A stretch of DNA of 64,000 bases, taken from Planctomycetota bacterium (GTDB lineage: Bacteria; Planctomycetota; Phycisphaerae; Phycisphaerales; Phycisphaeraceae). The stretch is taken from assembly GCA_016350165.1 (NCBI GenBank), contig CP066225.1, positions 806,001 through 870,000 on the forward strand. The letters run 5' to 3'. Below the pieces are notes generated by a model that searched no databases, was not told the DNA's origin, and saw nothing but the letters and a program-made list of their open reading frames with translations. A program made the translations under genes and the position numbers. Numbering within the stretch: position 1 is the first letter of the stretch; every line of letters begins with the position of its first letter. Shown in pieces: positions 1 to 64,000 of the stretch.

Positions 1-3000
1 AGGGTCGTTGTTACGACGACGCTGTTCATCTTGCTGCCGTTGCTTCTGCTGTTCAGGACTCGCGTTCTTGGTTGCGGGCTTCACACTCTCAGCAAGTGCG
101 ATCGCAGCGGGCGGTGGGTTCCATGCTTTTAGACCTGCTTTTTTGAGCTTATCCTCGTTCATGGATTTACCGACACCACCAAAGATACCGCCGATTGCAC
201 GGCCGATGTCACCAGTATTATCAGCAAGTGCTTTTGTACTTGTCGTGCCGGCAACGTTTAGCAGAAGGAAGCCCCAGTCGGGTTTTGGGTTATCGAGCGT
301 GCCTGAGATTGGGACATTATAGATTTGATCCGCATTGAATGATTGTGAAAGAAGAACACTTTCGCTTGAGAAGGTGGCACCCATGATGCCCATGAATGCA
401 TTGAGTTTATTGTTGTTGAGATTAGCACGAACTTGGAAACCGATAGCCATGTCTTGTGATGTCATCCAAACTTGAGAGGGTTCAATAACACCCTTGTTGA
501 TAACAATATCCATTGGGGTAAATGTGGCTACATATGTTTGAGCATTCTTATTGTTGTTGCCGAAAGGGATACCAAGTTGACCTATTGTGTTGTTGAGTCC
601 TTGCATGAGCCAACCTTGTCGCTTCATGACAACGGCTCCGAGATCAAGTCGGCCAATCATGTTGAAGTTCTGAGTTTTAAAATCAGTCAACGGTAAAGCA
701 AAACGTTCTTTCTTGATGAGTAAACGTATTGGTTTTTCAGCACGAATTGCATCGGCCAAGATCGGCTGAGCTTTTGCAAGCAGCACTGAGAAAGTTTGTG
801 GAGTTGGCTTCATCTGTGCATCAAAGTCTTGACGCAGCGTGAGTACATAGTCACGAGTGATGTTAACGTATGCGGGTACGTTGAGTGTTTCTGAATTGAT
901 GTCGAGATCAATGTCGCCGGGGAAATTACCTTTGAGCGTTAGGTTTGCTGTTGGGCCGATGAGTGCGACGAGACTACCATCATAGCGACTAATCTGGTCT
1001 AACAGATCAATAGGCATGCTTGAGACATCTGTATCCATATTCGCAATGAGGTTTTGCGTATCGAGTTTGCCGTCACTGCCATAGAGATTGCTAACGACAG
1101 TTTTAGAGCGGATCTTGCCAATAGATGATTTAGGTTGACGATTTTTCTCTGATTTTCTCTGAAGTATATCTGCATTGATGTTGAGTGACAAAGGCTTTGT
1201 CAGATCGTTGGCTGACATTGTTGCGGTGGTGTCTGTGATATAAAAATCTTGATCGCTACCACGCTGCATCGCTATTTCAGTTGCTGTAAACTTCGCACTC
1301 AAACGCGTTTTTTGTGGTGTAAATACGACAGGGATAGAGCCATCGGTTAACTGGAATGCAATGCTGACTGGTTTTAAGAGTTTGAGGCGATCTTTAGCAG
1401 GTGTGTTTTTATTCTGCTGCTTTGTGTAGGCGGCATAACGAGCTGGGCTGAGGGTGTAATTGATGACAGAGTTTGAATCGATGTCGATCGTTTGTTCTTT
1501 GCCTTTGGTATCTAAACGCCCGGTAATGTCACCACTTAAAGCGGGCGACTTGATGGTTGTATTAACAACTAATTGCTTTGTCAGATCACCTGTTGCTTTG
1601 ACCTGTATTGAGTCAATCACAGGGCCAAGCAAATCGACAAACGTGGTATTGCCAGTCGCAACACGGTCTATTAAATCTACTGATAAATTTTCAACTGCAA
1701 TCCTTGATTCATCAAATTGCAAATCTGACCATGAATTATTCTTAAATGCTACATGAATATTACCTGTCAGATCAGATGTGTGATTGCCGTCATTGATTTT
1801 TGCTGCTAAATGAATTGGTACATCTGGTGCATCTAACTTTGTATTAGGGGCCATATAGAAAGTCAGATTATCTATTGTTATACCACGTAAATCTTTTGTA
1901 ACTGGTGCGATTTGATCAACCTTGAGCGTTACAGCTGCAGTGATGCCTGCTGGTGTCGTTGGTTGATTTGCATCAATATTCAACTGCTCAACACTTAAAA
2001 TGACGTTTGCGGGCACGGCCAATGCGAGTTCTTCAGAACCTGTTGCTGTTTGAAGGAGTTGAGGCTGAACGTTGTAGTTGATGATCGTATTTGGTGTCAG
2101 TTTATATTCTTCGGGAGAAAGCTCTGCTTCGACGTTGGCATAACCGTGTGCCGTAGTTAGTTTAACTTTAGCGAGACCGCTACTCTGTGAAGCGTCGTAT
2201 TCAGCGTTGATTGTTGAATCGACTGTTGAGCCAAGTGCTTGCATGTAGAGATTAGATTCCCCGAGAAGGTCATCAAGTATCGAAGCTAATGGGAATTGCT
2301 GTATGCGGCCGTTGACAGAACTGGTGTACTGATCTTTGGCAAATGTATTGTCTGGTGTCAGCCAATTTTGAATATTTCCATCGATCATGATTTCGCCACG
2401 TTTGTCATTCAGCAATGCGACGCTGTTCAAATGTGCGACGAGTGATTTGCCAAGTGAATCCGATTGAAGTGTTGCCGTGGTACGGCGCAAATCTATTGTG
2501 CCAACATCACTGGCAGTCATAAGCAACTGTGAAATATCAAAATTAACTTCAGTTTGAGCTTCATTCAGATAAGGTAGATTGTCTCTTAATGGTACCTCAA
2601 GTTTACTGAGCGTTAATGTAACTGTTACTGGTTTTTCCAATGTAGAATTAACATTACCACCTTGATCTTGTGATAACTTTTTCCATGAATCAGGCGTAAT
2701 TCTCAGTGCGAATGATGCAGGCGATGTGGCTTGGATTGTGCTGCCGTCTGAGGTTAGATCAGCCTTGGCGTTGATATTTTGTGAGGTGGTATTCAACGCA
2801 ACCATGAGGTTGGAGAGATTGCCAGTTGCTTTGAATGTTGTATCTAATTTTGGGCCTATAAGAGCGAGCAATTTACCATTTTGTGCTGCAATACGATCAA
2901 GTGCATCAATAGGCAGATCCGTAATCGATGCACTTATATCCAGATAAGCAGATTGGAATTGCAATTGTGCTGCATTGTCGAGAAGATCCTTGGCAGTTGC

Positions 3001-3690
3001 ATTAACATCTATCTTTCCATTAGATCCACCTTGCGCGATACTGCCGTTCATGTTGAGTGTAATATCAGCTGGATTCTTAAAGTCGACGACCGTATTTGGA
3101 ACATTTAGTGCAATAGGTTCAATATCTGAGAACTGATATTTCACATCAATTTGTTTTGCATTCAAGGCAAATGATAGACCTGCAAGCGGGTTGCCAGGAT
3201 TTGCTGGCTTCTTTACTTTCTTTTCCGAATCTGCTTTTTTCGCTTTATCTACTGGCTCTGGCCCTGCAACAGCCTCATCTAAATTGGTTCTTCCATTAGC
3301 GAGTTGAATAATGTTACCTTGAAGAGCATCGAGATTAACGTTGCCAATATCGCGTGAACCTGAAATCAGAGAACCGAGTGAGATATCTGGGAGTTGCAAT
3401 GACTGGAGGGTCAATACTTCATCCCCATTAGGATCGAGCAGTTGCAAGCCTTCAATGTATTGTCCAGAAATCCAGCCAATAGAAAGAGACTTGATTTTAA
3501 TCGTACCGGGGATTTGGGAGTTGGCGATGCGTAAAGCAATTGAAGTACCCGGTCCTGTACTAATGAGTGTTGGGAGAATGAGTATAAAAAAAAGAATTAG
3601 CACAATGATTGAGGCAAGTATCACACCCAGTTTGCGCTTTTTGCTTGGGACGGATGGATTTGGCGAAGACTGTTGATTCTGTTCACTCAT
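1..3690 (-). CDS. AsmA/DUF748-like large membrane-anchored protein (3' end outside window)
   Basis: The open frame starts at ATG 3690 and runs without a stop to base 1, so at least 1230 codons are present and the C-terminus is missing. The N-terminus has a short polar stretch ending in KKRKL, then one membrane segment (about residues 22-45), and the rest is predicted to be periplasmic. Long beta-rich stretches with recurring LIGP/LLGP elements (VDLLGPV, ALIGPKL, ALIGPTA), each followed by an F/V-K-A-T-G-like strand, suggest repeated modules. This is the style of AsmA/TamB/DUF748 proteins, which act in envelope lipid transport or outer-membrane biogenesis. The end visible in the window is Pro/Ala-rich and then Gln/Arg-rich. 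The family call rests on architecture, not on a recognised signature. A promoter for it would lie in 3691-3960. Confidence 0.6.
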   Translation of the reverse strand, partial: MSEQNQQSSPNPSVPSKKRKLGVILASIIVLILFFILILPTLISTGPGTSIALRIANSQIPGTIKIKSLSIGWISGQYIEGLQLLDPNGDEVLTLQSLQLPDISLGSLISGSRDIGNVNLDALQGNIIQLANGRTNLDEAVAGPEPVDKAKKADSEKKVKKPANPGNPLAGLSFALNAKQIDVKYQFSDIEPIALNVPNTVVDFKNPADITLNMNGSIAQGGSNGKIDVNATAKDLLDNAAQLQFQSAYLDISASITDLPIDALDRIAAQNGKLLALIGPKLDTTFKATGNLSNLMVALNTTSQNINAKADLTSDGSTIQATSPASFALRITPDSWKKLSQDQGGNVNSTLEKPVTVTLTLSKLEVPLRDNLPYLNEAQTEVNFDISQLLMTASDVGTIDLRRTTATLQSDSLGKSLVAHLNSVALLNDKRGEIMIDGNIQNWLTPDNTFAKDQYTSSVNGRIQQFPLASILDDLLGESNLYMQALGSTVDSTINAEYDASQSSGLAKVKLTTAHGYANVEAELSPEEYKLTPNTIINYNVQPQLLQTATGSEELALAVPANVILSVEQLNIDANQPTTPAGITAAVTLKVDQIAPVTKDLRGITIDNLTFYMAPNTKLDAPDVPIHLAAKINDGNHTSDLTGNIHVAFKNNSWSDLQFDESRIAVENLSVDLIDRVATGNTTFVDLLGPVIDSIQVKATGDLTKQLVVNTTIKSPALSGDITGRLDTKGKEQTIDIDSNSVINYTLSPARYAAYTKQQNKNTPAKDRLKLLKPVSIAFQLTDGSIPVVFTPQKTRLSAKFTATEIAMQRGSDQDFYITDTTATMSANDLTKPLSLNINADILQRKSEKNRQPKSSIGKIRSKTVVSNLYGSDGKLDTQNLIANMDTDVSSMPIDLLDQISRYDGSLVALIGPTANLTLKGNFPGDIDLDINSETLNVPAYVNITRDYVLTLRQDFDAQMKPTPQTFSVLLAKAQPILADAIRAEKPIRLLIKKERFALPLTDFKTQNFNMIGRLDLGAVVMKRQGWLMQGLNNTIGQLGIPFGNNNKNAQTYVATFTPMDIVINKGVIEPSQVWMTSQDMAIGFQVRANLNNNKLNAFMGIMGATFSSESVLLSQSFNADQIYNVPISGTLDNPKPDWGFLLLNVAGTTSTKALADNTGDIGRAIGGIFGGVGKSMNEDKLKKAGLKAWNPPPAAIALAESVKPATKNASPEQQKQRQQDEQRRRNNDP

Positions 3691-3957
3691 AATAATTACC
3701 TAAAGCACAGTAATGTACATAACTTATTTGGCACTACTTATTTTGACGCTCGCAAAAGGAATAGGTTTCAAATCATTTTTTAACCGGATTTCCTATGTAA
3801 GCAATCGATCAAACGTATCGGCATCTATATAGTGCGGAATGAGGTCAAAACGGTTATCTCGATAGAGAGATCATAAGCATAGATGCATCATTCGTCACGA
3901 CCAGTAAATAGCGTGTGGATTGTAATGAAAACCCTGAATAATCAGGGGAAAGTGCAT

Positions 3958-3991
3958 TAAAAAACCACGACATGGTAAACTCCAATCGTGG
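3958..3991 (-). terminator. Intrinsic terminator of the PhoH-like gene
   Basis: On the minus strand an inverted repeat (CCACGA ... TCGTGG, with a further TGG/CCA pairing inside) is followed by six T. It lies about 30 bp beyond the stop of the PhoH-like gene. Bases 3691-3957 hold no gene that I can support. Confidence 0.75.
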
Positions 3992-4019
3992 CTTGTTTTA
4001 TTTCAGTTAAATCAAAAAA

Positions 4020-5420
4020 TTATAACTTATCGGCAGCAATCGAAGCAAGCTCACTACGTTCTGATTTCGCAAGCGTCATATGCCCAACGAGAGCCTGTCC
4101 CTTGAGACGTTCAATCATGTATGACAAACCGTTTGAAGATGAATCCAGATAAGGGTTGTCAATCTGAGCAACGTCGCCTGTCAGAATCAGTTTTGTGCCC
4201 TCGCCTACACGCGACACAATTGTTTTGACTTCGTGTGGCGTGAGGTTTTGTGCTTCGTCAACAATCATGAATTGATGAGGAATCGAGCGGCCACGGATGT
4301 AAGTCAGTGGTTCAAGTACCAGTTGTCCTGAATCCATGAATTGCTTAATCCGCTGTTCTGGATTTTTAGATTCAGCATGCTGCGTCCCAACACCACGTGT
4401 TGACATCAGATAAGTCAGGTTGTCGAAAATCGGCTGCATCCACACAGAAAGTTTTTCATCTTTATCACCGGGCAGATAGCCGATATCACGGCCCATTGGC
4501 ATGATCGGACGAGCTACAAGGAATTTATCATAACGCTCTTCCATAAACGTTTTGTGCATACCAGCAGCAATCGCTAACAAAGTTTTACCTGTGCCAGCTT
4601 GGCCGAGCAATGTGACAAGTTTCACTTCATCATCGAGTAGCAAATCCATTGCCATGGTCTGCTGAATGTTCCTGCCCATAACACCAAAAATAGGCTTACG
4701 TGGTGTCTGAACTGGAATTAAATGATCGGTATCAGCAAGACGACGAGCGATACCGGAGTGCGATGGGTCCATTTGTGATTGCAATTTAATGAACTGGTTC
4801 GCAAATATTTCTAAAGGCTCGGTAGTGCCATCCTCATGCGTTCTTATCAAATGATCTTTGATATTATCGATGTCGATTTGTTTTTCCTGATAAAGCATAT
4901 CAATCGCTTCATCTGGGACATTGACTTCTAAATAGCCTGCATAAAGCTTATCACTATCAACTTTCTGCAACTCAAAATCTTGTGTTTCAATGCCTAATGC
5001 ATTCGATTTAAGACGCACGTTGATGTCTTTTGTAATGAGAATCGCTGTTTTACCATTCTCTTTAAGATTGTAAGCTACACCAATAATGCGGTTATCTGGC
5101 TTCTCTTCACGGATCATGTGCGGACGCTCTTCATCGGCAAAATCAACACGAATACGTCCACCATGTCCATTCCATTCAACGCCATCTGCAAGCTGACCCT
5201 TTTGCCTCAACCTATCCAGTTCACGGATAACCTGACGGGCATTACGGCCAACATCATCATTTTCCTTTTTGAATTTATCGAGTTCTTCCAAAACTGTGAA
5301 AGGAATCACCACTTCATTGTCAGCAAATCTAAACAACGCTGATGAATTATGCAGGAGAACGTTTGTATCGAGAACAAAGTGCTTAGTATGAATTGAATCA
5401 GAAGGTGTATTACTACTCAA
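4020..5420 (-). CDS. PIN domain-PhoH ATPase fusion (PhoH2/YlaK type)
   Basis: The protein has 466 residues. Residues 14-150 form a PIN nuclease domain: FVLDTNVLLHN carries the first acidic residue D18, E45/E46 follow, and ITKD gives D132. Residues 235-460 form a PhoH P-loop ATPase with Walker A GQAGTGKT (273-280), Walker B MIVDEAQN (385-392) and an LTGD sensor (413-416). PIN-PhoH fusions are known as ATP-dependent RNA-unwinding or RNA-cleaving proteins; the target in the cell is not evident here. The start is TTG, with GAGG eight bases upstream; no upstream ATG is in frame. The gene appears monocistronic, with its own terminator downstream. Confidence 0.9.
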   Translation of the reverse strand: MSSNTPSDSIHTKHFVLDTNVLLHNSSALFRFADNEVVIPFTVLEELDKFKKENDDVGRNARQVIRELDRLRQKGQLADGVEWNGHGGRIRVDFADEERPHMIREEKPDNRIIGVAYNLKENGKTAILITKDINVRLKSNALGIETQDFELQKVDSDKLYAGYLEVNVPDEAIDMLYQEKQIDIDNIKDHLIRTHEDGTTEPLEIFANQFIKLQSQMDPSHSGIARRLADTDHLIPVQTPRKPIFGVMGRNIQQTMAMDLLLDDEVKLVTLLGQAGTGKTLLAIAAGMHKTFMEERYDKFLVARPIMPMGRDIGYLPGDKDEKLSVWMQPIFDNLTYLMSTRGVGTQHAESKNPEQRIKQFMDSGQLVLEPLTYIRGRSIPHQFMIVDEAQNLTPHEVKTIVSRVGEGTKLILTGDVAQIDNPYLDSSSNGLSYMIERLKGQALVGHMTLAKSERSELASIAADKL

Positions 5421-5796
5421 CGAACGATCCTCTCGTATGAAATTTTCAAGAGTCCCCTACCCCATTCCCCCGGAATAAACTCTTGTGGCAAATACATGCC
5501 TATCGCAGTTAATAATCACGTGATCAGTCAAAACCGATCCCAATGCATTTACTCATTACTGCTTTAATTTGCTCTTATTCATGGATCACCATCCTCTGTT
5601 TTTATGTCCTATCGAATCTAAACTTCTGTCACTTATTATACGTATAACAATCCCATTTTGTTCTATATTTTGTTATCGGCAAGACAGTATTAACCTAAAC
5701 AAAATGATTGCGAAATTGGGTAATTTAGCTTTGATCTGACAATTTAAACGTGCTTTTGGCGTCCACTTCCTTCAGATTTATCTTGACAATCACACC
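5421..5796. other. Intergenic stretch without recognised gene
   Basis: This AT-rich spacer separates the PhoH-like gene from the rRNA methyltransferase-like gene; both lie on the minus strand. The only structure I see is a perfect 12-bp palindrome TTATACGTATAA at 5636-5647, which could be an operator or chance. No terminator is evident for the gene ending at 5797. Confidence 0.4.
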
Positions 5797-6966
5797 TCAC
5801 ACTACTTTAGCTTCGTGAACGGAAAACGAGGGTGTTCTCTCTAAAGTTTTTGATTGATAGCCGGTCTGTTTGAACATTTTCGCGTAAGGTAAAAATGTAT
5901 TCGCAACAATTAAAATCTTACCGTCTCTTGATAAACAAGGCTTCGCATTCTCAAGCAGATTACGCATCATTTCTAAATTCTGCTCGTGGCCTTGATGAAA
6001 CGGGGGATTAGACACAATCAAATCAATTTTCTGTATTTGCTGTGGCTGATCAAGTTCGTATTCTAACTGAGGGTACCCATCTTCATTGATGAGTTTGGCT
6101 GAATAAAATTGCTTAGTCGCATCAGCTGCTCCAATTTCAACTTTGTCTTGCAGCGATTGATTAGAGGCGTTCTTCCATGCACAAGACAATGCAAGCATAT
6201 CAATATCTGACATGTACACTTTCGATGCACCCAACGCAGCAGCTGCCAAACCAATCATACCTGAACCACAACCGATGTCCCATACAGACATTTCAGGTTT
6301 AATTTTCAAATGATCCAGCAGCATCTCTGTGCCGTCATCCAGATGTTCCCATGAAAACACGCCTGGCAAAGTATGGTGCTTCACAACATTTTGATTTTGC
6401 TTCACATTAAAGACACTGTAAGACTCTACCACTAACCCGGGGGTTTCCTGCCAACGTGTCTTTTTCTTTTGTTCAGCTTTAAAGCAAACACCTACACGGC
6501 AATGCTTTTTCATGATTAACGTTTCGCCTACACCGAAAAATTGAGTTGCATCTTTAATTATCGATTTTGCACCAAGCTGTGTCTGACCAACCAAAAATAA
6601 TGGGGCACCATCTTTTAAGGATTGCTTAGCCGCCACAAAATGCTTACGTGCGTAGTACCGCCCCTTTGGTACTGTTAGCAATGCGACGTCATAAGAATTT
6701 TTCGCATCCGGAATAACACAATATTCGACGCGTACATTCTTGTTATTTGCGAGTTGCTCATCTAACGCCTTTGCACGCCTAAAATCCTTCACATACAGAT
6801 CAATTTGTGCATTGGGATACTGCGTAGCTGCCTGCCTAACGATAAATCCCGTTGGATCTTCTAATACCAAGATTCGTTGCGGAGCATTGTCTCTAAAGTC
6901 ATGTTCACAGAAAGCTTGAAATAATAATTGCTGTGCGTTGTGCAAAGCATCTCGTTTGATGCTCAT
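5797..6966 (-). CDS. RsmC/RlmG-type rRNA (guanine-N2)-methyltransferase
   Basis: The 389-residue protein has the two-domain layout of RsmC/RlmG. The N-terminal half is a degenerate methyltransferase-like domain. The C-terminal half is a catalytic class I fold, with PGVFSW (201-206), motif I VWDIGCGSG (228-236) and the base-binding motif NPPFHQG (320-326), which is typical of N2-guanine methylation. RsmC acts on 16S G1207 and RlmG on 23S G1835; the sequence alone does not let me choose. The ATG start has AAGGAG about 8 bases upstream. The next gene upstream ends 27 bp away on the same strand, so the four methyltransferase genes may be cotranscribed. Confidence 0.8.
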   Translation of the reverse strand: MSIKRDALHNAQQLLFQAFCEHDFRDNAPQRILVLEDPTGFIVRQAATQYPNAQIDLYVKDFRRAKALDEQLANNKNVRVEYCVIPDAKNSYDVALLTVPKGRYYARKHFVAAKQSLKDGAPLFLVGQTQLGAKSIIKDATQFFGVGETLIMKKHCRVGVCFKAEQKKKTRWQETPGLVVESYSVFNVKQNQNVVKHHTLPGVFSWEHLDDGTEMLLDHLKIKPEMSVWDIGCGSGMIGLAAAALGASKVYMSDIDMLALSCAWKNASNQSLQDKVEIGAADATKQFYSAKLINEDGYPQLEYELDQPQQIQKIDLIVSNPPFHQGHEQNLEMMRNLLENAKPCLSRDGKILIVANTFLPYAKMFKQTGYQSKTLERTPSFSVHEAKVV

Positions 6967-6993
6967 GAGTGAACTCCTTGAATGGATCTCTAT

Positions 6994-7770
6994 CTATCTC
7001 GCCGGTCGTCGGCCGCCAAAAACTGCAAATTCGAAATACTTGGCGTAACAATCCACATCAGCATAACCGATATTCCGCAACCAGTCGCATTGCTTCTCTA
7101 CCGATACACAGATATCCTCGTCATGTACTTCTCCCTCACGTTCACTGCACAATTCTAAAATCTGCTGCCGTGTACAAGCGGGATCTACTTTTTGAGCATA
7201 CTCGTACAAACTATCAACAAAAACATCATCACTGATCTGATTTAGCCAATCTGTAGGCGATGAAACATGCTCAATATTCAAGAACATACCACCCGGTTTG
7301 AGAACTCTAAAAATTGCCTCATACAAGCTTTTCTTTTTATCATCCTGCAAATGATGAATAGCGTATCGTGTAATCACAAGATCTTCCGATGCATCATCGA
7401 TTCCACATGTTGTTGCCCAATCAACCTTACATAAATCAGCAGCAATAATGTTGATTCGATGCCTATACCCTTCAAGCCGTGCTTTGGCCTTCTCCAACAT
7501 TTGCTCTGAAAAATCAATAAATATCCCATGAGAATTCGGATATTGATCGAGAATACGCTGCCCTATAACACCATCACCACATGCGATATCAACAAACCTT
7601 TCGACCGGTTTATTGTTTGCACGCAACAGTCGTCCGACTGCATTGAACTGCATATCACGGCAAGGAAGTCCATGCTGCATCATCTTTAAATACAAACTAA
7701 TCATTCGTTGATCTAGCCAACTAGCATCCGACGTTCGTGATGCACTCGAATTACTTTTAGATTGCACCAT
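6994..7770 (-). CDS. Class I SAM-dependent methyltransferase, substrate unknown
   Basis: The 258-residue protein has a Rossmann-type methyltransferase core with motif I FVDIACGDG (59-67), an acidic post-I loop (GIFIDFSEQM) and a later TRYAIHHL segment, as in UbiE/BioC-like enzymes. The C-terminal third is helical, and the protein ends in GGRRPAR. It sits between the rRNA methyltransferase and two related methyltransferases with short spacers (27 and 26 bp), suggesting an operon. It is less similar to the other two than they are to each other: it lacks their shared RPLLWQ...VDVLHKH tail. I do not know the substrate. Confidence 0.75.
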   Translation of the reverse strand: MVQSKSNSSASRTSDASWLDQRMISLYLKMMQHGLPCRDMQFNAVGRLLRANNKPVERFVDIACGDGVIGQRILDQYPNSHGIFIDFSEQMLEKAKARLEGYRHRINIIAADLCKVDWATTCGIDDASEDLVITRYAIHHLQDDKKKSLYEAIFRVLKPGGMFLNIEHVSSPTDWLNQISDDVFVDSLYEYAQKVDPACTRQQILELCSEREGEVHDEDICVSVEKQCDWLRNIGYADVDCYAKYFEFAVFGGRRPAR

Positions 7771-7796
7771 ATCATTCTCTTTTCAAAATATAACAT

Positions 7797-8582
7797 CTAT
7801 TTAATCGCATAAAATGCCGCGTAAATCTGATGCTTATGCAAAACATCAACTTCTCTGAACCCCACTTTTTGCAATTGTTCTATCTGCCACAGTAGTGGTC
7901 GTGGTGTGTCCTCGACTTTTATGTGCTCAAAGCAAAAATCCCGATAAGCTTCATCAACAACATCACACAAATAGTCACTATAACGTTCGCGCATATCAAC
8001 ATTCACTTGTTCATTTACAATGTCAATCAAATCATAAATAAACAAACTGCCACCAGGCTTTAAAGCTGCGTGCAAATTCAAAAATACATCAAGCCATTCC
8101 CGTTCATCTCGCAAGTGATGTAATACCATTGAACAAAGAATCACATCGTAGGTTTCTAAGGGCAAAACTGCATCTCGTATATCTGCACAATGCACAGTCA
8201 TTTTACCAGTGGTTTTAAGACGAATCAGTGCTTCCGCATTCTTCAACATATCATCAGATAAATCAATGAGCGTAAGATCAACATCAACCTTTTCTTTCGG
8301 GCGTAATCCTCTTGCAAATCGTAATTGATCAAGTAACACCGATGAAGCAATACCTCCACCACAGCCAAGATCAAGCACACGATCCATCTGTTCATGCTGC
8401 CGAACAGCATTCGACGCAATCATTTCCAAACATAATTTGCCATCCATTAAAGCTGGCATAATCTGATTTGGATCGCTAAACATATCTGTATTTTCAGAGA
8501 AGAAACGCCGGATCTCATCTGGCGAAGAGACCTCATCTGACTTGATATTTCTCTCTGCTGTTTGGTCATCGCGTTGTATCAT
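7797..8582 (-). CDS. Class I SAM-dependent methyltransferase (paralog A)
   Basis: The 261-residue protein has motif I VLDLGCGGG (69-77), an acidic LTLIDLSDDML strand, CSMVLHHL and KPGGSLFIYDL. Its C-terminal segment RPLLWQIEQLQKVGF followed by VDVLHKH is shared almost residue for residue with the next gene upstream (8681-9409), so the two are a tandem duplication. The start ATG has GGAG seven bases upstream. The conserved His-rich tail suggests a common substrate, but I cannot name it. Confidence 0.75.
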   Translation of the reverse strand: MIQRDDQTAERNIKSDEVSSPDEIRRFFSENTDMFSDPNQIMPALMDGKLCLEMIASNAVRQHEQMDRVLDLGCGGGIASSVLLDQLRFARGLRPKEKVDVDLTLIDLSDDMLKNAEALIRLKTTGKMTVHCADIRDAVLPLETYDVILCSMVLHHLRDEREWLDVFLNLHAALKPGGSLFIYDLIDIVNEQVNVDMRERYSDYLCDVVDEAYRDFCFEHIKVEDTPRPLLWQIEQLQKVGFREVDVLHKHQIYAAFYAIK

Positions 8583-8680
8583 GGCTGGTCTCCGTCTAGC
8601 TACCTAAACGATAGGCCAACCCAAATCAATAATCATGCAATGAGCACACTTTATTATGATGATAGATTCACAGTTTTTGC

Positions 8681-9409
8681 TTATTTAAACGCACAAAATG
8701 CACTGCATGTGCTGTGTTTATGAAGGACATCTACCGAGGAAAATCCTGCAGACAACAAACGTTCTAGCTGCCACATTAATGGACGAGGCGAATCTTCTTT
8801 TGCGATGTAATCAAATACCGTATCACGATATGACTCGCCCTTAAAGCTCACCAAATAATCGCTATATTGCAGCCATGCATGGTCATGCAGCACTGTCTTT
8901 TCATGCTCAACAAGATCGTAAATCCATAATGCACCCCCCGGTTTCAATGACTGGTATACGCTTGCAAAAACATCATCCCACTGTTCATCTTCACGTAAAT
9001 GATGAAACACCATAGCGGCCACAATGGCATCATAAGAATCATTAGCCAGTTCAATATCACGTATATCATCCTGCAACACTGTGATCTGACCAGATGTATT
9101 TTTACGAACCCGTTGACGTGCACGTTCAAGCATATTGGCACTTAAATCATTCAACGTCACATCAACATTATTTTGTTTCAATTTGCCCAGAATACGCAGA
9201 GTAAAATTCCCTGCACCACATCCAATATCCAAAACACTCTTCATTTCAGGTGCATGTTGAATCGCACAATTCGCAATCATTTCCAAGCAATCAGCCGCAT
9301 CTACGGCAGCGCTCTGCCCAGTTTCATGATTAGAAAATCGTTCAACATCGTTTTCAAAACGATCACGTATTTCATTAACTGTCGATTTATTCTCGTATCC
9401 TTGTCGCAT
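8681..9409 (-). CDS. Class I SAM-dependent methyltransferase (paralog B)
   Basis: The 242-residue protein parallels its downstream neighbour. It has CLEMIANCAI before motif I VLDIGCGAG (59-67), VTLNDLSANML, AAMVFHHL, KPGGALWIYDLVEH, and a C-terminus RPLMWQLERLLSAGF then VDVLHKH. The ATG start follows GGGGAATAAAA. It is the first gene of the apparent methyltransferase operon; a 98-bp gap separates it from paralog A, and the leuA terminator lies upstream of it. Function beyond methyl transfer is unknown. Confidence 0.75.
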   Translation of the reverse strand: MRQGYENKSTVNEIRDRFENDVERFSNHETGQSAAVDAADCLEMIANCAIQHAPEMKSVLDIGCGAGNFTLRILGKLKQNNVDVTLNDLSANMLERARQRVRKNTSGQITVLQDDIRDIELANDSYDAIVAAMVFHHLREDEQWDDVFASVYQSLKPGGALWIYDLVEHEKTVLHDHAWLQYSDYLVSFKGESYRDTVFDYIAKEDSPRPLMWQLERLLSAGFSSVDVLHKHSTCSAFCAFK

Positions 9410-9436
9410 TTTTATTCCCCAAATATCTCATCAATT

Positions 9437-9468
9437 ATTAAAAGACAGCCCTCAAATCTGAGGGCTGC
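9437..9468 (-). terminator. Intrinsic terminator of leuA
   Basis: The minus strand forms a nine-pair stem (CAGCCCTCA/TGAGGGCTG) with a short loop, followed by TCTTTTA. It lies directly after the leuA stop codon and before paralog B. Confidence 0.8.
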
Positions 9469-9496
9469 CAAGTAATTTTCTATTGTCAATTTTGCG

Positions 9497-11083
9497 TTAT
9501 GGCTGCTCTGCCAATACTGGCTCAGTTGTCGTCTTAATGCGGTTAATCGCACTAAGGTATGCCTGCACAGCAGCCTCAATAACGTCAGTCGAAAATGCAC
9601 GGCCGCGCACCTTGCGATCGTTATGACGAATCTGCACAGCAACTTCACCCTGTGCATCTTTACCGCCTGTAATCGCGCGTGTTTGATACTGTTCTAACTT
9701 CACGCCAACACCAGTGATGCGTTGAATTGCTTCATAACACGCATCAATCGGGCCGTCACCAGTTGCAGCATCCATTTTTTCAGCGCCAGATGAATCACGC
9801 AACACAACTGTCGCTGTACTGATCACACCTGTACCACTAGTGATCTGGAAGCGAACGAGTTCCCAGAGCTGTCGCTCATTTTCCAACTGCTTATCAAGAA
9901 TCGCTTCGATGTCTTCGTCATAAACATCTTTCTTTTTGTCAGCCAATTCTTTGAACGCATCATAAACCTTCACAAGCATCGCATCGTCAACGGTATACCC
10001 CAGTTCTTCAATACGATCTTTCAACGCATGACGACCAGAGTGTTTACCTAACACAAGCTTAGACTCAGGCACGCCAATGTCTGTAGGATTCATAATCTCA
10101 TAAGTATTGCGATTCTTAAGCATGCCGTCCTGGTGAATGCCAGATTCATGCGCAAAAGCATTCTCACCTACAATCGCTTTGTTTCGCTGCACCTGTAAAC
10201 CAGTCAAGTTCGAAACCATACGTGAGAGTGGATACAACTTCGAAATATTAATACCTGTCCTGAATTCTTTATAGATATCAGCACGTGTATTCAACGCCAT
10301 GATAATTTCTTCTAACGCAGCGTTGCCCGCTCGTTCACCAATACCATTGATCGTACACTCAATTTGTCGAGCGCCGCCTTGAATCGCAGCAATCGAGTTT
10401 GCCACTGCAAAACCAAGGTCATTGTGACAATGTGAAGAAAGAATAATTCCCTTCTCATCAATGATCGGCAACTGCTCACGAACATACGAAAAAATATGTC
10501 CATACTCTGCAGGCATCGCATAGCCAACAGTATCAGGAATATTAATCGTCGTCGCACCCGCTTCAATCACCGCACCGGTAATATCAACCAAGTGATTCAA
10601 CTCTGTACGTGAACCATCCTCAGGCGAAAACTCGACATCATGCGTATACTCACGTGCATGAGCAACAGATTTCTTCGCCAATTCAACGATCTCATCAAAA
10701 GCTTTATTCAGCTTATGCTCGCGGTGAATCTTGGATGTCGCACAGAACACGTGAATACGTGATTTTTTACCATCTTTTATCGCTTCACCCGCACGATCAA
10801 TATCGCGAGGCACGCAACGTGACAAACCAGCAACGATCGAATTTTCAATCTCCTGACTAATTGCACGTACCGCATCAAAATCGCCTTGCGAAGTAATCGG
10901 GAAACCCGCTTCAATAACGTCCACACCAAGAGCTTCTAGCTGCCTAGCAATCTCCAGCTTCTCTGAATGATTGAGAGAAGCGCCCGGTGATTGTTCGCCA
11001 TCACGTAGTGTGGTGTCGAAAATCCGGATGTAGTTAGCATCGTTTGTGTCAGCATCGCCAGATTTTGAATTGGTCGTAGACAT
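9497..11083 (-). CDS. leuA: 2-isopropylmalate synthase
   Basis: LeuA condenses acetyl-CoA with 2-oxoisovalerate, the committed step of leucine synthesis. The catalytic TIM barrel begins with the DRE-TIM signature IFDTTLRDGEQSPG (residues 21-34), and HCHNDLG carries metal-binding histidines. The last 130 or so residues match the LeuA dimer/allosteric domain through which leucine inhibits the enzyme. I place the start at ATG 11083 because AGGAG stands 8 bases before it; the longer frame from ATG 11125 would add 14 residues but has no good ribosome site. The product is then 528 residues. The gene is preceded on its own strand by a leucine-rich leader peptide and an attenuator, so it is probably controlled by leucyl-tRNA supply as well as by feedback. 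Confidence 0.95.
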   Translation of the reverse strand: MSTTNSKSGDADTNDANYIRIFDTTLRDGEQSPGASLNHSEKLEIARQLEALGVDVIEAGFPITSQGDFDAVRAISQEIENSIVAGLSRCVPRDIDRAGEAIKDGKKSRIHVFCATSKIHREHKLNKAFDEIVELAKKSVAHAREYTHDVEFSPEDGSRTELNHLVDITGAVIEAGATTINIPDTVGYAMPAEYGHIFSYVREQLPIIDEKGIILSSHCHNDLGFAVANSIAAIQGGARQIECTINGIGERAGNAALEEIIMALNTRADIYKEFRTGINISKLYPLSRMVSNLTGLQVQRNKAIVGENAFAHESGIHQDGMLKNRNTYEIMNPTDIGVPESKLVLGKHSGRHALKDRIEELGYTVDDAMLVKVYDAFKELADKKKDVYDEDIEAILDKQLENERQLWELVRFQITSGTGVISTATVVLRDSSGAEKMDAATGDGPIDACYEAIQRITGVGVKLEQYQTRAITGGKDAQGEVAVQIRHNDRKVRGRAFSTDVIEAAVQAYLSAINRIKTTTEPVLAEQP

Positions 11084-11157
11084 TCGTCTAACTCCTGATT
11101 TGTCGAACGAAACCGTTTCGTTCATTGCCTATCAATTCATGATAGAACTTGGGATAT

Positions 11158-11229
11158 AAAAAAACCCTGTCGGTAACTGCCGGACAGGGTATTGGAAGCT
11201 TATTTGGGAAGCGTCCCTATCCGACAGTT
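11158..11229 (-). promoter_or_regulatory. Transcription attenuator of leuA (terminator/antiterminator switch)
   Basis: Terminator: arms 11180-11189 and 11165-11173 (CCCTGT ... ACAGGG plus an inner CGG/CCG) are followed by seven T at 11158-11164. Antiterminator: AACTGTCGGATAGGG at 11215-11229 can form 15 continuous pairs, two of them G-U, with CCCTGTCCGGCAGTT at 11175-11189, which contains the 5' arm of the terminator. The upstream antiterminator arm overlaps the stop codon of the leader peptide. A ribosome that finishes the leader would mask it and let the terminator form; one stalled at leucine codons would leave it free. The structure was read directly; the regulatory logic is inferred from known leu/his/trp attenuators. 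Confidence 0.8.
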
Positions 11230-11309
11230 TTGCGCAAAATAAGTAGGCCTAGGTCGAGACCGAGGTCTAGCTGTAAGCTGCTAAGTCGAATGGAACGTTC
11301 GTTGTTCAT
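11217..11309 (-). CDS. leuL: Leucine-rich leader peptide of leuA
   Basis: This is a 30-codon frame from ATG 11309 to TAG 11217. Nine of the 17 residues 9-25 are leucine, encoded by CTT, TTA, CTA, CTC and TTG, alternating with Asp, Gly, Ser and Gln. The C-terminus is RKTVG. It has no Shine-Dalgarno at the proper distance. The candidate promoter places the transcript start only about 0-3 bases before the ATG, so it may be translated as a leaderless message. Its last codons and its stop lie inside the antiterminator arm. The arrangement is that of an attenuation leader; the peptide itself is probably dispensable. Confidence 0.8.
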   Translation of the reverse strand: MNNERSIRLSSLQLDLGLDLGLLILRKTVG

Positions 11310-11317
11310 GGTTAGTA

Positions 11318-11346
11318 AGGATAATCACCCCGTCCAGTCATGTCAA
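11318..11346 (-). promoter_or_regulatory. Sigma-70-type promoter of the leu leader
   Basis: TTGACA (11341-11346) and TATCCT (11318-11323) are separated by exactly 17 bases on the minus strand. The predicted start is about 11310-11312, next to the leader ATG. Just upstream, at 11373-11390, a perfect inverted repeat (TTCGCAA, four-base spacer, TTGCGAA) follows the stop of the XRE-cupin gene; it may be a weak terminator or an operator. Confidence 0.7.
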
Positions 11347-11399
11347 CGCCGCGAGGCACGATCGTTCCTAAATTCGCAATATCTTGCGAAAACCTCACA

Positions 11400-12041
11400 T
11401 TACGCTCGGTATGTCACCACCAAAAATGCATACAACTGCGTTTTCCCAGAGTTCTCGATCATGTGTGGCACGTCTGCCCTGTAATGAGCCGAGTCTCCCT
11501 TCTTCAGCACACTATTATCATCACCAGAATGAATCGTGCCCTGCCCCTTCAACACAGTCAGAAACTCCGTCGTCCCCTCAAAGTGCGATGCCGACCTCAT
11601 CTGCGTGCCCGGCTCCAATCGCAACTCATAAAACTCAACATCCTTCTCTTTATTCAAAGGCGACAACGTCCTCACCTGCATCGTCTCGTCACTCTTATAA
11701 ATAAACGCGGGGTCTTCACCTCGTATCACCTCAATCTGTGAATCCGACATCGCCGCATCCACCAGATGCCCCAACTGCAACCCAAAAGCTTGTGCAATCC
11801 GATAAGCCACACCCAATGTCGGATTCGCCTGCCCACGCTCTATCTGCGACAACATCGACCGCGACACACCCGACGCATCCGCCAACTGCTGCAACGTCCA
11901 CCGCTGCTTTTTACGCAACTCCCTCACCTTTTCACACACAGCCTTTGTGACCGGATCAGACCCGTCATGCCGATCATGATTGGTGTCGGCTGGGCTCTCG
12001 ACGTACGTATTATCCTGTTTATTCTTAGGGATATTCGTCAA
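11400..12041 (-). CDS. XRE-family regulator with cupin domain
   Basis: The 213-residue protein has an XRE helix-turn-helix at residues 37-92 (LQQLADASGVSRSMLSQIERG is its core) and a C-terminal cupin barrel at about 137-211, with G-T-x-E-F and DVPHMIEN elements. HTH-cupin regulators sense small metabolites through the barrel. It is divergent from tdh-kbl, so control of threonine degradation is the simplest inference. The only possible start after an in-frame stop is TTG 12041; its ribosome site is poor. The first 30 residues are hydrophilic and low in complexity. The gene lies upstream of the leu leader on the same strand, and read-through could also reach leuA. Confidence 0.85.
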   Translation of the reverse strand: MTNIPKNKQDNTYVESPADTNHDRHDGSDPVTKAVCEKVRELRKKQRWTLQQLADASGVSRSMLSQIERGQANPTLGVAYRIAQAFGLQLGHLVDAAMSDSQIEVIRGEDPAFIYKSDETMQVRTLSPLNKEKDVEFYELRLEPGTQMRSASHFEGTTEFLTVLKGQGTIHSGDDNSVLKKGDSAHYRADVPHMIENSGKTQLYAFLVVTYRA

Positions 12042-12068
12042 TTCAAGTCCAATCTTTTGTTGACTTCA

Positions 12069-12098
12069 TTGATTCGAAGCCTTCGTGCGTCATATAAG
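12069..12098 (+). promoter_or_regulatory. Candidate tdh promoter with operator-like palindrome
   Basis: TTGATT (12069-12074) and TATAAG (12093-12098) are spaced by 18 bases. The spacer holds the perfect palindrome CGAAGCCTTCG (12075-12085), a natural position for a repressor. The site lies in the gap shared with the divergent XRE-cupin gene. Confidence 0.5.
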
Positions 12099-12154
12099 AT
12101 AGCGAACAAACTTCCAAGATATTGTAACACTACTTATTCATCGTGTGGATCGTT

Positions 12155-13219
12155 ATGTCAGAATTAATGAATGCACTAGTTAAGCGAAAATCCGAGCCAG
12201 GCCTGTGGCTTGAGCAGGTACCCATCCCTCAAATCGCTCACAACGAGGTCCTCATCAAGATCGACCGCACAGGTATCTGCGGCACCGATCTCCACATCTA
12301 CAACTGGGACCGCTGGGCACAGCAAACAATACCCGTACCTATGGTCGTAGGCCATGAGTTCGTCGGCGAAATCGTCGACATAGGCGAACACGTCTCCGAC
12401 TTCCACATCGGCGACATCGTCTCAGGCGAAGGTCACGTCGTCTGTGGTCACTGCCGCAACTGCATGGCCGGTCGGCGTCATCTATGTGCTGAAACCAAAG
12501 GCATCGGCGTCAATCGCCCCGGCGCTTTCGCTGAATATCTCGCACTCCCACAAACAAACGTCTGGCTACACACTCATGGTCTTGGCCGTGATAACAAAGC
12601 CATCTTCGACCCACTCGGTAACGCTGTACACACTGCCCTTTCATTCGACGTTTTAGGCGAAGATGTACTCATCACCGGTGCAGGCTCAATCGGTTGCATG
12701 GCCGCCGCCGTTGTCAAACATGCAGGTGCCCGCTACGTCATCATCACCGACATCAACGAGTACCGTCTCGACATTGCACGAAAAATGGGCGCAACACTTG
12801 CCATCGATCCACGTGAGCGCACACTCGAAAGCGTTCGTGAAGAACTGCACATGAAAGAAGGCTTCGATATCGGCCTCGAAATGTCAGGCAACCCCAACGC
12901 CTTCCGCGACATGCTCACCAACATGTGTCACGGCGGGAAAATCGCCATGCTCGGCATCCCCTCAGAAGATATCGCTATCGACTGGAACCAAGTCGTCTTC
13001 AACATGATCACCATCAAGGGCATCTACGGCCGAGAAATGTACGAAACTTGGTACAAAATGACTGTCATGATCCAAGCCGGCCTCGACATCTCTCCAGTCA
13101 TCACACACCGCTATGATTACACGAACTTTGAAAAAGGTTTCAAAGTCATGCAGTCAGGCCAATGTGGCAAAGTCATCCTTTATTGGGACCAAAACAACAA
13201 ACCACCAGAAGTTCAGTGA
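12155..13219 (+). CDS. tdh: L-threonine 3-dehydrogenase
   Basis: Tdh oxidises L-threonine with NAD+ to 2-amino-3-oxobutyrate. This zinc-dependent medium-chain dehydrogenase has catalytic-zinc ligands C42 and H67 ([11 protein letters not shown] and VVGHEF), four structural-zinc cysteines (C97, C100, C103, C111) and a Rossmann GAGSIG motif near residue 175. Its N-terminus ([15 protein letters not shown]) aligns with that of E. coli Tdh, so the true start is ATG 12155 or 12167; the GTG at 12143 is less likely. The product is about 354 residues. kbl follows 39 bp downstream, giving the classical two-step threonine-to-glycine operon, and the divergent HTH-cupin regulator is the likely controller. 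Confidence 0.95.
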
Positions 13220-13258
13220 ACCTCTATCCACTGATTAGAACGCACAGGGGATAACAAT

Positions 13259-14467
13259 ATGTACGGTCAGTTCCAGCAGCACCTGCAATCACAACTTGAC
13301 TCAATACAAGAAGCAGGTCTCTATAAAAACGAACGACTCATTAGCACACCACAGCAAGCCCACATCGGCGTTTACCGTCCTGAAGACAAAGACGGCAGCA
13401 AGCCCATCCTCAACATGTGCGCAAACAACTATCTCGGACTAGCCGACCATCCCGAAATCATTGAAGCCGCACAAAAAGCCATGAACCAATACGGCTACGG
13501 CCTCGCATCCGTTCGCTTCATCTGTGGTACGCAAACCATCCACAAACAACTCGAAGAAAAACTCTCTGAATTCCTAGGTACCGAATCAACCATCCTCTAC
13601 TCCTCATGTTTCGACGCTAACGGCGGCCTCTTCGAAACACTTCTCAATGAAGAAGACGCCATCATCTCTGACCAACTCAACCACGCATCCATCATCGACG
13701 GCATACGGCTCTGCAAAGCCAAACGCTACCGTTACGGTAATAACAATATGGATGACCTCGAAGCCAAACTCAAAAAAGCCAATAAAGAAGGTGCCCGCTA
13801 TAAACTCATCACTACCGACGGCGTCTTCTCAATGGACGGCCACATCGCCCAACTCGATAAAGTCTGTGATTTAGCTGAAAAATACAACGCCCTCGTTCAC
13901 TTCGATGACTGCCACGCCACCGGTTTCCTCGGCAAAACTGGTCGCGGCACTCACGAACATCGCAACTGCATCGATCGTATTGACATCACCACCGGCACCC
14001 TCGGTAAAGCCGTCGGCGGCGCATCCGGCGGCTACACATCAGGTAAAAAAGAAGTTATCGATTTACTTCGTCAACGCTCCCGCCCCTACCTCTTCTCAAA
14101 CGCACTCGCGCCATCCATCGTCGGCGCTTCACTCAAGTCAATCGAGCTCATGACATCTTCAACCGAACTGCGTGACAAACTCGCTGACAACACTAAACAC
14201 TTCCGTGAAGCCATCAGCCAATCAGGCTTCGAAGTCCTCGAAGGCGAACACCCCATCACTCCCATCATGATCGGCGACGCAAGAAAAGCAGCCGAACTTG
14301 CAGACAATATGCTCGAACGTGGCGTCTACGTCATCGCCTTCTCATACCCCGTCGTCCCTGAAGACCAAGCACGCATCCGCGTTCAGGTCTCCGCCGCCCA
14401 CGAGATCGACGACCTCAACTACGCTGTTGATCAATTCACAGCCGCAAAGAAAGAACTCGGCATATAA
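13259..14467 (+). CDS. kbl: Glycine C-acetyltransferase (2-amino-3-ketobutyrate CoA ligase)
   Basis: Kbl cleaves 2-amino-3-oxobutyrate with CoA to glycine and acetyl-CoA, completing the pathway begun by Tdh. It is a 402-residue PLP enzyme of the alpha-oxoamine synthase family. The aldimine lysine is K250 in [16 protein letters not shown]217 lies in [10 protein letters not shown], and the [15 protein letters not shown] segment is typical. An AGGGG ribosome site stands 8 bases before ATG. I see no T-tailed terminator after it, only a REP-like hairpin at 14482-14505. Confidence 0.95.
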
Positions 14468-14481
14468 ACCAACTTAAACTT

Positions 14482-14505
14482 AGCCGCCGATCCACGATCG
14501 GCGCG
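14482..14505 (+). repeat. REP-like hairpin, copy 1
   Basis: AGCCGCCGATCCACGATCGGCG forms an 8-bp stem (CGCCGATC/GATCGGCG) around the loop CAC, followed by CCTCAC. The same hairpin with compensatory stem changes occurs at 21064-21087 and at 39366-39387 (minus). It has no T-tract and so does not look like a terminator. Confidence 0.7.
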
Positions 14506-14607
14506 CCCTCACCCCTCACAACCACATCACCCATTCCATAACAAACATAACAACTTAAAAACCAGTGCAAAACGTGTGCATCACAACATTTCCATTACAA
14601 TGCACAC

Positions 14608-15786
14608 ATGTCCGATCTCCTCCCCATCTTCGCACCATACTCAGGTTGGTTCGTCTTATCCTTCCTCTTCATCCTCGGCCTCACCACATCCACATACGGC
14701 TTCCTGCGTGATCGCCATAAACCATACCCACGCTGCCCTAAGTGTCGCTACAACCTCACCGGCATCGAAAACTACAACGACACATCATGCCCCGAATGTG
14801 GCACACCCATCAACCAACAATCAAATCTCTTCCTCACCAAACGATCCTACAAACTCATCGCCCTCGGCCTAATCATCGCCTTCGCTTTCCCCATCTTCGT
14901 CATACAGCGCAGAGTTAGACAATACGGCTGGGTCTATTACACCTACGTCGGCCCTCTCTACTACATCCTCCCCGACGTTACGATCAAATCCACAACCACT
15001 GCCGGTATCACATTCACACAAACCATCGACCGCAAAAAGTACTACACAGGTTTCTCAGGAACAACCTTCTTAACAATTTCATTAAACAATAAAACCAACA
15101 CACAAAAACAAGGTTACCGCTGGTTTTTCGATTTCTACGATGGCGATGGCTTTGATGATAAAACTAAAATCCTCGGTAAAGACATCACCGGCAACGGCCA
15201 TCCCAACTTCGCCTACTATGAATGGTCAGGCGGCGCTCACTGTTGCTACACCACAACCATCATCGAGAAACGCGACAACCAAATCGTCACACTCTTTGAA
15301 CAAGAACTCGGCAACTCTAACATACGATTAGAAGATCTCGACAACGACACATTCCCCGAACTCGTCATCCATGACGACACCTTCGCCTACTGGAACACGT
15401 CCTTCGCGGGCTCACCTTTTCCAAAAACTATTTTCAAGTTCGATGGCAACCAGTACACCATTTACCCACAACTCATGAAATCCCCTCCCCTCACCCAAGA
15501 TCAAATCACCGCATTCCTCGACAAACTAAAAGCCGAAGAATCCAAGCCTGAATACCAATCCATTAAATTCGAACTATTCCAGTCTCAATTCACGGACTTG
15601 TTCTACACCGGCAATGCCCCCCAAGCCTTCACCCTTCTCGACCTCGCATACCCCTCTAACACCATCTCAATCAGCGGCCAAATATCATCAAAAGATCAAT
15701 TTATCTCTGAATTTAAAGCACAAATCCAAAAATCTCCCTACTACACCGCGATCCGCAAGCTCAATGGGGATATATTTGAGGACTGA
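14608..15786 (+). CDS. Membrane protein with zinc ribbon, unknown function
   Basis: The protein has 392 residues. A first membrane helix (11-31) is followed by a four-cysteine zinc ribbon (CPKC at 43-46, CPECGT from 61) containing the CRYNLTG sequence, then a second helix (82-99) and an exported or periplasmic C-terminal domain of nearly 300 residues. The latter includes EWSGGAHCCYT and acidic D-x-D-x-D-like stretches (DITGNGHPNF, LEDLDNDTFPEL), which resemble calcium-binding FG-GAP/VCBS loops. CPxCxYxLTG ribbons between membrane helices recur in planctomycete proteins of unknown role. The ATG start lies at the end of an otherwise empty 140-bp gap. I do not assign a function. Confidence 0.6.
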   Translation: MSDLLPIFAPYSGWFVLSFLFILGLTTSTYGFLRDRHKPYPRCPKCRYNLTGIENYNDTSCPECGTPINQQSNLFLTKRSYKLIALGLIIAFAFPIFVIQRRVRQYGWVYYTYVGPLYYILPDVTIKSTTTAGITFTQTIDRKKYYTGFSGTTFLTISLNNKTNTQKQGYRWFFDFYDGDGFDDKTKILGKDITGNGHPNFAYYEWSGGAHCCYTTTIIEKRDNQIVTLFEQELGNSNIRLEDLDNDTFPELVIHDDTFAYWNTSFAGSPFPKTIFKFDGNQYTIYPQLMKSPPLTQDQITAFLDKLKAEESKPEYQSIKFELFQSQFTDLFYTGNAPQAFTLLDLAYPSNTISISGQISSKDQFISEFKAQIQKSPYYTAIRKLNGDIFED

Positions 15787-15898
15787 GCAAATTTAACCAT
15801 AATGGTTGAACTGGGAGTGAGTGTGGACCCTCCCTCATCCGCGATTCTGCCTCGCAGCCTCGCGCAACAATATAAAACTCAAACATCGGAGATAATCC

Positions 15899-17143
15899 AT
15901 GACGGCTACAACCGGCGAACGTATCACATTATCCGGCGGCAAACTCAATGTACCGAATCACCCTGTCATTCCTTTCATCGAAGGTGACGGCACAGGCCGC
16001 GACATCTGGAAAGCATCTCAAGCCGTCCTTGATGCAGCAGTCGAAAAAGCCTACGGCGGCGAAAAGAAAATTGCATGGATGGAAGTGCTCGCAGGCGAAA
16101 AAGCTTTCGACACCACCGGTGATTGGCTCCCAAAACAAACCCTTGAAGCATTCGACACATTCCTCGTCGGCATCAAAGGCCCTCTCACAACCCCAGTCGG
16201 CGGAGGCATCCGCTCACTCAACGTAGCCCTCCGTCAAATCCTCGACCTCTACGTCTGCCTCCGCCCTGTCCGCTACTTTGATGGCGTTCCTTCACCAGTT
16301 AAATCACCTGAACTCACCGACATGGTGATCTTCCGTGAAAACTCAGAAGACATCTACGCAGGCATCGAATTCGAAGACGGCTCAGAAGACTGCAAAAAGT
16401 TCAAAGAGCTCTTCACTGAAGCTTTTCCTGAAAAAGCTAAGAAAATCCGCTTCCCAGAAACCACCGGCATCGGTATCAAGCCAATCTCCAAAGACGGCAC
16501 ATACCGCCTCGTCCGCGCAGCCATTCAATACGCAATCGACAACGACAAAGACTCCGTGACACTTGTCCACAAGGGCAACATCATGAAGTTCACCGAAGGC
16601 GCATTCCGTGACTGGGGCTACCAGATCGCAAAAGAAGAATTCGGCGCTACCGAACTCGACGGCGGCCCATGGTGCACTTTCAATAACCCAAACACCGGCA
16701 CAACCATCACCATCAAAGATGTCATCGCCGACGCATTCCTACAGCAAATCCTCACCCGCCCTGCTGAATATTCAGTCATCGCAACCATGAACCTCAACGG
16801 CGACTACATCTCCGACGCACTCGCAGCATGTGTAGGCGGCATCGGCATCGCACCTGGTGGCAACATCAACTACGACACAGGCCACGCCATCTTCGAGGCA
16901 ACCCACGGCACCGCACCGAAGTACGCCGACCAAGACAAGGTCAACCCAGGCTCCGTCATCCTCTCAGGCGAAATGATGTTCCGCTTCCTAGGCTGGACAG
17001 AAGCCGCCGACCTCATCATCAAAGGCATGAACGGCGCCATCGGCTCTAAGACCGTCACCTACGACTTCGAGCGTCTCATGGAAGGTGCAAAGCTTCTCAA
17101 ATGCTCCGAGTTCGGCCAAGCCATGATCAAACACATGGACTAA
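15899..17143 (+). CDS. icd: Isocitrate dehydrogenase (NADP+)
   Basis: Icd converts isocitrate to 2-oxoglutarate in the TCA cycle. The 414-residue protein follows the E. coli Icd pattern closely: [11 protein letters not shown] near the N-terminus, [13 protein letters not shown] with the serine (S106) that corresponds to the AceK phosphorylation site, [18 protein letters not shown], and the NADP/metal region with [10 protein letters not shown]. An aceK kinase gene is not in the window. The ATG start is preceded by GGAGATAATCC. A terminator at 17201-17228 closes the gene. Confidence 0.95.
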
Positions 17144-17200
17144 TTCACCTCGATATTCATAGCACTTTAAGCCGAATATCAAAATAACATGACCGATAAC

Positions 17201-17228
17201 AACCGCTCATCCTGATGGGCGGTTTTTT
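17201..17228 (+). terminator. Intrinsic terminator of icd
   Basis: AACCGCTCAT/ATGGGCGGTT stem with a four-base loop, followed by six T. The rest of the gap (17229-17530) is C-rich and shows only a small CCTGC/GCAGG inverted repeat near 17396. Confidence 0.75.
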
Positions 17229-17537
17229 CATACAACCCTTGCCTAATCAACCACTTCACTTCATTTACCAATCTCCATCTAATCAACCGCTACACAATCC
17301 TCCTCAGCACCACAACCTACCCACACACTCGCAATCTCTCACATCTCGAAAACCCCCACCATGACGATGATCCATTCAAGCAATTGATCCCAACCTGCCC
17401 GACAGCAGGCTGCGTAAATACTTCTCCATAAAGCTGACAATACTCAGCAGCAGATTAACGGAAGTCCCGTTTATATCGCAACGACCAACTGGTAAACGAG
17501 CAAGTATTTTCGCGAAATGCACTATAAGGAGCATACC

Positions 17538-18056
17538 ATGTGGAAAGGATATCTACTTCTAACTCACGCATTGAGCCATTCAGGCATCGGACCACTCATC
17601 GTCCGTCTGATGGTCGGCTTCGTCTTCTTCTTTCACGGCTCACAAAAACTCTTCGGCTGGTTTGACGGCCCCGGCATCGAAAACGCAACTCGTTTCTTCA
17701 CCGAAATGAATATCCCCATGCCTGAAATCAGTGTATGGGTTGCAGCATGTACCGAATTCGGTGGCGGCATCCTCCTCGCCCTCGGCTTCCTCACAAGACC
17801 CGTCTCACTACTACTCGCCACCGTCATGCTCACAGCAGCATACGTCGTCCACAGCCCCAACGGCTTCGACTTTGCAAACAACGGCTACGAATACCAAGCC
17901 GTCCTCGCAGCCGTAACTCTCGGCTTCGTCCTCGGCGGCCCCGGTCGCATCAGCTTCGATCGCATCTGCTGTCTCTGCTGTAAAAAGAACTGCGACGAAA
18001 ACATGTGCCCAGTGGGTAAAAAAGAAGACAAGCCCGAAGAAGGCGAACAAACATAA
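17538..18056 (+). CDS. DoxX-family membrane protein
   Basis: The 172-residue protein has four predicted membrane helices and the DoxX signature region (RLMVGFVFFFHGSQKLFGWF, then GGGILLALGFLTRP). The C-terminal tail has six cysteines within 25 residues (ICCLCCKKNC ... NMC) and then a charged DKPEEGE end; this cysteine cluster is not typical of DoxX and could bind metal. DoxX proteins are membrane subunits linked to quinone or redox-stress functions. I chose ATG 17538 because AGGAG lies just before it; the longer frame from 17517 adds seven residues. A terminator follows. Confidence 0.8.
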   Translation: MWKGYLLLTHALSHSGIGPLIVRLMVGFVFFFHGSQKLFGWFDGPGIENATRFFTEMNIPMPEISVWVAACTEFGGGILLALGFLTRPVSLLLATVMLTAAYVVHSPNGFDFANNGYEYQAVLAAVTLGFVLGGPGRISFDRICCLCCKKNCDENMCPVGKKEDKPEEGEQT

Positions 18057-18089
18057 ATCTCCAAACCTGTTCTTGATTTATTGCACTTT

Positions 18090-18116
18090 AACCCGCTTTT
18101 TAAGCGGGTTTTTTAA
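18090..18116 (+). terminator. Intrinsic terminator of the doxX-like gene
   Basis: AACCCGCTT/AAGCGGGTT stem with six T after it, 34 bp beyond the stop codon. Confidence 0.85.
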
Positions 18117-18176
18117 TACCCCCACTCATCCATTACAATAGTGCTTCATCAGTTACACCATCACTGCGAGGTCAAC

Positions 18177-18890
18177 GTGAAGTACGAAACACAAATCGAA
18201 CTTGAAGACATTCTTGAAACAACCTTTCAGGACATGAAACTCACCTCAAGCGAGTCACACGCTCTCCGCCAGGTCGTCGATGATTTCAAAACCGATCACC
18301 AGTCCCTCGCCTTCCTTCGAAACACAGCCTTCGCCATCGCACGTAAACACATCAAAGCATCACCTATTCAGGTATTAGACTGGCTACAGCGCGTCGACAA
18401 AATCATCGACAACGCAACACGCAACACCAACACCCGCACACACCAACGCCAACCCATCGCCTGTTTCTCACCTGGCACAACCTGTCTACAACTCATCACT
18501 GAATCCCTTCAACACGCACGCATATCCATCGACATCTGCGTTTTTACCATCACTGACAACCGCATCACCGAGCAACTCATCGACATCCATAACGAAGGCA
18601 TCCCCATTCGTATCATCTCCGACGATGACAAATCCACCGACGATGGTTCCGACATCCAACGCCTCAAACGTGCAGGCATCCCAACGCGCATGGACCTCAC
18701 CTCAAATCACATGCACCACAAATTCGCTATCATTGATGACAAAACCCTTCTCACCGGCTCATACAACTGGACCCGTGGCGCATTACATAACCACGAAAAC
18801 ATCTTACGTTTTCATGACGCAGCTATGATCAAAGAATATTCAAAAACCTTCAATCAGCTGTGGAGAGAATTCAACCCCAACCGTCACTAA
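18177..18890 (+). CDS. Single-HKD phospholipase D-like nuclease
   Basis: The 237-residue protein has a helical N-terminal domain (1-85) and a PLD-like catalytic domain. One HKD motif is present: H180-x-K182 with D187 in HMHHKFAIIDDKTLLTGS, followed by NWT and a downstream ENILRFHD. A single HKD motif is the pattern of Nuc/Zucchini-type enzymes, which dimerise to cleave nucleic acid or cardiolipin. No signal peptide is seen, so it is probably cytoplasmic. I prefer GTG 18177, which has GAGG upstream, over GTG 18141. Its TAA stop is embedded in a CTAA-N7-TTAG palindrome whose other arm holds the stop of the convergent ppa gene. Confidence 0.75.
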   Translation: MKYETQIELEDILETTFQDMKLTSSESHALRQVVDDFKTDHQSLAFLRNTAFAIARKHIKASPIQVLDWLQRVDKIIDNATRNTNTRTHQRQPIACFSPGTTCLQLITESLQHARISIDICVFTITDNRITEQLIDIHNEGIPIRIISDDDKSTDDGSDIQRLKRAGIPTRMDLTSNHMHHKFAIIDDKTLLTGSYNWTRGALHNHENILRFHDAAMIKEYSKTFNQLWREFNPNRH

Positions 18891-18901
18891 TCATCAGTTA
18901 G
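18887..18901. repeat. CTAA-N7-TTAG palindrome shared by two convergent stop codons
   Basis: CTAATCATCAGTTAG. The left TAA is the stop of the PLD-like gene (plus strand), and the right TTA is the stop of ppa (minus strand). One of at least 12 copies in the window. Confidence 0.8.
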
Positions 18902-19440
18902 ACCCCAAGATCATCCTGATACCGCTTCACGCATTCAATAATCTCTCGCGACGCAGCATCACCACCATCCCACCCCAACGTCTGAACATTATTATCACCT
19001 TCTAATTGCTTATACGTTGCAAAGAAGTGCTCAACCTCTCTCAAAAAGTGTGGAGGCACGCGCCATAAATCTCGATAGTCCGCAAAGATTGGATCAGTAT
19101 TAGGCACCGCTAACACTTTAAAATCATTATCACCTCGATCAACCATCCTGAACAAACCCAGCGGCCGCGCCTCAATCAAACAACCCGAAAACGTCGGCTC
19201 ATTCACCATAATCAAAACGTCCAACGGGTCTCCATCCTCCGCCAACGTCTGTGGTATGTACCCATAATCACCCGGATACATCGCTGATGAATACAGATAT
19301 CGATCCAACTTGATCATCCCTGTCTTCTTATCAACCTCAAACTTCGAACGTCTACCTTTTGGTATCTCGACTATCGCATTAATCACCTCAGGCAAATTCG
19401 GCCCTGGTGTGATCTTCGAAAATGCATCTGAACTCGGCAT
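18898..19440 (-). CDS. ppa: Inorganic pyrophosphatase
   Basis: The 180-residue family I pyrophosphatase hydrolyses PPi to phosphate and so drives biosynthesis. The signature DGDPLDVLIM carries the metal-binding aspartates; YPGDYGYIPQT precedes it, and the EIPKGRRSKFEVDK start is typical. I chose ATG 19440 because AGGAG stands 6-7 bases before it; the longer frame from 19464 adds eight residues. The gene converges on the PLD-like gene with only 7 bp between the stops. Confidence 0.95.
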   Translation of the reverse strand: MPSSDAFSKITPGPNLPEVINAIVEIPKGRRSKFEVDKKTGMIKLDRYLYSSAMYPGDYGYIPQTLAEDGDPLDVLIMVNEPTFSGCLIEARPLGLFRMVDRGDNDFKVLAVPNTDPIFADYRDLWRVPPHFLREVEHFFATYKQLEGDNNVQTLGWDGGDAASREIIECVKRYQDDLGV

Positions 19441-19773
19441 GATCAACTCCTCGTATTGATTCACTCACCAAACTTTTTGTCATTTTAGTCATCACCCCTC
19501 CCCTTTTTCTCGCATTCGGGTGTTATACCAATTCTCGACCGTCTCGTGACTAATTCTCACATATTTTCTCTAAATATTTCTTTTATTGTCGCTTTTTCAC
19601 CTTTTTCTTCCCCAATAACCACCCTAAAAACACCGCCAAAACACCCCTGTTTATCCTTATATCACTTCGTAAATTTCTAACCAATACTTGTCACACTTTT
19701 CTATTCACAGATTCATTTATTTTCGCTACAATTGGCGATTGCGAAAAAAGAGAAAAGAATAGGAAAAAAATGT

Positions 19774-20841
19774 ATGACAACCACAAAACAAGATCAGACA
19801 CATGTCGATCAGGAGTTATCACAACTCCTGAACCAAGCGGTTGAACTAACGGGCAGAGATCCAAACGGTTCAAGAGGAAAACGCATCAGGGAAATGATGC
19901 ACACAGTTTGTAAACTTTCAAAAGACAATGCCGATCACGGCGAAGTTAAACTTCTCTCCCATTCACTCAAGGAAATGCGCTACGCATTAAAAGTCTTCCG
20001 CCAATACCCCGGCAAAAGAATCTCAATCTTCGGTTCCGCCAGAACGCCTGAAGACCATCCCGACTACATCGCCTGCGTTAAGTTCTCAAAAGCTCTCGCA
20101 GAAAAAGGTTGGAACGTTATCACCGGTGCAGGTGACGGCATCATGCGCGCTGGACACGGCGGCGCAGGTACCGACAAATCATTCGGCGTCTCAATCTCTC
20201 TACCTTTCGAAACCACCGCCAACGATATCATTCAAGGCGACCCAAAACTCATCAACTTCCGATACTTCTTCACTCGCAAACTCATGTTCATGTGGCACTC
20301 ACAAGCTGTCGCACTCTTCCCCGGTGGCTTCGGCACACAAGACGAAGGCTTCGAAGCACTAACACTCATCCAAACCGGTAAAGCACCGATCGTCCCTGTC
20401 GTATGTGTCGACCCTCCAGGCGGCAAGTACTGGCACCACTGGGCAAACTACATCGAACACTCACTACTCGACTACGGCTGGATCAGCGAAGAAGATAAAA
20501 ACCTTTACTTCATCACCGATGACCACAACAAAGCCGCAGCACACATCCAACACTTCTACCGCAACTACCACTCACAGCGATTTGTTTACGACACAATGGT
20601 CATCCGCATCAACCGTGCGATCACCAACGAACAGCTCGATCAACTCAACGATGACTTCGGCTGCCTCGTAAAATCAGGCAAGATCAACCAAGGCCCTGCC
20701 CTACAACAAGAGCACAACGAACACAAACAACTCCCACGAATCTACTTCGATTCGCACAAAAACCAGTACGGCACCCTTCGCAGACTCATCGATAAACTCA
20801 ACGATTTCGATGTGATCAACAACCCTGCAATTTCCGACTAA
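19774..20841 (+). CDS. LOG-family Rossmann-fold protein (TIGR00730-like)
   Basis: The 355-residue protein contains the lysine-decarboxylase-like/LOG fold, with FGSART (N-terminal nucleotide-binding turn), GAGDGIMRAGHGG and the hallmark PGGFGTQDE. LOG proteins release free base from nucleotide monophosphates (cytokinin nucleoside 5'-monophosphate phosphoribohydrolase); longer bacterial relatives act as nucleotide nucleosidases. Residues 1-90 and 260-355 flank the core and resemble the longer PpnN-like members. ATG 19774 has AGGA 9 bases upstream; the TTG 19732 extension is unlikely. The TAA stop begins a double CTAA-N7-TTAG motif. Confidence 0.8.
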   Translation: MTTTKQDQTHVDQELSQLLNQAVELTGRDPNGSRGKRIREMMHTVCKLSKDNADHGEVKLLSHSLKEMRYALKVFRQYPGKRISIFGSARTPEDHPDYIACVKFSKALAEKGWNVITGAGDGIMRAGHGGAGTDKSFGVSISLPFETTANDIIQGDPKLINFRYFFTRKLMFMWHSQAVALFPGGFGTQDEGFEALTLIQTGKAPIVPVVCVDPPGGKYWHHWANYIEHSLLDYGWISEEDKNLYFITDDHNKAAAHIQHFYRNYHSQRFVYDTMVIRINRAITNEQLDQLNDDFGCLVKSGKINQGPALQQEHNEHKQLPRIYFDSHKNQYGTLRRLIDKLNDFDVINNPAISD

Positions 20842-20868
20842 TCACCAGTTAGTCTAACATTGCATTAG
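20838..20868. repeat. Two adjacent CTAA-N7-TTAG palindromes
   Basis: CTAATCACCAGTTAG (20838-20852) and CTAACATTGCATTAG (20854-20868) lie one base apart, starting at the stop codon of the LOG-family gene. Confidence 0.8.
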
Positions 20869-20908
20869 ACATTAAAAACTCAAAAATATAAACAAGATCT
20901 CTATTCGC

Positions 20909-20940
20909 ACGCCAGGCTCAATAACGCCTGGCGTTTTTTA
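20909..20940 (+). terminator. Intrinsic terminator of the LOG-family gene
   Basis: ACGCCAGG/CCTGGCGT stem with a ten-base loop, followed by six T. Confidence 0.85.
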
Positions 20941-21006
20941 TTACCCAAACCTCAACCAATCCCATATCTACAACCCACATCCACATTCTCTTTTCTTCTC
21001 AACCAA

Positions 21007-21161
21007 CCAACGATACGCTCCAGTGAAACATCTCACCAAACACCAAATCTTCTACAACTCAAGTAGCCGGTGATCCACGATCGCCGGAAACCCTCACCAC
21101 CTCATCCCACAATACAAAACAACTGCACCACTACCCTACCAACGATACGCTTTAGTGGAAC
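21007..21161 (+). repeat. Composite intergenic repeat: two CAACGATACGCT motifs around a REP-like hairpin
   Basis: CCAACGATACGCTCCAGTG-AAAC at 21007-21029 and CCAACGATACGCTTTAGTG-GAAC at 21139-21161 flank the hairpin TAGCCGGTGATCC/ACGATCGCCGG at 21064-21087. The same association of motif and hairpin occurs inverted at 39366-39470. No gene lies in 20842-21198. Confidence 0.75.
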
Positions 21162-21198
21162 AACACATCCCCACCCTTCACTTGCGTTTTTCTAGCAC

Positions 21199-22062
21199 CT
21201 AACCGCTAGCATGCCCCACCATCTTCCACATCAAAATCCCCGCCGCCACCGACACATTTAACGAATCCGCTTCTGCTCTAACCGGTATCACAACCTTCGC
21301 ATCACAAACCTCAAGCACCTCATCACTAAGTCCCGCAGGCTCATTCCCCATCACCAAAGCCACACCCCCACGCTCCACCTCAAACGCATCAACACTCACC
21401 GCATCTTCCATCAGCGCCGCCCCAACCACACACATCCCCTTCGCCTGAAACCCCTGCAATTCTCCCACCAAATCGTTCGTCCTAACCATCGGCAACCCAA
21501 ACACATTACCCATCGATACCCGCACAACCCTTCTCGCAAACGGGCTCACCCCCCTCTCACCCAATAACACACCCTTCACCCCAAGCGCAGCTGCCGTCCG
21601 AATCATCACACCCAAATTCTCCTCATTCTCACAATGCTCACACACAAGCACACAACCCTCCCCAACCAAATCCGTTACCTCATACTTCTTCACCATCCGT
21701 CCACATGCCATCACCCCACGTGTAAACGGATAACCACACACCGCATCAAAAATCACTCTATCCACACAATAGACTGTACCACCAAACACACCATCAACCT
21801 CATGACAAAACTTCGCCGCCCTCCCCTTTTCACACAAAACAGCTTCAATCTCAAACCGATCCCCATTCCTCATCAATCGCTTCACAGGCTCAACCCCCTC
21901 CACCACAAACCTCGCACACATATCATCCTCCCCACCTCGCCGCTTCAGCACATCACCAAACACACGTAACCGCTCATCCCCCACATCATCAATCTCAACA
22001 AGTTCAATAGCCATCCCAGCATCATACCCGACTACCCCCACAAAACCATCCACCCCCTCCAT
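21199..22062 (-). CDS. TrmH/SpoU-family RNA 2'-O-ribose methyltransferase
   Basis: This 287-residue SPOUT protein has a substrate-binding N-terminal domain and the catalytic SpoU domain: motif 1 ENLGVMIRTAAALG, motif 2 ALVMGNEPAGLS, and motif 3 IPVRAEADSLNVSVAAGI. Such enzymes methylate ribose 2'-OH in tRNA or rRNA; the target cannot be read here. Two starts are possible: ATG 22062, or ATG 22014, which would remove 16 residues that look unlike the family. Neither has a clear ribosome site. Codon choice is striking: the coding strand is very G-rich with many GTG/GGG codons, because the plus strand here is C-rich regardless of gene direction. Confidence 0.85.
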   Translation of the reverse strand: MEGVDGFVGVVGYDAGMAIELVEIDDVGDERLRVFGDVLKRRGGEDDMCARFVVEGVEPVKRLMRNGDRFEIEAVLCEKGRAAKFCHEVDGVFGGTVYCVDRVIFDAVCGYPFTRGVMACGRMVKKYEVTDLVGEGCVLVCEHCENEENLGVMIRTAAALGVKGVLLGERGVSPFARRVVRVSMGNVFGLPMVRTNDLVGELQGFQAKGMCVVGAALMEDAVSVDAFEVERGGVALVMGNEPAGLSDEVLEVCDAKVVIPVRAEADSLNVSVAAGILMWKMVGHASG

Positions 22063-22085
22063 TCACACACAACATCACGATCCAT

Positions 22086-22157
22086 CCAACGAACGCTTAA
22101 TGAAAATTCTCAACCACTCACCCCATGCTTACAACCAACGACACGTTTTAGTGCTAC
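22086..22157 (+). repeat. Two degenerate CAACGATACGCT-family motifs
   Basis: CCAACGAACGCTTAATG-AAAA (22086-22106) and CCAACGACACGTTTTAGTG-CTAC (22135-22157) match the family at 21007 loosely and are spaced 49 bp apart, almost the same spacing as the pair at 39399 and 39447 (48 bp). Confidence 0.55.
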
Positions 22158-22228
22158 TACCCACTTCTCACAATTTCCCATTATTCAACAATCCGCTTGA
22201 GTTAAACATCCAATTACCATTACCCATC

Positions 22229-22393
22229 GTGCGCACAAAAACGAATACCCCTCAAAAAAACGCGCAATTTACTCATCATTTCTAACCATTTCTTCCTGTT
22301 TTCACACCATTTCTAACCATTTCCAGCCAATTCCATCCCATTCCTAAATCCCAAAATAAGGACTTGCGCACACCCCCTCCACAACGTGCGCAC
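22229..22393. repeat. Array of ACCATTTC-like repeats between GTGCGCAC boxes, copy 1
   Basis: GTGCGCAC at 22229-22236 and 22386-22393 bracket an AT-rich stretch with ATCATTTCT, AACCATTTC, CACCATTTC, AACCATTTC, and more degenerate copies (CCAATTCC, CCCATTCC) at roughly 10-11-bp steps (about 22271-22343). A similar structure lies at 35924-36080. The remaining gap to 22668 is AT-rich, with no gene that I can support. Confidence 0.6.
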
Positions 22394-22668
22394 ATTCACG
22401 CAAAACCAACACGCACTGCCGTTCATAACTTCTTTATTTTCGATCCAATTTCACAATTTCGATCATCAATTTCACAATATCAACCAAAACTAATTTCAAA
22501 ACCCACCGTTATTCGTGCACTTCAAAAACAAAACTCAAATCATTTCATGCGCGCCCACACATAAAACCGATCGCATGCCACGCCAAAATTTAAACAAAAA
22601 AAAATGCCCGATCTAACGACCGAGCATTTCGTTCTAACTTTAATTCAAGCTTTTAGCATTAAACCCAA

Positions 22669-25600
22669 TCAGGATTCAACCGCAATTTCTTCTTCATCCA
22701 CCACATCTGTAATCGCAGCTTCAACTTCTACTGGATCTTTACCTTCCAGCATCGCCGCCAACTTGCGCCGCATCGGCGACATCTGCGCCACCTCTTCCAC
22801 CGCCTCCTCAGCAACTTCCGCCGCATCGGATTCCTCTGCAGCCTCAGCCACTTCTTCAAACATCGCCGCTGCTTCTTCCGCGACCGCAGGCTCGATCACC
22901 GCCGGCCCTTCATTCACATCAATCTCTGCCTGCTTAGTCACCTTCTCATCCGCAGCATTCTGTGCTTCGACTGCCGAATCTGAAATCTGACCATCAGCAT
23001 CAACTTCATCAAACTGAACTGCAACACGCTTCGATACACCGCGTTCCTGCATCGTGATACCGTACATGATGTTACATGCCTGCATCGTGCGCTTATGGTG
23101 AGTAATCACAATAAAGTGTGATACATCCAGGAAGCTCTGAACAATCTGTGTGAAGCGTTCAACGTTTGCTTCGTCGAGCGCCGCATCAACTTCGTCGAGA
23201 ATCGCATACGGTGACGGACGGCTCTTGAAGATTGCCATCAACAATGCAATCGCGGTCATCGTCTTCTCGCCACCGGAAAGCTGTGACAATGCACGTGGTT
23301 CTTTTCCTGGAGGCTTCGCCATGATGTTAATGCCAGCTTCGAGTACGTCGATCTCGCCGTCCTCGTCAGCTTCCATCACAACATCAGCACGGCCACCGCC
23401 AAACAACTTACGGAACAAGCCATCCTTGCTGCCGAAGTTCTCACGAATTTCATCGAATGTCTTCATGAACATCGTGCGTGAGTTGGTGTTGATTTCATCG
23501 ATCAACGATTCGAGCTGCTCTTTTGCTTCCTCGATATCTTTAACTTGATCGATCAAATCGTCGTGACGGACTTCGAGGTCTTCCTGCTCTGCGATTGCAT
23601 CGAGGTTAACGTTACCCAGACGATGGATCTTGCCGCGAAGCTCGTTGATTTCTGATTCAACGACATCCCATTGAATGACAAACGGATCAACAGGCTCATC
23701 AAGTTCGCTGAGCGCTTTGATATCGATCGGTGCTTCAACTTCTGCGTTGCCGAGACACCAGATTTCTAACACTGCGTTAGCTGCTTCTTCGAGTGCTTCC
23801 TGGTGACGCTTGTATTCGTAAACGGAGATACGGTAATCGCCGGTCGCTTTGCGGTATGTTTGCTTAACATCAAGATCGAGTTGTTCTGCACCACGTTGCT
23901 GCACACCTTCGAGTTTGACTTCGAATTCGCGTTTGCCCATCTCAAGTTTGTGCAGACGATTGTCTGCTTTATTAAGTGCTTTGCGGTGTTTCTTGACGTT
24001 AAGTTTCAGTTCAGTGAGCAGTTCTTCTGCGTGATCAGCTTTTTCACCGATCTCTTTACACTGCACTGTAAGTGTTTCGAGTTTTTCTGCAGCATCTTCT
24101 GCTTCAACCTTTGCATCAGCTTCGGTTGTTTCGAGTTCATCGATGCGGCCGCGATGTGAGACGAGTTGATCTTCGAGCATCTTACGCTGACGTGAAACGT
24201 CTGCGGTTGCGATCTCAATCTGACGAAGTTGCTTCTGTGCAGATGAGAGTTGTGCTGCAATCTGCCCCGCTTCAACTCGAATATTGCTGACAGCTTCGCG
24301 TGCCTCTTCCGCTTCGCGGATCATGCCTGCAATGCCTTCCTCAGCAGCAGTGACTGCTTCGTCACGTGCGTTTGATTCTTCTTCAAGTTGATCAGCTTCG
24401 CTGCGGTTTTGTTCGCGTTTTTCAGCTGTATCTTTGAGTTGCGAGTGAATCTGTTCAATCTCTTCAGAAAGACCGGGTTGTTCGCGTTCGAGGCGCTCAA
24501 CTTGGCCGTTGAGAGATTCGATGCGTGATTCGAGCTTATTACTGACAGCGGTTGCGTCGTAGATTGATTTGCGGAGTTCGCTGGTCACCTTCTCGACGTG
24601 TGCTGCGTTTTCTGAGAGTTCGCTGAGCTGTTGTGTGTCTGCTTCGATCTTCACATCTAACTCAGAGATAGATTTCTCGAGCGAGGAAAGTTCGGAACGA
24701 CGACTGATGAGACCGCCCATTGTGCCGGACGTTGGCCCTGCGTATACGTGGCAGTCAGCATCGAGGAGTTCGCCATTTTTTGTGACAAATCGGCAACCGG
24801 ATGGCAATACGGAACGCATCATCATAGCGGCATCGAGATCACGGACGACCCATGTTTGGCCGAGTACGCGATGTGCGATTGGGCCGAGCCAATCTGGATA
24901 GTCAACGAGGTCGATGACTTTGGTCATGCCTGCAAAACCGGGATGGTTCATATCGACAGGTAATGGAAGCATTGGCTGATCGATCGCGAGGAATGAAACG
25001 CGACCTGCGAGTGCCTCGATTGCTTCCTTGCCATCTTCTGTGCTGCATATATCTGCGAGGCGATTGACGACGATTGCCTGTTGGTACTCGCCGAGTGCTG
25101 CTTCGACGATTGCTGCGTCTTCGACGTCAGCTTCGATGAGCTCAGCGAGCATGCCACGGACGAACTGGAATGTACCTTCGCCCTCTTCGGTTTCTGAATG
25201 AGCGAGGACAGCTTTTACGGGATCGCTAACGCCTTCCTGATTCTCTTCCATTTCCTGCAAGACACTACGACGTGAATCGAGTGCTGAGCGTTCCTGCTTA
25301 TAATCACCGAGACGCTGCGAGATTTCTTTTTGCTGTGAGTCGAACTGTTCGCCACGAAGTTGCTCTTCTTCGAGCTGCTTCTGCTCTTGCTCTAACAGTT
25401 GCTTAGCCTCTTCGCGTTTTGAAGTTGCATCATCACGTTCGGTGAGGAGGCCTTCGAGTTGCTCGCCGATGTCGGCAGCGCGGCGGTCGATCTTTTCGCG
25501 TGTCGAGTGCAGTGAGTTTTCATAAACTTCGAGCGATTGGATTTCGCTGCGGAGTTTGTTTACGCGTGAAACCATCTTGTTGATGCCACGCTTTTCATCT

Positions 25601-26763
25601 TCGAGTTCGCGACGTTTTTCACTGGCTTCCTGCTGAAGGCTTTGATAAGTTTCACGCGCTTCTTCAAGACGTGATTCGATTGAACCTTCTTTTTCAGCGA
25701 GTTCTTCAGCGAGTTTTGAAGTTTCTTCCTGCTCGTCGGTCAGTTGTCGGCCGCGTTCGGTGAGTTCTTCGAGACGATTGGCGTCGCGTTGAATCTGACC
25801 TTTAAGATCGCCAAGCGTTGTGGCTGCGAAACGTTGACGCTGCTCAGCTTTTTCCTTGCGGGACTGCTGCGACATGCGTTCATGTTCGAGTTGCTTTTGC
25901 TGGTCAATGACAGCTTTGCCTTCGACTTCAGCATCTGCGAGTGCTTGTTCATGTTTGGTCAGTTCACGTGCAGCGAACGCGCGATCTGATTCTGCTTGTT
26001 CAAGTTCTTCGGTGAGGCCTGAAAGACCTTCTTCGAGCTTGTGATATTCAGCGAGTGCGTATTGAAGTTGCAACTCACGAAGTCTCACGGAGTAGTTCTG
26101 GTATGAACGAGCACGAGCGGCTTGCATCTTGACTGAACGAAGACGACGTTCGGTTTCTTCGAGTCGCGTGCGGCAAAGATTGAGGTTGGTTTCCGTACGC
26201 TCTAACTTACGGATAGCCTCTTTCTTGCGTGCTTTAAATTTACTGATACCTGCAGCTTCTTCGAAGATTGAGCGGCGTTCTTTGGAGTTGGACTCAAGCA
26301 TACGAGCGACTTTGCCCTGCTCAATGACGGAGTAGGCTTCGGTGCCGACGCCGGTGTCCATGAACATTTCTTTAACGTCACGCAATCGAGCACGACGGTT
26401 ATTGATGAGGTATTCGCTGGTACCATCACGATAGAGTTGGCGTGTGACCGCAACTTCATCGACGTCGAGCGGTAGCCGCCTAATGCCGGTGTCTTTAACG
26501 GGCAAATTTTCGAATGTGAGTGTGACGCTTGCCATACCGCTTGGTTTACGAGCGGAGGAGCCGTTGAAGATAACGTCCTGCATGGCACCACCACGCAGTG
26601 ACTTGGCAGACTGTTCACCGAGAACCCATTTGATGGCGTCAACGACGTTGGACTTACCACAGCCGTTGGGACCGACGATGCCGACAATCGGCGCGTCGAA
26701 GTTAATCTCGGTCTTATCCGCAAAAGATTTGAAACCCGCAAGGGTCAGCTTTGCTAATCGCAT
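22669..26763 (-). CDS. smc: Chromosome segregation protein SMC with acidic C-terminal tail
   Basis: SMC is the ATPase of bacterial condensin. The 1364-residue protein has the N-terminal head with Walker [10 protein letters not shown] (31-39) and [14 protein letters not shown], a first coiled coil (about 165-510), a hinge (about 520-680, VRGMLAEL and TMGGLISRR), a second coiled coil, and the C-terminal head with signature [14 protein letters not shown] and Walker [16 protein letters not shown]. Unlike usual SMCs of about 1150-1200 residues, it continues for about 111 residues after the head; this tail contains 24 Glu and 25 Ala and a basic island [12 protein letters not shown]. The ATG start has GGAGGT 11 bases upstream. 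ScpB is at 50024; scpA is not in the window. Confidence 0.97.
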
Positions 26764-27173
26764 ATCGCTTACCGACCTCCATGTCGCTTAATTTGTACAG
26801 AGCCAGCTCCGCTGGCATCTCCCCTCAAGTGATAACCTTGCCGTTGACTGAGTCAGTGTGCGTCCCGCACAAAAAGTCGTGTGGCAGAAGGTGTCGCCTT
26901 GATTGTCACAACTTGCCCATCATACGCAAATGGAGCATTTCCGCCACCCACTGAATAACGTTCATTATCGCTTAAAGGTGGCACTGAGTCGAGTCCAAAT
27001 CGAAATTCTGCCTACACTTGCGTAAATCCACGATATCCGAGGGAGGTGTGGGTGTAAATGGGGGTTGATCTCTACCCAGCTTACCAAGATGTGAGGTAAA
27101 AAAGTGATCTTTCCACAATGGGATCGAGGGTAACCGGAGCGATTAGAAGAGGGTTATGAGGGGCAAATGACAC
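26764..27173. other. Upstream region of smc, no recognised gene
   Basis: The 470-bp gap holds the smc ribosome site, an AGCCAGC/GCTGGC-type inverted repeat near 26801-26816 and, at the other end, the terminator of the FlgI-like gene. No open frame stands out. Confidence 0.4.
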
Positions 27174-27208
27174 AAAAAAGCCCCAGACAGCATAGGCTAT
27201 CCGGGGCT
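27174..27208 (-). terminator. Intrinsic terminator of the FlgI-like gene
   Basis: On the minus strand AGCCCC/GGGGCT with an inner GATAGC/GCTGTC pairing, followed by six T. Confidence 0.8.
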
Positions 27209-27232
27209 GGAATTTATCAAGTTTGCGGAGGC

Positions 27233-29260
27233 TTACTCAGCTTGCTCTGAGGTTTCAGGACGTGAAGATTCAGGTCTTGAAGCATCAGGGCGACGGAGCT
27301 GAGACTGCATGGTCGTCGGTGCACCGATGCGTGTTGGCTCCTGCTCTTCAAGCTTGGTGACTGACTCTGAGATAATTTCGGAATCAGGTCGAGCAGACTC
27401 GATGTCGTTGTCCTTCTGGAAATCGTCAATGCGCTGCTGGAGAGGCGTCTTGTAGAGTTCGATTGGGACATCGATGTAACCTGACTTACAGAGCTTGTAG
27501 ATCGCATCGGAGACCTGTGAGTAGGTGAGGTCGAGGCCGGGTTGATCTTCGAAGTTAGCCTGCTGGTGACCGAGCAGGTAGACGAGCGTGGCAACGGTGC
27601 CGGGGATCTCGTACTGCTTGGCTTGTGATGCCAAATCACGTGCTTTCATTTTGTCTTTCATGCTTGCGATAAGTTCAGCACGTTCACGTGGGGTCATACG
27701 GTAGTAGACGGTTGTGGTGTAAGTTGCCGCTGTATTCAAAACGTTAATTGCGTTTGGATCGACAACTGACTTGTTAGGACGAAGCATGAGGCGGTCATTC
27801 CAGATTGATGCGAAGCCTTTTTCAGAGAGCTTCATTTGGTCATCAAAGAGGACAATGCGTGGGATGCCGTATTCGTGTGTGATGTAGATGAGTGGCTTGT
27901 CGACGCCTTGAATACGGTCGATGAGGAATTTCACTTCCTCATTGCCATCACGGACGACATAGCGGTTGAGGTACTCGTGACCAACGATGGCGATGCTGTT
28001 GTATGCAGCAAGGCGTACCGAACGGACATCGTCATTGAGCAGTTTACCGAGTGCAGCTGCGCCACTTGTTGAATCTGGAAGATATACAAGTAATTCAGCG
28101 GCAAATTGTCTGGCTTTCCAATCACTACCACTCGACATCTCTAACAGATGCTTAGAAGCGAGTTCATCACCGAGCCATGCACCTGCAGATAGAGCGGCAC
28201 GACGCATGTGTGGGATATCGTGATCATAGATGATACGCAGCACTTCAAGCGACATTTTGCCAAGAGCACGCCATGCTTGAACGACGCGTTTTTCTTCTAC
28301 TGGGAATTGTTCGAGAACACGAGCGAGATTCGCAGCTTGTCGTGCTTCAAAACCAGGGCTTACTTCGATGTATGTGCTTTGAATGAGTTCAAGCAACTCA
28401 TCGGTACGATAAGCCCAACGCTGCGGGACGGTGATATCGATGTATGTATCGGTTTTCGCTTCAGCAATATCTTTTGCATCCTTGTAGTCGCCGTATTTTT
28501 CATTGATACGATCAGCGATCATACGTGAACGCGTGAAGCTTGGGACATTCAGGACAAGGCGCAGGTCACGGTTTTTCTTAACTTCCCCACCTGCAATGAC
28601 AACAGCCTGACGACTGAATTCACGACGTTGCTTTTGGTCAGTGAGATCATTGATACTTGGTGGCATGTAGACGGGGCCAACGGCACTGGCTTCAGTTTTG
28701 ATAAAGCGACCGGGGAATTGGACGCCGCCGGGCTTGAGTTCTGTACGCCAAAGACGTCCGCTCTCAACACTGGTCGTGTCGGTGCCTGGGAGTGCAGAAA
28801 CGAGTAAGTCAAAGCGTTGACCTTTCACTGCACCGGGAGGGATCATGCCTTCAACAGCAACGATAGCAGAACCTTTATCACCAAGCATGCGTTCAGGGCT
28901 GAGCCAACCGTAGCCTTTGGAAGGTGTGCCGACACCTTGCTTGCGAAGTTCGTTAATCATGAACTGTTTGAGGTGTTGAGGGATTTGGACGGAACCTGTG
29001 TTCTCCAGGTCAACGACCAAGCTGTAGTTTGAGACGAGCATAGGCGAATAGCCGTCCAAGGTCGCGAGAGAGCCAATCGTACCATGGAGGTATGAGGGGC
29101 CACGGAACTTGGGCATTGGTTTAGCGCCAGGTGCGGCTTTTGGCTTTTCAATTGTGCAGCCAGGTAAACTCAAGCTCATTGCACAGACAGCTGCAATTGA
29201 AAGTGCTGCTACACCCATGCTGACAGTTCTGACAACCTGTTTCTTCATCTTTTTGTTCAT
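27233..29260 (-). CDS. FlgI (P-ring)-like lipoprotein with HEAT-type helical repeats
   Basis: I place the start at ATG 29260 (675 residues): it begins MNKKMKKQVVR, and a hydrophobic segment leads to the lipobox SLPGC with C35. Residues 60-300 resemble FlgI, the flagellar P-ring protein: an SLVVDLENTGS-like start, KGQRFDLLVSALPGTDTTS, LWRTELKPGG, and a later LRLVLNVPSF. Residues 330-460 look like HEAT repeats (HMRRAALSAGAWLGDE, DDVRSVRLAAYNSIAIVG). The C-terminal 60 residues are Pro/Ser/Glu-rich. A lipidated FlgI-like domain fused to HEAT repeats does not match a standard P-ring; it may be a planctomycete variant or an unrelated envelope scaffold. Two flagellin genes lie 14 kb away. Confidence 0.6.
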   Translation of the reverse strand: MNKKMKKQVVRTVSMGVAALSIAAVCAMSLSLPGCTIEKPKAAPGAKPMPKFRGPSYLHGTIGSLATLDGYSPMLVSNYSLVVDLENTGSVQIPQHLKQFMINELRKQGVGTPSKGYGWLSPERMLGDKGSAIVAVEGMIPPGAVKGQRFDLLVSALPGTDTTSVESGRLWRTELKPGGVQFPGRFIKTEASAVGPVYMPPSINDLTDQKQRREFSRQAVVIAGGEVKKNRDLRLVLNVPSFTRSRMIADRINEKYGDYKDAKDIAEAKTDTYIDITVPQRWAYRTDELLELIQSTYIEVSPGFEARQAANLARVLEQFPVEEKRVVQAWRALGKMSLEVLRIIYDHDIPHMRRAALSAGAWLGDELASKHLLEMSSGSDWKARQFAAELLVYLPDSTSGAAALGKLLNDDVRSVRLAAYNSIAIVGHEYLNRYVVRDGNEEVKFLIDRIQGVDKPLIYITHEYGIPRIVLFDDQMKLSEKGFASIWNDRLMLRPNKSVVDPNAINVLNTAATYTTTVYYRMTPRERAELIASMKDKMKARDLASQAKQYEIPGTVATLVYLLGHQQANFEDQPGLDLTYSQVSDAIYKLCKSGYIDVPIELYKTPLQQRIDDFQKDNDIESARPDSEIISESVTKLEEQEPTRIGAPTTMQSQLRRPDASRPESSRPETSEQAE

Positions 29261-29499
29261 CCGATCTCGGCTTCCAGGAGGGATTACACATTTCATAGGA
29301 GCCCAAAGGTAGGACCCGTATTGTCCCTGATCTCGCACATGCCAGTCAAGAACATTTCAATGACCAGCAACCTTTTTGCTCCGCCCCATTCCAACTCTCA
29401 ACCCGTAATGCCCGCACATATCCTACCAAACCCGCCATAAATGTCAGTTTAACCCCCGAACTTGCTCCACAACCCGCCAGTCGTTGCTAAACTAATCAC

Positions 29500-30102
29500 A
29501 TGCCTATGCAAAAAGATATCGAACGCGTGCTCATTACCCGCGAGCAAATCGACCAACGTCTTGATGAACTCGCAACTCAGATTCACGACGACATCCTCGC
29601 CGAGGCCCCCTCATGCCCCGACAATGGCACGCCAATCATCCCTGACATCACTCTTATCCCGATTCTGACAGGCTCCATCATCTTCGTGGCTGACCTGATT
29701 CGGCGTTTGCCTTTGAAGATGCAGATCCGTGTCATGTCTGTGACCTCATACCCCGGTACTTCCACCTCTTCCAAGGGTGCATCCGTCGAAGCGGCCCTGA
29801 CTCGCCTGCCTGAACGTCTTGATGGGCATCATGTGCTGATCATCGATGACATCCTCGACTCTGGTAATACGCTAAAAGTTGTCAAAGAGATCATTGCTAA
29901 GAAAAATCCCACATCCATGCGTTCATGCATGCTTTTACGTAAGCAACGTCCCGAAGCAATGGCTGAAACCTGTGAATACGTCGCTTTCGATATTCCCGAC
30001 GAATTTGTTATAGGCTACGGCCTCGATTATGACGATTATTATCGTAACCTCCCTGAAATCTGTACCCTCAGGCCTGAGGTATACGAAAACGACATCAAGT
30101 AA
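29500..30102 (+). CDS. hpt: Hypoxanthine phosphoribosyltransferase
   Basis: Hpt salvages hypoxanthine or guanine to IMP or GMP. The 200-residue protein has the PRPP-binding motif VLIIDDILDSGNTL (112-125), the ILTGSIIFVADLIRRL segment with the PPi loop, the SYPGTSTSSKG flexible loop and the C-terminal FDIPDEFVIGYGLDY that contacts the purine. The ATG start lacks a clear ribosome site; ATG 29506 is an alternative. The gene is divergent from the FlgI-like gene. Confidence 0.95.
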   Translation: MPMQKDIERVLITREQIDQRLDELATQIHDDILAEAPSCPDNGTPIIPDITLIPILTGSIIFVADLIRRLPLKMQIRVMSVTSYPGTSTSSKGASVEAALTRLPERLDGHHVLIIDDILDSGNTLKVVKEIIAKKNPTSMRSCMLLRKQRPEAMAETCEYVAFDIPDEFVIGYGLDYDDYYRNLPEICTLRPEVYENDIK

Positions 30103-30208
30103 TCACTGCCTCACCTACTCAGACGCACGCAAGTACAAACAGATCTAATACGACTTAATTTTTCTCACGCGCAGAAATGCAATCTCGTCAAACAGGAGCA
30201 GCGGCACC

Positions 30209-30868
30209 ATGTTCCTCACATCAACGACAACTCAATCACCCAAACTACCTCGCACTTCAAATTGTGCTGAGAACCCATCCTCTTCACGCCCTACCCCATC
30301 GCTGCACTATGCCGACGACGGGCTCACCCCTGAGATTGAAACCACCATCCGTCCCGGTGCCATGATCCCACCCGACGTCCTCCAGCCCGGCGAGACCATC
30401 ATTCTCCTGATCAAGCCCTCACTGCTCTATGTCGTTCTCGCACCGCTACGCACACTCACTATCTTCCTGATCATTACGCTCGTCGCACTCGCAGCCAATA
30501 ACTATATCTATCAATTTTACGATAGCAGCGACATTGCCTTCCTTGGCTTCATCGCTATCGGTGCTCGCATCTTTTGGCAATTCGTTGAATGGCTTTCTCG
30601 CACATACATCCTCACCGACCAACGCCTCATACGCATCAAAGGCGTCACCAATGTTTCTGTTTATGAAACACCTCTCTCAAACATTCAACAAACTGAAGTC
30701 ATCCGTTCAATACGCGAACAACTTACAGGTCTCGGCACACTTGCTTTTTCCACTGCAGGCACAGGCTACATAGATGCATATTGGGTGATGATTAACAACC
30801 CTTATGAAGTGCAAAATACAATCATCAAAACGATCAACCGTTACGGCGGCCGCAATTCCAAAACATAA
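30209..30868 (+). CDS. Membrane protein with bacterial PH domain (YdbT/DUF304 type)
   Basis: The 219-residue protein has a Ser/Thr/Pro-rich N-terminus (1-50), two membrane helices (about 70-92 and 104-122) and a C-terminal bPH_2 domain with TYILTDQRLIRIKGV and SVYETPLSNIQQTEV, which are characteristic of this family. Family members are small membrane proteins of unknown precise role. AGGAG lies 10 bases before ATG. It begins 107 bp after hpt and may be cotranscribed, though no functional link is apparent. Confidence 0.75.
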   Translation: MFLTSTTTQSPKLPRTSNCAENPSSSRPTPSLHYADDGLTPEIETTIRPGAMIPPDVLQPGETIILLIKPSLLYVVLAPLRTLTIFLIITLVALAANNYIYQFYDSSDIAFLGFIAIGARIFWQFVEWLSRTYILTDQRLIRIKGVTNVSVYETPLSNIQQTEVIRSIREQLTGLGTLAFSTAGTGYIDAYWVMINNPYEVQNTIIKTINRYGGRNSKT

Positions 30869-31124
30869 AACCATCTTTTTATTTAATAAAACTCATACAC
30901 TAAAAATACTTTGTCCATGCAATATGACGGACTCCTATCAAAATCATTTCACTATCTTTCGCATAGATTAAATAAAATTTTTCACGTCTATTTTTTAACA
31001 AAACGTTTATTAAAAATACCTTATTTCGCACTTGTAATCCCCTCCACAATTCGATAAATTGCCCGTGGCAATCATTTATACATGTATCATAATTTTTCAC
31101 TTCTCCTTATTCCGGAGGGACAAA

Positions 31125-32369
31125 ATGAATAATTTTTCTACAGCAGCGATTGCGCTCGCATTTGTTACAACATCCGTAATGAGTTCGAATCTCTTCGCAT
31201 CAACTGCAAGAGAAACCAATCTCAATTTACCTGGCATTAAACACGCTGACCTTTTTGGCACTGATGTTTCACTCAATAGCACCATGACCGTCATTGGCGC
31301 GCCCGGTCGTTCATATCCTGACTTCGAATCAGGCACAGCTTTCATCTTTGACATGAAAGGCAACTACGTTAAAAACCTTCGCGCAAACGATTCATACTCA
31401 GTCAGCAATTTCGGTGAAGCGATTGCTATAAACGATCAACACATCGTTGTCGGCGCACCAATGACTGAAGATCATATGTCGTTTCCCGGTGCAGTTTATG
31501 TCTTCGATACGCAAGGCATTCAAAAGCGCAAACTCACAGCATCTGACAAAGATTCACACGCACAATTTGGTGCTGCAGTTGACCTCTACAACAACCATGT
31601 AATCGTCGGTTCACCCTTTAAAGAAGTAAACGATGAAACATGGGCAGGCGCTGCATACATCTACGACGTAAACACCGGCCAACAAAAATTTAGAATCACT
31701 GCAGATGATTACAACGAAACTGATCACTTCGGCAACGCAGTCGCAATCTCTTCTAACACCGCACTCATTGGTGCATACAGCCACGAACACAGAGGCGATG
31801 ACTCCGGTGCTGCATATCTGTTCGACATGCAAACAGGCAAACAGGAAAAACTCATTCCAACTGACAATCTGGAAGATGATCAATTCGGCTACTCTGTTGC
31901 TCTCTCCGAAGAATACGCTCTCATCGGCGCCCCCGGTGCTGATATCAATGACGAAGACGATGCAGGCTCTGTTTATGTCTACGATCATCAAGGTACATTC
32001 ATCAACAAGCTCATAGCTGACGATGGCGACTTCATCGACCACTTCGGCTACTCCGTTGCAATCTCAGGCGACACCGCAATCATTGGTGCATATTTTGATG
32101 ACAACGAATTTCTATTCCAGCACGGCTCCGCTTATCTCTTCGACATTCCTTCAGGCAAGCAAATTCGCAAAATTGTCAGCAAGGATGAGAGTGCAAGTTT
32201 CTTCGGCCGCGCTGTAGACATCCATGGTGAAAACTTCGTCATCGGCAGCACTAACAGCAGTGCTGACGATACCATCTTCTCCTCTTATCTATACACAGTC
32301 CCCGAGCCAACCTCCCTCGCCCTGCTCTCTCTCAGCTCACTCGTACTACTCACACGCAAACGCCATTAA
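31125..32369 (+). CDS. Secreted FG-GAP beta-propeller protein with PEP-CTERM signal
   Basis: The start is ATG 31125, with GGAGG seven bases upstream, giving 414 residues. It has a signal peptide (residues 1-26), then about seven propeller repeats of the form F-G-x-A-V-A-I then V-I-G-A-P then G-A-A-Y-I-Y-D, about 50 residues each. The last 23 residues are a PEP-CTERM signal: VPEPTSLALL, a hydrophobic helix, and RKRH. PEP-CTERM proteins are processed by an exosortase (not in this window) and delivered to the cell surface or matrix. The next gene encodes a related protein with an almost identical tail. Confidence 0.85.
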   Translation: MNNFSTAAIALAFVTTSVMSSNLFASTARETNLNLPGIKHADLFGTDVSLNSTMTVIGAPGRSYPDFESGTAFIFDMKGNYVKNLRANDSYSVSNFGEAIAINDQHIVVGAPMTEDHMSFPGAVYVFDTQGIQKRKLTASDKDSHAQFGAAVDLYNNHVIVGSPFKEVNDETWAGAAYIYDVNTGQQKFRITADDYNETDHFGNAVAISSNTALIGAYSHEHRGDDSGAAYLFDMQTGKQEKLIPTDNLEDDQFGYSVALSEEYALIGAPGADINDEDDAGSVYVYDHQGTFINKLIADDGDFIDHFGYSVAISGDTAIIGAYFDDNEFLFQHGSAYLFDIPSGKQIRKIVSKDESASFFGRAVDIHGENFVIGSTNSSADDTIFSSYLYTVPEPTSLALLSLSSLVLLTRKRH

Positions 32370-32389
32370 CTTTCGAATAACACACAAAC

Positions 32390-32416
32390 AAAGCCAGCCT
32401 CACCCGCTGGCTTTTT
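32390..32416 (+). terminator. Intrinsic terminator after the first PEP-CTERM gene
   Basis: AAAGCCAGC/GCTGGCTTT stem with loop CTCACCC, followed by T residues. Confidence 0.8.
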
Positions 32417-32610
32417 AATTTGCCTACCATGCACGCGTGCACTCTCCAACTTAACAACGAATTAACATGACCCACTATTTACAGGCATCAAACACTAAAA
32501 TAGTACTGACATCATTCAATTTATGGCTTACAATTCAAGCATCAATTCTTTCTTGATGCAGTTCTGCATTGATTCATGGCTCATAAAAATTCTATCTTCG
32601 GGAGAGCATT

Positions 32611-33777
32611 ATGCCTGTATGCAATACTCGCGTTTTCACCATTTTGTTAGCGTTACTCACATTCACATCCAGCCTGCATGCCGTGCAAATCCTCGAACCT
32701 GAACCCGATGAGCGTCATTGGGCTTTCGGGCTTTCATCTCAAATCATTGACGATACAGCAATCTTCTACAACGACTTCCGTCTGTATTCCTACGACCTGA
32801 ACACAGGTAACAGAAATTTTCATTTCGTGAACAATGAATATAACACTGACGGATTTGTTCGAGTTGCGAGTCATAACAATTACACAATCGCGACAAATTC
32901 ATTCGACAGTAATACAATTCCTACTGCAACGATCTTCAACACACATACCGGCGAAGTCATCAAATCTCTTACGCCTGAAATAGCGCCACTTTTCAGTACC
33001 GGCGGCTATGCTTTGGATGTCCACAACACAACCGCAATCCGTGGTAATTACAACGACGACGAATTCGGTGAAGGTGCAGGTGCTGCCTACATCATGGATT
33101 TCTCTGATCCAAACAACATCACTGAATTCAAAATCACCCCATCTGATGCAACTCAAAAAACTGGCTTTGGTAGAGCAGTTGCAATCAAAGATCATTACGC
33201 TGTTGTCAGCACCAAATATTCAGAAGTGTACATCTATAATTTTGCAGACCCTGACAACATTATTGAAACTAAAATTAATAACACCATACTAACTGGTGGA
33301 TGGTTTGGCCGTGATATCGACATATCAGGTGACACTGCGATCGTCGCAGCACCACACATCTCTGGCGAGCTTGGAGGTGTTGGCTTGTTTGATATCACAA
33401 CTGGCGATCAAATCGACGAGCTGCTCCTGCTTTCAGATTCATGGGAGTTTGGTAACAACGTTGCAATCCATGGCAACTACGCTCTAGTTACTGGTCCAAA
33501 CGATTCTCTAGGACGAAGCACTGTCCAACTCATTGACCTCTCCACCAAAACGCTCCTGCACACATTTAATACTGAAGCTGGAAGAATATTCCATGATTTC
33601 ACTCTTAGCGATGAACACATTTTATTATCAAGTGCACTTAATCCTCATTTCGCATTATTAGATGACGACAGTAAAACATTTCACTACAGGCTAAGCGAAA
33701 TCATTCCCGAACCAACTTCCCTCGCCTTACTCTCTCTAAGCTCACTCGTGTTACTCACACGCAAACGTTCCAACTAA
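32611..33777 (+). CDS. Second secreted beta-propeller protein with PEP-CTERM signal
   Basis: The 388-residue protein has a signal peptide (1-26, ending SLHA), degenerate propeller repeats (SGDTAIVAAPH, VAIHGNYALVTGP, VAIKDHYAVVS) and the C-terminal PEP-CTERM sequence IPEPTSLALL with RKRSN at the end. The repeats are less regular than in the gene upstream, and the region around residues 60-110 is divergent. GGGAG lies about 7 bases before ATG. It has its own 240-bp upstream region after a terminator, so it is probably a separate transcription unit. Confidence 0.8.
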   Translation: MPVCNTRVFTILLALLTFTSSLHAVQILEPEPDERHWAFGLSSQIIDDTAIFYNDFRLYSYDLNTGNRNFHFVNNEYNTDGFVRVASHNNYTIATNSFDSNTIPTATIFNTHTGEVIKSLTPEIAPLFSTGGYALDVHNTTAIRGNYNDDEFGEGAGAAYIMDFSDPNNITEFKITPSDATQKTGFGRAVAIKDHYAVVSTKYSEVYIYNFADPDNIIETKINNTILTGGWFGRDIDISGDTAIVAAPHISGELGGVGLFDITTGDQIDELLLLSDSWEFGNNVAIHGNYALVTGPNDSLGRSTVQLIDLSTKTLLHTFNTEAGRIFHDFTLSDEHILLSSALNPHFALLDDDSKTFHYRLSEIIPEPTSLALLSLSSLVLLTRKRSN

Positions 33778-33794
33778 TCATAAAATGGATAAAT

Positions 33795-33827
33795 AAAAAC
33801 GTCGCAGACTTAACCTGCGACGTTTTT
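33795..33827. terminator. Bidirectional terminator between convergent genes
   Basis: AAAAACGTCGCAG/CTGCGACGTTTTT is symmetric, so it gives a T-tract in both directions; it serves the PEP-CTERM gene and the sulfatase. Confidence 0.85.
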
Positions 33828-33847
33828 ACATCTACATAAAACTAAGA

Positions 33848-35479
33848 TCATTTCTTAGCTCTAGCCTTATTCTCTGCAACCAACTTCCTTCTCAGTGCAT
33901 GAGCTTCTTCATACCATTTCTTGGAAAGTGCTTTATTCTCCGCAGAAACGTCTTCAAAATCCTTCCTGCCGTATCGCTGATAACTCGCAAACTCAATCGT
34001 TCCGCCTGTATGACGCGGGTCGTTCGTCTTCACTAAATACCCCGTCAATTTTCCAGACAGTTCCTGCTTGATTGATGCGTATTCAGGATCATCTGCAAGG
34101 TTGTTCCATTCCCAAGGGTCTGCCTCAAGATCATATAATTCCTCAGCAGGACGTGGTCCCCATGCATGATAAACATACTTCTTTTCTGTCGGATGCTCTC
34201 GCATCATGCCACCATAGACATCAGCTTTTTTATCCTGTACTTGCTCAGGACTATCAGCCTTCTTCATCGCCCAGATATAACCGCCCTCAACAGGGAAACG
34301 ATACGTGCCAGGCTCTGCATAGTTTCTGATATAGTGATACTTGCCCTGCGTAATTGAACGGATCGGGAACGGCTTGTTATGTTTCTCTAAACCCGTCACA
34401 ACAAACTCACGTGTCGGATCGACCTTGCCTTCTTCATCAGACAAAAGAATATTTGCAAACGATTGCCGAGTCATCGGCTGCTCTTTTGATTGCTCAACCT
34501 CGGCTAACTCCAAGATAGTCGGCGCAATATCTGCAAGCGAAATCGGATCTTCAATCACACGTCCACCTTTAAACTTCGCTGGATAATACACAACAAACGG
34601 CTCACGAGTCGAAACGTCATAACATTGCGACTTCGCACCAGCGAACGGCATACCGTTATCGCCAGTAATAATAATCACTGTATTTTCCAACTCACCCGCT
34701 TCACGCAGCACCTCAATCATCTCACCGATTTTTGCATCAAACCATTCAATCTCATAGTAGTAATCAGCCATATCTGATCGAACGCCCGGCGTATCCGGCA
34801 GAAAACCCGGCACCTCAATCTTATCTAGGTCATAACCATTCTCTAAACCAATCCCCGGCTTATACGGCCGATGCGGTTCAATACAACCAAAGAAAAAAGA
34901 GAACGGCTGACCATCATTCTTATCTTTCAAAAAGTCCTTAAAATTCGCAACATAATCATTCCGTTCTACAAACTTCGGAGCATCCAATTTCTTGTGGTTG
35001 TACACGACTCCGCCCGGATCAAACGTACCACCCTTCGCATTAAATCGGCCCGGCCCCCATGCCTTCCCCGTATACCCTGTGTAATAACCTGCATCCCATA
35101 GCAACTTCTGAAACGTAGGTATCTCTTTTGGGAAACTGGAAAACAGAATTGCACCTTCACGCAACTCATAAAAATTACGGCCAGTCAATAACGCTGCTCG
35201 TGATGGAGCACATGACGATGCAGAACAATGTGCATTAGTAAACGCGACCCCCTCGCGCGCCAACTTGTCATACACAGGTGTTCTCGCTGCAGGATCACCA
35301 GCAAAACCAGTACTGATCATCGACTGGTCATCAGAAACACAAATCAAAAAGTTCAACTGATCAGAAGCTGCATAAGCTTTAGCCTGCCCAAGAACCATCG
35401 GCCCAGCAAGCATTGCTCCTGCCATCAAACACTTAGTCTTATCACCGACGCTAAACAAATTTCGACTAACACTCTTCAC
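33848..35479 (-). CDS. Secreted S1-family sulfatase
   Basis: The 543-residue protein begins with a signal peptide (about 1-38, ending AYA) and has the sulfatase core. D50-D51 in CVSDDQS are the first metal ligands. The formylglycine motif CAPSR lies at 90-94, where C90 is converted to formylglycine, and ITGDNGMPF carries later ligands. The downstream YDLEADPWEWNNLADDPEY is typical of S1_8-like enzymes acting on polysaccharide sulfate esters. The start is GTG 35479, with AGGA seven bases upstream. The substrate cannot be read from sequence; the polysaccharide genes at the end of the window fit a glycan-degrading lifestyle. Confidence 0.92.
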   Translation of the reverse strand: MKSVSRNLFSVGDKTKCLMAGAMLAGPMVLGQAKAYAASDQLNFLICVSDDQSMISTGFAGDPAARTPVYDKLAREGVAFTNAHCSASSCAPSRAALLTGRNFYELREGAILFSSFPKEIPTFQKLLWDAGYYTGYTGKAWGPGRFNAKGGTFDPGGVVYNHKKLDAPKFVERNDYVANFKDFLKDKNDGQPFSFFFGCIEPHRPYKPGIGLENGYDLDKIEVPGFLPDTPGVRSDMADYYYEIEWFDAKIGEMIEVLREAGELENTVIIITGDNGMPFAGAKSQCYDVSTREPFVVYYPAKFKGGRVIEDPISLADIAPTILELAEVEQSKEQPMTRQSFANILLSDEEGKVDPTREFVVTGLEKHNKPFPIRSITQGKYHYIRNYAEPGTYRFPVEGGYIWAMKKADSPEQVQDKKADVYGGMMREHPTEKKYVYHAWGPRPAEELYDLEADPWEWNNLADDPEYASIKQELSGKLTGYLVKTNDPRHTGGTIEFASYQRYGRKDFEDVSAENKALSKKWYEEAHALRRKLVAENKARAKK

Positions 35480-36196
35480 CTGTTCATCCTTAATCTTAAT
35501 TACACTTAATCAGCATATCACAGTTATCAATTTCGCCAATATCTCCAACCAATCCCATTGGCAACCCTTTGTAATAAGCCACAATATAGATCAGATACGC
35601 TTATTTTTATTAAATAGCATTTTTGCTATATCATAATATAAACCATCATACTCACAAAATCCACCATTACCAGCTAAATCTCCACAATCACACCCCCCAC
35701 AGGTCATAGCTGCCAGATACGCCAAACCATCACTCAGTAAAACCTTTTAATCTATCCTGCAATTTCTCGATTCAAGTGTTGCTAATCATTGATTAGACGC
35801 AAACAAACTTTGACTGTATTTCGAGCTGAGCTACGGCAACATTCACCGGCACAACAATCAATCAACTCACATAACTTCACACCAAACATGCAAAACACAT
35901 GCCACAAATTCACAAAACACACCGCGCGCACAAAAGTGCATTTCACCCTATTTTTACTGCAAAAAACTGACCATTTCTGACCATTTTCAAACCATTACGA
36001 ACCATTCTTTACACGTTTCGCGCCGTTTCTGGCCATTCTTTGCTACGGGTAAACCAACGAACAATTTTTTTCGTGCGCGCTAATCTCATTTTTATACCAA
36101 ATACAAAATTACTGCCCTGCCCTATCATCAAATTCGCCTATGAAAAAAGGCTGACCATCACGGTCAGCCTCATCAATTTCCTTATTCATCATACCA
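35480..36196. other. 717-bp AT-rich intergenic region without gene
   Basis: It contains a CTAA-N7-TTAG palindrome (35782-35796) and the second array of ACCATTTC-like repeats (35924-36080). I see no open frame that I would call a gene and no RNA gene. Confidence 0.5.
35924..36080. repeat. Array of ACCATTTC-like repeats between GTGCGCAC-type boxes, copy 2
   Basis: GCGCGCAC (35924-35931) and GTGCGCGC (36073-36080) bracket TGACCATTTC, TGACCATTTT, AAACCATTAC, GAACCATTCT and more degenerate copies (35967-36041) at about 10-11-bp steps. The overall length (about 157 bp) and layout match copy 1 at 22229. Confidence 0.6.
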
Positions 36197-37522
36197 TCAG
36201 GATCGACGGACTCGCACAGAATCAGCGTGGCCATCAAGCCCTTCCGCCTCTGCAAGCATCGCGATATTTTTGATCGTCTGTTCACTCATTCCGTTTTTAT
36301 AACACACAGTACCCGTTCTTTTTAGGAACGTGAAAGAACTGATCCCGCTTGAAAAACGAGCTGTCGTTCCTGTCGGCAACGTGTGACTCGGACCCGCATA
36401 ATAATCACCCGCCGCCACCGGCGTCTGATCACCAATAAAGATCTCACCCGCGTGTTTAATCCGTGGCAAAACCTCATCCGTATTGCTCACCGCCAAGTTT
36501 AAGTGTTCACAGGCAATTAAATTCGAGTACTCAATCGCCTGATCCAAGTCCTTCACCAGTACCGCACAACTTTCAGTTTCCAGCGCTCTGTCGATTGCCT
36601 CAACTCTATTACGCTTACCGAGTTGCGCTTTGACCTCGCGCACAATATTTTCAATCACCGTATTGTCCCAAGCAACCAAAAAGCATTTGCCCGGATTGTG
36701 TTCTGCTTGTGCGATCAGATCAGCCGCAACACATTCAACGCGTGCCGTCTCATCCGCGATCGTCACGATCTCGCTCGGCCCGTAAAACCCGTTGTCCGTG
36801 CCAGTTACGCCGTTCACCATCGCCTTCGCCAACTGCACATACATATTGCCCGGTCCAACAATCATCTCCACCGGCTTCACGCTTTCCGTGCCATACGCCA
36901 GTGCTGCAACGCCTTGTGCGCCGCCGATGCGATACACATTTTTGACGCCGATCATGTAGCAAGTGCCGAGTACTAATGGACTTATGTCACCCGCTTCTTC
37001 GTCGCCGATGCGTGTTGGTGGTGGCGAAACAACAGAAATATTCTCCACCGGCACACCCGCCGCCATCGCTGGTACCGCTGTCATGATGAGGGTTGAGAAC
37101 AGCACAGCCGTGCCGCCGGGAACGTAGCAGCCGACACTGTCGACTGGTGTGAATCGCATACCGAGCTGAGCGCCGTCGATTTCGATCTCCGGTAAGTCCT
37201 TGGGGCAACAGTGCTTCTGATACTCCATCACGTGATCGATTGAAGCTTGGAGCGCAGCTTTGATCTCGCTGTCCATGCTTTCATATGCAGCTTTGAGTTC
37301 ATGTTCCGGGACTTTGATGCGATCTGCATTGAAATGCGGATCGGTCCATTTTTGCATGTATTTCACAACGCCTGCGTCGCCGTTAAGTTCAACGTCGGAA
37401 AGGACTTGCACCACGGCCTTCGCAGCATCACCAGAAAGACTGGTCGTGCCTTTCAATCGTTTGATGACTGCGTCATAACCTTGCTTGCCGTCAGTTGTGT
37501 TAACATCAAAAACTGGAAACAT
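36197..37522 (-). CDS. hisD: Histidinol dehydrogenase
   Basis: HisD performs the last two steps of histidine synthesis (histidinol to histidine, two NAD+). The 441-residue protein has DSVGCYVPGGTA, GPGNMYVQLAK, GPSEIVTIAD, DLIAQAEHNPG, the zinc-region CEHLNL and GPSHTLPTGTTARFSSG. It stands alone without other his genes. The 208-bp gap to dprA holds nothing recognised. Confidence 0.96.
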   Translation of the reverse strand: MFPVFDVNTTDGKQGYDAVIKRLKGTTSLSGDAAKAVVQVLSDVELNGDAGVVKYMQKWTDPHFNADRIKVPEHELKAAYESMDSEIKAALQASIDHVMEYQKHCCPKDLPEIEIDGAQLGMRFTPVDSVGCYVPGGTAVLFSTLIMTAVPAMAAGVPVENISVVSPPPTRIGDEEAGDISPLVLGTCYMIGVKNVYRIGGAQGVAALAYGTESVKPVEMIVGPGNMYVQLAKAMVNGVTGTDNGFYGPSEIVTIADETARVECVAADLIAQAEHNPGKCFLVAWDNTVIENIVREVKAQLGKRNRVEAIDRALETESCAVLVKDLDQAIEYSNLIACEHLNLAVSNTDEVLPRIKHAGEIFIGDQTPVAAGDYYAGPSHTLPTGTTARFSSGISSFTFLKRTGTVCYKNGMSEQTIKNIAMLAEAEGLDGHADSVRVRRS

Positions 37523-37730
37523 CTTTCAAAGCGCCTTTCATAAAGCTCGCTGTGGTGAGACGTTATGTGTGCAGCGGAGTAAATATGCTTGCCGTCTCAT
37601 TGATGGAATGCGGGCCTATGCCCTGTCTGAACGTTATATGATACACGCTCAGTTGTGCAGTTACACATTACGTCGCGAGTCAATGTGCAGTTTGTGGGTG
37701 CAATGCAACTCTTTTGGTGATAAGACGTTG

Positions 37731-39260
37731 TTAACGCTGCTTTTTGGGTGTGCGTTTCCAATACAAGCCGTTGCGACGCACGATTTGGCGGCGAATCTCA
37801 AGCGGAACGATATGGGCGGTCACCTGCTCAGGTGTGAGTTTGCTAAGCGCAACCAGTTCATCAAAACTGCGTGCTTCACCTTCTGTGCCGAGGTTTTTGA
37901 GAATTGTGTCGACGATCTCATTTTCTGTGAAGACTTTTCTGATTGCTTGATGTGTTGTGATGGGGTTTGCGGATTCATCTAACCTTTGATTAGACAGTAC
38001 GCTCTGTTCCGTGGAATGAGTTGTCGCGATTAGTTGATCTTTCTCAACGGTCGATTGTGTTTGATCTAGCGATGATGTCGTTGAGGACGTAGCTGGAGCT
38101 GTAATGGTTGTTGTCGCTAGGCTATCGGTTGAGGTTACGTTTGAAATTGTGTGACTGTCTACTGATTCATCTGAACACTCTAACTCTTGATTAGACTGTA
38201 TGTTTGCTTGCTGGTTTGGTGGTAAATCGTTTGGATTTAGATGTTGAGGTGCGGGGATTTTGATTGAGTAGAAATCGGCGTCTCTTTTGAGAGATTCTTC
38301 TGTGCCGACTAAGGTTAGAGATTCTTGAGCAATAGTGTCGAGGATGTCGGCGGATGAGGTGGCGATAGTAGCGAGGCCATCTTTTATGAGTTGATGACAA
38401 CCGGCGGAGACGCGGGAGTCAACACGGCCGGGGAGTGCGAGAAGGTCACGCCCTTGCTCGATGGCGTGGGATGCAGTGCGCATGGCGCCGGATTTGATAG
38501 CGGCTTCGACGATGAGTGTTGCGAGGGACATGCCAGAGATAATGCGGTTGCGTGCGGGGAAGAGTTCTGGGCGAGGTGCGGTATTCATTGGCACTTCGGA
38601 AATGACGGCACCGCCAGCGAGTGTTGAATCATCACGCTCTAACTCACAGATAGATCGAAAAACTGGGATGTTATCTTTGGGATATGGTTTTGCGAGCCCC
38701 GAACCGATGATGGCGATAGTGCGGCCACCACGTTCGAGGGCAGCTTGATGTGATGCGGCATCGATTCCTAAAGCACCGCCACTAATGATGGTTGTACCGA
38801 CGTCAGCAAGTTGACCAGCAATGCGGGAAGCTTGTTCGCGGCCGTATTGCGTGCATTTCCGTGCACCAACTATACCTACAGCGCTGTAATCTCGCGTTGT
38901 AATTTTACCTTTTACCCAAAGAACACGGGGAGCACTGCGGATATTACGGAGCATTGGTGGGTATTCTAGATCCCAGAATGTGAGGAGGTGGGCGTTATGC
39001 TTTTCAATGAGTTCGAGTTCTTGATCGATGATGTGGTTGTTGATGACATGATCGAGTGCTTTGCGGATTTTGATGGCACCTTTTTCGGAGAGGCCGTCTA
39101 ACTGGCGCATAGTTTCGACATCAAGGGGGATGACGCGACGTATATCGGGATGTTGTTGTGAGTATTCGGCTTCACCGACGAGAAGTTTATGCGCGGTCGC
39201 TGGTCCGATGCCATAGGCGAGTCGCATGATCAGTTCGCATTCGTTTTTGCCCCATTTCAT
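37731..39260 (-). CDS. dprA: DNA-protecting protein DprA
   Basis: DprA loads RecA on incoming single-stranded DNA during natural transformation. The 509-residue protein has an N-terminal HhH/SAM-like region, the extended Rossmann core (residues 110-310: VGIVGARKCTQYGRE, ISGGALGIDAASHQAA, AIIGSGLAKPYP, FPARNRIISGMS, EAAIKSGAMRTA, ALPGRVDS), a long low-complexity Ser/Thr/Gln linker (about 345-440) and a C-terminal winged helix. The linker is longer than usual and contains two CTAA-N7-TTAG motifs (37979-37993, 38180-38194). The ATG start lacks a clear ribosome site. Confidence 0.95.
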   Translation of the reverse strand: MKWGKNECELIMRLAYGIGPATAHKLLVGEAEYSQQHPDIRRVIPLDVETMRQLDGLSEKGAIKIRKALDHVINNHIIDQELELIEKHNAHLLTFWDLEYPPMLRNIRSAPRVLWVKGKITTRDYSAVGIVGARKCTQYGREQASRIAGQLADVGTTIISGGALGIDAASHQAALERGGRTIAIIGSGLAKPYPKDNIPVFRSICELERDDSTLAGGAVISEVPMNTAPRPELFPARNRIISGMSLATLIVEAAIKSGAMRTASHAIEQGRDLLALPGRVDSRVSAGCHQLIKDGLATIATSSADILDTIAQESLTLVGTEESLKRDADFYSIKIPAPQHLNPNDLPPNQQANIQSNQELECSDESVDSHTISNVTSTDSLATTTITAPATSSTTSSLDQTQSTVEKDQLIATTHSTEQSVLSNQRLDESANPITTHQAIRKVFTENEIVDTILKNLGTEGEARSFDELVALSKLTPEQVTAHIVPLEIRRQIVRRNGLYWKRTPKKQR

Positions 39261-39365
39261 GGGATGTAAGGTAGCAGATGTGATGTTGGTTTGAAAGGGT
39301 GTAGTCGTGCTAGTTGTTGTATGCTAGGGGTGTTGGTGAGGTGGATGAGGTGTGTGGCGTGAGCA

Positions 39366-39470
39366 CGGCGAGCGTGGCTCGCCGGCTATTGATGAGTTGT
39401 TTCACTACAGCGTATCGTTGATTAAGAGCTGAAAGTAACAGTGGTTGTTTAACTGCAGCATATCGTTAGT
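39366..39470 (-). repeat. Inverted copy of the composite intergenic repeat
   Basis: On the minus strand, from high to low coordinate, this holds CAACTAACGATATGCTGCAG (39447-39470), then TCAACGATACGCTGTAGTG (39399-39420), then the hairpin AGCCGGCGAGCCACGCTCGC (39366-39387) followed by a CTCAC box. Relative to the copies at 14482 and 21064, the stem changes GATC/GATC to GAGC/GCTC, a compensatory change. Confidence 0.75.
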
Positions 39471-39528
39471 TGTGAGATGCAAAATGAATGTTTGGGGTGG
39501 TGTACGTAGAGGAAGTGTTTGTATGTAA

Positions 39529-39563
39529 ATAAAAAAGGCTCGTCATTGTGGAAATGACGAGCC
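39529..39563 (-). terminator. Strong terminator ending a small transcript
   Basis: On the minus strand GGCTCGTCATT/AATGACGAGCC is a perfect 11-bp stem with a short loop, followed by six T. It is over 150 bases from any larger gene on that strand and appears to end the small unit at 39563-39790. Confidence 0.85.
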
Positions 39564-39610
39564 GTAGAGGTCGGTTTTGTCGGGAGCTTGCCGTCACATC
39601 CCCGGCTAGG

Positions 39611-39739
39611 TTAGCCGTGCAACGCACATGCATCTCCGTAATACAACCCCCTAAACGGATTCATAGAACGAAGGGTATGAAAGCCGACATCGTTCAGTAA
39701 TCCAGAGGCTGTTACCGGGGATCGCTCCCGCTCATACAT
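39611..39739 (-). CDS. Possible 42-residue protein, unknown
   Basis: The frame from ATG 39739 to TAA 39611 encodes 42 residues starting MYERERSP and ending DACALHG; it contains DVGFHTLRS and MNPFRGLYYGD. The strong Shine-Dalgarno is 21 bases upstream of this ATG, too far for normal use, so expression would need re-initiation or frameshifting from the GTG frame, which it overlaps in the -1 frame. Lack of any known relative keeps confidence low. Confidence 0.35.
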   Translation of the reverse strand: MYERERSPVTASGLLNDVGFHTLRSMNPFRGLYYGDACALHG

Positions 39740-39753
39740 TGATAATCAGTCAC
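39712..39753 (-). CDS. Possible 13-residue leader peptide
   Basis: GTG 39753 lies 7 bases after AGGAGG, the ideal spacing, and the frame ends at TAA 39712 after 13 codons (MTDYQCMSGSDPR). It is the frame that the perfect ribosome site would actually serve. It overlaps the 42-residue frame. Confidence 0.4.
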   Translation of the reverse strand: MTDYQCMSGSDPR

Positions 39754-39803
39754 TAGATCACCTCCTTTGAATAAGGGTTTGCTCAGCCGTCACGTTCAAC
39801 TAT

Positions 39804-39827
39804 ATGTGTGTCACCATGTGTGTCACC
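39804..39827. repeat. Tandem 12-bp repeat upstream of the small transcript
   Basis: ATGTGTGTCACC occurs twice without a gap (39804-39815, 39816-39827), followed by a partial GACTGACAC. It sits about 40-60 bases upstream of the strong ribosome site of the small unit, where an activator site would be. A 10-bp inverted repeat AATCAATGGC/GCCATTGATT lies at 39896-39922. Confidence 0.55.
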
Positions 39828-40063
39828 GACTGACACGGGGTCATATAGAACGCCGCCGATATATTGCTGCTTTACAACGTCTTGCAAAGCACTCTAATCA
39901 ATGGCTGTAGCGGCCATTGATTGGTTAACTTAAGTCTTGTTTTAAAGTGTTTATGGTTTTCATAAGCTTTAAGAACAAGGTTTGGGTTAACAATCTAATT
40001 ATGATCTGGATTTCGTTGAAGTCAATGGTTTTTCATGCTTAGGTGGGAAAATCGTGAGTGCAT

Positions 40064-40091
40064 AAAAAACGAGCGACATAAGTGTCGCTCG
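40064..40091 (-). terminator. Intrinsic terminator of the 160-residue protein gene
   Basis: On the minus strand GAGCGACA/TGTCGCTC with loop CTTA, followed by six T. Confidence 0.85.
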
Positions 40092-40121
40092 CGGTGGTGT
40101 TTCAGTCATGTCGAAAAGGAC

Positions 40122-40604
40122 TTATTTTTTATCGCCTGTCATGAATTTGTATTTGCGTTTGAAGAGGTCGGTGAGGTGCTCGACTTCGGTGGAAGCGTTT
40201 GGTGACCATGAAGCCCATGCAACTTCAACAGCACACTTAGCGACTGCAGAGCGGATGCCTTCACGGACGAATTTGTTGAGGCGTTTCATGGGGAGTGAGT
40301 CGATGAAATCTTTGCGTAGCGGTACGCAAATTTGTGGTGTTTCCGGGTTTGGAACAAAGAAAACGAGGATGTCGATATCTTTGCCTTTGGAGTCAACGAG
40401 AATGAATTGCTCGGTCCATTTCCAAGCGGAGCCGTGCCAAACGATTTCGCGTCGGATGTTGTCGAATTCATCGAAATTGGCAAAAAGCTGCTCGAGAATA
40501 CGTTTACGTCCCGCGGGATCGTAGACGCTCATCAACATATCGAAGGTCGGCTTTGTCCAACGATCTTCCCATGCGCCTTGTGTATTTGAATTTGTTGAAC
40601 TCAT
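40122..40604 (-). CDS. Conserved-looking protein of unknown function (160 aa)
   Basis: I do not recognise the family. The protein is soluble, with no signal peptide. It starts with a Ser/Thr/Asn-rich tail, then EDRWTKPTFDMLMSVYDPAGRKRILEQ, FDNIRREIVWHGSAWKWTEQFIL, a beta-rich DIDILVFFVPNPETPQICVPL segment, and a helical C-terminus. Composition and regular alternation suggest a folded alpha/beta domain, not a spurious frame. It is monocistronic with its own terminator, and a CTAA-N7-TTAG palindrome lies 16-30 bp upstream of its ATG. Confidence 0.7.
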   Translation of the reverse strand: MSSTNSNTQGAWEDRWTKPTFDMLMSVYDPAGRKRILEQLFANFDEFDNIRREIVWHGSAWKWTEQFILVDSKGKDIDILVFFVPNPETPQICVPLRKDFIDSLPMKRLNKFVREGIRSAVAKCAVEVAWASWSPNASTEVEHLTDLFKRKYKFMTGDKK

Positions 40605-40849
40605 GAGGTTCTCTGCTTCCTAAGTAGCTTTTAGAGCGAATTGCCCGCTGCTGAATGCGTAGCTTGTGTAAGGACTATTCTCAATCTCTACACTTTAGCC
40701 TTTGCAGGATATCATACTAAACGGTGCAGACTGATCAGTCGTAATGAACTGAGGTTATGAAGGACTGTCAGCCGGACAGACACTATACGCCCAAATTTTT
40801 TCCAAAGCAAACACGCTATTTTAACAATAATTGGACGTAACCTATTGAT

Positions 40850-41668
40850 ATGAGTGAAATTAAGCACAATGAAGGGGAGGAAATGGGATCTAGATCAGGT
40901 GAGAGAGTCATTCGTGTGGTGGTGATGTCGAAGCCGCCGGTGCCGGGATTCGTGAAGACGAGACTGGCGAAAGAGACGTCGGAGTTTTATGCAGCCCAGG
41001 TGCATCAGGTTATGCTTCAGACGTGTGTGACGAGGGTATCGCATCTTGCTGCTGATTTGATGCGTAACGAGGGGATTGTGGTGGAAATGGTACTGGCAAT
41101 AACGGGAGCCGGGGAGTTGAGGTGGGAGGATATGGTTACGCAAACTATTGTGAATACGAGACTTTTGGCAATTCCACTGTCACATAACCCGCGAGATCAG
41201 CACATACCCACAACGACAATGGGTTCAAAATGGCAGGTTGTGGATCAGGGAGAAGGGAATTTGGGCGATCGGCTGCGGCATGTGTGGGAGATGGATCGGG
41301 AGCGTGGGGTGGTATTTTTAGGGACAGATTCGCCTGATATGCCTCGAGAGAGCTTGAGGGAGGCGATTTTGGGGCTGATGAAAGGAGAGAGTGCGATTGG
41401 TGGTGTGGATGATGGTGGATATTACATGTTGGCGTCGGCTGAATTTTGTCCCGAGTTGGTGACGGATATCGACTGGGGGACATCGAGCGTGTACCATCAG
41501 ACATTGGAGAACGCTGAGAACTCAGCGATAGAACTGAAGAAATTGCCGCCTTGGCATGATGTAGACACGCTGTCTGATTTGGAGGACATGCGTGAGAGAT
41601 TGATGGATGCGCGTGAGATGCCATTGATCCAGCTGCAGAGCAGACTACATGAGTTGTCGGGTGACTAA
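40850..41668 (+). CDS. TIGR04282/DUF2064-type transferase
   Basis: The 272-residue protein matches the nucleotidyl/glycosyl-transferase-like family first named for arsenosugar biosynthesis: VVVMSKPPVPGFVKTRLAKE (the substrate-activating loop), FLGTDSPDMP, GGVDDGGYYML and PPWHDVDTLSDLEDM at the end. These are GT-A-like folds of uncertain substrate. Start ATG 40850 is weakly supported; ATG 40883 has GGGAGG too close. Codons end mostly in G, because the plus strand is G-rich here. It overlaps the longest possible frame of the next gene. Confidence 0.8.
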   Translation: MSEIKHNEGEEMGSRSGERVIRVVVMSKPPVPGFVKTRLAKETSEFYAAQVHQVMLQTCVTRVSHLAADLMRNEGIVVEMVLAITGAGELRWEDMVTQTIVNTRLLAIPLSHNPRDQHIPTTTMGSKWQVVDQGEGNLGDRLRHVWEMDRERGVVFLGTDSPDMPRESLREAILGLMKGESAIGGVDDGGYYMLASAEFCPELVTDIDWGTSSVYHQTLENAENSAIELKKLPPWHDVDTLSDLEDMRERLMDAREMPLIQLQSRLHELSGD

Positions 41669-41690
41669 GGAATCAGGGGTCTATTTGCAT

Positions 41691-42218
41691 ATGAACATGA
41701 TGGAAACAAACTCGCCACAGATACAGAACGACGATGTGGATTTTGATTTGTCGCATTCACGTATTCTGATCGTTGATGATAATGAACAGAATGTTGAGTT
41801 GTTACAGGCGTATTTGGATGCCCTGCCCTGCGCGGTTGATGTTGCGTATGACGGGCTTGAGGCAATTGAGTTTATTGAGGATAGTGAAAAGCACTTGCCT
41901 GATCTGATATTGCTGGACATTATGATGCCAAAGATGTCGGGGTTTGAGGTTTGCAGGAAGCTGAAAGACGATCCGGCAACACGATCAATTCCGATCATGA
42001 TGGTGACGGCATTAAATGAGCTGGGTGACATTGAGCGAGGTGTGGAATCTGGGACGGATGATTTTGTGACCAAGCCTGTGAACAAGCTGGAATTGTTGAC
42101 TCGGGTAAAGTCGCTGCTTAGGGTGAGGCATCTGAAGCGTGAGTTGGATCGGACTGAGGCTTATATAAAGAACCTGCAGCAGGATAATGATGCGAGTGAA
42201 GGGGAAGGGAAAGACTGA
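41691..42218 (+). CDS. Single-domain response regulator (CheY/DivK-like)
   Basis: The 175-residue protein (from ATG 41691) has a receiver domain: ILIVDDNEQ (acidic pair), the phosphoacceptor aspartate in LILLDIMMPKMSGFE, a T/S in MMVTALNE and the conserved lysine in TKPVN. After the receiver come about 50 residues of coiled-coil-like helix (RVKSLLRVRHLKRELDR) and an acidic tail, with no output domain. It could dock onto a partner protein, like DivK or the PleD N-terminal half. No histidine kinase is in the window. The terminator at 42251 follows. Confidence 0.88.
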   Translation: MNMMETNSPQIQNDDVDFDLSHSRILIVDDNEQNVELLQAYLDALPCAVDVAYDGLEAIEFIEDSEKHLPDLILLDIMMPKMSGFEVCRKLKDDPATRSIPIMMVTALNELGDIERGVESGTDDFVTKPVNKLELLTRVKSLLRVRHLKRELDRTEAYIKNLQQDNDASEGEGKD

Positions 42219-42250
42219 GTCCGGTTAAGTAAAAATTTAAAAAAGTACCA

Positions 42251-42276
42251 AACGCTAGCGAAAGCTGGCGTTTTTT
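42251..42276 (+). terminator. Intrinsic terminator after the response regulator
   Basis: AACGCTAGC-GAAA-GCTGGCGTT stem-loop, followed by six T. The rest of the gap, to 42754, is the long flagellin 1 leader. Confidence 0.85.
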
Positions 42277-42372
42277 CATGGTTATTGGGGAACTGAAAGG
42301 TCCGCGGAAAAAGTAGGTTTGTGGGTTATTGGGGCGTAAAACGGGTCTTGGTTCCAATACGAAAAAGTTATC

Positions 42373-42395
42373 GGGGTTAATTTGTAACGATTATG
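42373..42395 (+). promoter_or_regulatory. Shared upstream box of flagellin 1
   Basis: GGGGT-N3-TTTGTAACGATTATG; the same box occurs at 44817-44839 upstream of flagellin 2. The distance to the start codon is 360 bases. No sigma-28-type TAAA/GCCGATAA pair is evident at the right spacing. Confidence 0.45.
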
Positions 42396-42754
42396 CAGAT
42401 TGTGCGGATTAATAGGGCTGAAATAGTTGAAACGTGAAGCGGTATAAACCCAAAGACTGAATCGCCTATTTGAGCGGGTCGATGTCCTGAGTGTTGCGAC
42501 ATGAGTATGACGCGACGGATAGAAGTGAGTGGACCAAACTCAGTTCTATTCAGTTAGATCCAGCTGACTTGAATCCCTGCCGAGTCAGCACTGCCAGAGG
42601 AGGCAGTTTTGAAACGTCAGGGGCTTGGTCTTCAAGAGGGTCCGACAACATATCTTTAAAAACCGGCACAAGCAGCTTCGACAGCTCAACAGCAGATCAA
42701 CTTTAACTGTCACGAAGCAAAAAGCCGGCGAAAGAGAATGAGAGGACAGTTAGC

Positions 42755-44605
42755 ATGAGCACGATTAATACAAACGTTACCGTCATGACCGCTCAGCGTG
42801 TCACGAAACAAAACAACAATGCACTGAATACATCGATGGAACGCCTGAGCACAGGCCTTCGCATCAACCGTGGTAAGGATGACCCAGCGGGTTTGATTGC
42901 TTCGGAAAATCTTCGTTCAGAGCAGGCCGCTTTGAAATCAGCGATCAGCAATGCTGAACGTGCTGACCAAGTCGTCAACGTTGCTGAAGGTGGCTTGTCA
43001 GAAGTCAACTCAATGCTGGTTGAATTGCAATCATTGGTAACAGCATCAGCAAACGAAGCTGGTCTGTCCAAGGAAGAAAAAGAAGCGAATCAGCAGCAGG
43101 TTGAATCAATTCTTCAGACAATCGACCGTATTTCAAACAATACATCATTCCAAGGCACGAAGCTTTTGAATGGTAACTTTGACTTCCAGGTTGCAGATAA
43201 AGATGCAAGCGTCCAGTCATTGGAAATTAATGCAGCGAAAATCGGTGCTGAGCCATTGAAGGTTCAGGCAAACATCACTCAGTCAGCACAGCAGGCTGGT
43301 GTATACATGTCACTCGACGGCCAGGTACAGCTTGATGACGATGCAGACAGCGTCTTCACTATCGAAGTTGGTGGTTCCTTGGGTTCACGCCAGTTGAGTT
43401 TTGCATCTGGCACAAGCACCGATGATATGGCTGCTCAGATCAATACGTTCTCAGACGTAACTGGTGTTGAAGCTACAGTCAGCGGTGACGGTATCAAGCT
43501 CGAATCCAACAATTATGGTTCAACAGAATTTGTTTCAGTTGACGTTGTTGATGATGGCAACATTTCTGCTGGTGATGGTATCTTCCGCTTAGAAGCTGAT
43601 GATGCAAATACAGCATCAACCGGTGTTGGCTTTAACCCAACAGATTGGGCTAGCAATGGTACTTATACCGCAGGTACAGCGAGTGGTTCAACAACAGATA
43701 CTGCAGCTAACATCGCTGCTGCAATCTACACTGCAAATACTAACACTGAAGGTTTTGCAGATACTACACTTCTCGCAGATGAGGCTGCGGTAACCGCAGC
43801 AATCGGTGCCCTGTCAAACTCAAATACTACTTTCAAGGTTTATGACGAAAATCATAATGAGACTGTGTATACAGTGACTGACGCAGCTGGTACCAAGAGC
43901 TTTACAACAACTACAAATACCTTTGCTGCAGACCCTGATGTTGGCCCTGCCCCAACGGGATTCTCAAGTGCGTCTGACGTGATTCGTGATGCTGGCCAGG
44001 ACGTGACTGGTACGATCAACGGTTTGACAGCACGTGGTGATGGCCGCACGATGTCAGTGAAGTCAGATGCTTTGGATATGTCTGTAACACTCGATGCGAA
44101 TGATAGCTCAGTCAGTGCAACCAAGACAGGCATCGTCGATCTAGTCAACATCACTGGCGGTGGTGCACAGTTCTCAATCGGCCCATCAGTTGACGCAACA
44201 AACCAGGTTCGTTTGGGCATCGCATCAGTCAGCTCACGTGATCTTGGTACTTCAACATTCGATAGTTCAACCTACTCACTGGCTGATCTCGGTGGTGCAG
44301 GCGATCTGAACCTAATCGATGGCGATCTTGAAAAAGCACAGGATGTTGTGAACCAGGCGATCAAGTCTGTTTCAGCTCAGCGTGGTAACCTCGGTTCATT
44401 CCAGAAGAACATCATTGGTTCTACTGTGAACTCAATGGGTGTCACACTTGAAAACATCTCAGCAGCTGAATCCGCAATTCGTGATGCAGACTTTGCTGAA
44501 GAAACTGCGGAAATGACCCGTAGCCAAATCCTTTCACAGGCATCACAGACTGTTTTGGCTCAGGCTAAATCAGCTCCACAGAACGTGTTGTCACTACTTC
44601 GATAA
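42755..44605 (+). CDS. fliC: Flagellin 1
   Basis: This is the filament subunit, 616 residues. The N-terminal D0/D1 part (1-170: INTNVTVMTAQ, NTSMERLSTGLRINRGKDDP, NAERADQVVNVAEGGL) and the C-terminal part (from about 510: ISAAESAIRDADFAEETAEM, SQILSQASQTVLAQ, LSLLR) are canonical. The middle (170-500) is an extended surface domain, including a 314-bp segment (43634-43947) shared with flagellin 2 at about 93% DNA identity. A ribosome site with GAGGA lies upstream of the ATG. The long leader (about 360 bases after the shared box) may carry post-transcriptional control. Confidence 0.96.
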   Translation: MSTINTNVTVMTAQRVTKQNNNALNTSMERLSTGLRINRGKDDPAGLIASENLRSEQAALKSAISNAERADQVVNVAEGGLSEVNSMLVELQSLVTASANEAGLSKEEKEANQQQVESILQTIDRISNNTSFQGTKLLNGNFDFQVADKDASVQSLEINAAKIGAEPLKVQANITQSAQQAGVYMSLDGQVQLDDDADSVFTIEVGGSLGSRQLSFASGTSTDDMAAQINTFSDVTGVEATVSGDGIKLESNNYGSTEFVSVDVVDDGNISAGDGIFRLEADDANTASTGVGFNPTDWASNGTYTAGTASGSTTDTAANIAAAIYTANTNTEGFADTTLLADEAAVTAAIGALSNSNTTFKVYDENHNETVYTVTDAAGTKSFTTTTNTFAADPDVGPAPTGFSSASDVIRDAGQDVTGTINGLTARGDGRTMSVKSDALDMSVTLDANDSSVSATKTGIVDLVNITGGGAQFSIGPSVDATNQVRLGIASVSSRDLGTSTFDSSTYSLADLGGAGDLNLIDGDLEKAQDVVNQAIKSVSAQRGNLGSFQKNIIGSTVNSMGVTLENISAAESAIRDADFAEETAEMTRSQILSQASQTVLAQAKSAPQNVLSLLR

Positions 44606-44640
44606 AAGACGGATTCAAGCTAACGTCCGAATAACTAAAA

Positions 44641-44665
44641 AGACGGCCTTCGGGCCGTCTTTTTT
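44641..44665 (+). terminator. Intrinsic terminator of flagellin 1
   Basis: AGACGGCC-TTCG-GGCCGTCT stem with a UUCG tetraloop, followed by T residues. Confidence 0.9.
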
Positions 44666-44751
44666 AAATGGACACTAGAAGGACGTTTCGGGGTTGGTGT
44701 TGTGAAATACCAAAACAGGCCATAACAGGTTATCGGCCGTAAAAATTGTAG

Positions 44752-44787
44752 AAAAACAGCTCAAACTGAGCTGTTTTTTCTTTTTTT
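44752..44787 (+). terminator. Second terminator, 90 bp downstream
   Basis: AAAACAGCTCA/TGAGCTGTTTT stem followed by TTTTTTC and seven more T. It either backs up the first terminator or ends a short RNA of about 44680-44787 lying between them, which contains a GGCC...GGCC-type inverted repeat. Confidence 0.75.
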
Positions 44788-44816
44788 AGGTGATTTCACA
44801 TAGGAAATATTAAGTA

Positions 44817-44839
44817 GGGGTCCGTTTGTAACGATTATG
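44817..44839 (+). promoter_or_regulatory. Shared upstream box of flagellin 2
   Basis: GGGGT-N3-TTTGTAACGATTATG, identical in its conserved bases to the box before flagellin 1; 424 bases upstream of the start codon. The leader to 45262 has several purine-rich stretches and a small AACACGGAAGCGTGTT palindrome (45230-45245), but no gene that I trust. Confidence 0.45.
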
Positions 44840-45262
44840 ACGTCTGTAAGGGAGAGGAATTTGGAACTAACGAAACGGAAAGAAGAGCGATATGAACTGT
44901 CCGATAAAAAACTTTTTTATAGAGGGTCATCAGACAGAGGGTTTCTTCCCGATTTCATACGTGCAGCCGAGAGGAATTCGGAGTTGCCAAAAACTAACGA
45001 TCCGCAGGAAGCAGGATGACAGTGACACGGAATGGCCGCAAGGCAAATTTCGAGTCGCAGCCCACCAAGGACGGTGGAAGGAGTTGCAGATGAGGTGATA
45101 AGCCAAATCGAATCAGTCCATTAAAAACAACAATTCATTTAGTTTTCAAAAAAATAGCATCAGTCAGATCGGATCGGAGATCCGTGAACGTTCAGCAGGA
45201 AGCTGGATTCGTCAACCGACGTAAGAACGTAACACGGAAGCGTGTTCACGGAGGACCATACC

Positions 45263-47146
45263 ATGAGTGTCATTAATACAAACGTTAATTCCCTGATCGC
45301 ACAAAGAAATCTTGGCGGCGCCAACAAATCATTGAATACATCAATGGAACGCTTGAGCACCGGCCTTCGCATCAATCGCGGCAAAGATGACCCTGCCGGC
45401 TTGATCGCATCAGAAAATCTGCGTTCAGAAGAAGCATCACTTGAAGCAGCTATTGACAACGCAGAGCGTGCTGACCAAGTGATGAACATCGCTGAAGGTG
45501 GCTTGCAGGAAATCAATTCACTTCTTCTTGAAGTTCAATCATTGGTTACTGAGTCAGCTAACGATGCTGGTCTTTCAAAGGAAGAAAAAGAAGCTAATCA
45601 GCTTCAAATCGATTCAATTCTCGAAACAATCGACCGTATTTCAACTTCAACATCATTCCAGGGCACGAAGCTGCTCAACGGTACTTTTGACTTTACAATT
45701 TCAGGTCAGAATTCCTCAGTTGATGATGTTCAAGTTAATGCAGCAAAACTTACATACGGTGAAAACCGTGACGTAAATGTACTTGTCACCAAATCAGCAC
45801 AGCATGCAGGTGTTTTACTTTCACTTGGTGCAGATAAGCTTGATCTTGGTGGTTTAGATGGTGGTGGTAGCCCTGTCGATGCAGCAGATAAGAGCTTCAC
45901 TTTTGAAATCGCTGGTGCTAAGGGTTCAAAAGAGTTTACCTTTGCATCTGGCACAACCTTGACTGACATGGTTGCTGCAATCAATACCTACACAGATGTG
46001 ACTGGCCTTTCAGCTAGCCTCAGCGGTTCAACTGCTCTTTCACTGAAATCTACAGATTTCGGTTCAAGCGAATATGTTTCAGTCAAAGTGATTGACGATG
46101 GCGAGATGGAAGCCAACCGTACAAACCCAACAACTGGTATCTATAAGTTCTCAGATACTAACGAAAATGCTGCCTCACTCGGTCTTGGCTCAAACCCAAC
46201 TGACTGGGCCACCAATGGTACTTATACCGCAGGTACAGCGAGTGGTTCAACAACAGATACTGCAGCTAACATTGCCGCTTTGATTTATGGTGCAAACACT
46301 AACACTGCAGGTTTTGAAGATACTACACTTCTCGCAGATGAAGCTGCGGTAACCGCAGCAATCGGTGCCCTGTCAAACTCAAATACTACTTTCAAGGTTT
46401 ATGACGAAAATCATAATGAGATTGTGTATACAGTAACTGACACAGGTGGTACCAAGAGCTTTACAACAACTACAAATACCTTTGCTGCAGACCCTGATGT
46501 TGGCCCAGAACCATCAAGTTGGAGTAACGCAGAAGGTAAAGAACCTGAACGTGACACAGGTCAAGATGTTGGTGCGATCATCAATGGTGTTGTTGCGACA
46601 GCAGATGGTAACCAAGTAACTGTTCGTACAGATACGCTCGATGCAGAAGTCAAACTATCAGACGATGGAGCTCAGACACTGGATTCGATGCAGGCATTCA
46701 CCATTACTGGTGGCGGTGCACAGTTCAGCTTAGGCCCCTCAGTTGACATCACCAACCAAGCAACAATCGGAATCGGCAATGTTTCATCACGTAACTTGGG
46801 TTCATACGACACCGGTTACTTGGACGAGCTGGGTTCATCAAAGGGTAACAACCTGGTCGATGGAAACCTTGAACAAGCTCAGAAGATTGTTGACGATGCG
46901 ATTAACCAAGTTTCTTCACTGCGTGGCCGTATTGGTGCGTTCCAGAAGAACACAATTGGTTCAACCATTAACTCACTGAGTGTGACACTTGAAAACACCA
47001 GTGCAGCCGAGTCTTCAATCCGTGACGCTGATTTCGCGAAGGAAACAGCTGAAATGACACGTTCGCAGATCCTATCACAGGCTGCTCAAACCGTGCTCTC
47101 AACAGCGAATACTTCACCACAGTCAGTACTATCACTACTCGGCTAA
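45263..47146 (+). CDS. fliC: Flagellin 2
   Basis: Start ATG 45263 has GGAGG nine bases upstream; the product is 627 residues. The N-terminal (INTNVNSLIAQRNLGGANKS, then NTSMERLSTGLRINRGKDDP) and C-terminal (TSAAESSIRDADFAKETAEM, LSQAAQTVLS, LSLLG) regions are canonical, and the middle is variable. The segment 46193-46506 is nearly identical to flagellin 1, while the residues around it differ much more. A terminator follows, and a glycosyltransferase-methyltransferase gene lies 370 bp downstream. Confidence 0.96.
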   Translation: MSVINTNVNSLIAQRNLGGANKSLNTSMERLSTGLRINRGKDDPAGLIASENLRSEEASLEAAIDNAERADQVMNIAEGGLQEINSLLLEVQSLVTESANDAGLSKEEKEANQLQIDSILETIDRISTSTSFQGTKLLNGTFDFTISGQNSSVDDVQVNAAKLTYGENRDVNVLVTKSAQHAGVLLSLGADKLDLGGLDGGGSPVDAADKSFTFEIAGAKGSKEFTFASGTTLTDMVAAINTYTDVTGLSASLSGSTALSLKSTDFGSSEYVSVKVIDDGEMEANRTNPTTGIYKFSDTNENAASLGLGSNPTDWATNGTYTAGTASGSTTDTAANIAALIYGANTNTAGFEDTTLLADEAAVTAAIGALSNSNTTFKVYDENHNEIVYTVTDTGGTKSFTTTTNTFAADPDVGPEPSSWSNAEGKEPERDTGQDVGAIINGVVATADGNQVTVRTDTLDAEVKLSDDGAQTLDSMQAFTITGGGAQFSLGPSVDITNQATIGIGNVSSRNLGSYDTGYLDELGSSKGNNLVDGNLEQAQKIVDDAINQVSSLRGRIGAFQKNTIGSTINSLSVTLENTSAAESSIRDADFAKETAEMTRSQILSQAAQTVLSTANTSPQSVLSLLG

Positions 47147-47201
47147 TAAATTCGAATGGACTAAGGAACCCGCAAATAAGCGGGCATCCGATCACTGATG
47201 C

Positions 47202-47236
47202 GAAACGGCGACTACACGGTCGCCGTTTCTTTTTTT
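47202..47236 (+). terminator. Intrinsic terminator of flagellin 2
   Basis: AAACGGCGAC/GTCGCCGTTT stem with a short loop and a T7 tract. The next 280 bp, to 47516, are the upstream region of the GT-methyltransferase gene, with no recognised site. Confidence 0.88.
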
Positions 47237-47516
47237 ATGCCCCCTGCCCTGCATTTGATTTTGCTTCATTTCAATTGGCGATGAATCAATTGTGCCGACT
47301 GAGAACAATCAACAAATCCAGAAAAAAAATAGCTTGAAGGCCAGAAAAAGCGTGCTGCTGAAAACTTTTATTTCGAGTAATAGCTTGCATTTACCTACAT
47401 TTTGGTTACTTTTATGCTATCAGGCATGGATAGTCTGCTACTCGCTATCAGTATGCAGTTCTCCGCTTTGTAGCGGATACGCGAGGTTTTAGTTACAAGA
47501 AGCATGGAGGCTCGCT

Positions 47517-49142
47517 TTGACACAACCCCGCGTATCAATTCTTATCCCAAACTTCAATAACGGCAAAGATTCCTCGGTCGAGGGGAAACACGATCTCATC
47601 GAAAATTTGATGATGTCGTTGTATATAACATTGAAGGATGAAACGACGCCTTTTGAGGTTATTATTTTTGATGATGGTTCAACAGATGATAGCCGTGAAA
47701 CACTGGGAAAATGGGCAAAAAGAGCGTGGCCAACTAGCGGACAACCTGTCATTGACAAGCTGATTAAAGCAGAACATTGTGGTGTGCTTTCTATAACTGC
47801 GAATAAAATGGTCGAAGCATCGCGTGGAGAAATTCTTGTTCGAATCGATGGCGATGTGATTATGGTAACTGATAATTGGGTCAGTAAGTTATGTAAAGTA
47901 TTCGACAATGCACCGCCAAGTGTTGGCATCATTGGACCCAAACAGCTTGGTACAGATGGGAAATTGCATTCATTCGGCGACTGGATATTACATCCCAAAG
48001 GCTATCATCATGTTGGTGAAAATCTGGATCGTCATGCGATCAAGCATCCGATGGAGGTGGAGCATGTCATGGGATGCTGCTATTGCTGCAGACGTGAAGT
48101 GCATGATGATTTGGAGGGATATGATGAACGAATTTTACGAGGCCAAACAGTTGATTTTGGCTTACGAGCCCGTTTAAAAGGTTGGCGTTGCTGGGCAATA
48201 CCACAGATTGAGTTTCAACATTGCCATGGCTTAAGGGCTGCGAGAGAAACAAAGGCAGATAATGTTGAAGGCGTGCTGTTTACACTTGATTTTTTCCGTA
48301 AAAAATGGGGATTTGATCGCATTGCGCCTGATTTAGATGCTGTGAGAAAGTATTACTCGAGCACGCCTTTGGTTTCAAATGCTCGTATTTTTGGATGTGA
48401 TCCTGAAGATCTTACAGATCAAACAGACACAAAATCACTCACATTTGAAGTCAGTGAATGGAACCAATTTTCGCAAAATCCACGACTACAACAAATCGTC
48501 AAAGGGCAGCAAAAATTAGTGCAAATGGTTGTTAGTGCATTGCCTGTCGATGAGCGTTCCGCAATCTCCAAAGTCGGTATGATTGGTAATGGTGCAGGCG
48601 TACTTGGACATGTCATTGCATCAGATGGTTTTGAGTTTTACGGTGTTGATACGAGTAAAGAACGAACTGATTTAGCAATAAAGTGCACACAATCGGCTGA
48701 GTACGAAGAAAGCAATAAGCCTGAATTTTCTTGGCAAAAAGATTGCCAGCACATTCCACTCAAAGATGGTTCACTTGACCTAGTCTTGTTGATCAACGTT
48801 TTGGAAACACATCCTAATCCAGTTGCACTTTTTGATGAAGCGCATCGCGTATTAGGCGAGGGGGATAACAAATTTTTGCTGATTGTTGTCACGCGTAAAC
48901 CATCAAGACCCGAATTACCTTCAGATCCTACGGGGTTGTATCATGAGAAGGAGCTTGTCACTCAAGTGCTTGCATCTGACGGTTGGCTTAAATGCGAAAC
49001 GAGTACATTAGGCGCGAACGAGCCGGTCATCAGCCTGTTCAAAAGAAGTAATAAGCGTTTTAAGAAAATTAAAAATACGCCTGAAATGGCTAAAAATCTG
49101 CATAAAAATGTGCAATCTGAGACAGTTAGCACAAGCTACTAA
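47517..49142 (+). CDS. Fusion of family 2 glycosyltransferase and SAM-dependent methyltransferase
   Basis: The 541-residue protein starts with TTG, preceded by GGAGG at 7 bases. Residues 3-250 form a GT2 domain (SILIPNFNNG, EVIIFDDGSTDDS, GEILVRIDGDVIM as the D-x-D region, FHSFGDWILHPKGYHHVG-like acceptor region, and YDERILRGQTVDFGLRARLKGW). Residues 345-500 form a class I methyltransferase-like domain with VGMIGNGAGVLG (a variant motif I), EFYGVDTSKE, LKDGSLDLVLLINVLE and a final VISLFKRS strand. Fusions of this type build methylated surface sugars. The position right after two flagellins suggests flagellin glycosylation, which is an inference. The stop codon opens a CTAA-N7-TTAG motif. Confidence 0.8.
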   Translation: MTQPRVSILIPNFNNGKDSSVEGKHDLIENLMMSLYITLKDETTPFEVIIFDDGSTDDSRETLGKWAKRAWPTSGQPVIDKLIKAEHCGVLSITANKMVEASRGEILVRIDGDVIMVTDNWVSKLCKVFDNAPPSVGIIGPKQLGTDGKLHSFGDWILHPKGYHHVGENLDRHAIKHPMEVEHVMGCCYCCRREVHDDLEGYDERILRGQTVDFGLRARLKGWRCWAIPQIEFQHCHGLRAARETKADNVEGVLFTLDFFRKKWGFDRIAPDLDAVRKYYSSTPLVSNARIFGCDPEDLTDQTDTKSLTFEVSEWNQFSQNPRLQQIVKGQQKLVQMVVSALPVDERSAISKVGMIGNGAGVLGHVIASDGFEFYGVDTSKERTDLAIKCTQSAEYEESNKPEFSWQKDCQHIPLKDGSLDLVLLINVLETHPNPVALFDEAHRVLGEGDNKFLLIVVTRKPSRPELPSDPTGLYHEKELVTQVLASDGWLKCETSTLGANEPVISLFKRSNKRFKKIKNTPEMAKNLHKNVQSETVSTSY

Positions 49143-49153
49143 TCTTCGATTAG
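49139..49153. repeat. CTAA-N7-TTAG palindrome at a stop codon
   Basis: CTAATCTTCGATTAG; the TAA is the stop of the GT-methyltransferase gene. Confidence 0.75.
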
Positions 49154-49183
49154 AATGTAATGAACAGATACAGGAACGTATTT

Positions 49184-49957
49184 ATGAAAGTATCCCGAAG
49201 AAACTTATTAATGATCGGCATGGGAATGCTGGTAAGTGGATGTGTGGATACTCGAATGCGATACCTGCCCCATCCGAGGGTTGAATGGCCTCACACAAGT
49301 CGGCCTAATAGTGCGACTCGTACAACATATGCACCACCTCAAGCACAACCCACAAAGCAAGTTACTCAAAATTCCTCAAAACCATCTACATCAACCCGTC
49401 GCACAACACGTTCGAGATCTTCAGCAAACTCAAAAGTAAGTCATGGTGCTTTTAGGCCAATTGCTCGATCAAATTGGACAAAAACTGGGCCAGCTCGTGG
49501 ACGTGTTAGTTCAATGGGTAGCATCAGCAAAATCACAGTGCACCACGAAGGATCTGCAACGTTCTGGACAACCGATTACCGCACGACTGCGAGACATATC
49601 GAAGACATACGCAAGGGACATGTTGGCAATAAACGTTGGGGTGATATTGGCTATCATTACATCATTGACCGAGCGGGTCGAGTGTGGGAAGGCCGAAGTA
49701 TTAAATATCAGGGGGCACATGTGAGTAAACACAATCCTCACAATGTAGGGGTCATGTTGCTGGGCAATTTTGAGAAGCAGAAACCCACAAAAGCACAGCT
49801 TGCGACTTTACAGACCACTTTGCGGTCGCTGATGCGGAAATATCGCGTGCCAGTGAAACGTATTTATACCCATCGGGAACTAATGCCGACGAAGTGCCCG
49901 GGGCGAAATCTGCAACCCCTGACGGTGAAAATCCGCAAAAGTGGCGTGTTGGTATAA
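49184..49957 (+). CDS. Tat-type lipoprotein N-acetylmuramoyl-L-alanine amidase
   Basis: Start ATG 49184 has AGGAA eight bases upstream, giving 257 residues. The signal is SRRNLLMIGMGMLVSGC: a twin-arginine motif directly followed by a hydrophobic stretch and lipobox LVSGC, suggesting a Tat-exported lipoprotein. A Ser/Thr/Pro-rich linker (about 30-95) precedes an amidase_2/PGRP domain with zinc ligands in ITVHHEG (histidine), THRELMPTKCPG (histidine and cysteine), plus YHYIIDRAGRVWEGR and HNVGVMLLGNF. It cleaves the bond between muramic acid and the stem peptide. Confidence 0.85.
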   Translation: MKVSRRNLLMIGMGMLVSGCVDTRMRYLPHPRVEWPHTSRPNSATRTTYAPPQAQPTKQVTQNSSKPSTSTRRTTRSRSSANSKVSHGAFRPIARSNWTKTGPARGRVSSMGSISKITVHHEGSATFWTTDYRTTARHIEDIRKGHVGNKRWGDIGYHYIIDRAGRVWEGRSIKYQGAHVSKHNPHNVGVMLLGNFEKQKPTKAQLATLQTTLRSLMRKYRVPVKRIYTHRELMPTKCPGRNLQPLTVKIRKSGVLV

Positions 49958-50023
49958 CCTCAATAACCCTGTTTTTAAGTACAGAAACGCTGATATGCGA
50001 GTTCAGTCGACTACGGATACAAT

Positions 50024-50797
50024 ATGGCTATGACTGAAGTGACGGATGACAATACGGTGGAAAACAATCCCTCGGAAGAGATTCAGGACACTGATACAGA
50101 AACTGTTGAAGAAACTGGAGAATCTGCAGAGGCGGTGATCGAATCGGGTGACACTGAGGCTGGAGATCAGCCGAGTGGAAGCGACGATGCTGCATCTACT
50201 GATGATGATTCGACGAGATCTGCAGCGGCTAAAACTGAAGCTGAACCAGAGCCTGAAGAAGGGACATATGAGATCCCAGAGGATCTGGATGAGCGTGTGG
50301 AAGCTGCACTTCTGACGAGCCCACAGACGATGAATGCCAATCGCGTTGGCACAGCTTTAGGTGGACTTCCAAGCAAGCTCATCATTGAATCGATAGAGCG
50401 TTTGAATGAGGTGTATGCTGATTCTGGCCGCAGCTTCCGTATTGAACAGGTAGCTGGTGGTTGGCGTATCATGACATTGCCTGAATATGGTGATGTTCTA
50501 GCAGGCATTAGCAAGCAGAAATCGACAGAAGCGAAACTACGCCCTCCACAACTTGAGACATTGGCAATTGTCGCTTACAAGCAGCCCGTTACGCGCGTTG
50601 ATGTCGAGATGATTCGTGGTGTTGCTTGTGGTGAGGTCCTGCGATCTCTCATGGAACGACACTTAGTGAAGGTTGTTGGCCGTGCAGATGAAATTGGCCG
50701 ACCAATGCTGTATGGGACGACCAAAAAATTCCTCGAAATTTTTGGCTTAAACAGTACGAAAGACCTGCCTGACGTCGAAGAAATCGGCATAGACTAA
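50024..50797 (+). CDS. scpB: Segregation and condensation protein B with acidic N-terminal extension
   Basis: ScpB forms the bacterial condensin complex with ScpA and SMC. The 257-residue protein has a Glu/Asp/Ser/Thr-rich disordered extension (1-80) not found in standard ScpB, then the two winged-helix domains: VEAALLTSPQTMN, FRIEQVAGGWRIMT, PPQLETLAIVAYKQPVTRVDVEMIRG (the ScpB signature) and GRPMLYGTTKKFLEIFGL. smc of the same complex is at 22669. The stop codon is part of CTAACTCACGAATAG, a one-mismatch relative of the CTAA-N7-TTAG family. A terminator follows. Confidence 0.92.
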   Translation: MAMTEVTDDNTVENNPSEEIQDTDTETVEETGESAEAVIESGDTEAGDQPSGSDDAASTDDDSTRSAAAKTEAEPEPEEGTYEIPEDLDERVEAALLTSPQTMNANRVGTALGGLPSKLIIESIERLNEVYADSGRSFRIEQVAGGWRIMTLPEYGDVLAGISKQKSTEAKLRPPQLETLAIVAYKQPVTRVDVEMIRGVACGEVLRSLMERHLVKVVGRADEIGRPMLYGTTKKFLEIFGLNSTKDLPDVEEIGID

Positions 50798-50828
50798 CTC
50801 ACGAATAGTCAACTCAAAAACCTATTCC

Positions 50829-50853
50829 AAGCAGGCATACCGCCTGCTTTTTT
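50829..50853 (+). terminator. Intrinsic terminator of scpB
   Basis: AAGCAGGC-ATACC-GCCTGCTT stem with a T6 tract. The remaining gap to 51135 has only a GTCATT/AATGAC inverted repeat near 50957-50977 and the ribosome site of the next gene. Confidence 0.85.
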
Positions 50854-51135
50854 CTTACCCAATTTTTCATAAAAGAAAATGCGTATAAATGCTGAAACTT
50901 TTCGGTGAGCAGCACGTCTTTTATTGTGAACCCACCCCTAAGGATGCCACAGAGCGTCATTCAAAGAAATAATGACTTTATCGCAGCCAGCCGGTATATT
51001 AGGCTGAAACAAGGCTGAAATGAACCCAGCGGCATCTTATGGAGTAAGAAGTAGACATCTGTTTGGTGTTATGCTGCAGATTAGCCTGAAGGGGCGTGAG
51101 ATAATCAAGATTACTAAGTAACCGAAAGGCTCAGT

Positions 51136-51639
51136 ATGTCAGGTCGCAAGTGTCGTATTAGTTTTCGATCCGGACGTATATTGCTGTTTTCATTAATTGC
51201 TATTGTGGCAGCTGTAACTGGCTGCGCACCTTATACCATGCAAGGCCGTGTCATTGAAGGGCCAAATTCATTTATCACGGTTGTGAGTGCTGATGATCCA
51301 CGGCTGAATGCTGCGACAAACGATAGCGGCTTGGCCAATGTTCAGATTGACGTGACACTTGATCCAAATGAGATGCGGCCAATCAACGAAGGCAATACAT
51401 ATACTGACCTGAGTGGTAATTTTTCAATGCCGATCTCAGCTCAAGGTGCAGGCTTCCTAATGTATGAAGCTCAGATTACCGCGACAGGAAGTGGCTTTGC
51501 ACCAGTACAAAAAACGATGCCCCTGCCTTCCGGAAACAAGTGCATTCTTGTTGTATTGAAGGAAGGTAAAGGCAAAATCAATCGCAAGAACAATCTCATT
51601 GATGAAACAATGAGAATGGGTGAGCCTTACATGCAATAA
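51136..51639 (+). CDS. Small lipoprotein with Ig/carboxypeptidase-regulatory-like domain
   Basis: The 167-residue protein has a signal peptide ending in the lipobox VTGC (C30), followed by APYTMQGRVIEGPNSFITVV and a beta-sandwich-like region: NVQIDVTLDP, then YTDLSGNFSMPIS, which resembles carboxypeptidase regulatory or transthyretin-like folds. The C-terminus is Lys/Arg-rich. GAAAGG stands before the ATG. The role is unknown; it lies upstream of the DUF58/transglutaminase pair without an evident functional link. Confidence 0.6.
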   Translation: MSGRKCRISFRSGRILLFSLIAIVAAVTGCAPYTMQGRVIEGPNSFITVVSADDPRLNAATNDSGLANVQIDVTLDPNEMRPINEGNTYTDLSGNFSMPISAQGAGFLMYEAQITATGSGFAPVQKTMPLPSGNKCILVVLKEGKGKINRKNNLIDETMRMGEPYMQ

Positions 51640-51787
51640 ATTTGGCTCTTATTACGTTGTGATTAAGTGAGTTCCATATTGAAACTCACTCATACAGGGG
51701 TTTTGGGTTGGCTACTTGTGAACAATTGTCGGTTTAGTTCACGCCCTGCCAGCAAACGAATTCGTAAATACAACTGTGGGGTTTTTA

Positions 51788-52972
51788 GTGAACAAACCGA
51801 TAAGAACGCGAATCTATCCGGGGCCAAGTGGGCTTGTTTTTCTAATAACATGCCTGCTAACACTTGCCGCAGCTTTATACACACAAGCAAACCTGCTCTT
51901 CTGGGGCATCGGCTTGATGTTCGGTGCATTTGTCGTTTCATTGATTACTGCGATGTTGTCTTTGCGTAATGTCACGGTCACACGACTACTTCCAATGCAT
52001 GGCATCGCAGGCGAGCAACTCGTCCCTCGTTATCGAATTCATAATCGATCGAAACTCGGCATTTTTAATCTCGTCGTCAGTGAGGAATCGACGGAATCTG
52101 AAGTAAAACTCAACATGTTGCCAACGGGCTGGATTCTATTCCTTGGCCCCAATCAAGCACTTATGGCTGAAGCACCATGCTGGCCTAGTGAACGAGGCAA
52201 ACTTTCATTCAATTCTCTGATCATTTCATGCTCATTCCCATTTGGCATACTGAAAAAAGTCGCATTCTTCGAACAAGAGGATGAAATTATTGTCTACCCA
52301 CACATCTATCGCTTGAATAGGCGTGTCGTAGGTACACTCTCACGAGTCAATCCCGAAGGCAGCAACAATATTGAACGTAGTGGTGGCACTGAAGAATTTT
52401 TCGGCTTACGTGAATACCACACGGGCGACAGCATCAGACTAATCAACTGGAAGCAAACTGCACGAACAGGTGATATGGTTGTCAAGGAAATGACACAGCC
52501 ATCGCCCCCACAAACAATGGTGCAGTTGGATCTATCAGATTTACAAATTAATGCTTGTAAATCTGAAAATCCTGATATTTCCGAAGAGCAATTAACCAAA
52601 CTAAAAGAAGAAGCAATCAGTCTGGCTGCTTCCATAATTTGTGATGCATACATGCACGGCTACAAAATCGGGTTTGCGTGCAGTGGCATCAATGCTCCGA
52701 CATATCAGCTTCACCACAGCCGCCCACATCGCACGAACATCCTTGAAGCGCTTGCGTCACTTGATTTACATGACACAACTTCACCCGATGATACTTCTTC
52801 ACAAACAGAAGCAACCGTATTGGTTACACTCACTAATACTTCTCCAAAACTATACCAAGCTTCAAATAAACTAGCATTAAGTGTGCAAACACTCAGTCAA
52901 TATATCACTGATGCACCGGTTGAAGATGTACTACTCGACACGACTGAAGAAGTCATCGGGGGGGTAGCATGA
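51788..52972 (+). CDS. DUF58 protein
   Basis: The product is about 394 residues from GTG 51788 (an earlier GTG at 51776 is possible). It has two N-terminal membrane helices (about 13-55) and a DUF58 domain with the signature FFGLREYHTGDSIRLINWKQ, then TARTGDMVVKEM. DUF58 proteins are usually paired with MoxR ATPases or transglutaminase proteins and are thought to assist assembly of secreted or envelope complexes. The next gene overlaps it by four bases (ATGA), which indicates translational coupling. No MoxR gene is present in the window. Confidence 0.85.
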   Translation: MNKPIRTRIYPGPSGLVFLITCLLTLAAALYTQANLLFWGIGLMFGAFVVSLITAMLSLRNVTVTRLLPMHGIAGEQLVPRYRIHNRSKLGIFNLVVSEESTESEVKLNMLPTGWILFLGPNQALMAEAPCWPSERGKLSFNSLIISCSFPFGILKKVAFFEQEDEIIVYPHIYRLNRRVVGTLSRVNPEGSNNIERSGGTEEFFGLREYHTGDSIRLINWKQTARTGDMVVKEMTQPSPPQTMVQLDLSDLQINACKSENPDISEEQLTKLKEEAISLAASIICDAYMHGYKIGFACSGINAPTYQLHHSRPHRTNILEALASLDLHDTTSPDDTSSQTEATVLVTLTNTSPKLYQASNKLALSVQTLSQYITDAPVEDVLLDTTEEVIGGVA

Positions 52973-55275
52973 GAGTAAGGTCCGTTTATCGTAAGCTTGT
53001 TTTTGCGATGGTGATGATTGGCGTGTGCGCTTTTTGCATTGCAGAGCAAAGCCCCAGTTTATTGCTTATCATTGCAATCATTGGTGGGCTCTCATGGTGG
53101 GTCACTGAAGGCCCTCACGGAAAACCACTACCACGACCAATCATCGTCGCAGCATCTGCAGTTGTCATGATGTGGCTTCTGTTCGACATTTTCATCTTCC
53201 GCACCCACACACTTGTTGCGATGGGGCACTTTACAATTTGGCTACAACTCTTATTACTTTATTCGCCTAAAACTAATCGTGAATATGCACAGCTCATGAT
53301 CCTGAGCATATTACAAATGATTGGCGCAAGCACAATCTCAATCACCATGACGTATGGCATCATGCTCGCCATATACTGCGTTATCACACTTTTTACCATT
53401 CTGGTATTCCACTTAAAACTCACAAGTGATCGTCTGTATCAATCACGTAAAGATGCGGCTGTTGATGCAGACAAAGTATTACGCCCGATTGGCGTGACCA
53501 GCATTGGTATGGGTAAACATTTACGAAGAACAACGCTACTTTCTGGGACGGTGTGTGCTTCAATTGCAGTTTTTGTTTTCATGGGCATTCCTCGGAGCCC
53601 GGAAAGCAATTCCCTTAATCGTTTTGCAAGCTTCAGCAATAAAGTTCAAGCTGGCTTCAGCGACACAATCAACCTTAATCGAAAAGCTCCTCAGTCAAGC
53701 AGCAATACACCTGTTATCAACCTATCTGTTGAAAAAAATGGTAAAAATATAGGCTCAAGTGATCTTGCTTGGCTAATTCGTGGTGCTGTATTAGATCGCT
53801 ACAATATCCGTTCAAGACAGTGGGTGCGTGGCAATTATGTTCGCAATTTCGATCAAAGTTTTGATCTTGAATCAAACCAGATAACACTCGCCAAACTCAA
53901 GCAGAATACCGACGCTTACACTGCAACCATCACGTATCGTGGTACAGCGCCGCCGCAACTCTTCACGATGCCAAACATATTTCAGATCAACAGTAAAGCG
54001 ATTGATCGAGTTGCATTCAATCCGATAGATCAACAAATGCGCATGCTCAATGGCGACGATGAGGTCATGCAGTATTCATTTAAATGGACCGACTCACAAA
54101 CAAAACGAGTTGGCTTTGAATACGAAAAACAGGTAAAAGAAATCCGCGAAGTCATTGACTGGGACAATCGACCAAACCTACCAAACAATACAAGCATGTC
54201 CAACTGGTATGCCCGAACTTGGCACATTGCACCACGTGAAGTCTACTTACTCGCGCAGTCGATCATCAAAGAAAAAGGCCTAAAACGTCACCGCAATGCC
54301 CTTTCCTCTTCCGACGATTTAGCCATCGCAAAAGCGATTAAACAGTACCTGCAGACAAATTATCAATACTCACTACAGGGCCCATCTGGCGAAGACGCAG
54401 AATCACGTGTCGATCCGATCTTACGTTTCCTTTTCAATGACAAGAAAGGACACTGCGAACTCTTTGCAAGTGGTTACGCAGCTTTATGTCGATCATTAGG
54501 ACTGCAAACACGTGTCATCACTGGCTACCGTGCTGGCGAGTACAATGACCTCGGCGGCTATTACGTGATTAGAACAAGCGATGCACATGCATGGAATGAA
54601 ATCAAAATCAACAACACGTGGGTCACCATCGATTCAACCCCACCTGCCCAGCTTGCTCAACAGCACGCAGTAAGCACAGGTATCATCGGCTCGCTTCAAG
54701 AACTCTACGAATATTTCGACTACGTATGGCTTCGCTCTGTGGTCACCTTCGATCTCAAATCACAACGCAACTTACTCAGTTCCATCCGTGAGCTATTCAA
54801 TAGCGGCGACGATGGTTCCAAACCAGGCTTGTTCTACAGAATTTGGCGACAGTTCCTCAACACCCTGACATTCTTCAACTGGAACTACATCGTCATCGGC
54901 TTATGCGTCATCGTCATCATCGGCGTTCTCATCGTCTTCTTCTTCCTTCACGAAATCCAAACCAGACGCAAAGCAGCACAACTTCACCTCTCCTCATTAC
55001 CACGCAGCCAACAACGCTCACTCGCCAAGCAACTTGCTTTCTTCATCACCTTACAACAACTGCTTACCAAGCATGGTCACTCACGCAAATCGTGGCAAAG
55101 CCCCATGCAATTTGCTAACCAATTAACCGCTCAGAATCCACAACGCTATCAATCTGTGAAGAAGCTCACACAGATTTTCTACGATATCAGGTACGGCAAT
55201 CGCCCACTCGATGAAAGCCGCAAGTCCATCGTTGACAGTGAATTAGAAAACCTTCAGCACACCCTCACCAGCTAA
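52969..55275 (+). CDS. TgpA-like membrane transglutaminase
   Basis: The 768-residue protein has about six N-terminal membrane helices (DUF3488-like, residues 10-200), an extracytoplasmic transglutaminase core with the catalytic triad C496 (KGHCELFASGYA), H540 (DAHAWNE) and D555 (TIDSTPP), a further membrane helix (about 640-662) and a C-terminal cytoplasmic DUF4129-like segment (R/K-rich, helical). This is the layout of TgpA, which acts with the DUF58 partner. The first codons overlap the stop of the DUF58 gene. The region 55276-55499 holds no further gene. Confidence 0.85.
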   Translation: MRVRSVYRKLVFAMVMIGVCAFCIAEQSPSLLLIIAIIGGLSWWVTEGPHGKPLPRPIIVAASAVVMMWLLFDIFIFRTHTLVAMGHFTIWLQLLLLYSPKTNREYAQLMILSILQMIGASTISITMTYGIMLAIYCVITLFTILVFHLKLTSDRLYQSRKDAAVDADKVLRPIGVTSIGMGKHLRRTTLLSGTVCASIAVFVFMGIPRSPESNSLNRFASFSNKVQAGFSDTINLNRKAPQSSSNTPVINLSVEKNGKNIGSSDLAWLIRGAVLDRYNIRSRQWVRGNYVRNFDQSFDLESNQITLAKLKQNTDAYTATITYRGTAPPQLFTMPNIFQINSKAIDRVAFNPIDQQMRMLNGDDEVMQYSFKWTDSQTKRVGFEYEKQVKEIREVIDWDNRPNLPNNTSMSNWYARTWHIAPREVYLLAQSIIKEKGLKRHRNALSSSDDLAIAKAIKQYLQTNYQYSLQGPSGEDAESRVDPILRFLFNDKKGHCELFASGYAALCRSLGLQTRVITGYRAGEYNDLGGYYVIRTSDAHAWNEIKINNTWVTIDSTPPAQLAQQHAVSTGIIGSLQELYEYFDYVWLRSVVTFDLKSQRNLLSSIRELFNSGDDGSKPGLFYRIWRQFLNTLTFFNWNYIVIGLCVIVIIGVLIVFFFLHEIQTRRKAAQLHLSSLPRSQQRSLAKQLAFFITLQQLLTKHGHSRKSWQSPMQFANQLTAQNPQRYQSVKKLTQIFYDIRYGNRPLDESRKSIVDSELENLQHTLTS

Positions 55276-55499
55276 ATCCCAACCCAAAACATGCTTTTTC
55301 TGCTGTTTATCCACGCTCTTTCCGATGAAATTTTGGTAGCAATCACATAAAAGTCAGGTCATCATACTGAGGATACAATCACACATAGCCGCCCAACCTC
55401 AGCGGCCAGCCCCCTCATCGACTCATGGGAAGGTGTGATCGCCAGCATGGATGCACGCGAGCCTGTTTTGACAATTCCACAAAAGAGAACACTTGGGTA

Positions 55500-57476
55500 A
55501 TGCCTGAGTCCAGATTCCATAACAAAAATAGACAGCAACTCGACCGAACCATGTTCTATGGCGGGCAATGGTACGCGCTGACTGAAAATAATCCCTCACC
55601 TTCCTCACCTGATCCGGATCAACCTCAATCAAACGTCCCCTCCTCGGACAACGATCTCACCCCACCCGTATCCAGTGGCTCAACCGGCAAACAACCTTCA
55701 TTACCTCAACACGATTCATCACACACAACGCCTCGCCGTCGTGATATCTCCAAACCTCCACGTAGTCGCAGCAAAGTTGCCATGTGGCTCACACTCGTTG
55801 CTTGCATCGTTCTAACAGCAGTACCTATTTTCATCGACTTCAACTCAGGCAGCGTCATCGAAAAAGAAGAAGCACGCACCATCTGGACCAGTATCGAAAC
55901 CTGGGAACTAATGAAAGCGATGCCCTTCACGCAACTCGCACTTGATCCATTCGTTCCTGTTTACAATGCACGCACACAACTCACCGCTCCCCCCGCGGGC
56001 AATTGGCTTCAAATCATCACCTTCGCCATCGATGATTTCTTCACTGAAAAACTCACAACGGCTGACTACATTTCCGATGCCCGATTAACCAGTGCAATCT
56101 TCGCACTCCTCGCGGTCGCTGCCGTCTACTGGATCGGCTTTTCCATCGGTGGCAATTGGCTAACAGCCGTTTTCGCTGCAGGCATTCTCGCCTCCAATCC
56201 TATCTTCCTCTACTACGCAAGACTCGGCACATCCGACATGCCCACCACCTCTTTCATGATCCTATCCATCGCAGGTGCACTCTGGGCCGTCAGACCTCTC
56301 AGACCAACTGCCGTCCTCGGGCGTCAAGCACTCGGCTGGACTTTCTGTGGCCTCATGATGGGGCTCGCAATCCTCTCAGGTGGCCCCGCCCTCATCGGAC
56401 CAATCCTCCTTCCACTCTTTGTCATCATGCTCATGTGCCCGCACCGCGCCTCTCACCTGCTCGGCCTCCTCGCTGCTGTACTCATCGCCGCACTCCTCAT
56501 GGCCCCATGGATCGTCTACGTTCAATACGGCGAGAACCCCGCCACATGGACCGACTGGACACGCACTATCCTCCCAACCAACCTCGCATCACTCCAAAAC
56601 ATCGGAAAGCTCGCCATACCTCGACTCGGCATCCTCTTCCTCGCCTCAACACCATGGATCTTCTGGCTCATCGGCGGTATCGGGCAACCATTCTCAGCCT
56701 CATCCGTTGGTTCACGCCTCAGGCTCTTCCTTGGCTGGTCTTGGTTCATCATTGCTGTCATCTTCCTCGTCATGCGACCCACTCACCACCTCACACAAGC
56801 CACCCTCCTCGTCCTCCCAGTCATCGCCGTCATGCTCGCACAGATGTTCCGCCAATACACGATCCTCTCCGCTACCGGTCGATACCCACGCCTTTGGCGT
56901 TCCCTCCGTTGGCCACACGTCGGTCTCCTGCTCATCTTCTCAATCTTCCTGCCCACTGCCATCTTCTTCGAACCACTCCTCCTCCAATACGGCTACACAA
57001 ACGTCAACTTCGCTGAAACCATGCACTGGACCTATTGTGCAGGCCTCGCGTTCGCACTCCTCGCACTCCTCTTCATCTCAGCACGTGCAGCATTCAAACA
57101 CTTCCCCACGACAGCCGTTATCACATGGTCCCTCTGGGGCATTCTCGCTTTCGCCGCACTCATCGTCCCACTCGTCCGAGGGCCACTCTACATCTCAACC
57201 ATCAAATACAACGCTGAACAGATCGCTCATCTCACCGCAAACAGCGACCAGCTCTACTACCTCGGCGGCCAACCTGACCCTATCCTCATCCTCTACGTCG
57301 GCGAGAAAATTCAACCCATCTCCAAAGCCAACGCCGAAGAACTCCTCCAAGACGGCGGAACCATCTACCTCCTCACCCCTGAAATCAACCCCGACGATAT
57401 GCCTCGCAATTACATCAATCAGGGCAATTTTCCCAATGCAGGTGTCCAACTATGGCGCGGACAAACACGATTCTAA
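55500..57476 (+). CDS. ArnT/PMT-type membrane glycosyltransferase
   Basis: The product is about 658 residues from ATG 55500 (longer frames start at 55425 without support). A hydrophilic Pro/Ser/Gln-rich N-terminal segment of about 85 residues is followed by multi-pass membrane helices. The first extracytoplasmic loop has the typical acidic EKEEARTIWTS and later the GTSDMPTTSF segment; these resemble ArnT/PMT (GT39/GT83) enzymes that transfer sugar from a polyprenyl phosphate donor. The C-terminal 80 residues are soluble. The next gene is a DPM1-like GT2 that could make such a donor. A long second frame on the same strand (56380-57552) is only a shadow. Confidence 0.8.
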   Translation: MPESRFHNKNRQQLDRTMFYGGQWYALTENNPSPSSPDPDQPQSNVPSSDNDLTPPVSSGSTGKQPSLPQHDSSHTTPRRRDISKPPRSRSKVAMWLTLVACIVLTAVPIFIDFNSGSVIEKEEARTIWTSIETWELMKAMPFTQLALDPFVPVYNARTQLTAPPAGNWLQIITFAIDDFFTEKLTTADYISDARLTSAIFALLAVAAVYWIGFSIGGNWLTAVFAAGILASNPIFLYYARLGTSDMPTTSFMILSIAGALWAVRPLRPTAVLGRQALGWTFCGLMMGLAILSGGPALIGPILLPLFVIMLMCPHRASHLLGLLAAVLIAALLMAPWIVYVQYGENPATWTDWTRTILPTNLASLQNIGKLAIPRLGILFLASTPWIFWLIGGIGQPFSASSVGSRLRLFLGWSWFIIAVIFLVMRPTHHLTQATLLVLPVIAVMLAQMFRQYTILSATGRYPRLWRSLRWPHVGLLLIFSIFLPTAIFFEPLLLQYGYTNVNFAETMHWTYCAGLAFALLALLFISARAAFKHFPTTAVITWSLWGILAFAALIVPLVRGPLYISTIKYNAEQIAHLTANSDQLYYLGGQPDPILILYVGEKIQPISKANAEELLQDGGTIYLLTPEINPDDMPRNYINQGNFPNAGVQLWRGQTRF

Positions 57477-57552
57477 ACAATCAGATACAATATCCGCCTA
57501 TCAGATTGGCTACACCCCAAAAATACACGCCCTCATAACAAAGAGCGAACAC

Positions 57553-58302
57553 ATGAGCGATTCAACCAAATACGACCTCTCTATCGTCATCCCTGCACTC
57601 AATGAGCAGGACAATGTCGAACCATTAGTGACCGAAGTCGAAAACAACGTCCGTGGCAAAGGCATCAATGCCGAGCTCGTCTACGTCGACGATGGCTCCA
57701 CCGACAACACGCTCCCAAATCTCAAAGAACTCCAAAAGACTCGCCCTTGGCTCGTCATCCTCACACGTCCAAAAGCTCAAGGCCAATCCTCAGCTATGTT
57801 CGCCGGCATCCAAGCCGCATCAGGTGAATTCACTGCCACACTCGACGCAGACCTACAGAACGATCCTGCCGACCTCACCAAGATGTATCAGATGATTCAG
57901 GACGATCCTTCCATCGACATGGTGCAAGGTGACCGTTCACGCAATCGTCAGGACAATATCATCCGCAAAATCACCTCCATCATCGGCCGCAAAATGCGTC
58001 TCATGATTCTCGGCGACAAAGTCCGTGACACCGGCTGCTCAGGCCGCGTCCTCCGCTCTTCCATCGCCAAGCAATACCCACTCCAGTACAAAGGCGTTCA
58101 CCGCTTCCTCCCGGCCTACGCTAATATGCTCGGCGCTAAGGTCGTTGAACTCCAAGTCACCCACCGTGCACGCGTTGCTGGCGAAACAAAATACGGCTTC
58201 GGTATCCTCACACGTGGCTGGTCCGGCTTCTGGGATCTCTTCGCCGTCCGCTGGATGTTCAAACGCCACCGCGACACATCCGTCCAACGCATCGATGCCT
58301 AA
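57553..58302 (+). CDS. Polyprenyl-phosphate glycosyltransferase (DPM1/ArnC-like GT2)
   Basis: The real start is ATG 57553 (249 residues); the much longer frame from 56380 comes from an overlapping, Ser/His-rich shadow frame inside the gene upstream. The GT2 signature is clear: LSIVIPALNEQDN, YVDDGSTDNT, ATLDADLQNDP (D-x-D), KAQGQSSAMFAGIQAA, VQGDRSRNRQDNIIRKI, and RAGETKY-like acceptor region. It likely makes a polyprenyl-phosphate-linked sugar, here perhaps for the ArnT-like transferase. The TAA stop starts a CTAA-N7-TTAG motif. Confidence 0.85.
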   Translation: MSDSTKYDLSIVIPALNEQDNVEPLVTEVENNVRGKGINAELVYVDDGSTDNTLPNLKELQKTRPWLVILTRPKAQGQSSAMFAGIQAASGEFTATLDADLQNDPADLTKMYQMIQDDPSIDMVQGDRSRNRQDNIIRKITSIIGRKMRLMILGDKVRDTGCSGRVLRSSIAKQYPLQYKGVHRFLPAYANMLGAKVVELQVTHRARVAGETKYGFGILTRGWSGFWDLFAVRWMFKRHRDTSVQRIDA

Positions 58303-58358
58303 CCATAAGTTAGAACTGATTATCACAAACTGCGAGCCTACTCACTCGCAGTTTTTTA
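58299..58358 (+). terminator. CTAA-N7-TTAG palindrome plus terminator of the GT2 gene
   Basis: CTAACCATAAGTTAG (58299-58313) at the stop is followed by an intrinsic terminator AACTGCGAG/CTCGCAGTT with T6 (58329-58358). Confidence 0.75.
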
Positions 58359-58460
58359 TTACACATACTTAACACATCAACATTCCCATTGACCTCACTG
58401 TGTATTTCCACCACAATCACAACCAACCCTCACAAATCAACTAAAATAAGCGAGAACCAA

Positions 58461-59591
58461 ATGACTAAGATGATCTCATCTATCCGCCTAGTCTTGATCT
58501 TACTCGTCACACTAACTCTCCTTCCGCATACCGCACACGCACAAGACAACCAAGATCAAAACAAACAGAAATTCAACCCCGCCACCTTTCATGGCATCAA
58601 TCCAGGCGCCCCCATCTGGGATGACAAAATCAAACTCACCAAAACCAAAGCACGACAAATCGCCTCCACTGGCACACGTGCAATCCGCATCAACTTCCGA
58701 TTAGACGGCCACGAAACGTGGACCCCTGCTCTACTCAAAAAGTATGACGTCATCATACGCACAGCAAAATCCGCGCGTTTCGAAATCCTCGGCCTCGTCT
58801 GCAACGAAGCAACCGCTGGCGGACAAAAAGCATGGAACGACACCTCTAAAGGCGCCAACAACAAATTCGTCAATGACTTCGCAGCAAACACCGCACTACT
58901 CGCAGAACGCTACAAACATCAAATCAAAACATGGGAAATCTGGAACGAACCCGATGCATGGGACAACAACAAGTTTCGCACCCAACCACAAAAAGCTGGC
59001 CTCACCTACATCCTCCCAGAAGTCCTCGCCCACATGCTCGTCGAAACAAATCTCGCTTTACGCAATACCAAGTCAGGTGATCTCATCAAAGATCACGACA
59101 TTAAATTCGTAACAGGCGGCCTCTTCGCTCACGACATCGGCGGCAGCTTCAGTACCTCCGCGCCATACCTTCAGGAACTCTACAACCAGTCCGCAATCTT
59201 CAACGATTTCAAAAACAAAACAGGCAAAGCCTACCCTTGGGACATGCTCGGTTACCACTTCTACATTGACCAAGGCAAGCAACTCGACGCTAAAAAACTC
59301 GGTAAATACCTCAACGAAATCACAAAAACAGCCAGAAAAAACAACGATCCAAGCAACATGCTTATCACCGAATTCGGATGGCACACCGACGCCATCTCTC
59401 AGGATATGCAAAGCACTAACCTTGCCATCACCTACAACGTCTTATCCAAACGCAAAGACATCGTCGGCACATATTGGTATCAATGGATCGATGAACCCTC
59501 ACAAAGCCGCGGCCTCGTCAAATCCAACATCAAACAACCTAAAAAAGCTCTCAAAGAATTCAAAGCACGCTGCCAAGGCAAAAAGAAATAA
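58461..59591 (+). CDS. Secreted GH-A-type glycoside hydrolase-like protein (paralog 1)
   Basis: The 376-residue protein has a signal peptide (1-25, ending AHA). A TIM-barrel-type sequence begins FHGINPGAPIWDDKIKLTK. WEIWNEPDAW contains E163 as the predicted acid/base, and ITEFGW contains E304 as the predicted nucleophile, the two-glutamate pattern of retaining clan GH-A enzymes. YPWDMLGYHFYIDQG and TYWYQWIDEP are shared with the three paralogs downstream. I cannot name the family or substrate. The ATG start is preceded by GAGAACCAA. The terminator at 59617 separates it from the next gene. Confidence 0.78.
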   Translation: MTKMISSIRLVLILLVTLTLLPHTAHAQDNQDQNKQKFNPATFHGINPGAPIWDDKIKLTKTKARQIASTGTRAIRINFRLDGHETWTPALLKKYDVIIRTAKSARFEILGLVCNEATAGGQKAWNDTSKGANNKFVNDFAANTALLAERYKHQIKTWEIWNEPDAWDNNKFRTQPQKAGLTYILPEVLAHMLVETNLALRNTKSGDLIKDHDIKFVTGGLFAHDIGGSFSTSAPYLQELYNQSAIFNDFKNKTGKAYPWDMLGYHFYIDQGKQLDAKKLGKYLNEITKTARKNNDPSNMLITEFGWHTDAISQDMQSTNLAITYNVLSKRKDIVGTYWYQWIDEPSQSRGLVKSNIKQPKKALKEFKARCQGKKK

Positions 59592-59616
59592 CACATCACC
59601 AACAGCACAATCCCAA

Positions 59617-59652
59617 AAGAACGGCGAACATCAACATTTGCCGTTCTTTTTT
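59617..59652 (+). terminator. Intrinsic terminator of paralog 1
   Basis: AGAACGGC/GCCGTTCT with a partly paired interior and a T6 tract. The 490 bp after it, to 60144, are AT-rich with no gene that I can support. Confidence 0.75.
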
Positions 59653-60144
59653 ATTTCTCTCATAACACTTCACATGCTTCATAACAATTGGTGCACACAT
59701 CCCAACCACCGACTTCCTCAATAGACAACGCATCCCCCCTTCCCCAGTACACTCAAAAACCAACCAAGCCAAAAGCTCACATCACTCGCACTCCAAGCCA
59801 GTATCCATAGTTACCCACAAATCTACCACATCTTCCTCACCACCCTCAGCCCCAATGCTGACACCATAAAGCCTGCAAACAACCCCTAATAGATACAAAT
59901 GATAATGGCTTACTGAAATAGCACCAATAACCAACAAATAAGCAAGTTCAAAGCACAAAACTACAAAATAACAAGTTAACAATACACTTTTTCACATATA
60001 AAACCGTTTTTATCCAAAAAAATATCAGATACACAGACTTTCTGATTGACCTGAGAACGTTTTTATACCAAAATCTCATTTGTAGCCTAAAAGATACAAA
60101 TCGCCGCCAACGATTTTCAATCTCTCCCCCGAAAGGCCTCCCGC

Positions 60145-61314
60145 ATGACATGCGTTTATCGTTACCACAAACACACAACTCCGCTACTGCTCACACTCAT
60201 GCTCTCCCTCCCCGCAACCCTCTCCGCACAGCAATCAGAAACCACACGCCCCATCCAATCAAGTAACGATATCGCCCAACTCAACAACGCAAACCTCAAC
60301 CAGCAATCGATCACGATCCAAGCTAAGAACAAACTCGACTTCGCTCGACCTCACCAAACTGTCGAACTCCCATGGGCTGAAATTACTTCACGCCTCCCCA
60401 AAGCCACACCAGACAACATCCTCGTCACCGACTCAAACTCAAACAAACCACTACTCTCACAAGTCATCGACAACGACAATGATCAAACCCCCGATCAACT
60501 GCTCTTTCAAGCTTCATTCATGCCTAATGAATCTCGATCGATCACAATCGCAACGCTCAACGAAGATCTCGCAAAACCGAAATCACAAGTGACCACGAAC
60601 TTCATTCCCAGTGCAGACAGCTTCTACATTTGGGAAAACGATCGTGTCTCATTCCGTCTCTTTGGCCCATCACCAGTCCACCGCACACCAACTGCAAGCG
60701 GCCTTGATGCATGGCTCAAAAACAACTCATTCGGATACACAAAACTCAGCAAAAACTTAGGGGCTGGCAGCTTCGCAATCTTTCACGAAGAAAAGCTTTA
60801 CCGCCCACTACAGTTCTTGGAATTCAAAACATTCGCGCAAGGCCCACTTCGCGTGCAATTCCAACTCAAATACGCACCCATCCGCACACCACAAGCAAAA
60901 ATCTCACTCAAACAAACAATCTCACTCGACGCAAACACACACTTCACACGCATCACAAACGAACTCACTGCAGACAACCCTGACCTCGACACAATCGTCG
61001 TCGCACCAGGCATCTGCCTCAACGCATCAGATGACACAACCTATTCAACCTCCGAAGCCATCTCCTGTTGGCAACCCTCAGCCGCCGAAGATCAACAGCT
61101 TGGCCTCGCACTCATTCCCCACGCATCCTCAACCTCAACCACACAACCCAAACAACTCATCGCACTCTCAAAAATCCCGATAAACAAACCATTCACTTAC
61201 GAAGCCGGGGCCGCTTGGTCAAAGCAATCCGAATTCAAAGATCACAACGAATGGTTCAAATACATACAGCAAAAAGCCTGGTCGGTACGATCACCAATCC
61301 AAATCACTTGGTAA
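60145..61314 (+). CDS. DUF4861-like secreted protein
   Basis: The 389-residue protein has a signal peptide (about 1-28, ending LSA) and a beta-rich body. Stretches typical of DUF4861 are FYIWENDRVSFRLFGPSPVHR, TASGLDAWLKNN and SVRSPIQITW at the end. DUF4861 proteins occur in polysaccharide utilisation clusters; their activity is not established to my knowledge. It sits between two glycoside hydrolase-like paralogs, and paralog 2 begins 50 bp downstream with no terminator between, so the pair may be one transcript. GAAAGG stands about 9 bases before the ATG. Confidence 0.65.
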   Translation: MTCVYRYHKHTTPLLLTLMLSLPATLSAQQSETTRPIQSSNDIAQLNNANLNQQSITIQAKNKLDFARPHQTVELPWAEITSRLPKATPDNILVTDSNSNKPLLSQVIDNDNDQTPDQLLFQASFMPNESRSITIATLNEDLAKPKSQVTTNFIPSADSFYIWENDRVSFRLFGPSPVHRTPTASGLDAWLKNNSFGYTKLSKNLGAGSFAIFHEEKLYRPLQFLEFKTFAQGPLRVQFQLKYAPIRTPQAKISLKQTISLDANTHFTRITNELTADNPDLDTIVVAPGICLNASDDTTYSTSEAISCWQPSAAEDQQLGLALIPHASSTSTTQPKQLIALSKIPINKPFTYEAGAAWSKQSEFKDHNEWFKYIQQKAWSVRSPIQITW

Positions 61315-61363
61315 AAGTACCTCTTTCCAGTCATCCTTAATGCACCAGACAGGGAGCTTAAAA

Positions 61364-62479
61364 TTGAACAAACGCTTCGGAATTTCAAGCCTTATCACAG
61401 CCTCAATGCTTAGCCTCGCGCTGCTTGCACCATCCGCATCAGCTCAAAGCGCAAAGCGTGATATCGACCACGCCACCTTCCACGGCGTCAACGCGGGTGC
61501 TCCAATCTGGGAAACAAACATTCGTCTCAACAAACAGAAAATCGAAGAAATCGCATCATCAGGCACACGCGCTATCCGCGTTAACTTCCGCCTCGATCAT
61601 GGCTACGAACAATGGGACGAAGAACTTCTCAAACAATACGACTACATTATTAACACCGCTCGCGCAGCCGATCTGCAAATCCTCGGCCTCATGTGCAACG
61701 AAGCAACCTCAGGCGGCCAAAAAGGCTGGAACGACACCTCAAAAGGTGCAAAAAACAAGTACGTACAAGACTTCGCAAAAAATGCTGCTCTACTCGCAAA
61801 CCGCTACAAAGACAGCATCAACACATGGGAAATTTGGAACGAACCCGGTGCATGGAATAATCCAAACTACGTCAACGATCCTCAAAACGCAGGTATCACA
61901 TACATTCTTCCAGAAGTCTATGCTCACATGCTAGTCGAAACGAACCTCGCACTACGCAACTCAAGAAACGGCAACCTCATCGAAAAATACGATATCAAAC
62001 TCGTAACAGGTGGCCTCTTTGCACACGACATCGCAGGCAACTTCAGCACAGGCTCACCATATATCCAGGATGTCTACAACCAGAAAAAAACTTTCAAAGC
62101 TTTCCAAGCAAAAACAGGTAAAAAATATCCTTGGGATATCTTCGGTTACCACTTCTATATCAGCCAAGGCACAAAGCTTGATCCTGCTTATCTCAACCGT
62201 TACTTCGACGACATCATAAAAACCGTCAGAGCCAACGGCGACAAAAGCAACATGCTCATCACTGAATTCGGTTGGCCAACCATCTCACTCGATGAAGAAG
62301 GTCAAGCAGAAAACCTCGCAATCACATACGACGTCATGGAATCACGCGATGATGTTGCCGGTTCATACTGGTACCAGTGGCTTGATGAACCTGAAGAACG
62401 CCGTGGCCTCATTTACGACAATGTCAAGAATCCTAAAAAAGCTTACATCGAATTCCAAAAGCGATGTAACCAGAAATAA
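61364..62479 (+). CDS. Secreted GH-A-type glycoside hydrolase-like protein (paralog 2)
   Basis: TTG 61364 with GGGAG seven bases upstream starts a clean signal peptide (ending SASA), giving about 371 residues; ATG 61340 is the longer alternative. It keeps every motif of paralog 1: FHGVNAGAPIWE, CNEATSGGQKGWNDTSKGA, WEIWNEPGAW, TYILPEVYAHMLVETNLALRN, GGLFAHDI, YPWDIFGYHFYI, ITEFGW and SYWYQWLDEP. Both predicted catalytic glutamates are present. This makes an active enzyme likely, with the same unknown substrate. Confidence 0.78.
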   Translation: MNKRFGISSLITASMLSLALLAPSASAQSAKRDIDHATFHGVNAGAPIWETNIRLNKQKIEEIASSGTRAIRVNFRLDHGYEQWDEELLKQYDYIINTARAADLQILGLMCNEATSGGQKGWNDTSKGAKNKYVQDFAKNAALLANRYKDSINTWEIWNEPGAWNNPNYVNDPQNAGITYILPEVYAHMLVETNLALRNSRNGNLIEKYDIKLVTGGLFAHDIAGNFSTGSPYIQDVYNQKKTFKAFQAKTGKKYPWDIFGYHFYISQGTKLDPAYLNRYFDDIIKTVRANGDKSNMLITEFGWPTISLDEEGQAENLAITYDVMESRDDVAGSYWYQWLDEPEERRGLIYDNVKNPKKAYIEFQKRCNQK

Positions 62480-62520
62480 TAAACGCTAATACAGCGACAA
62501 GCTGTCAAGTCATACAGGCT

Positions 62521-62556
62521 CGGGGACTATCTCACGATAGTCCCCGTACCTCTTTT
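62521..62556 (+). terminator. Intrinsic terminator of paralog 2
   Basis: GGGGACTATC/GATAGTCCCC perfect 10-bp stem, followed by a short interrupted T-tract (CCTCTTTT). Confidence 0.7.
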
Positions 62557-62650
62557 AAAAACCTTCATATACAGTAAAATCTAAACACTCATAAAAAACC
62601 AAATACCGACTTTCGCCTGTTACACGCCTAACTTTACGTGAGAGAACCAA

Positions 62651-63784
62651 ATGTTTAACACGCTATCCACCAAAGCTCACATAATATCTCTCTTCACGTT
62701 CTTCTCCCTTCTCCTCTCATCAGCTTCCTACGCACAAAACCTCTACTACGATGTCTCACCATCCCACTACTACGGCATCAACGCTGGTGCTCCCATATGG
62801 GACGGCAACGTCATCCTCACCAAACAAACTATCCGCCAAATCGCAGCCACCGGCACAAAAGCCATCCGTCTAAACTTTCGCATCGACGGCAACGAAGAAT
62901 GGGATCGCAAGCTGCTTCACCAATACAGAGCCATCGTTAACGAACTCATCAAAGCCGACATTCAAATCCTCGGCGTTCTCTGCAATGATGTCCTCCCACA
63001 AAGCCAGGATCAATGGAACGACACAACCAACGGTCCTTCCAATCAGTATGTAAAAGACTTCGCACAAACAGCAACCGCAATCATTACTTATTTCCCAAGC
63101 ATTAAACGATGGGAAGTTTGGAACGAACCTGATTCATGGACAAATCCCGAATACAAAAAAGATCCACGCGAAGCTGGCGGAACATACATACTCCCCGAAG
63201 TACTTGCGCATCTTCTCATGGAAACACGCATCTCACTCATGGATTCGAAGCACGGCAATTGGTTCAAGTATAAAAACATCCAGCTCGTTCTCGGCGGACT
63301 CTTCGCTCACGACATCGAAGGACAACACCAACCATCCGTCAATTATCTCAGAGAACTCTATAACCAAAAATCAATCTGGGATTCATGCATCAACGAAACC
63401 GGCAAATACTTCCCATGGGATATCATCGGTTACCACTTCTACATCAACCAAGGCACCGACCTCGACACCGGCAAGCTTGCACTCTACATTGATGAAATCG
63501 CCCATGCAGCATGGGAAAACAAAGACTCAAGCAAAATACTCATTACCGAATTCGGATGGGCTTCAAACTATATCTCCGAATCACAAATGAAGAACAACAT
63601 GACTGCTGCTTATAAAGTCTTAAGAGCAAAACCTGACGTCATCGGAACATACTGGTATCAATGGCACGACGAACCGGATCAGAAACGTGGACTCATCACA
63701 ACCGATGTTCGCCACGCCAAAGAAATCCTCAAAGAATTTCGCCGTCATTGCAACTTACCTTACAATCCAACTACCGAAAAATAA
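62651..63784 (+). CDS. Secreted GH-A-type glycoside hydrolase-like protein (paralog 3)
   Basis: The 377-residue protein has a signal peptide (ending SYA) and the family motifs YYGINAGAPIWDG, WEVWNEPDSW, YFPWDIIGYHFYINQG, ITEFGW and TYWYQWHDEP. It is more divergent than paralogs 1 and 2: CNDVLPQSQDQ replaces CNEATxGGQK, suggesting a change in the substrate-binding surface. Both catalytic glutamates are kept. Only 47 bp separate it from the next paralog. Confidence 0.78.
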   Translation: MFNTLSTKAHIISLFTFFSLLLSSASYAQNLYYDVSPSHYYGINAGAPIWDGNVILTKQTIRQIAATGTKAIRLNFRIDGNEEWDRKLLHQYRAIVNELIKADIQILGVLCNDVLPQSQDQWNDTTNGPSNQYVKDFAQTATAIITYFPSIKRWEVWNEPDSWTNPEYKKDPREAGGTYILPEVLAHLLMETRISLMDSKHGNWFKYKNIQLVLGGLFAHDIEGQHQPSVNYLRELYNQKSIWDSCINETGKYFPWDIIGYHFYINQGTDLDTGKLALYIDEIAHAAWENKDSSKILITEFGWASNYISESQMKNNMTAAYKVLRAKPDVIGTYWYQWHDEPDQKRGLITTDVRHAKEILKEFRRHCNLPYNPTTEK

Positions 63785-63831
63785 CGATGCTTACATGCTC
63801 GTCTTTATTTCATCCTACCGGAGCATCTAAC

Positions 63832-64000
63832 ATGAAATTACGAAGCGTATACCCTTCATTACTAACGTTGCTTATCTGCACGTTACTCGTGACCTCCTCT
63901 GCATTCGCACAAAACAAAAATAGCATCGACCCCGCCAAATTTCATGGCATCAACGCCGGGGCTCCAATCTGGGACGGTGAAATCGAACTCACACCCAGAA
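63832..64000 (+). CDS. Secreted GH-A-type protein, paralog 4 (3' end outside window)
   Basis: The frame starts at ATG 63832 (56 codons visible). It has a signal peptide (ending AFAQ) and then FHGINAGAPIWDGEIELTP, which matches paralogs 1-3 almost exactly in this segment. The catalytic region lies outside the window. The array continues beyond the end of this sequence. Confidence 0.75.
   Translation, partial: MKLRSVYPSLLTLLICTLLVTSSAFAQNKNSIDPAKFHGINAGAPIWDGEIELTPR

Follow-up and report, generated by a model that had tools for sequence, protein, structure and literature searches.

A probable ribosome-mediated leucine attenuator with a predicted leaderless leader peptide before leuA in Planctomycetota

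On the minus strand of the window (i.e., the whole stretch of 64,000 nucleotides analyzed here), an attenuator region lies between a gene for an XRE/cupin-type regulator (11400-12041) and leuA (start 11083). Its elements follow one another in the order promoter, ATG, Leu-rich frame, TAG in a G-rich arm, complementary arm, terminator hairpin and seven T (Table 1). The promoter, the 30-codon leader with nine leucines, the 15-pair antiterminator and the terminator with seven T, all reported in a first-pass annotation made from the letters alone, were found where it had placed them. The nine leucines fall within leader residues 9-25, and three of the nine Leu codons are CTA, a codon that accounts for 6% of Leu codons across 12 of the window's ORFs. 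The downstream gene represents 2-isopropylmalate synthase, as it scored over the cut-off for both TIGR00973 and NF002086 (both NCBIfam equivalogs); it probably starts at 11083, behind AGGAG, rather than at the in-frame ATG at 11125. The stretch from the terminator to the leuA Shine-Dalgarno (SD) sequence contains two inverted repeats, at 11145-11129 (CTATCA..TGATAG) and 11123-11105 (GAACGAAAC-G-GTTTCGTTC) of the minus strand; a sister species seems to carry palindromes of other sequence at the same place. Downstream of leuA, three methyltransferase-like ORFs lie in tandem on the minus strand (6994-9409); in a profile search with one of these (8681-9409), the hits shown were to methyltransferase families, all of them below cut-off.

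Table 1. Positions of the elements of the leuA leader region and of related leaders
Feature	Position	Strand	Remarks
-35 hexamer TTGACA	11341..11346	-	read in sequence; TTGACN kept in relatives
-10 hexamer TATCCT	11318..11323	-	17-nt spacer to -35; 8 nt to leader ATG (11309)
Leader peptide ORF, 30 codons, MNNERSIRLSSLQLDLGLDLGLLILRKTVG	11217..11309	-	stop TAG 11219-11217
Arm 1, protector	11285..11300	-	pairs with 11225-11208
Arm 2, contains leader stop codon	11208..11229	-	partner is arm 1 or arm 3
Arm 3, CCCTGTCCGGCAGTT	11175..11189	-	partner is arm 2 (antiterminator) or arm 4
Arm 4, CCGACAGGGT, 3' side of terminator	11164..11173	-	pairs with arm 3
Intrinsic terminator	11190-11164	-	hairpin, then seven-T run
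Seven-T run of intrinsic terminator	11158..11164	-	read in sequence
leuA, 2-isopropylmalate synthase	9497..11083	-	ATG 11083 behind AGGAG (11096-11092)
cimA Ile leader MTTANASIIAIAIIITYPM	L257 / G000:C1:5003984-5005609 upstream		conserved in family, 24 leaders compared
ilvB leaderless-type leader MRNALRLLSIAIFGGLALLVADSVLVI	L290 / G000:C1:3553248 upstream		Val run at end in relatives

In the antiterminator, 11229-11215 pairs with 11189-11175 (15 pairs, one of them U-G), the second arm lying 25 nt further on. The leuA leader RNA folds at -44.1 kcal/mol, as compared to -32.7 ± 3.3 kcal/mol for shuffled sequences (z = -3.45; 0 of 200 shuffles), and the minimum free energy structure includes the protector pairing of 11300-11285 with 11225-11208. 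A search of Rfam, including the leader and T-box families, yielded no covariance model match at the gathering score; two weak hits, below that score, appeared at a low threshold.

The search for homologs upstream of leuA that the first-pass annotation had proposed was carried out across the order, where LeuA of the same type occurs in 54 of 301 genomes. Nearly all genomes of two families (f1 and f6) with available upstream sequence have a short Leu-rich frame before leuA, and nearly every one likewise has the promoter and the terminator; overall, the same device precedes 48 leuA genes in these two families, with covarying pairings as detailed below. As 48 leuA genes of the order carry it, the device is, judged by sequence comparison, far beyond chance. 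The leaders of these relatives average 6.7 Leu per 25 residues and often end in LLGLLLL..AG/RG-stop. TAG serves as the stop codon in 40 of 48 leaders, and nearly all leaders have the stop codon at the same place within arm 2, as would be expected if U-A-G belongs to the helix. The stop codon of the sister species is shifted 8 nt upstream with respect to arm 2, which counts against the explanation favored below.

We assessed the pairings by comparing the energy of each genome's own arms with that of arms swapped between genomes (48 genomes, 2000 swaps). Own arms paired better than swapped ones for the antiterminator (-22.2 v -18.0 kcal; Z = -9.6), the terminator (-20.9 v -16.7 kcal; Z = -11.2) and the protector, i.e., leader codons 1-11 with the arm that holds the stop codon (-19.8 v -15.8 kcal; Z = -9.1), with 0 of 2000 swaps as good for any of the three, while Z for six control segment pairs ranged from -1.9 to +0.5. 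Among 42 distinct anchored sequences, 85% of antiterminator cells were paired and 94% of terminator cells, percentages that are favored by the choice of anchors for likeness to the consensus; compensatory counts are not so favored. Both-side changes occurred at five of eleven antiterminator pairs (27 cells, as compared to 8.1 in shuffled data; 0 of 500), and compensatory changes were likewise seen in the terminator. Sliding the alignment reduced antiterminator pairing to 31-47%. Late leader codons were also tried as a partner for arm 2 and were rejected, as they paired worse than swapped arms (Z = +2.3; 48 genomes).

The call of a leucine attenuator is thus borne out by order-wide conservation and covariation. 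The first-pass annotation had further suggested that the switch seems to need only two alternative structures, antiterminator and terminator, with the ribosome as the sole mask, and this part did not survive. These are indeed the most strongly conserved pairings, and trpL of Sinorhizobium meliloti has been described with two mutually exclusive structures; however, pairing of the early leader with its own arm 2 is far stronger than with swapped arms (controls near 0), and the minimum free energy fold contains this pairing, so that we consider a two-structure switch improbable. The protector hairpin, in which leader codons ~4-9 pair with the antiterminator arm, approximately matches the antiterminator in strength of conservation. 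On these sequence comparisons, the leuA switch is one of three pairings (1:2, 2:3 and 3:4), and conservation of the protector points to a classical ribosome-mediated attenuator, here with a leader peptide predicted to be leaderless.

The leaderless start was predicted from the position of the promoter. When promoters were chosen blind to the reading frame, the -10 hexamer ended 6-12 nt upstream of the Leu frame in approx. 45 of 50 cases; this is a less biased count than those for the 48 leaders, which were partly picked by promoter proximity and among which 46 had a promoter scoring at least 8/12 that ended 6-12 nt upstream (as compared to 7 of 410 other ATGs) and 43 had one scoring at least 9/12 (0 of 410 other ATGs). 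SD-like motifs preceded 6 of 48 leaders, against a background of 9% and 35 of 48 leuA genes. As a near promoter is found in 46 of 48 leaders and there is no SD excess, the leaderless start of the leuA leader, also put forward by the first-pass annotation, is well supported as a prediction and likely.

Alternatively, the same attenuator could be transcribed from a start further upstream and have a 5' UTR without SD. Some support for this comes from the wider class, where near promoters accompany the Leu leaders of families f11, f17 and, in part, f9, but the Leu leaders of families f7, f10, f14 and f15 look SD-led or are without a near promoter. The near-consensus promoters that end 6-12 nt upstream in 46 of the 48 leaders, the failure of all 410 other ATGs to reach 9/12, and SD-like motifs at background level argue against it, and we regard a longer 5' UTR as quite unlikely. 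Elsewhere in the class, family f23 has one doubtful Leu leader, and no convincing Leu leader was found in families f13, f18, f20, f22 and f24. Leu leaders followed by a terminator were also observed in other classes (e.g., f51 and f92), mostly with no consensus promoter at that distance. Genome-wide, the promoter-to-ATG pattern showed no enrichment (9 matches, as compared to 13 in a reversed control), and the leaderless-type arrangement thus is not common across the genome. A few such arrangements are conserved within the genus (L197/L210, L200/L209 and L202/L211, before lipoprotein-like, folC-like and phosphatase-like genes, respectively), which suggests leaderless mRNAs for these genes.

Overall, the region very probably is a classical ribosome-mediated leucine attenuator with its leader peptide on a leaderless or nearly leaderless mRNA. 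The parts of the switch, their order, their conservation and their covariation were established by computation; from these we infer the transcript start, the ribosome positions and the response to leucine. The transcript would begin 0-3 nt upstream of the leader AUG. When Leu-tRNA is ample, the ribosome would reach the stop codon in arm 2 and cover this arm, allowing the 3:4 terminator to form. With scarce Leu-tRNA, it would stall at the Leu codons between arms 1 and 2 and separate the two; with arm 1 blocked by the stalled ribosome, arm 2 would pair with arm 3 and leuA would be transcribed. Without a ribosome, arms 1 and 2 would pair and the terminator would form.

Folding of the 48 leaders, with only the RNA beyond the ribosome allowed to fold, gave the antiterminator in 48 of 48 when the ribosome was placed at the first Leu codon, or at the middle one, and arm 4 was not yet made. 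With the ribosome at the stop codon, the antiterminator formed in 0 of 48 and the terminator in 48 of 48; the proposal of the first-pass annotation that a ribosome at the stop codon would hide the antiterminator arm fits this folding in all 48 leaders. Free RNA folded into the terminator in 39 of 48. At equilibrium with arm 4 made, the antiterminator was kept in 28 of 48 leaders (first Leu codon) and 24 of 48 (middle Leu codon), and when pairing around the stalled ribosome was allowed, the protector often re-formed. The switch would thus have to rely on kinetics and steric blocking. Known attenuators are understood to work kinetically.

The same device, in an isoleucine version, precedes cimA (citramalate synthase), a paralog of leuA (TIGR00977, 638 bits; cut-off 450). 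In the family to which the window belongs, cimA has a leaderless-type promoter, an Ile leader, a terminator and, within the antiterminator arm, a TAG; the leaders comprise 16-24 residues, of which 4-6 are isoleucine and few or none leucine. Own arms again paired better than swapped arms among 24 leaders (antiterminator, Z = -4.6; terminator, Z = -5.4; protector, Z = -4.1; 0 of 2000 for all), as compared to Z = -0.8 and +2.3 for control segment pairs. The Ile device of cimA may thus serve as a specificity control for the Leu attenuator of leuA, and these paralogous enzymes, with the same switch and either Leu or Ile codons, would represent a natural test of codon specificity.

The leuL leader of Salmonella and E. 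coli has a 5' UTR and an SD sequence. The leuA leader resembles it in its Leu-rich leader before leuA, in the 1:2, 2:3, 3:4 logic and in a terminator before the structural gene, and differs in that it is apparently leaderless and has its stop codon inside arm 2. In S. meliloti, trpL (rnTrpL) encodes a leaderless leader peptide at the transcript 5' end and acts by transcription attenuation (PMC7298713, where Salmonella leu attenuation is cited). The likeness lies in the leaderless leader peptide (predicted here), attenuation and mutually exclusive structures; trpL differs in sensing Trp before trpE(G), in its two structures and in a peptide and RNA that act in trans (PMC7298713). Leaderless attenuation has also been described for leuL, trpL and ilvL of Streptomyces lividans (PMC8079986); leuL1 (before leuA; leuL2 lies before leuS) has the kind of leaderless Leu leader peptide predicted here, but is without a typical intrinsic terminator, and the leuL1 and leuL2 leaders have 12-15 aa (PMC8079986). 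The actinobacterial LEU element likewise has a run of Leu codons upstream of leuA, but forms a pseudoknot in which the Leu codons pair with the leuA SD, with no terminator (PMC1262725); its intrinsic terminator sets the present leuA leader apart from such an element. That the leader is protein-bound or riboswitch-like in this manner, its Leu codons not sensing charged tRNA, is extremely unlikely: mutational tests, including codon mutations, of the Streptomyces coelicolor leuA leader did not fit classical attenuation (PMC1262725), but here an intrinsic terminator is combined with a covarying antiterminator, codon identity follows the gene product (Leu for leuA, Ile for cimA) and no Rfam family matched.

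Leaderless attenuation is therefore already known, and what is new is an example from the Planctomycetota, a phylum for which we found no report in the open-access literature; a search of that literature for amino-acid attenuators of planctomycetes or Phycisphaera found no paper. According to a 2010 survey, Proteobacteria and Actinobacteria were the only groups with demonstrated leader-peptide systems until it added cases of its own from the Firmicutes (PMC2965389); later Firmicutes systems exist. The present data bring well-supported amino-acid leader-peptide attenuators to the Planctomycetota, and the leuA switch suggests regulatory use of leaderless translation in this phylum.

A valine-rich leader of the leaderless type also precedes ilvB in the window's family. 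Its stop codon lies in a very conserved GTTAGC-TGA-GCGGAAGACCCGC, within a hairpin GTCGTTGTTAGC-TGA-GCGGAAGACCCGC; most ilvB leaders of relatives have no intrinsic terminator, and the leader matched no Rfam family. We tentatively propose, with slightly less than even confidence, that the Phycisphaeraceae regulate the synthesis of branched-chain amino acids through a set of leaderless leader peptides, each for one amino acid (Leu/leuA, Ile/cimA and Val/ilvB), that the leuA and cimA switches are paralogs in which codon identity changed with the enzyme, and that ribosome loading at the 5' end is part of the switch, as the first codons of what would be a leaderless message contain arm 1. A search for a leader before hisG found none. 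Before trpE, a short Trp-rich frame, M(KYM)TTAYWQVYWRRWQS, with no clear promoter or terminator, was observed (L288, positions 1238-1294).
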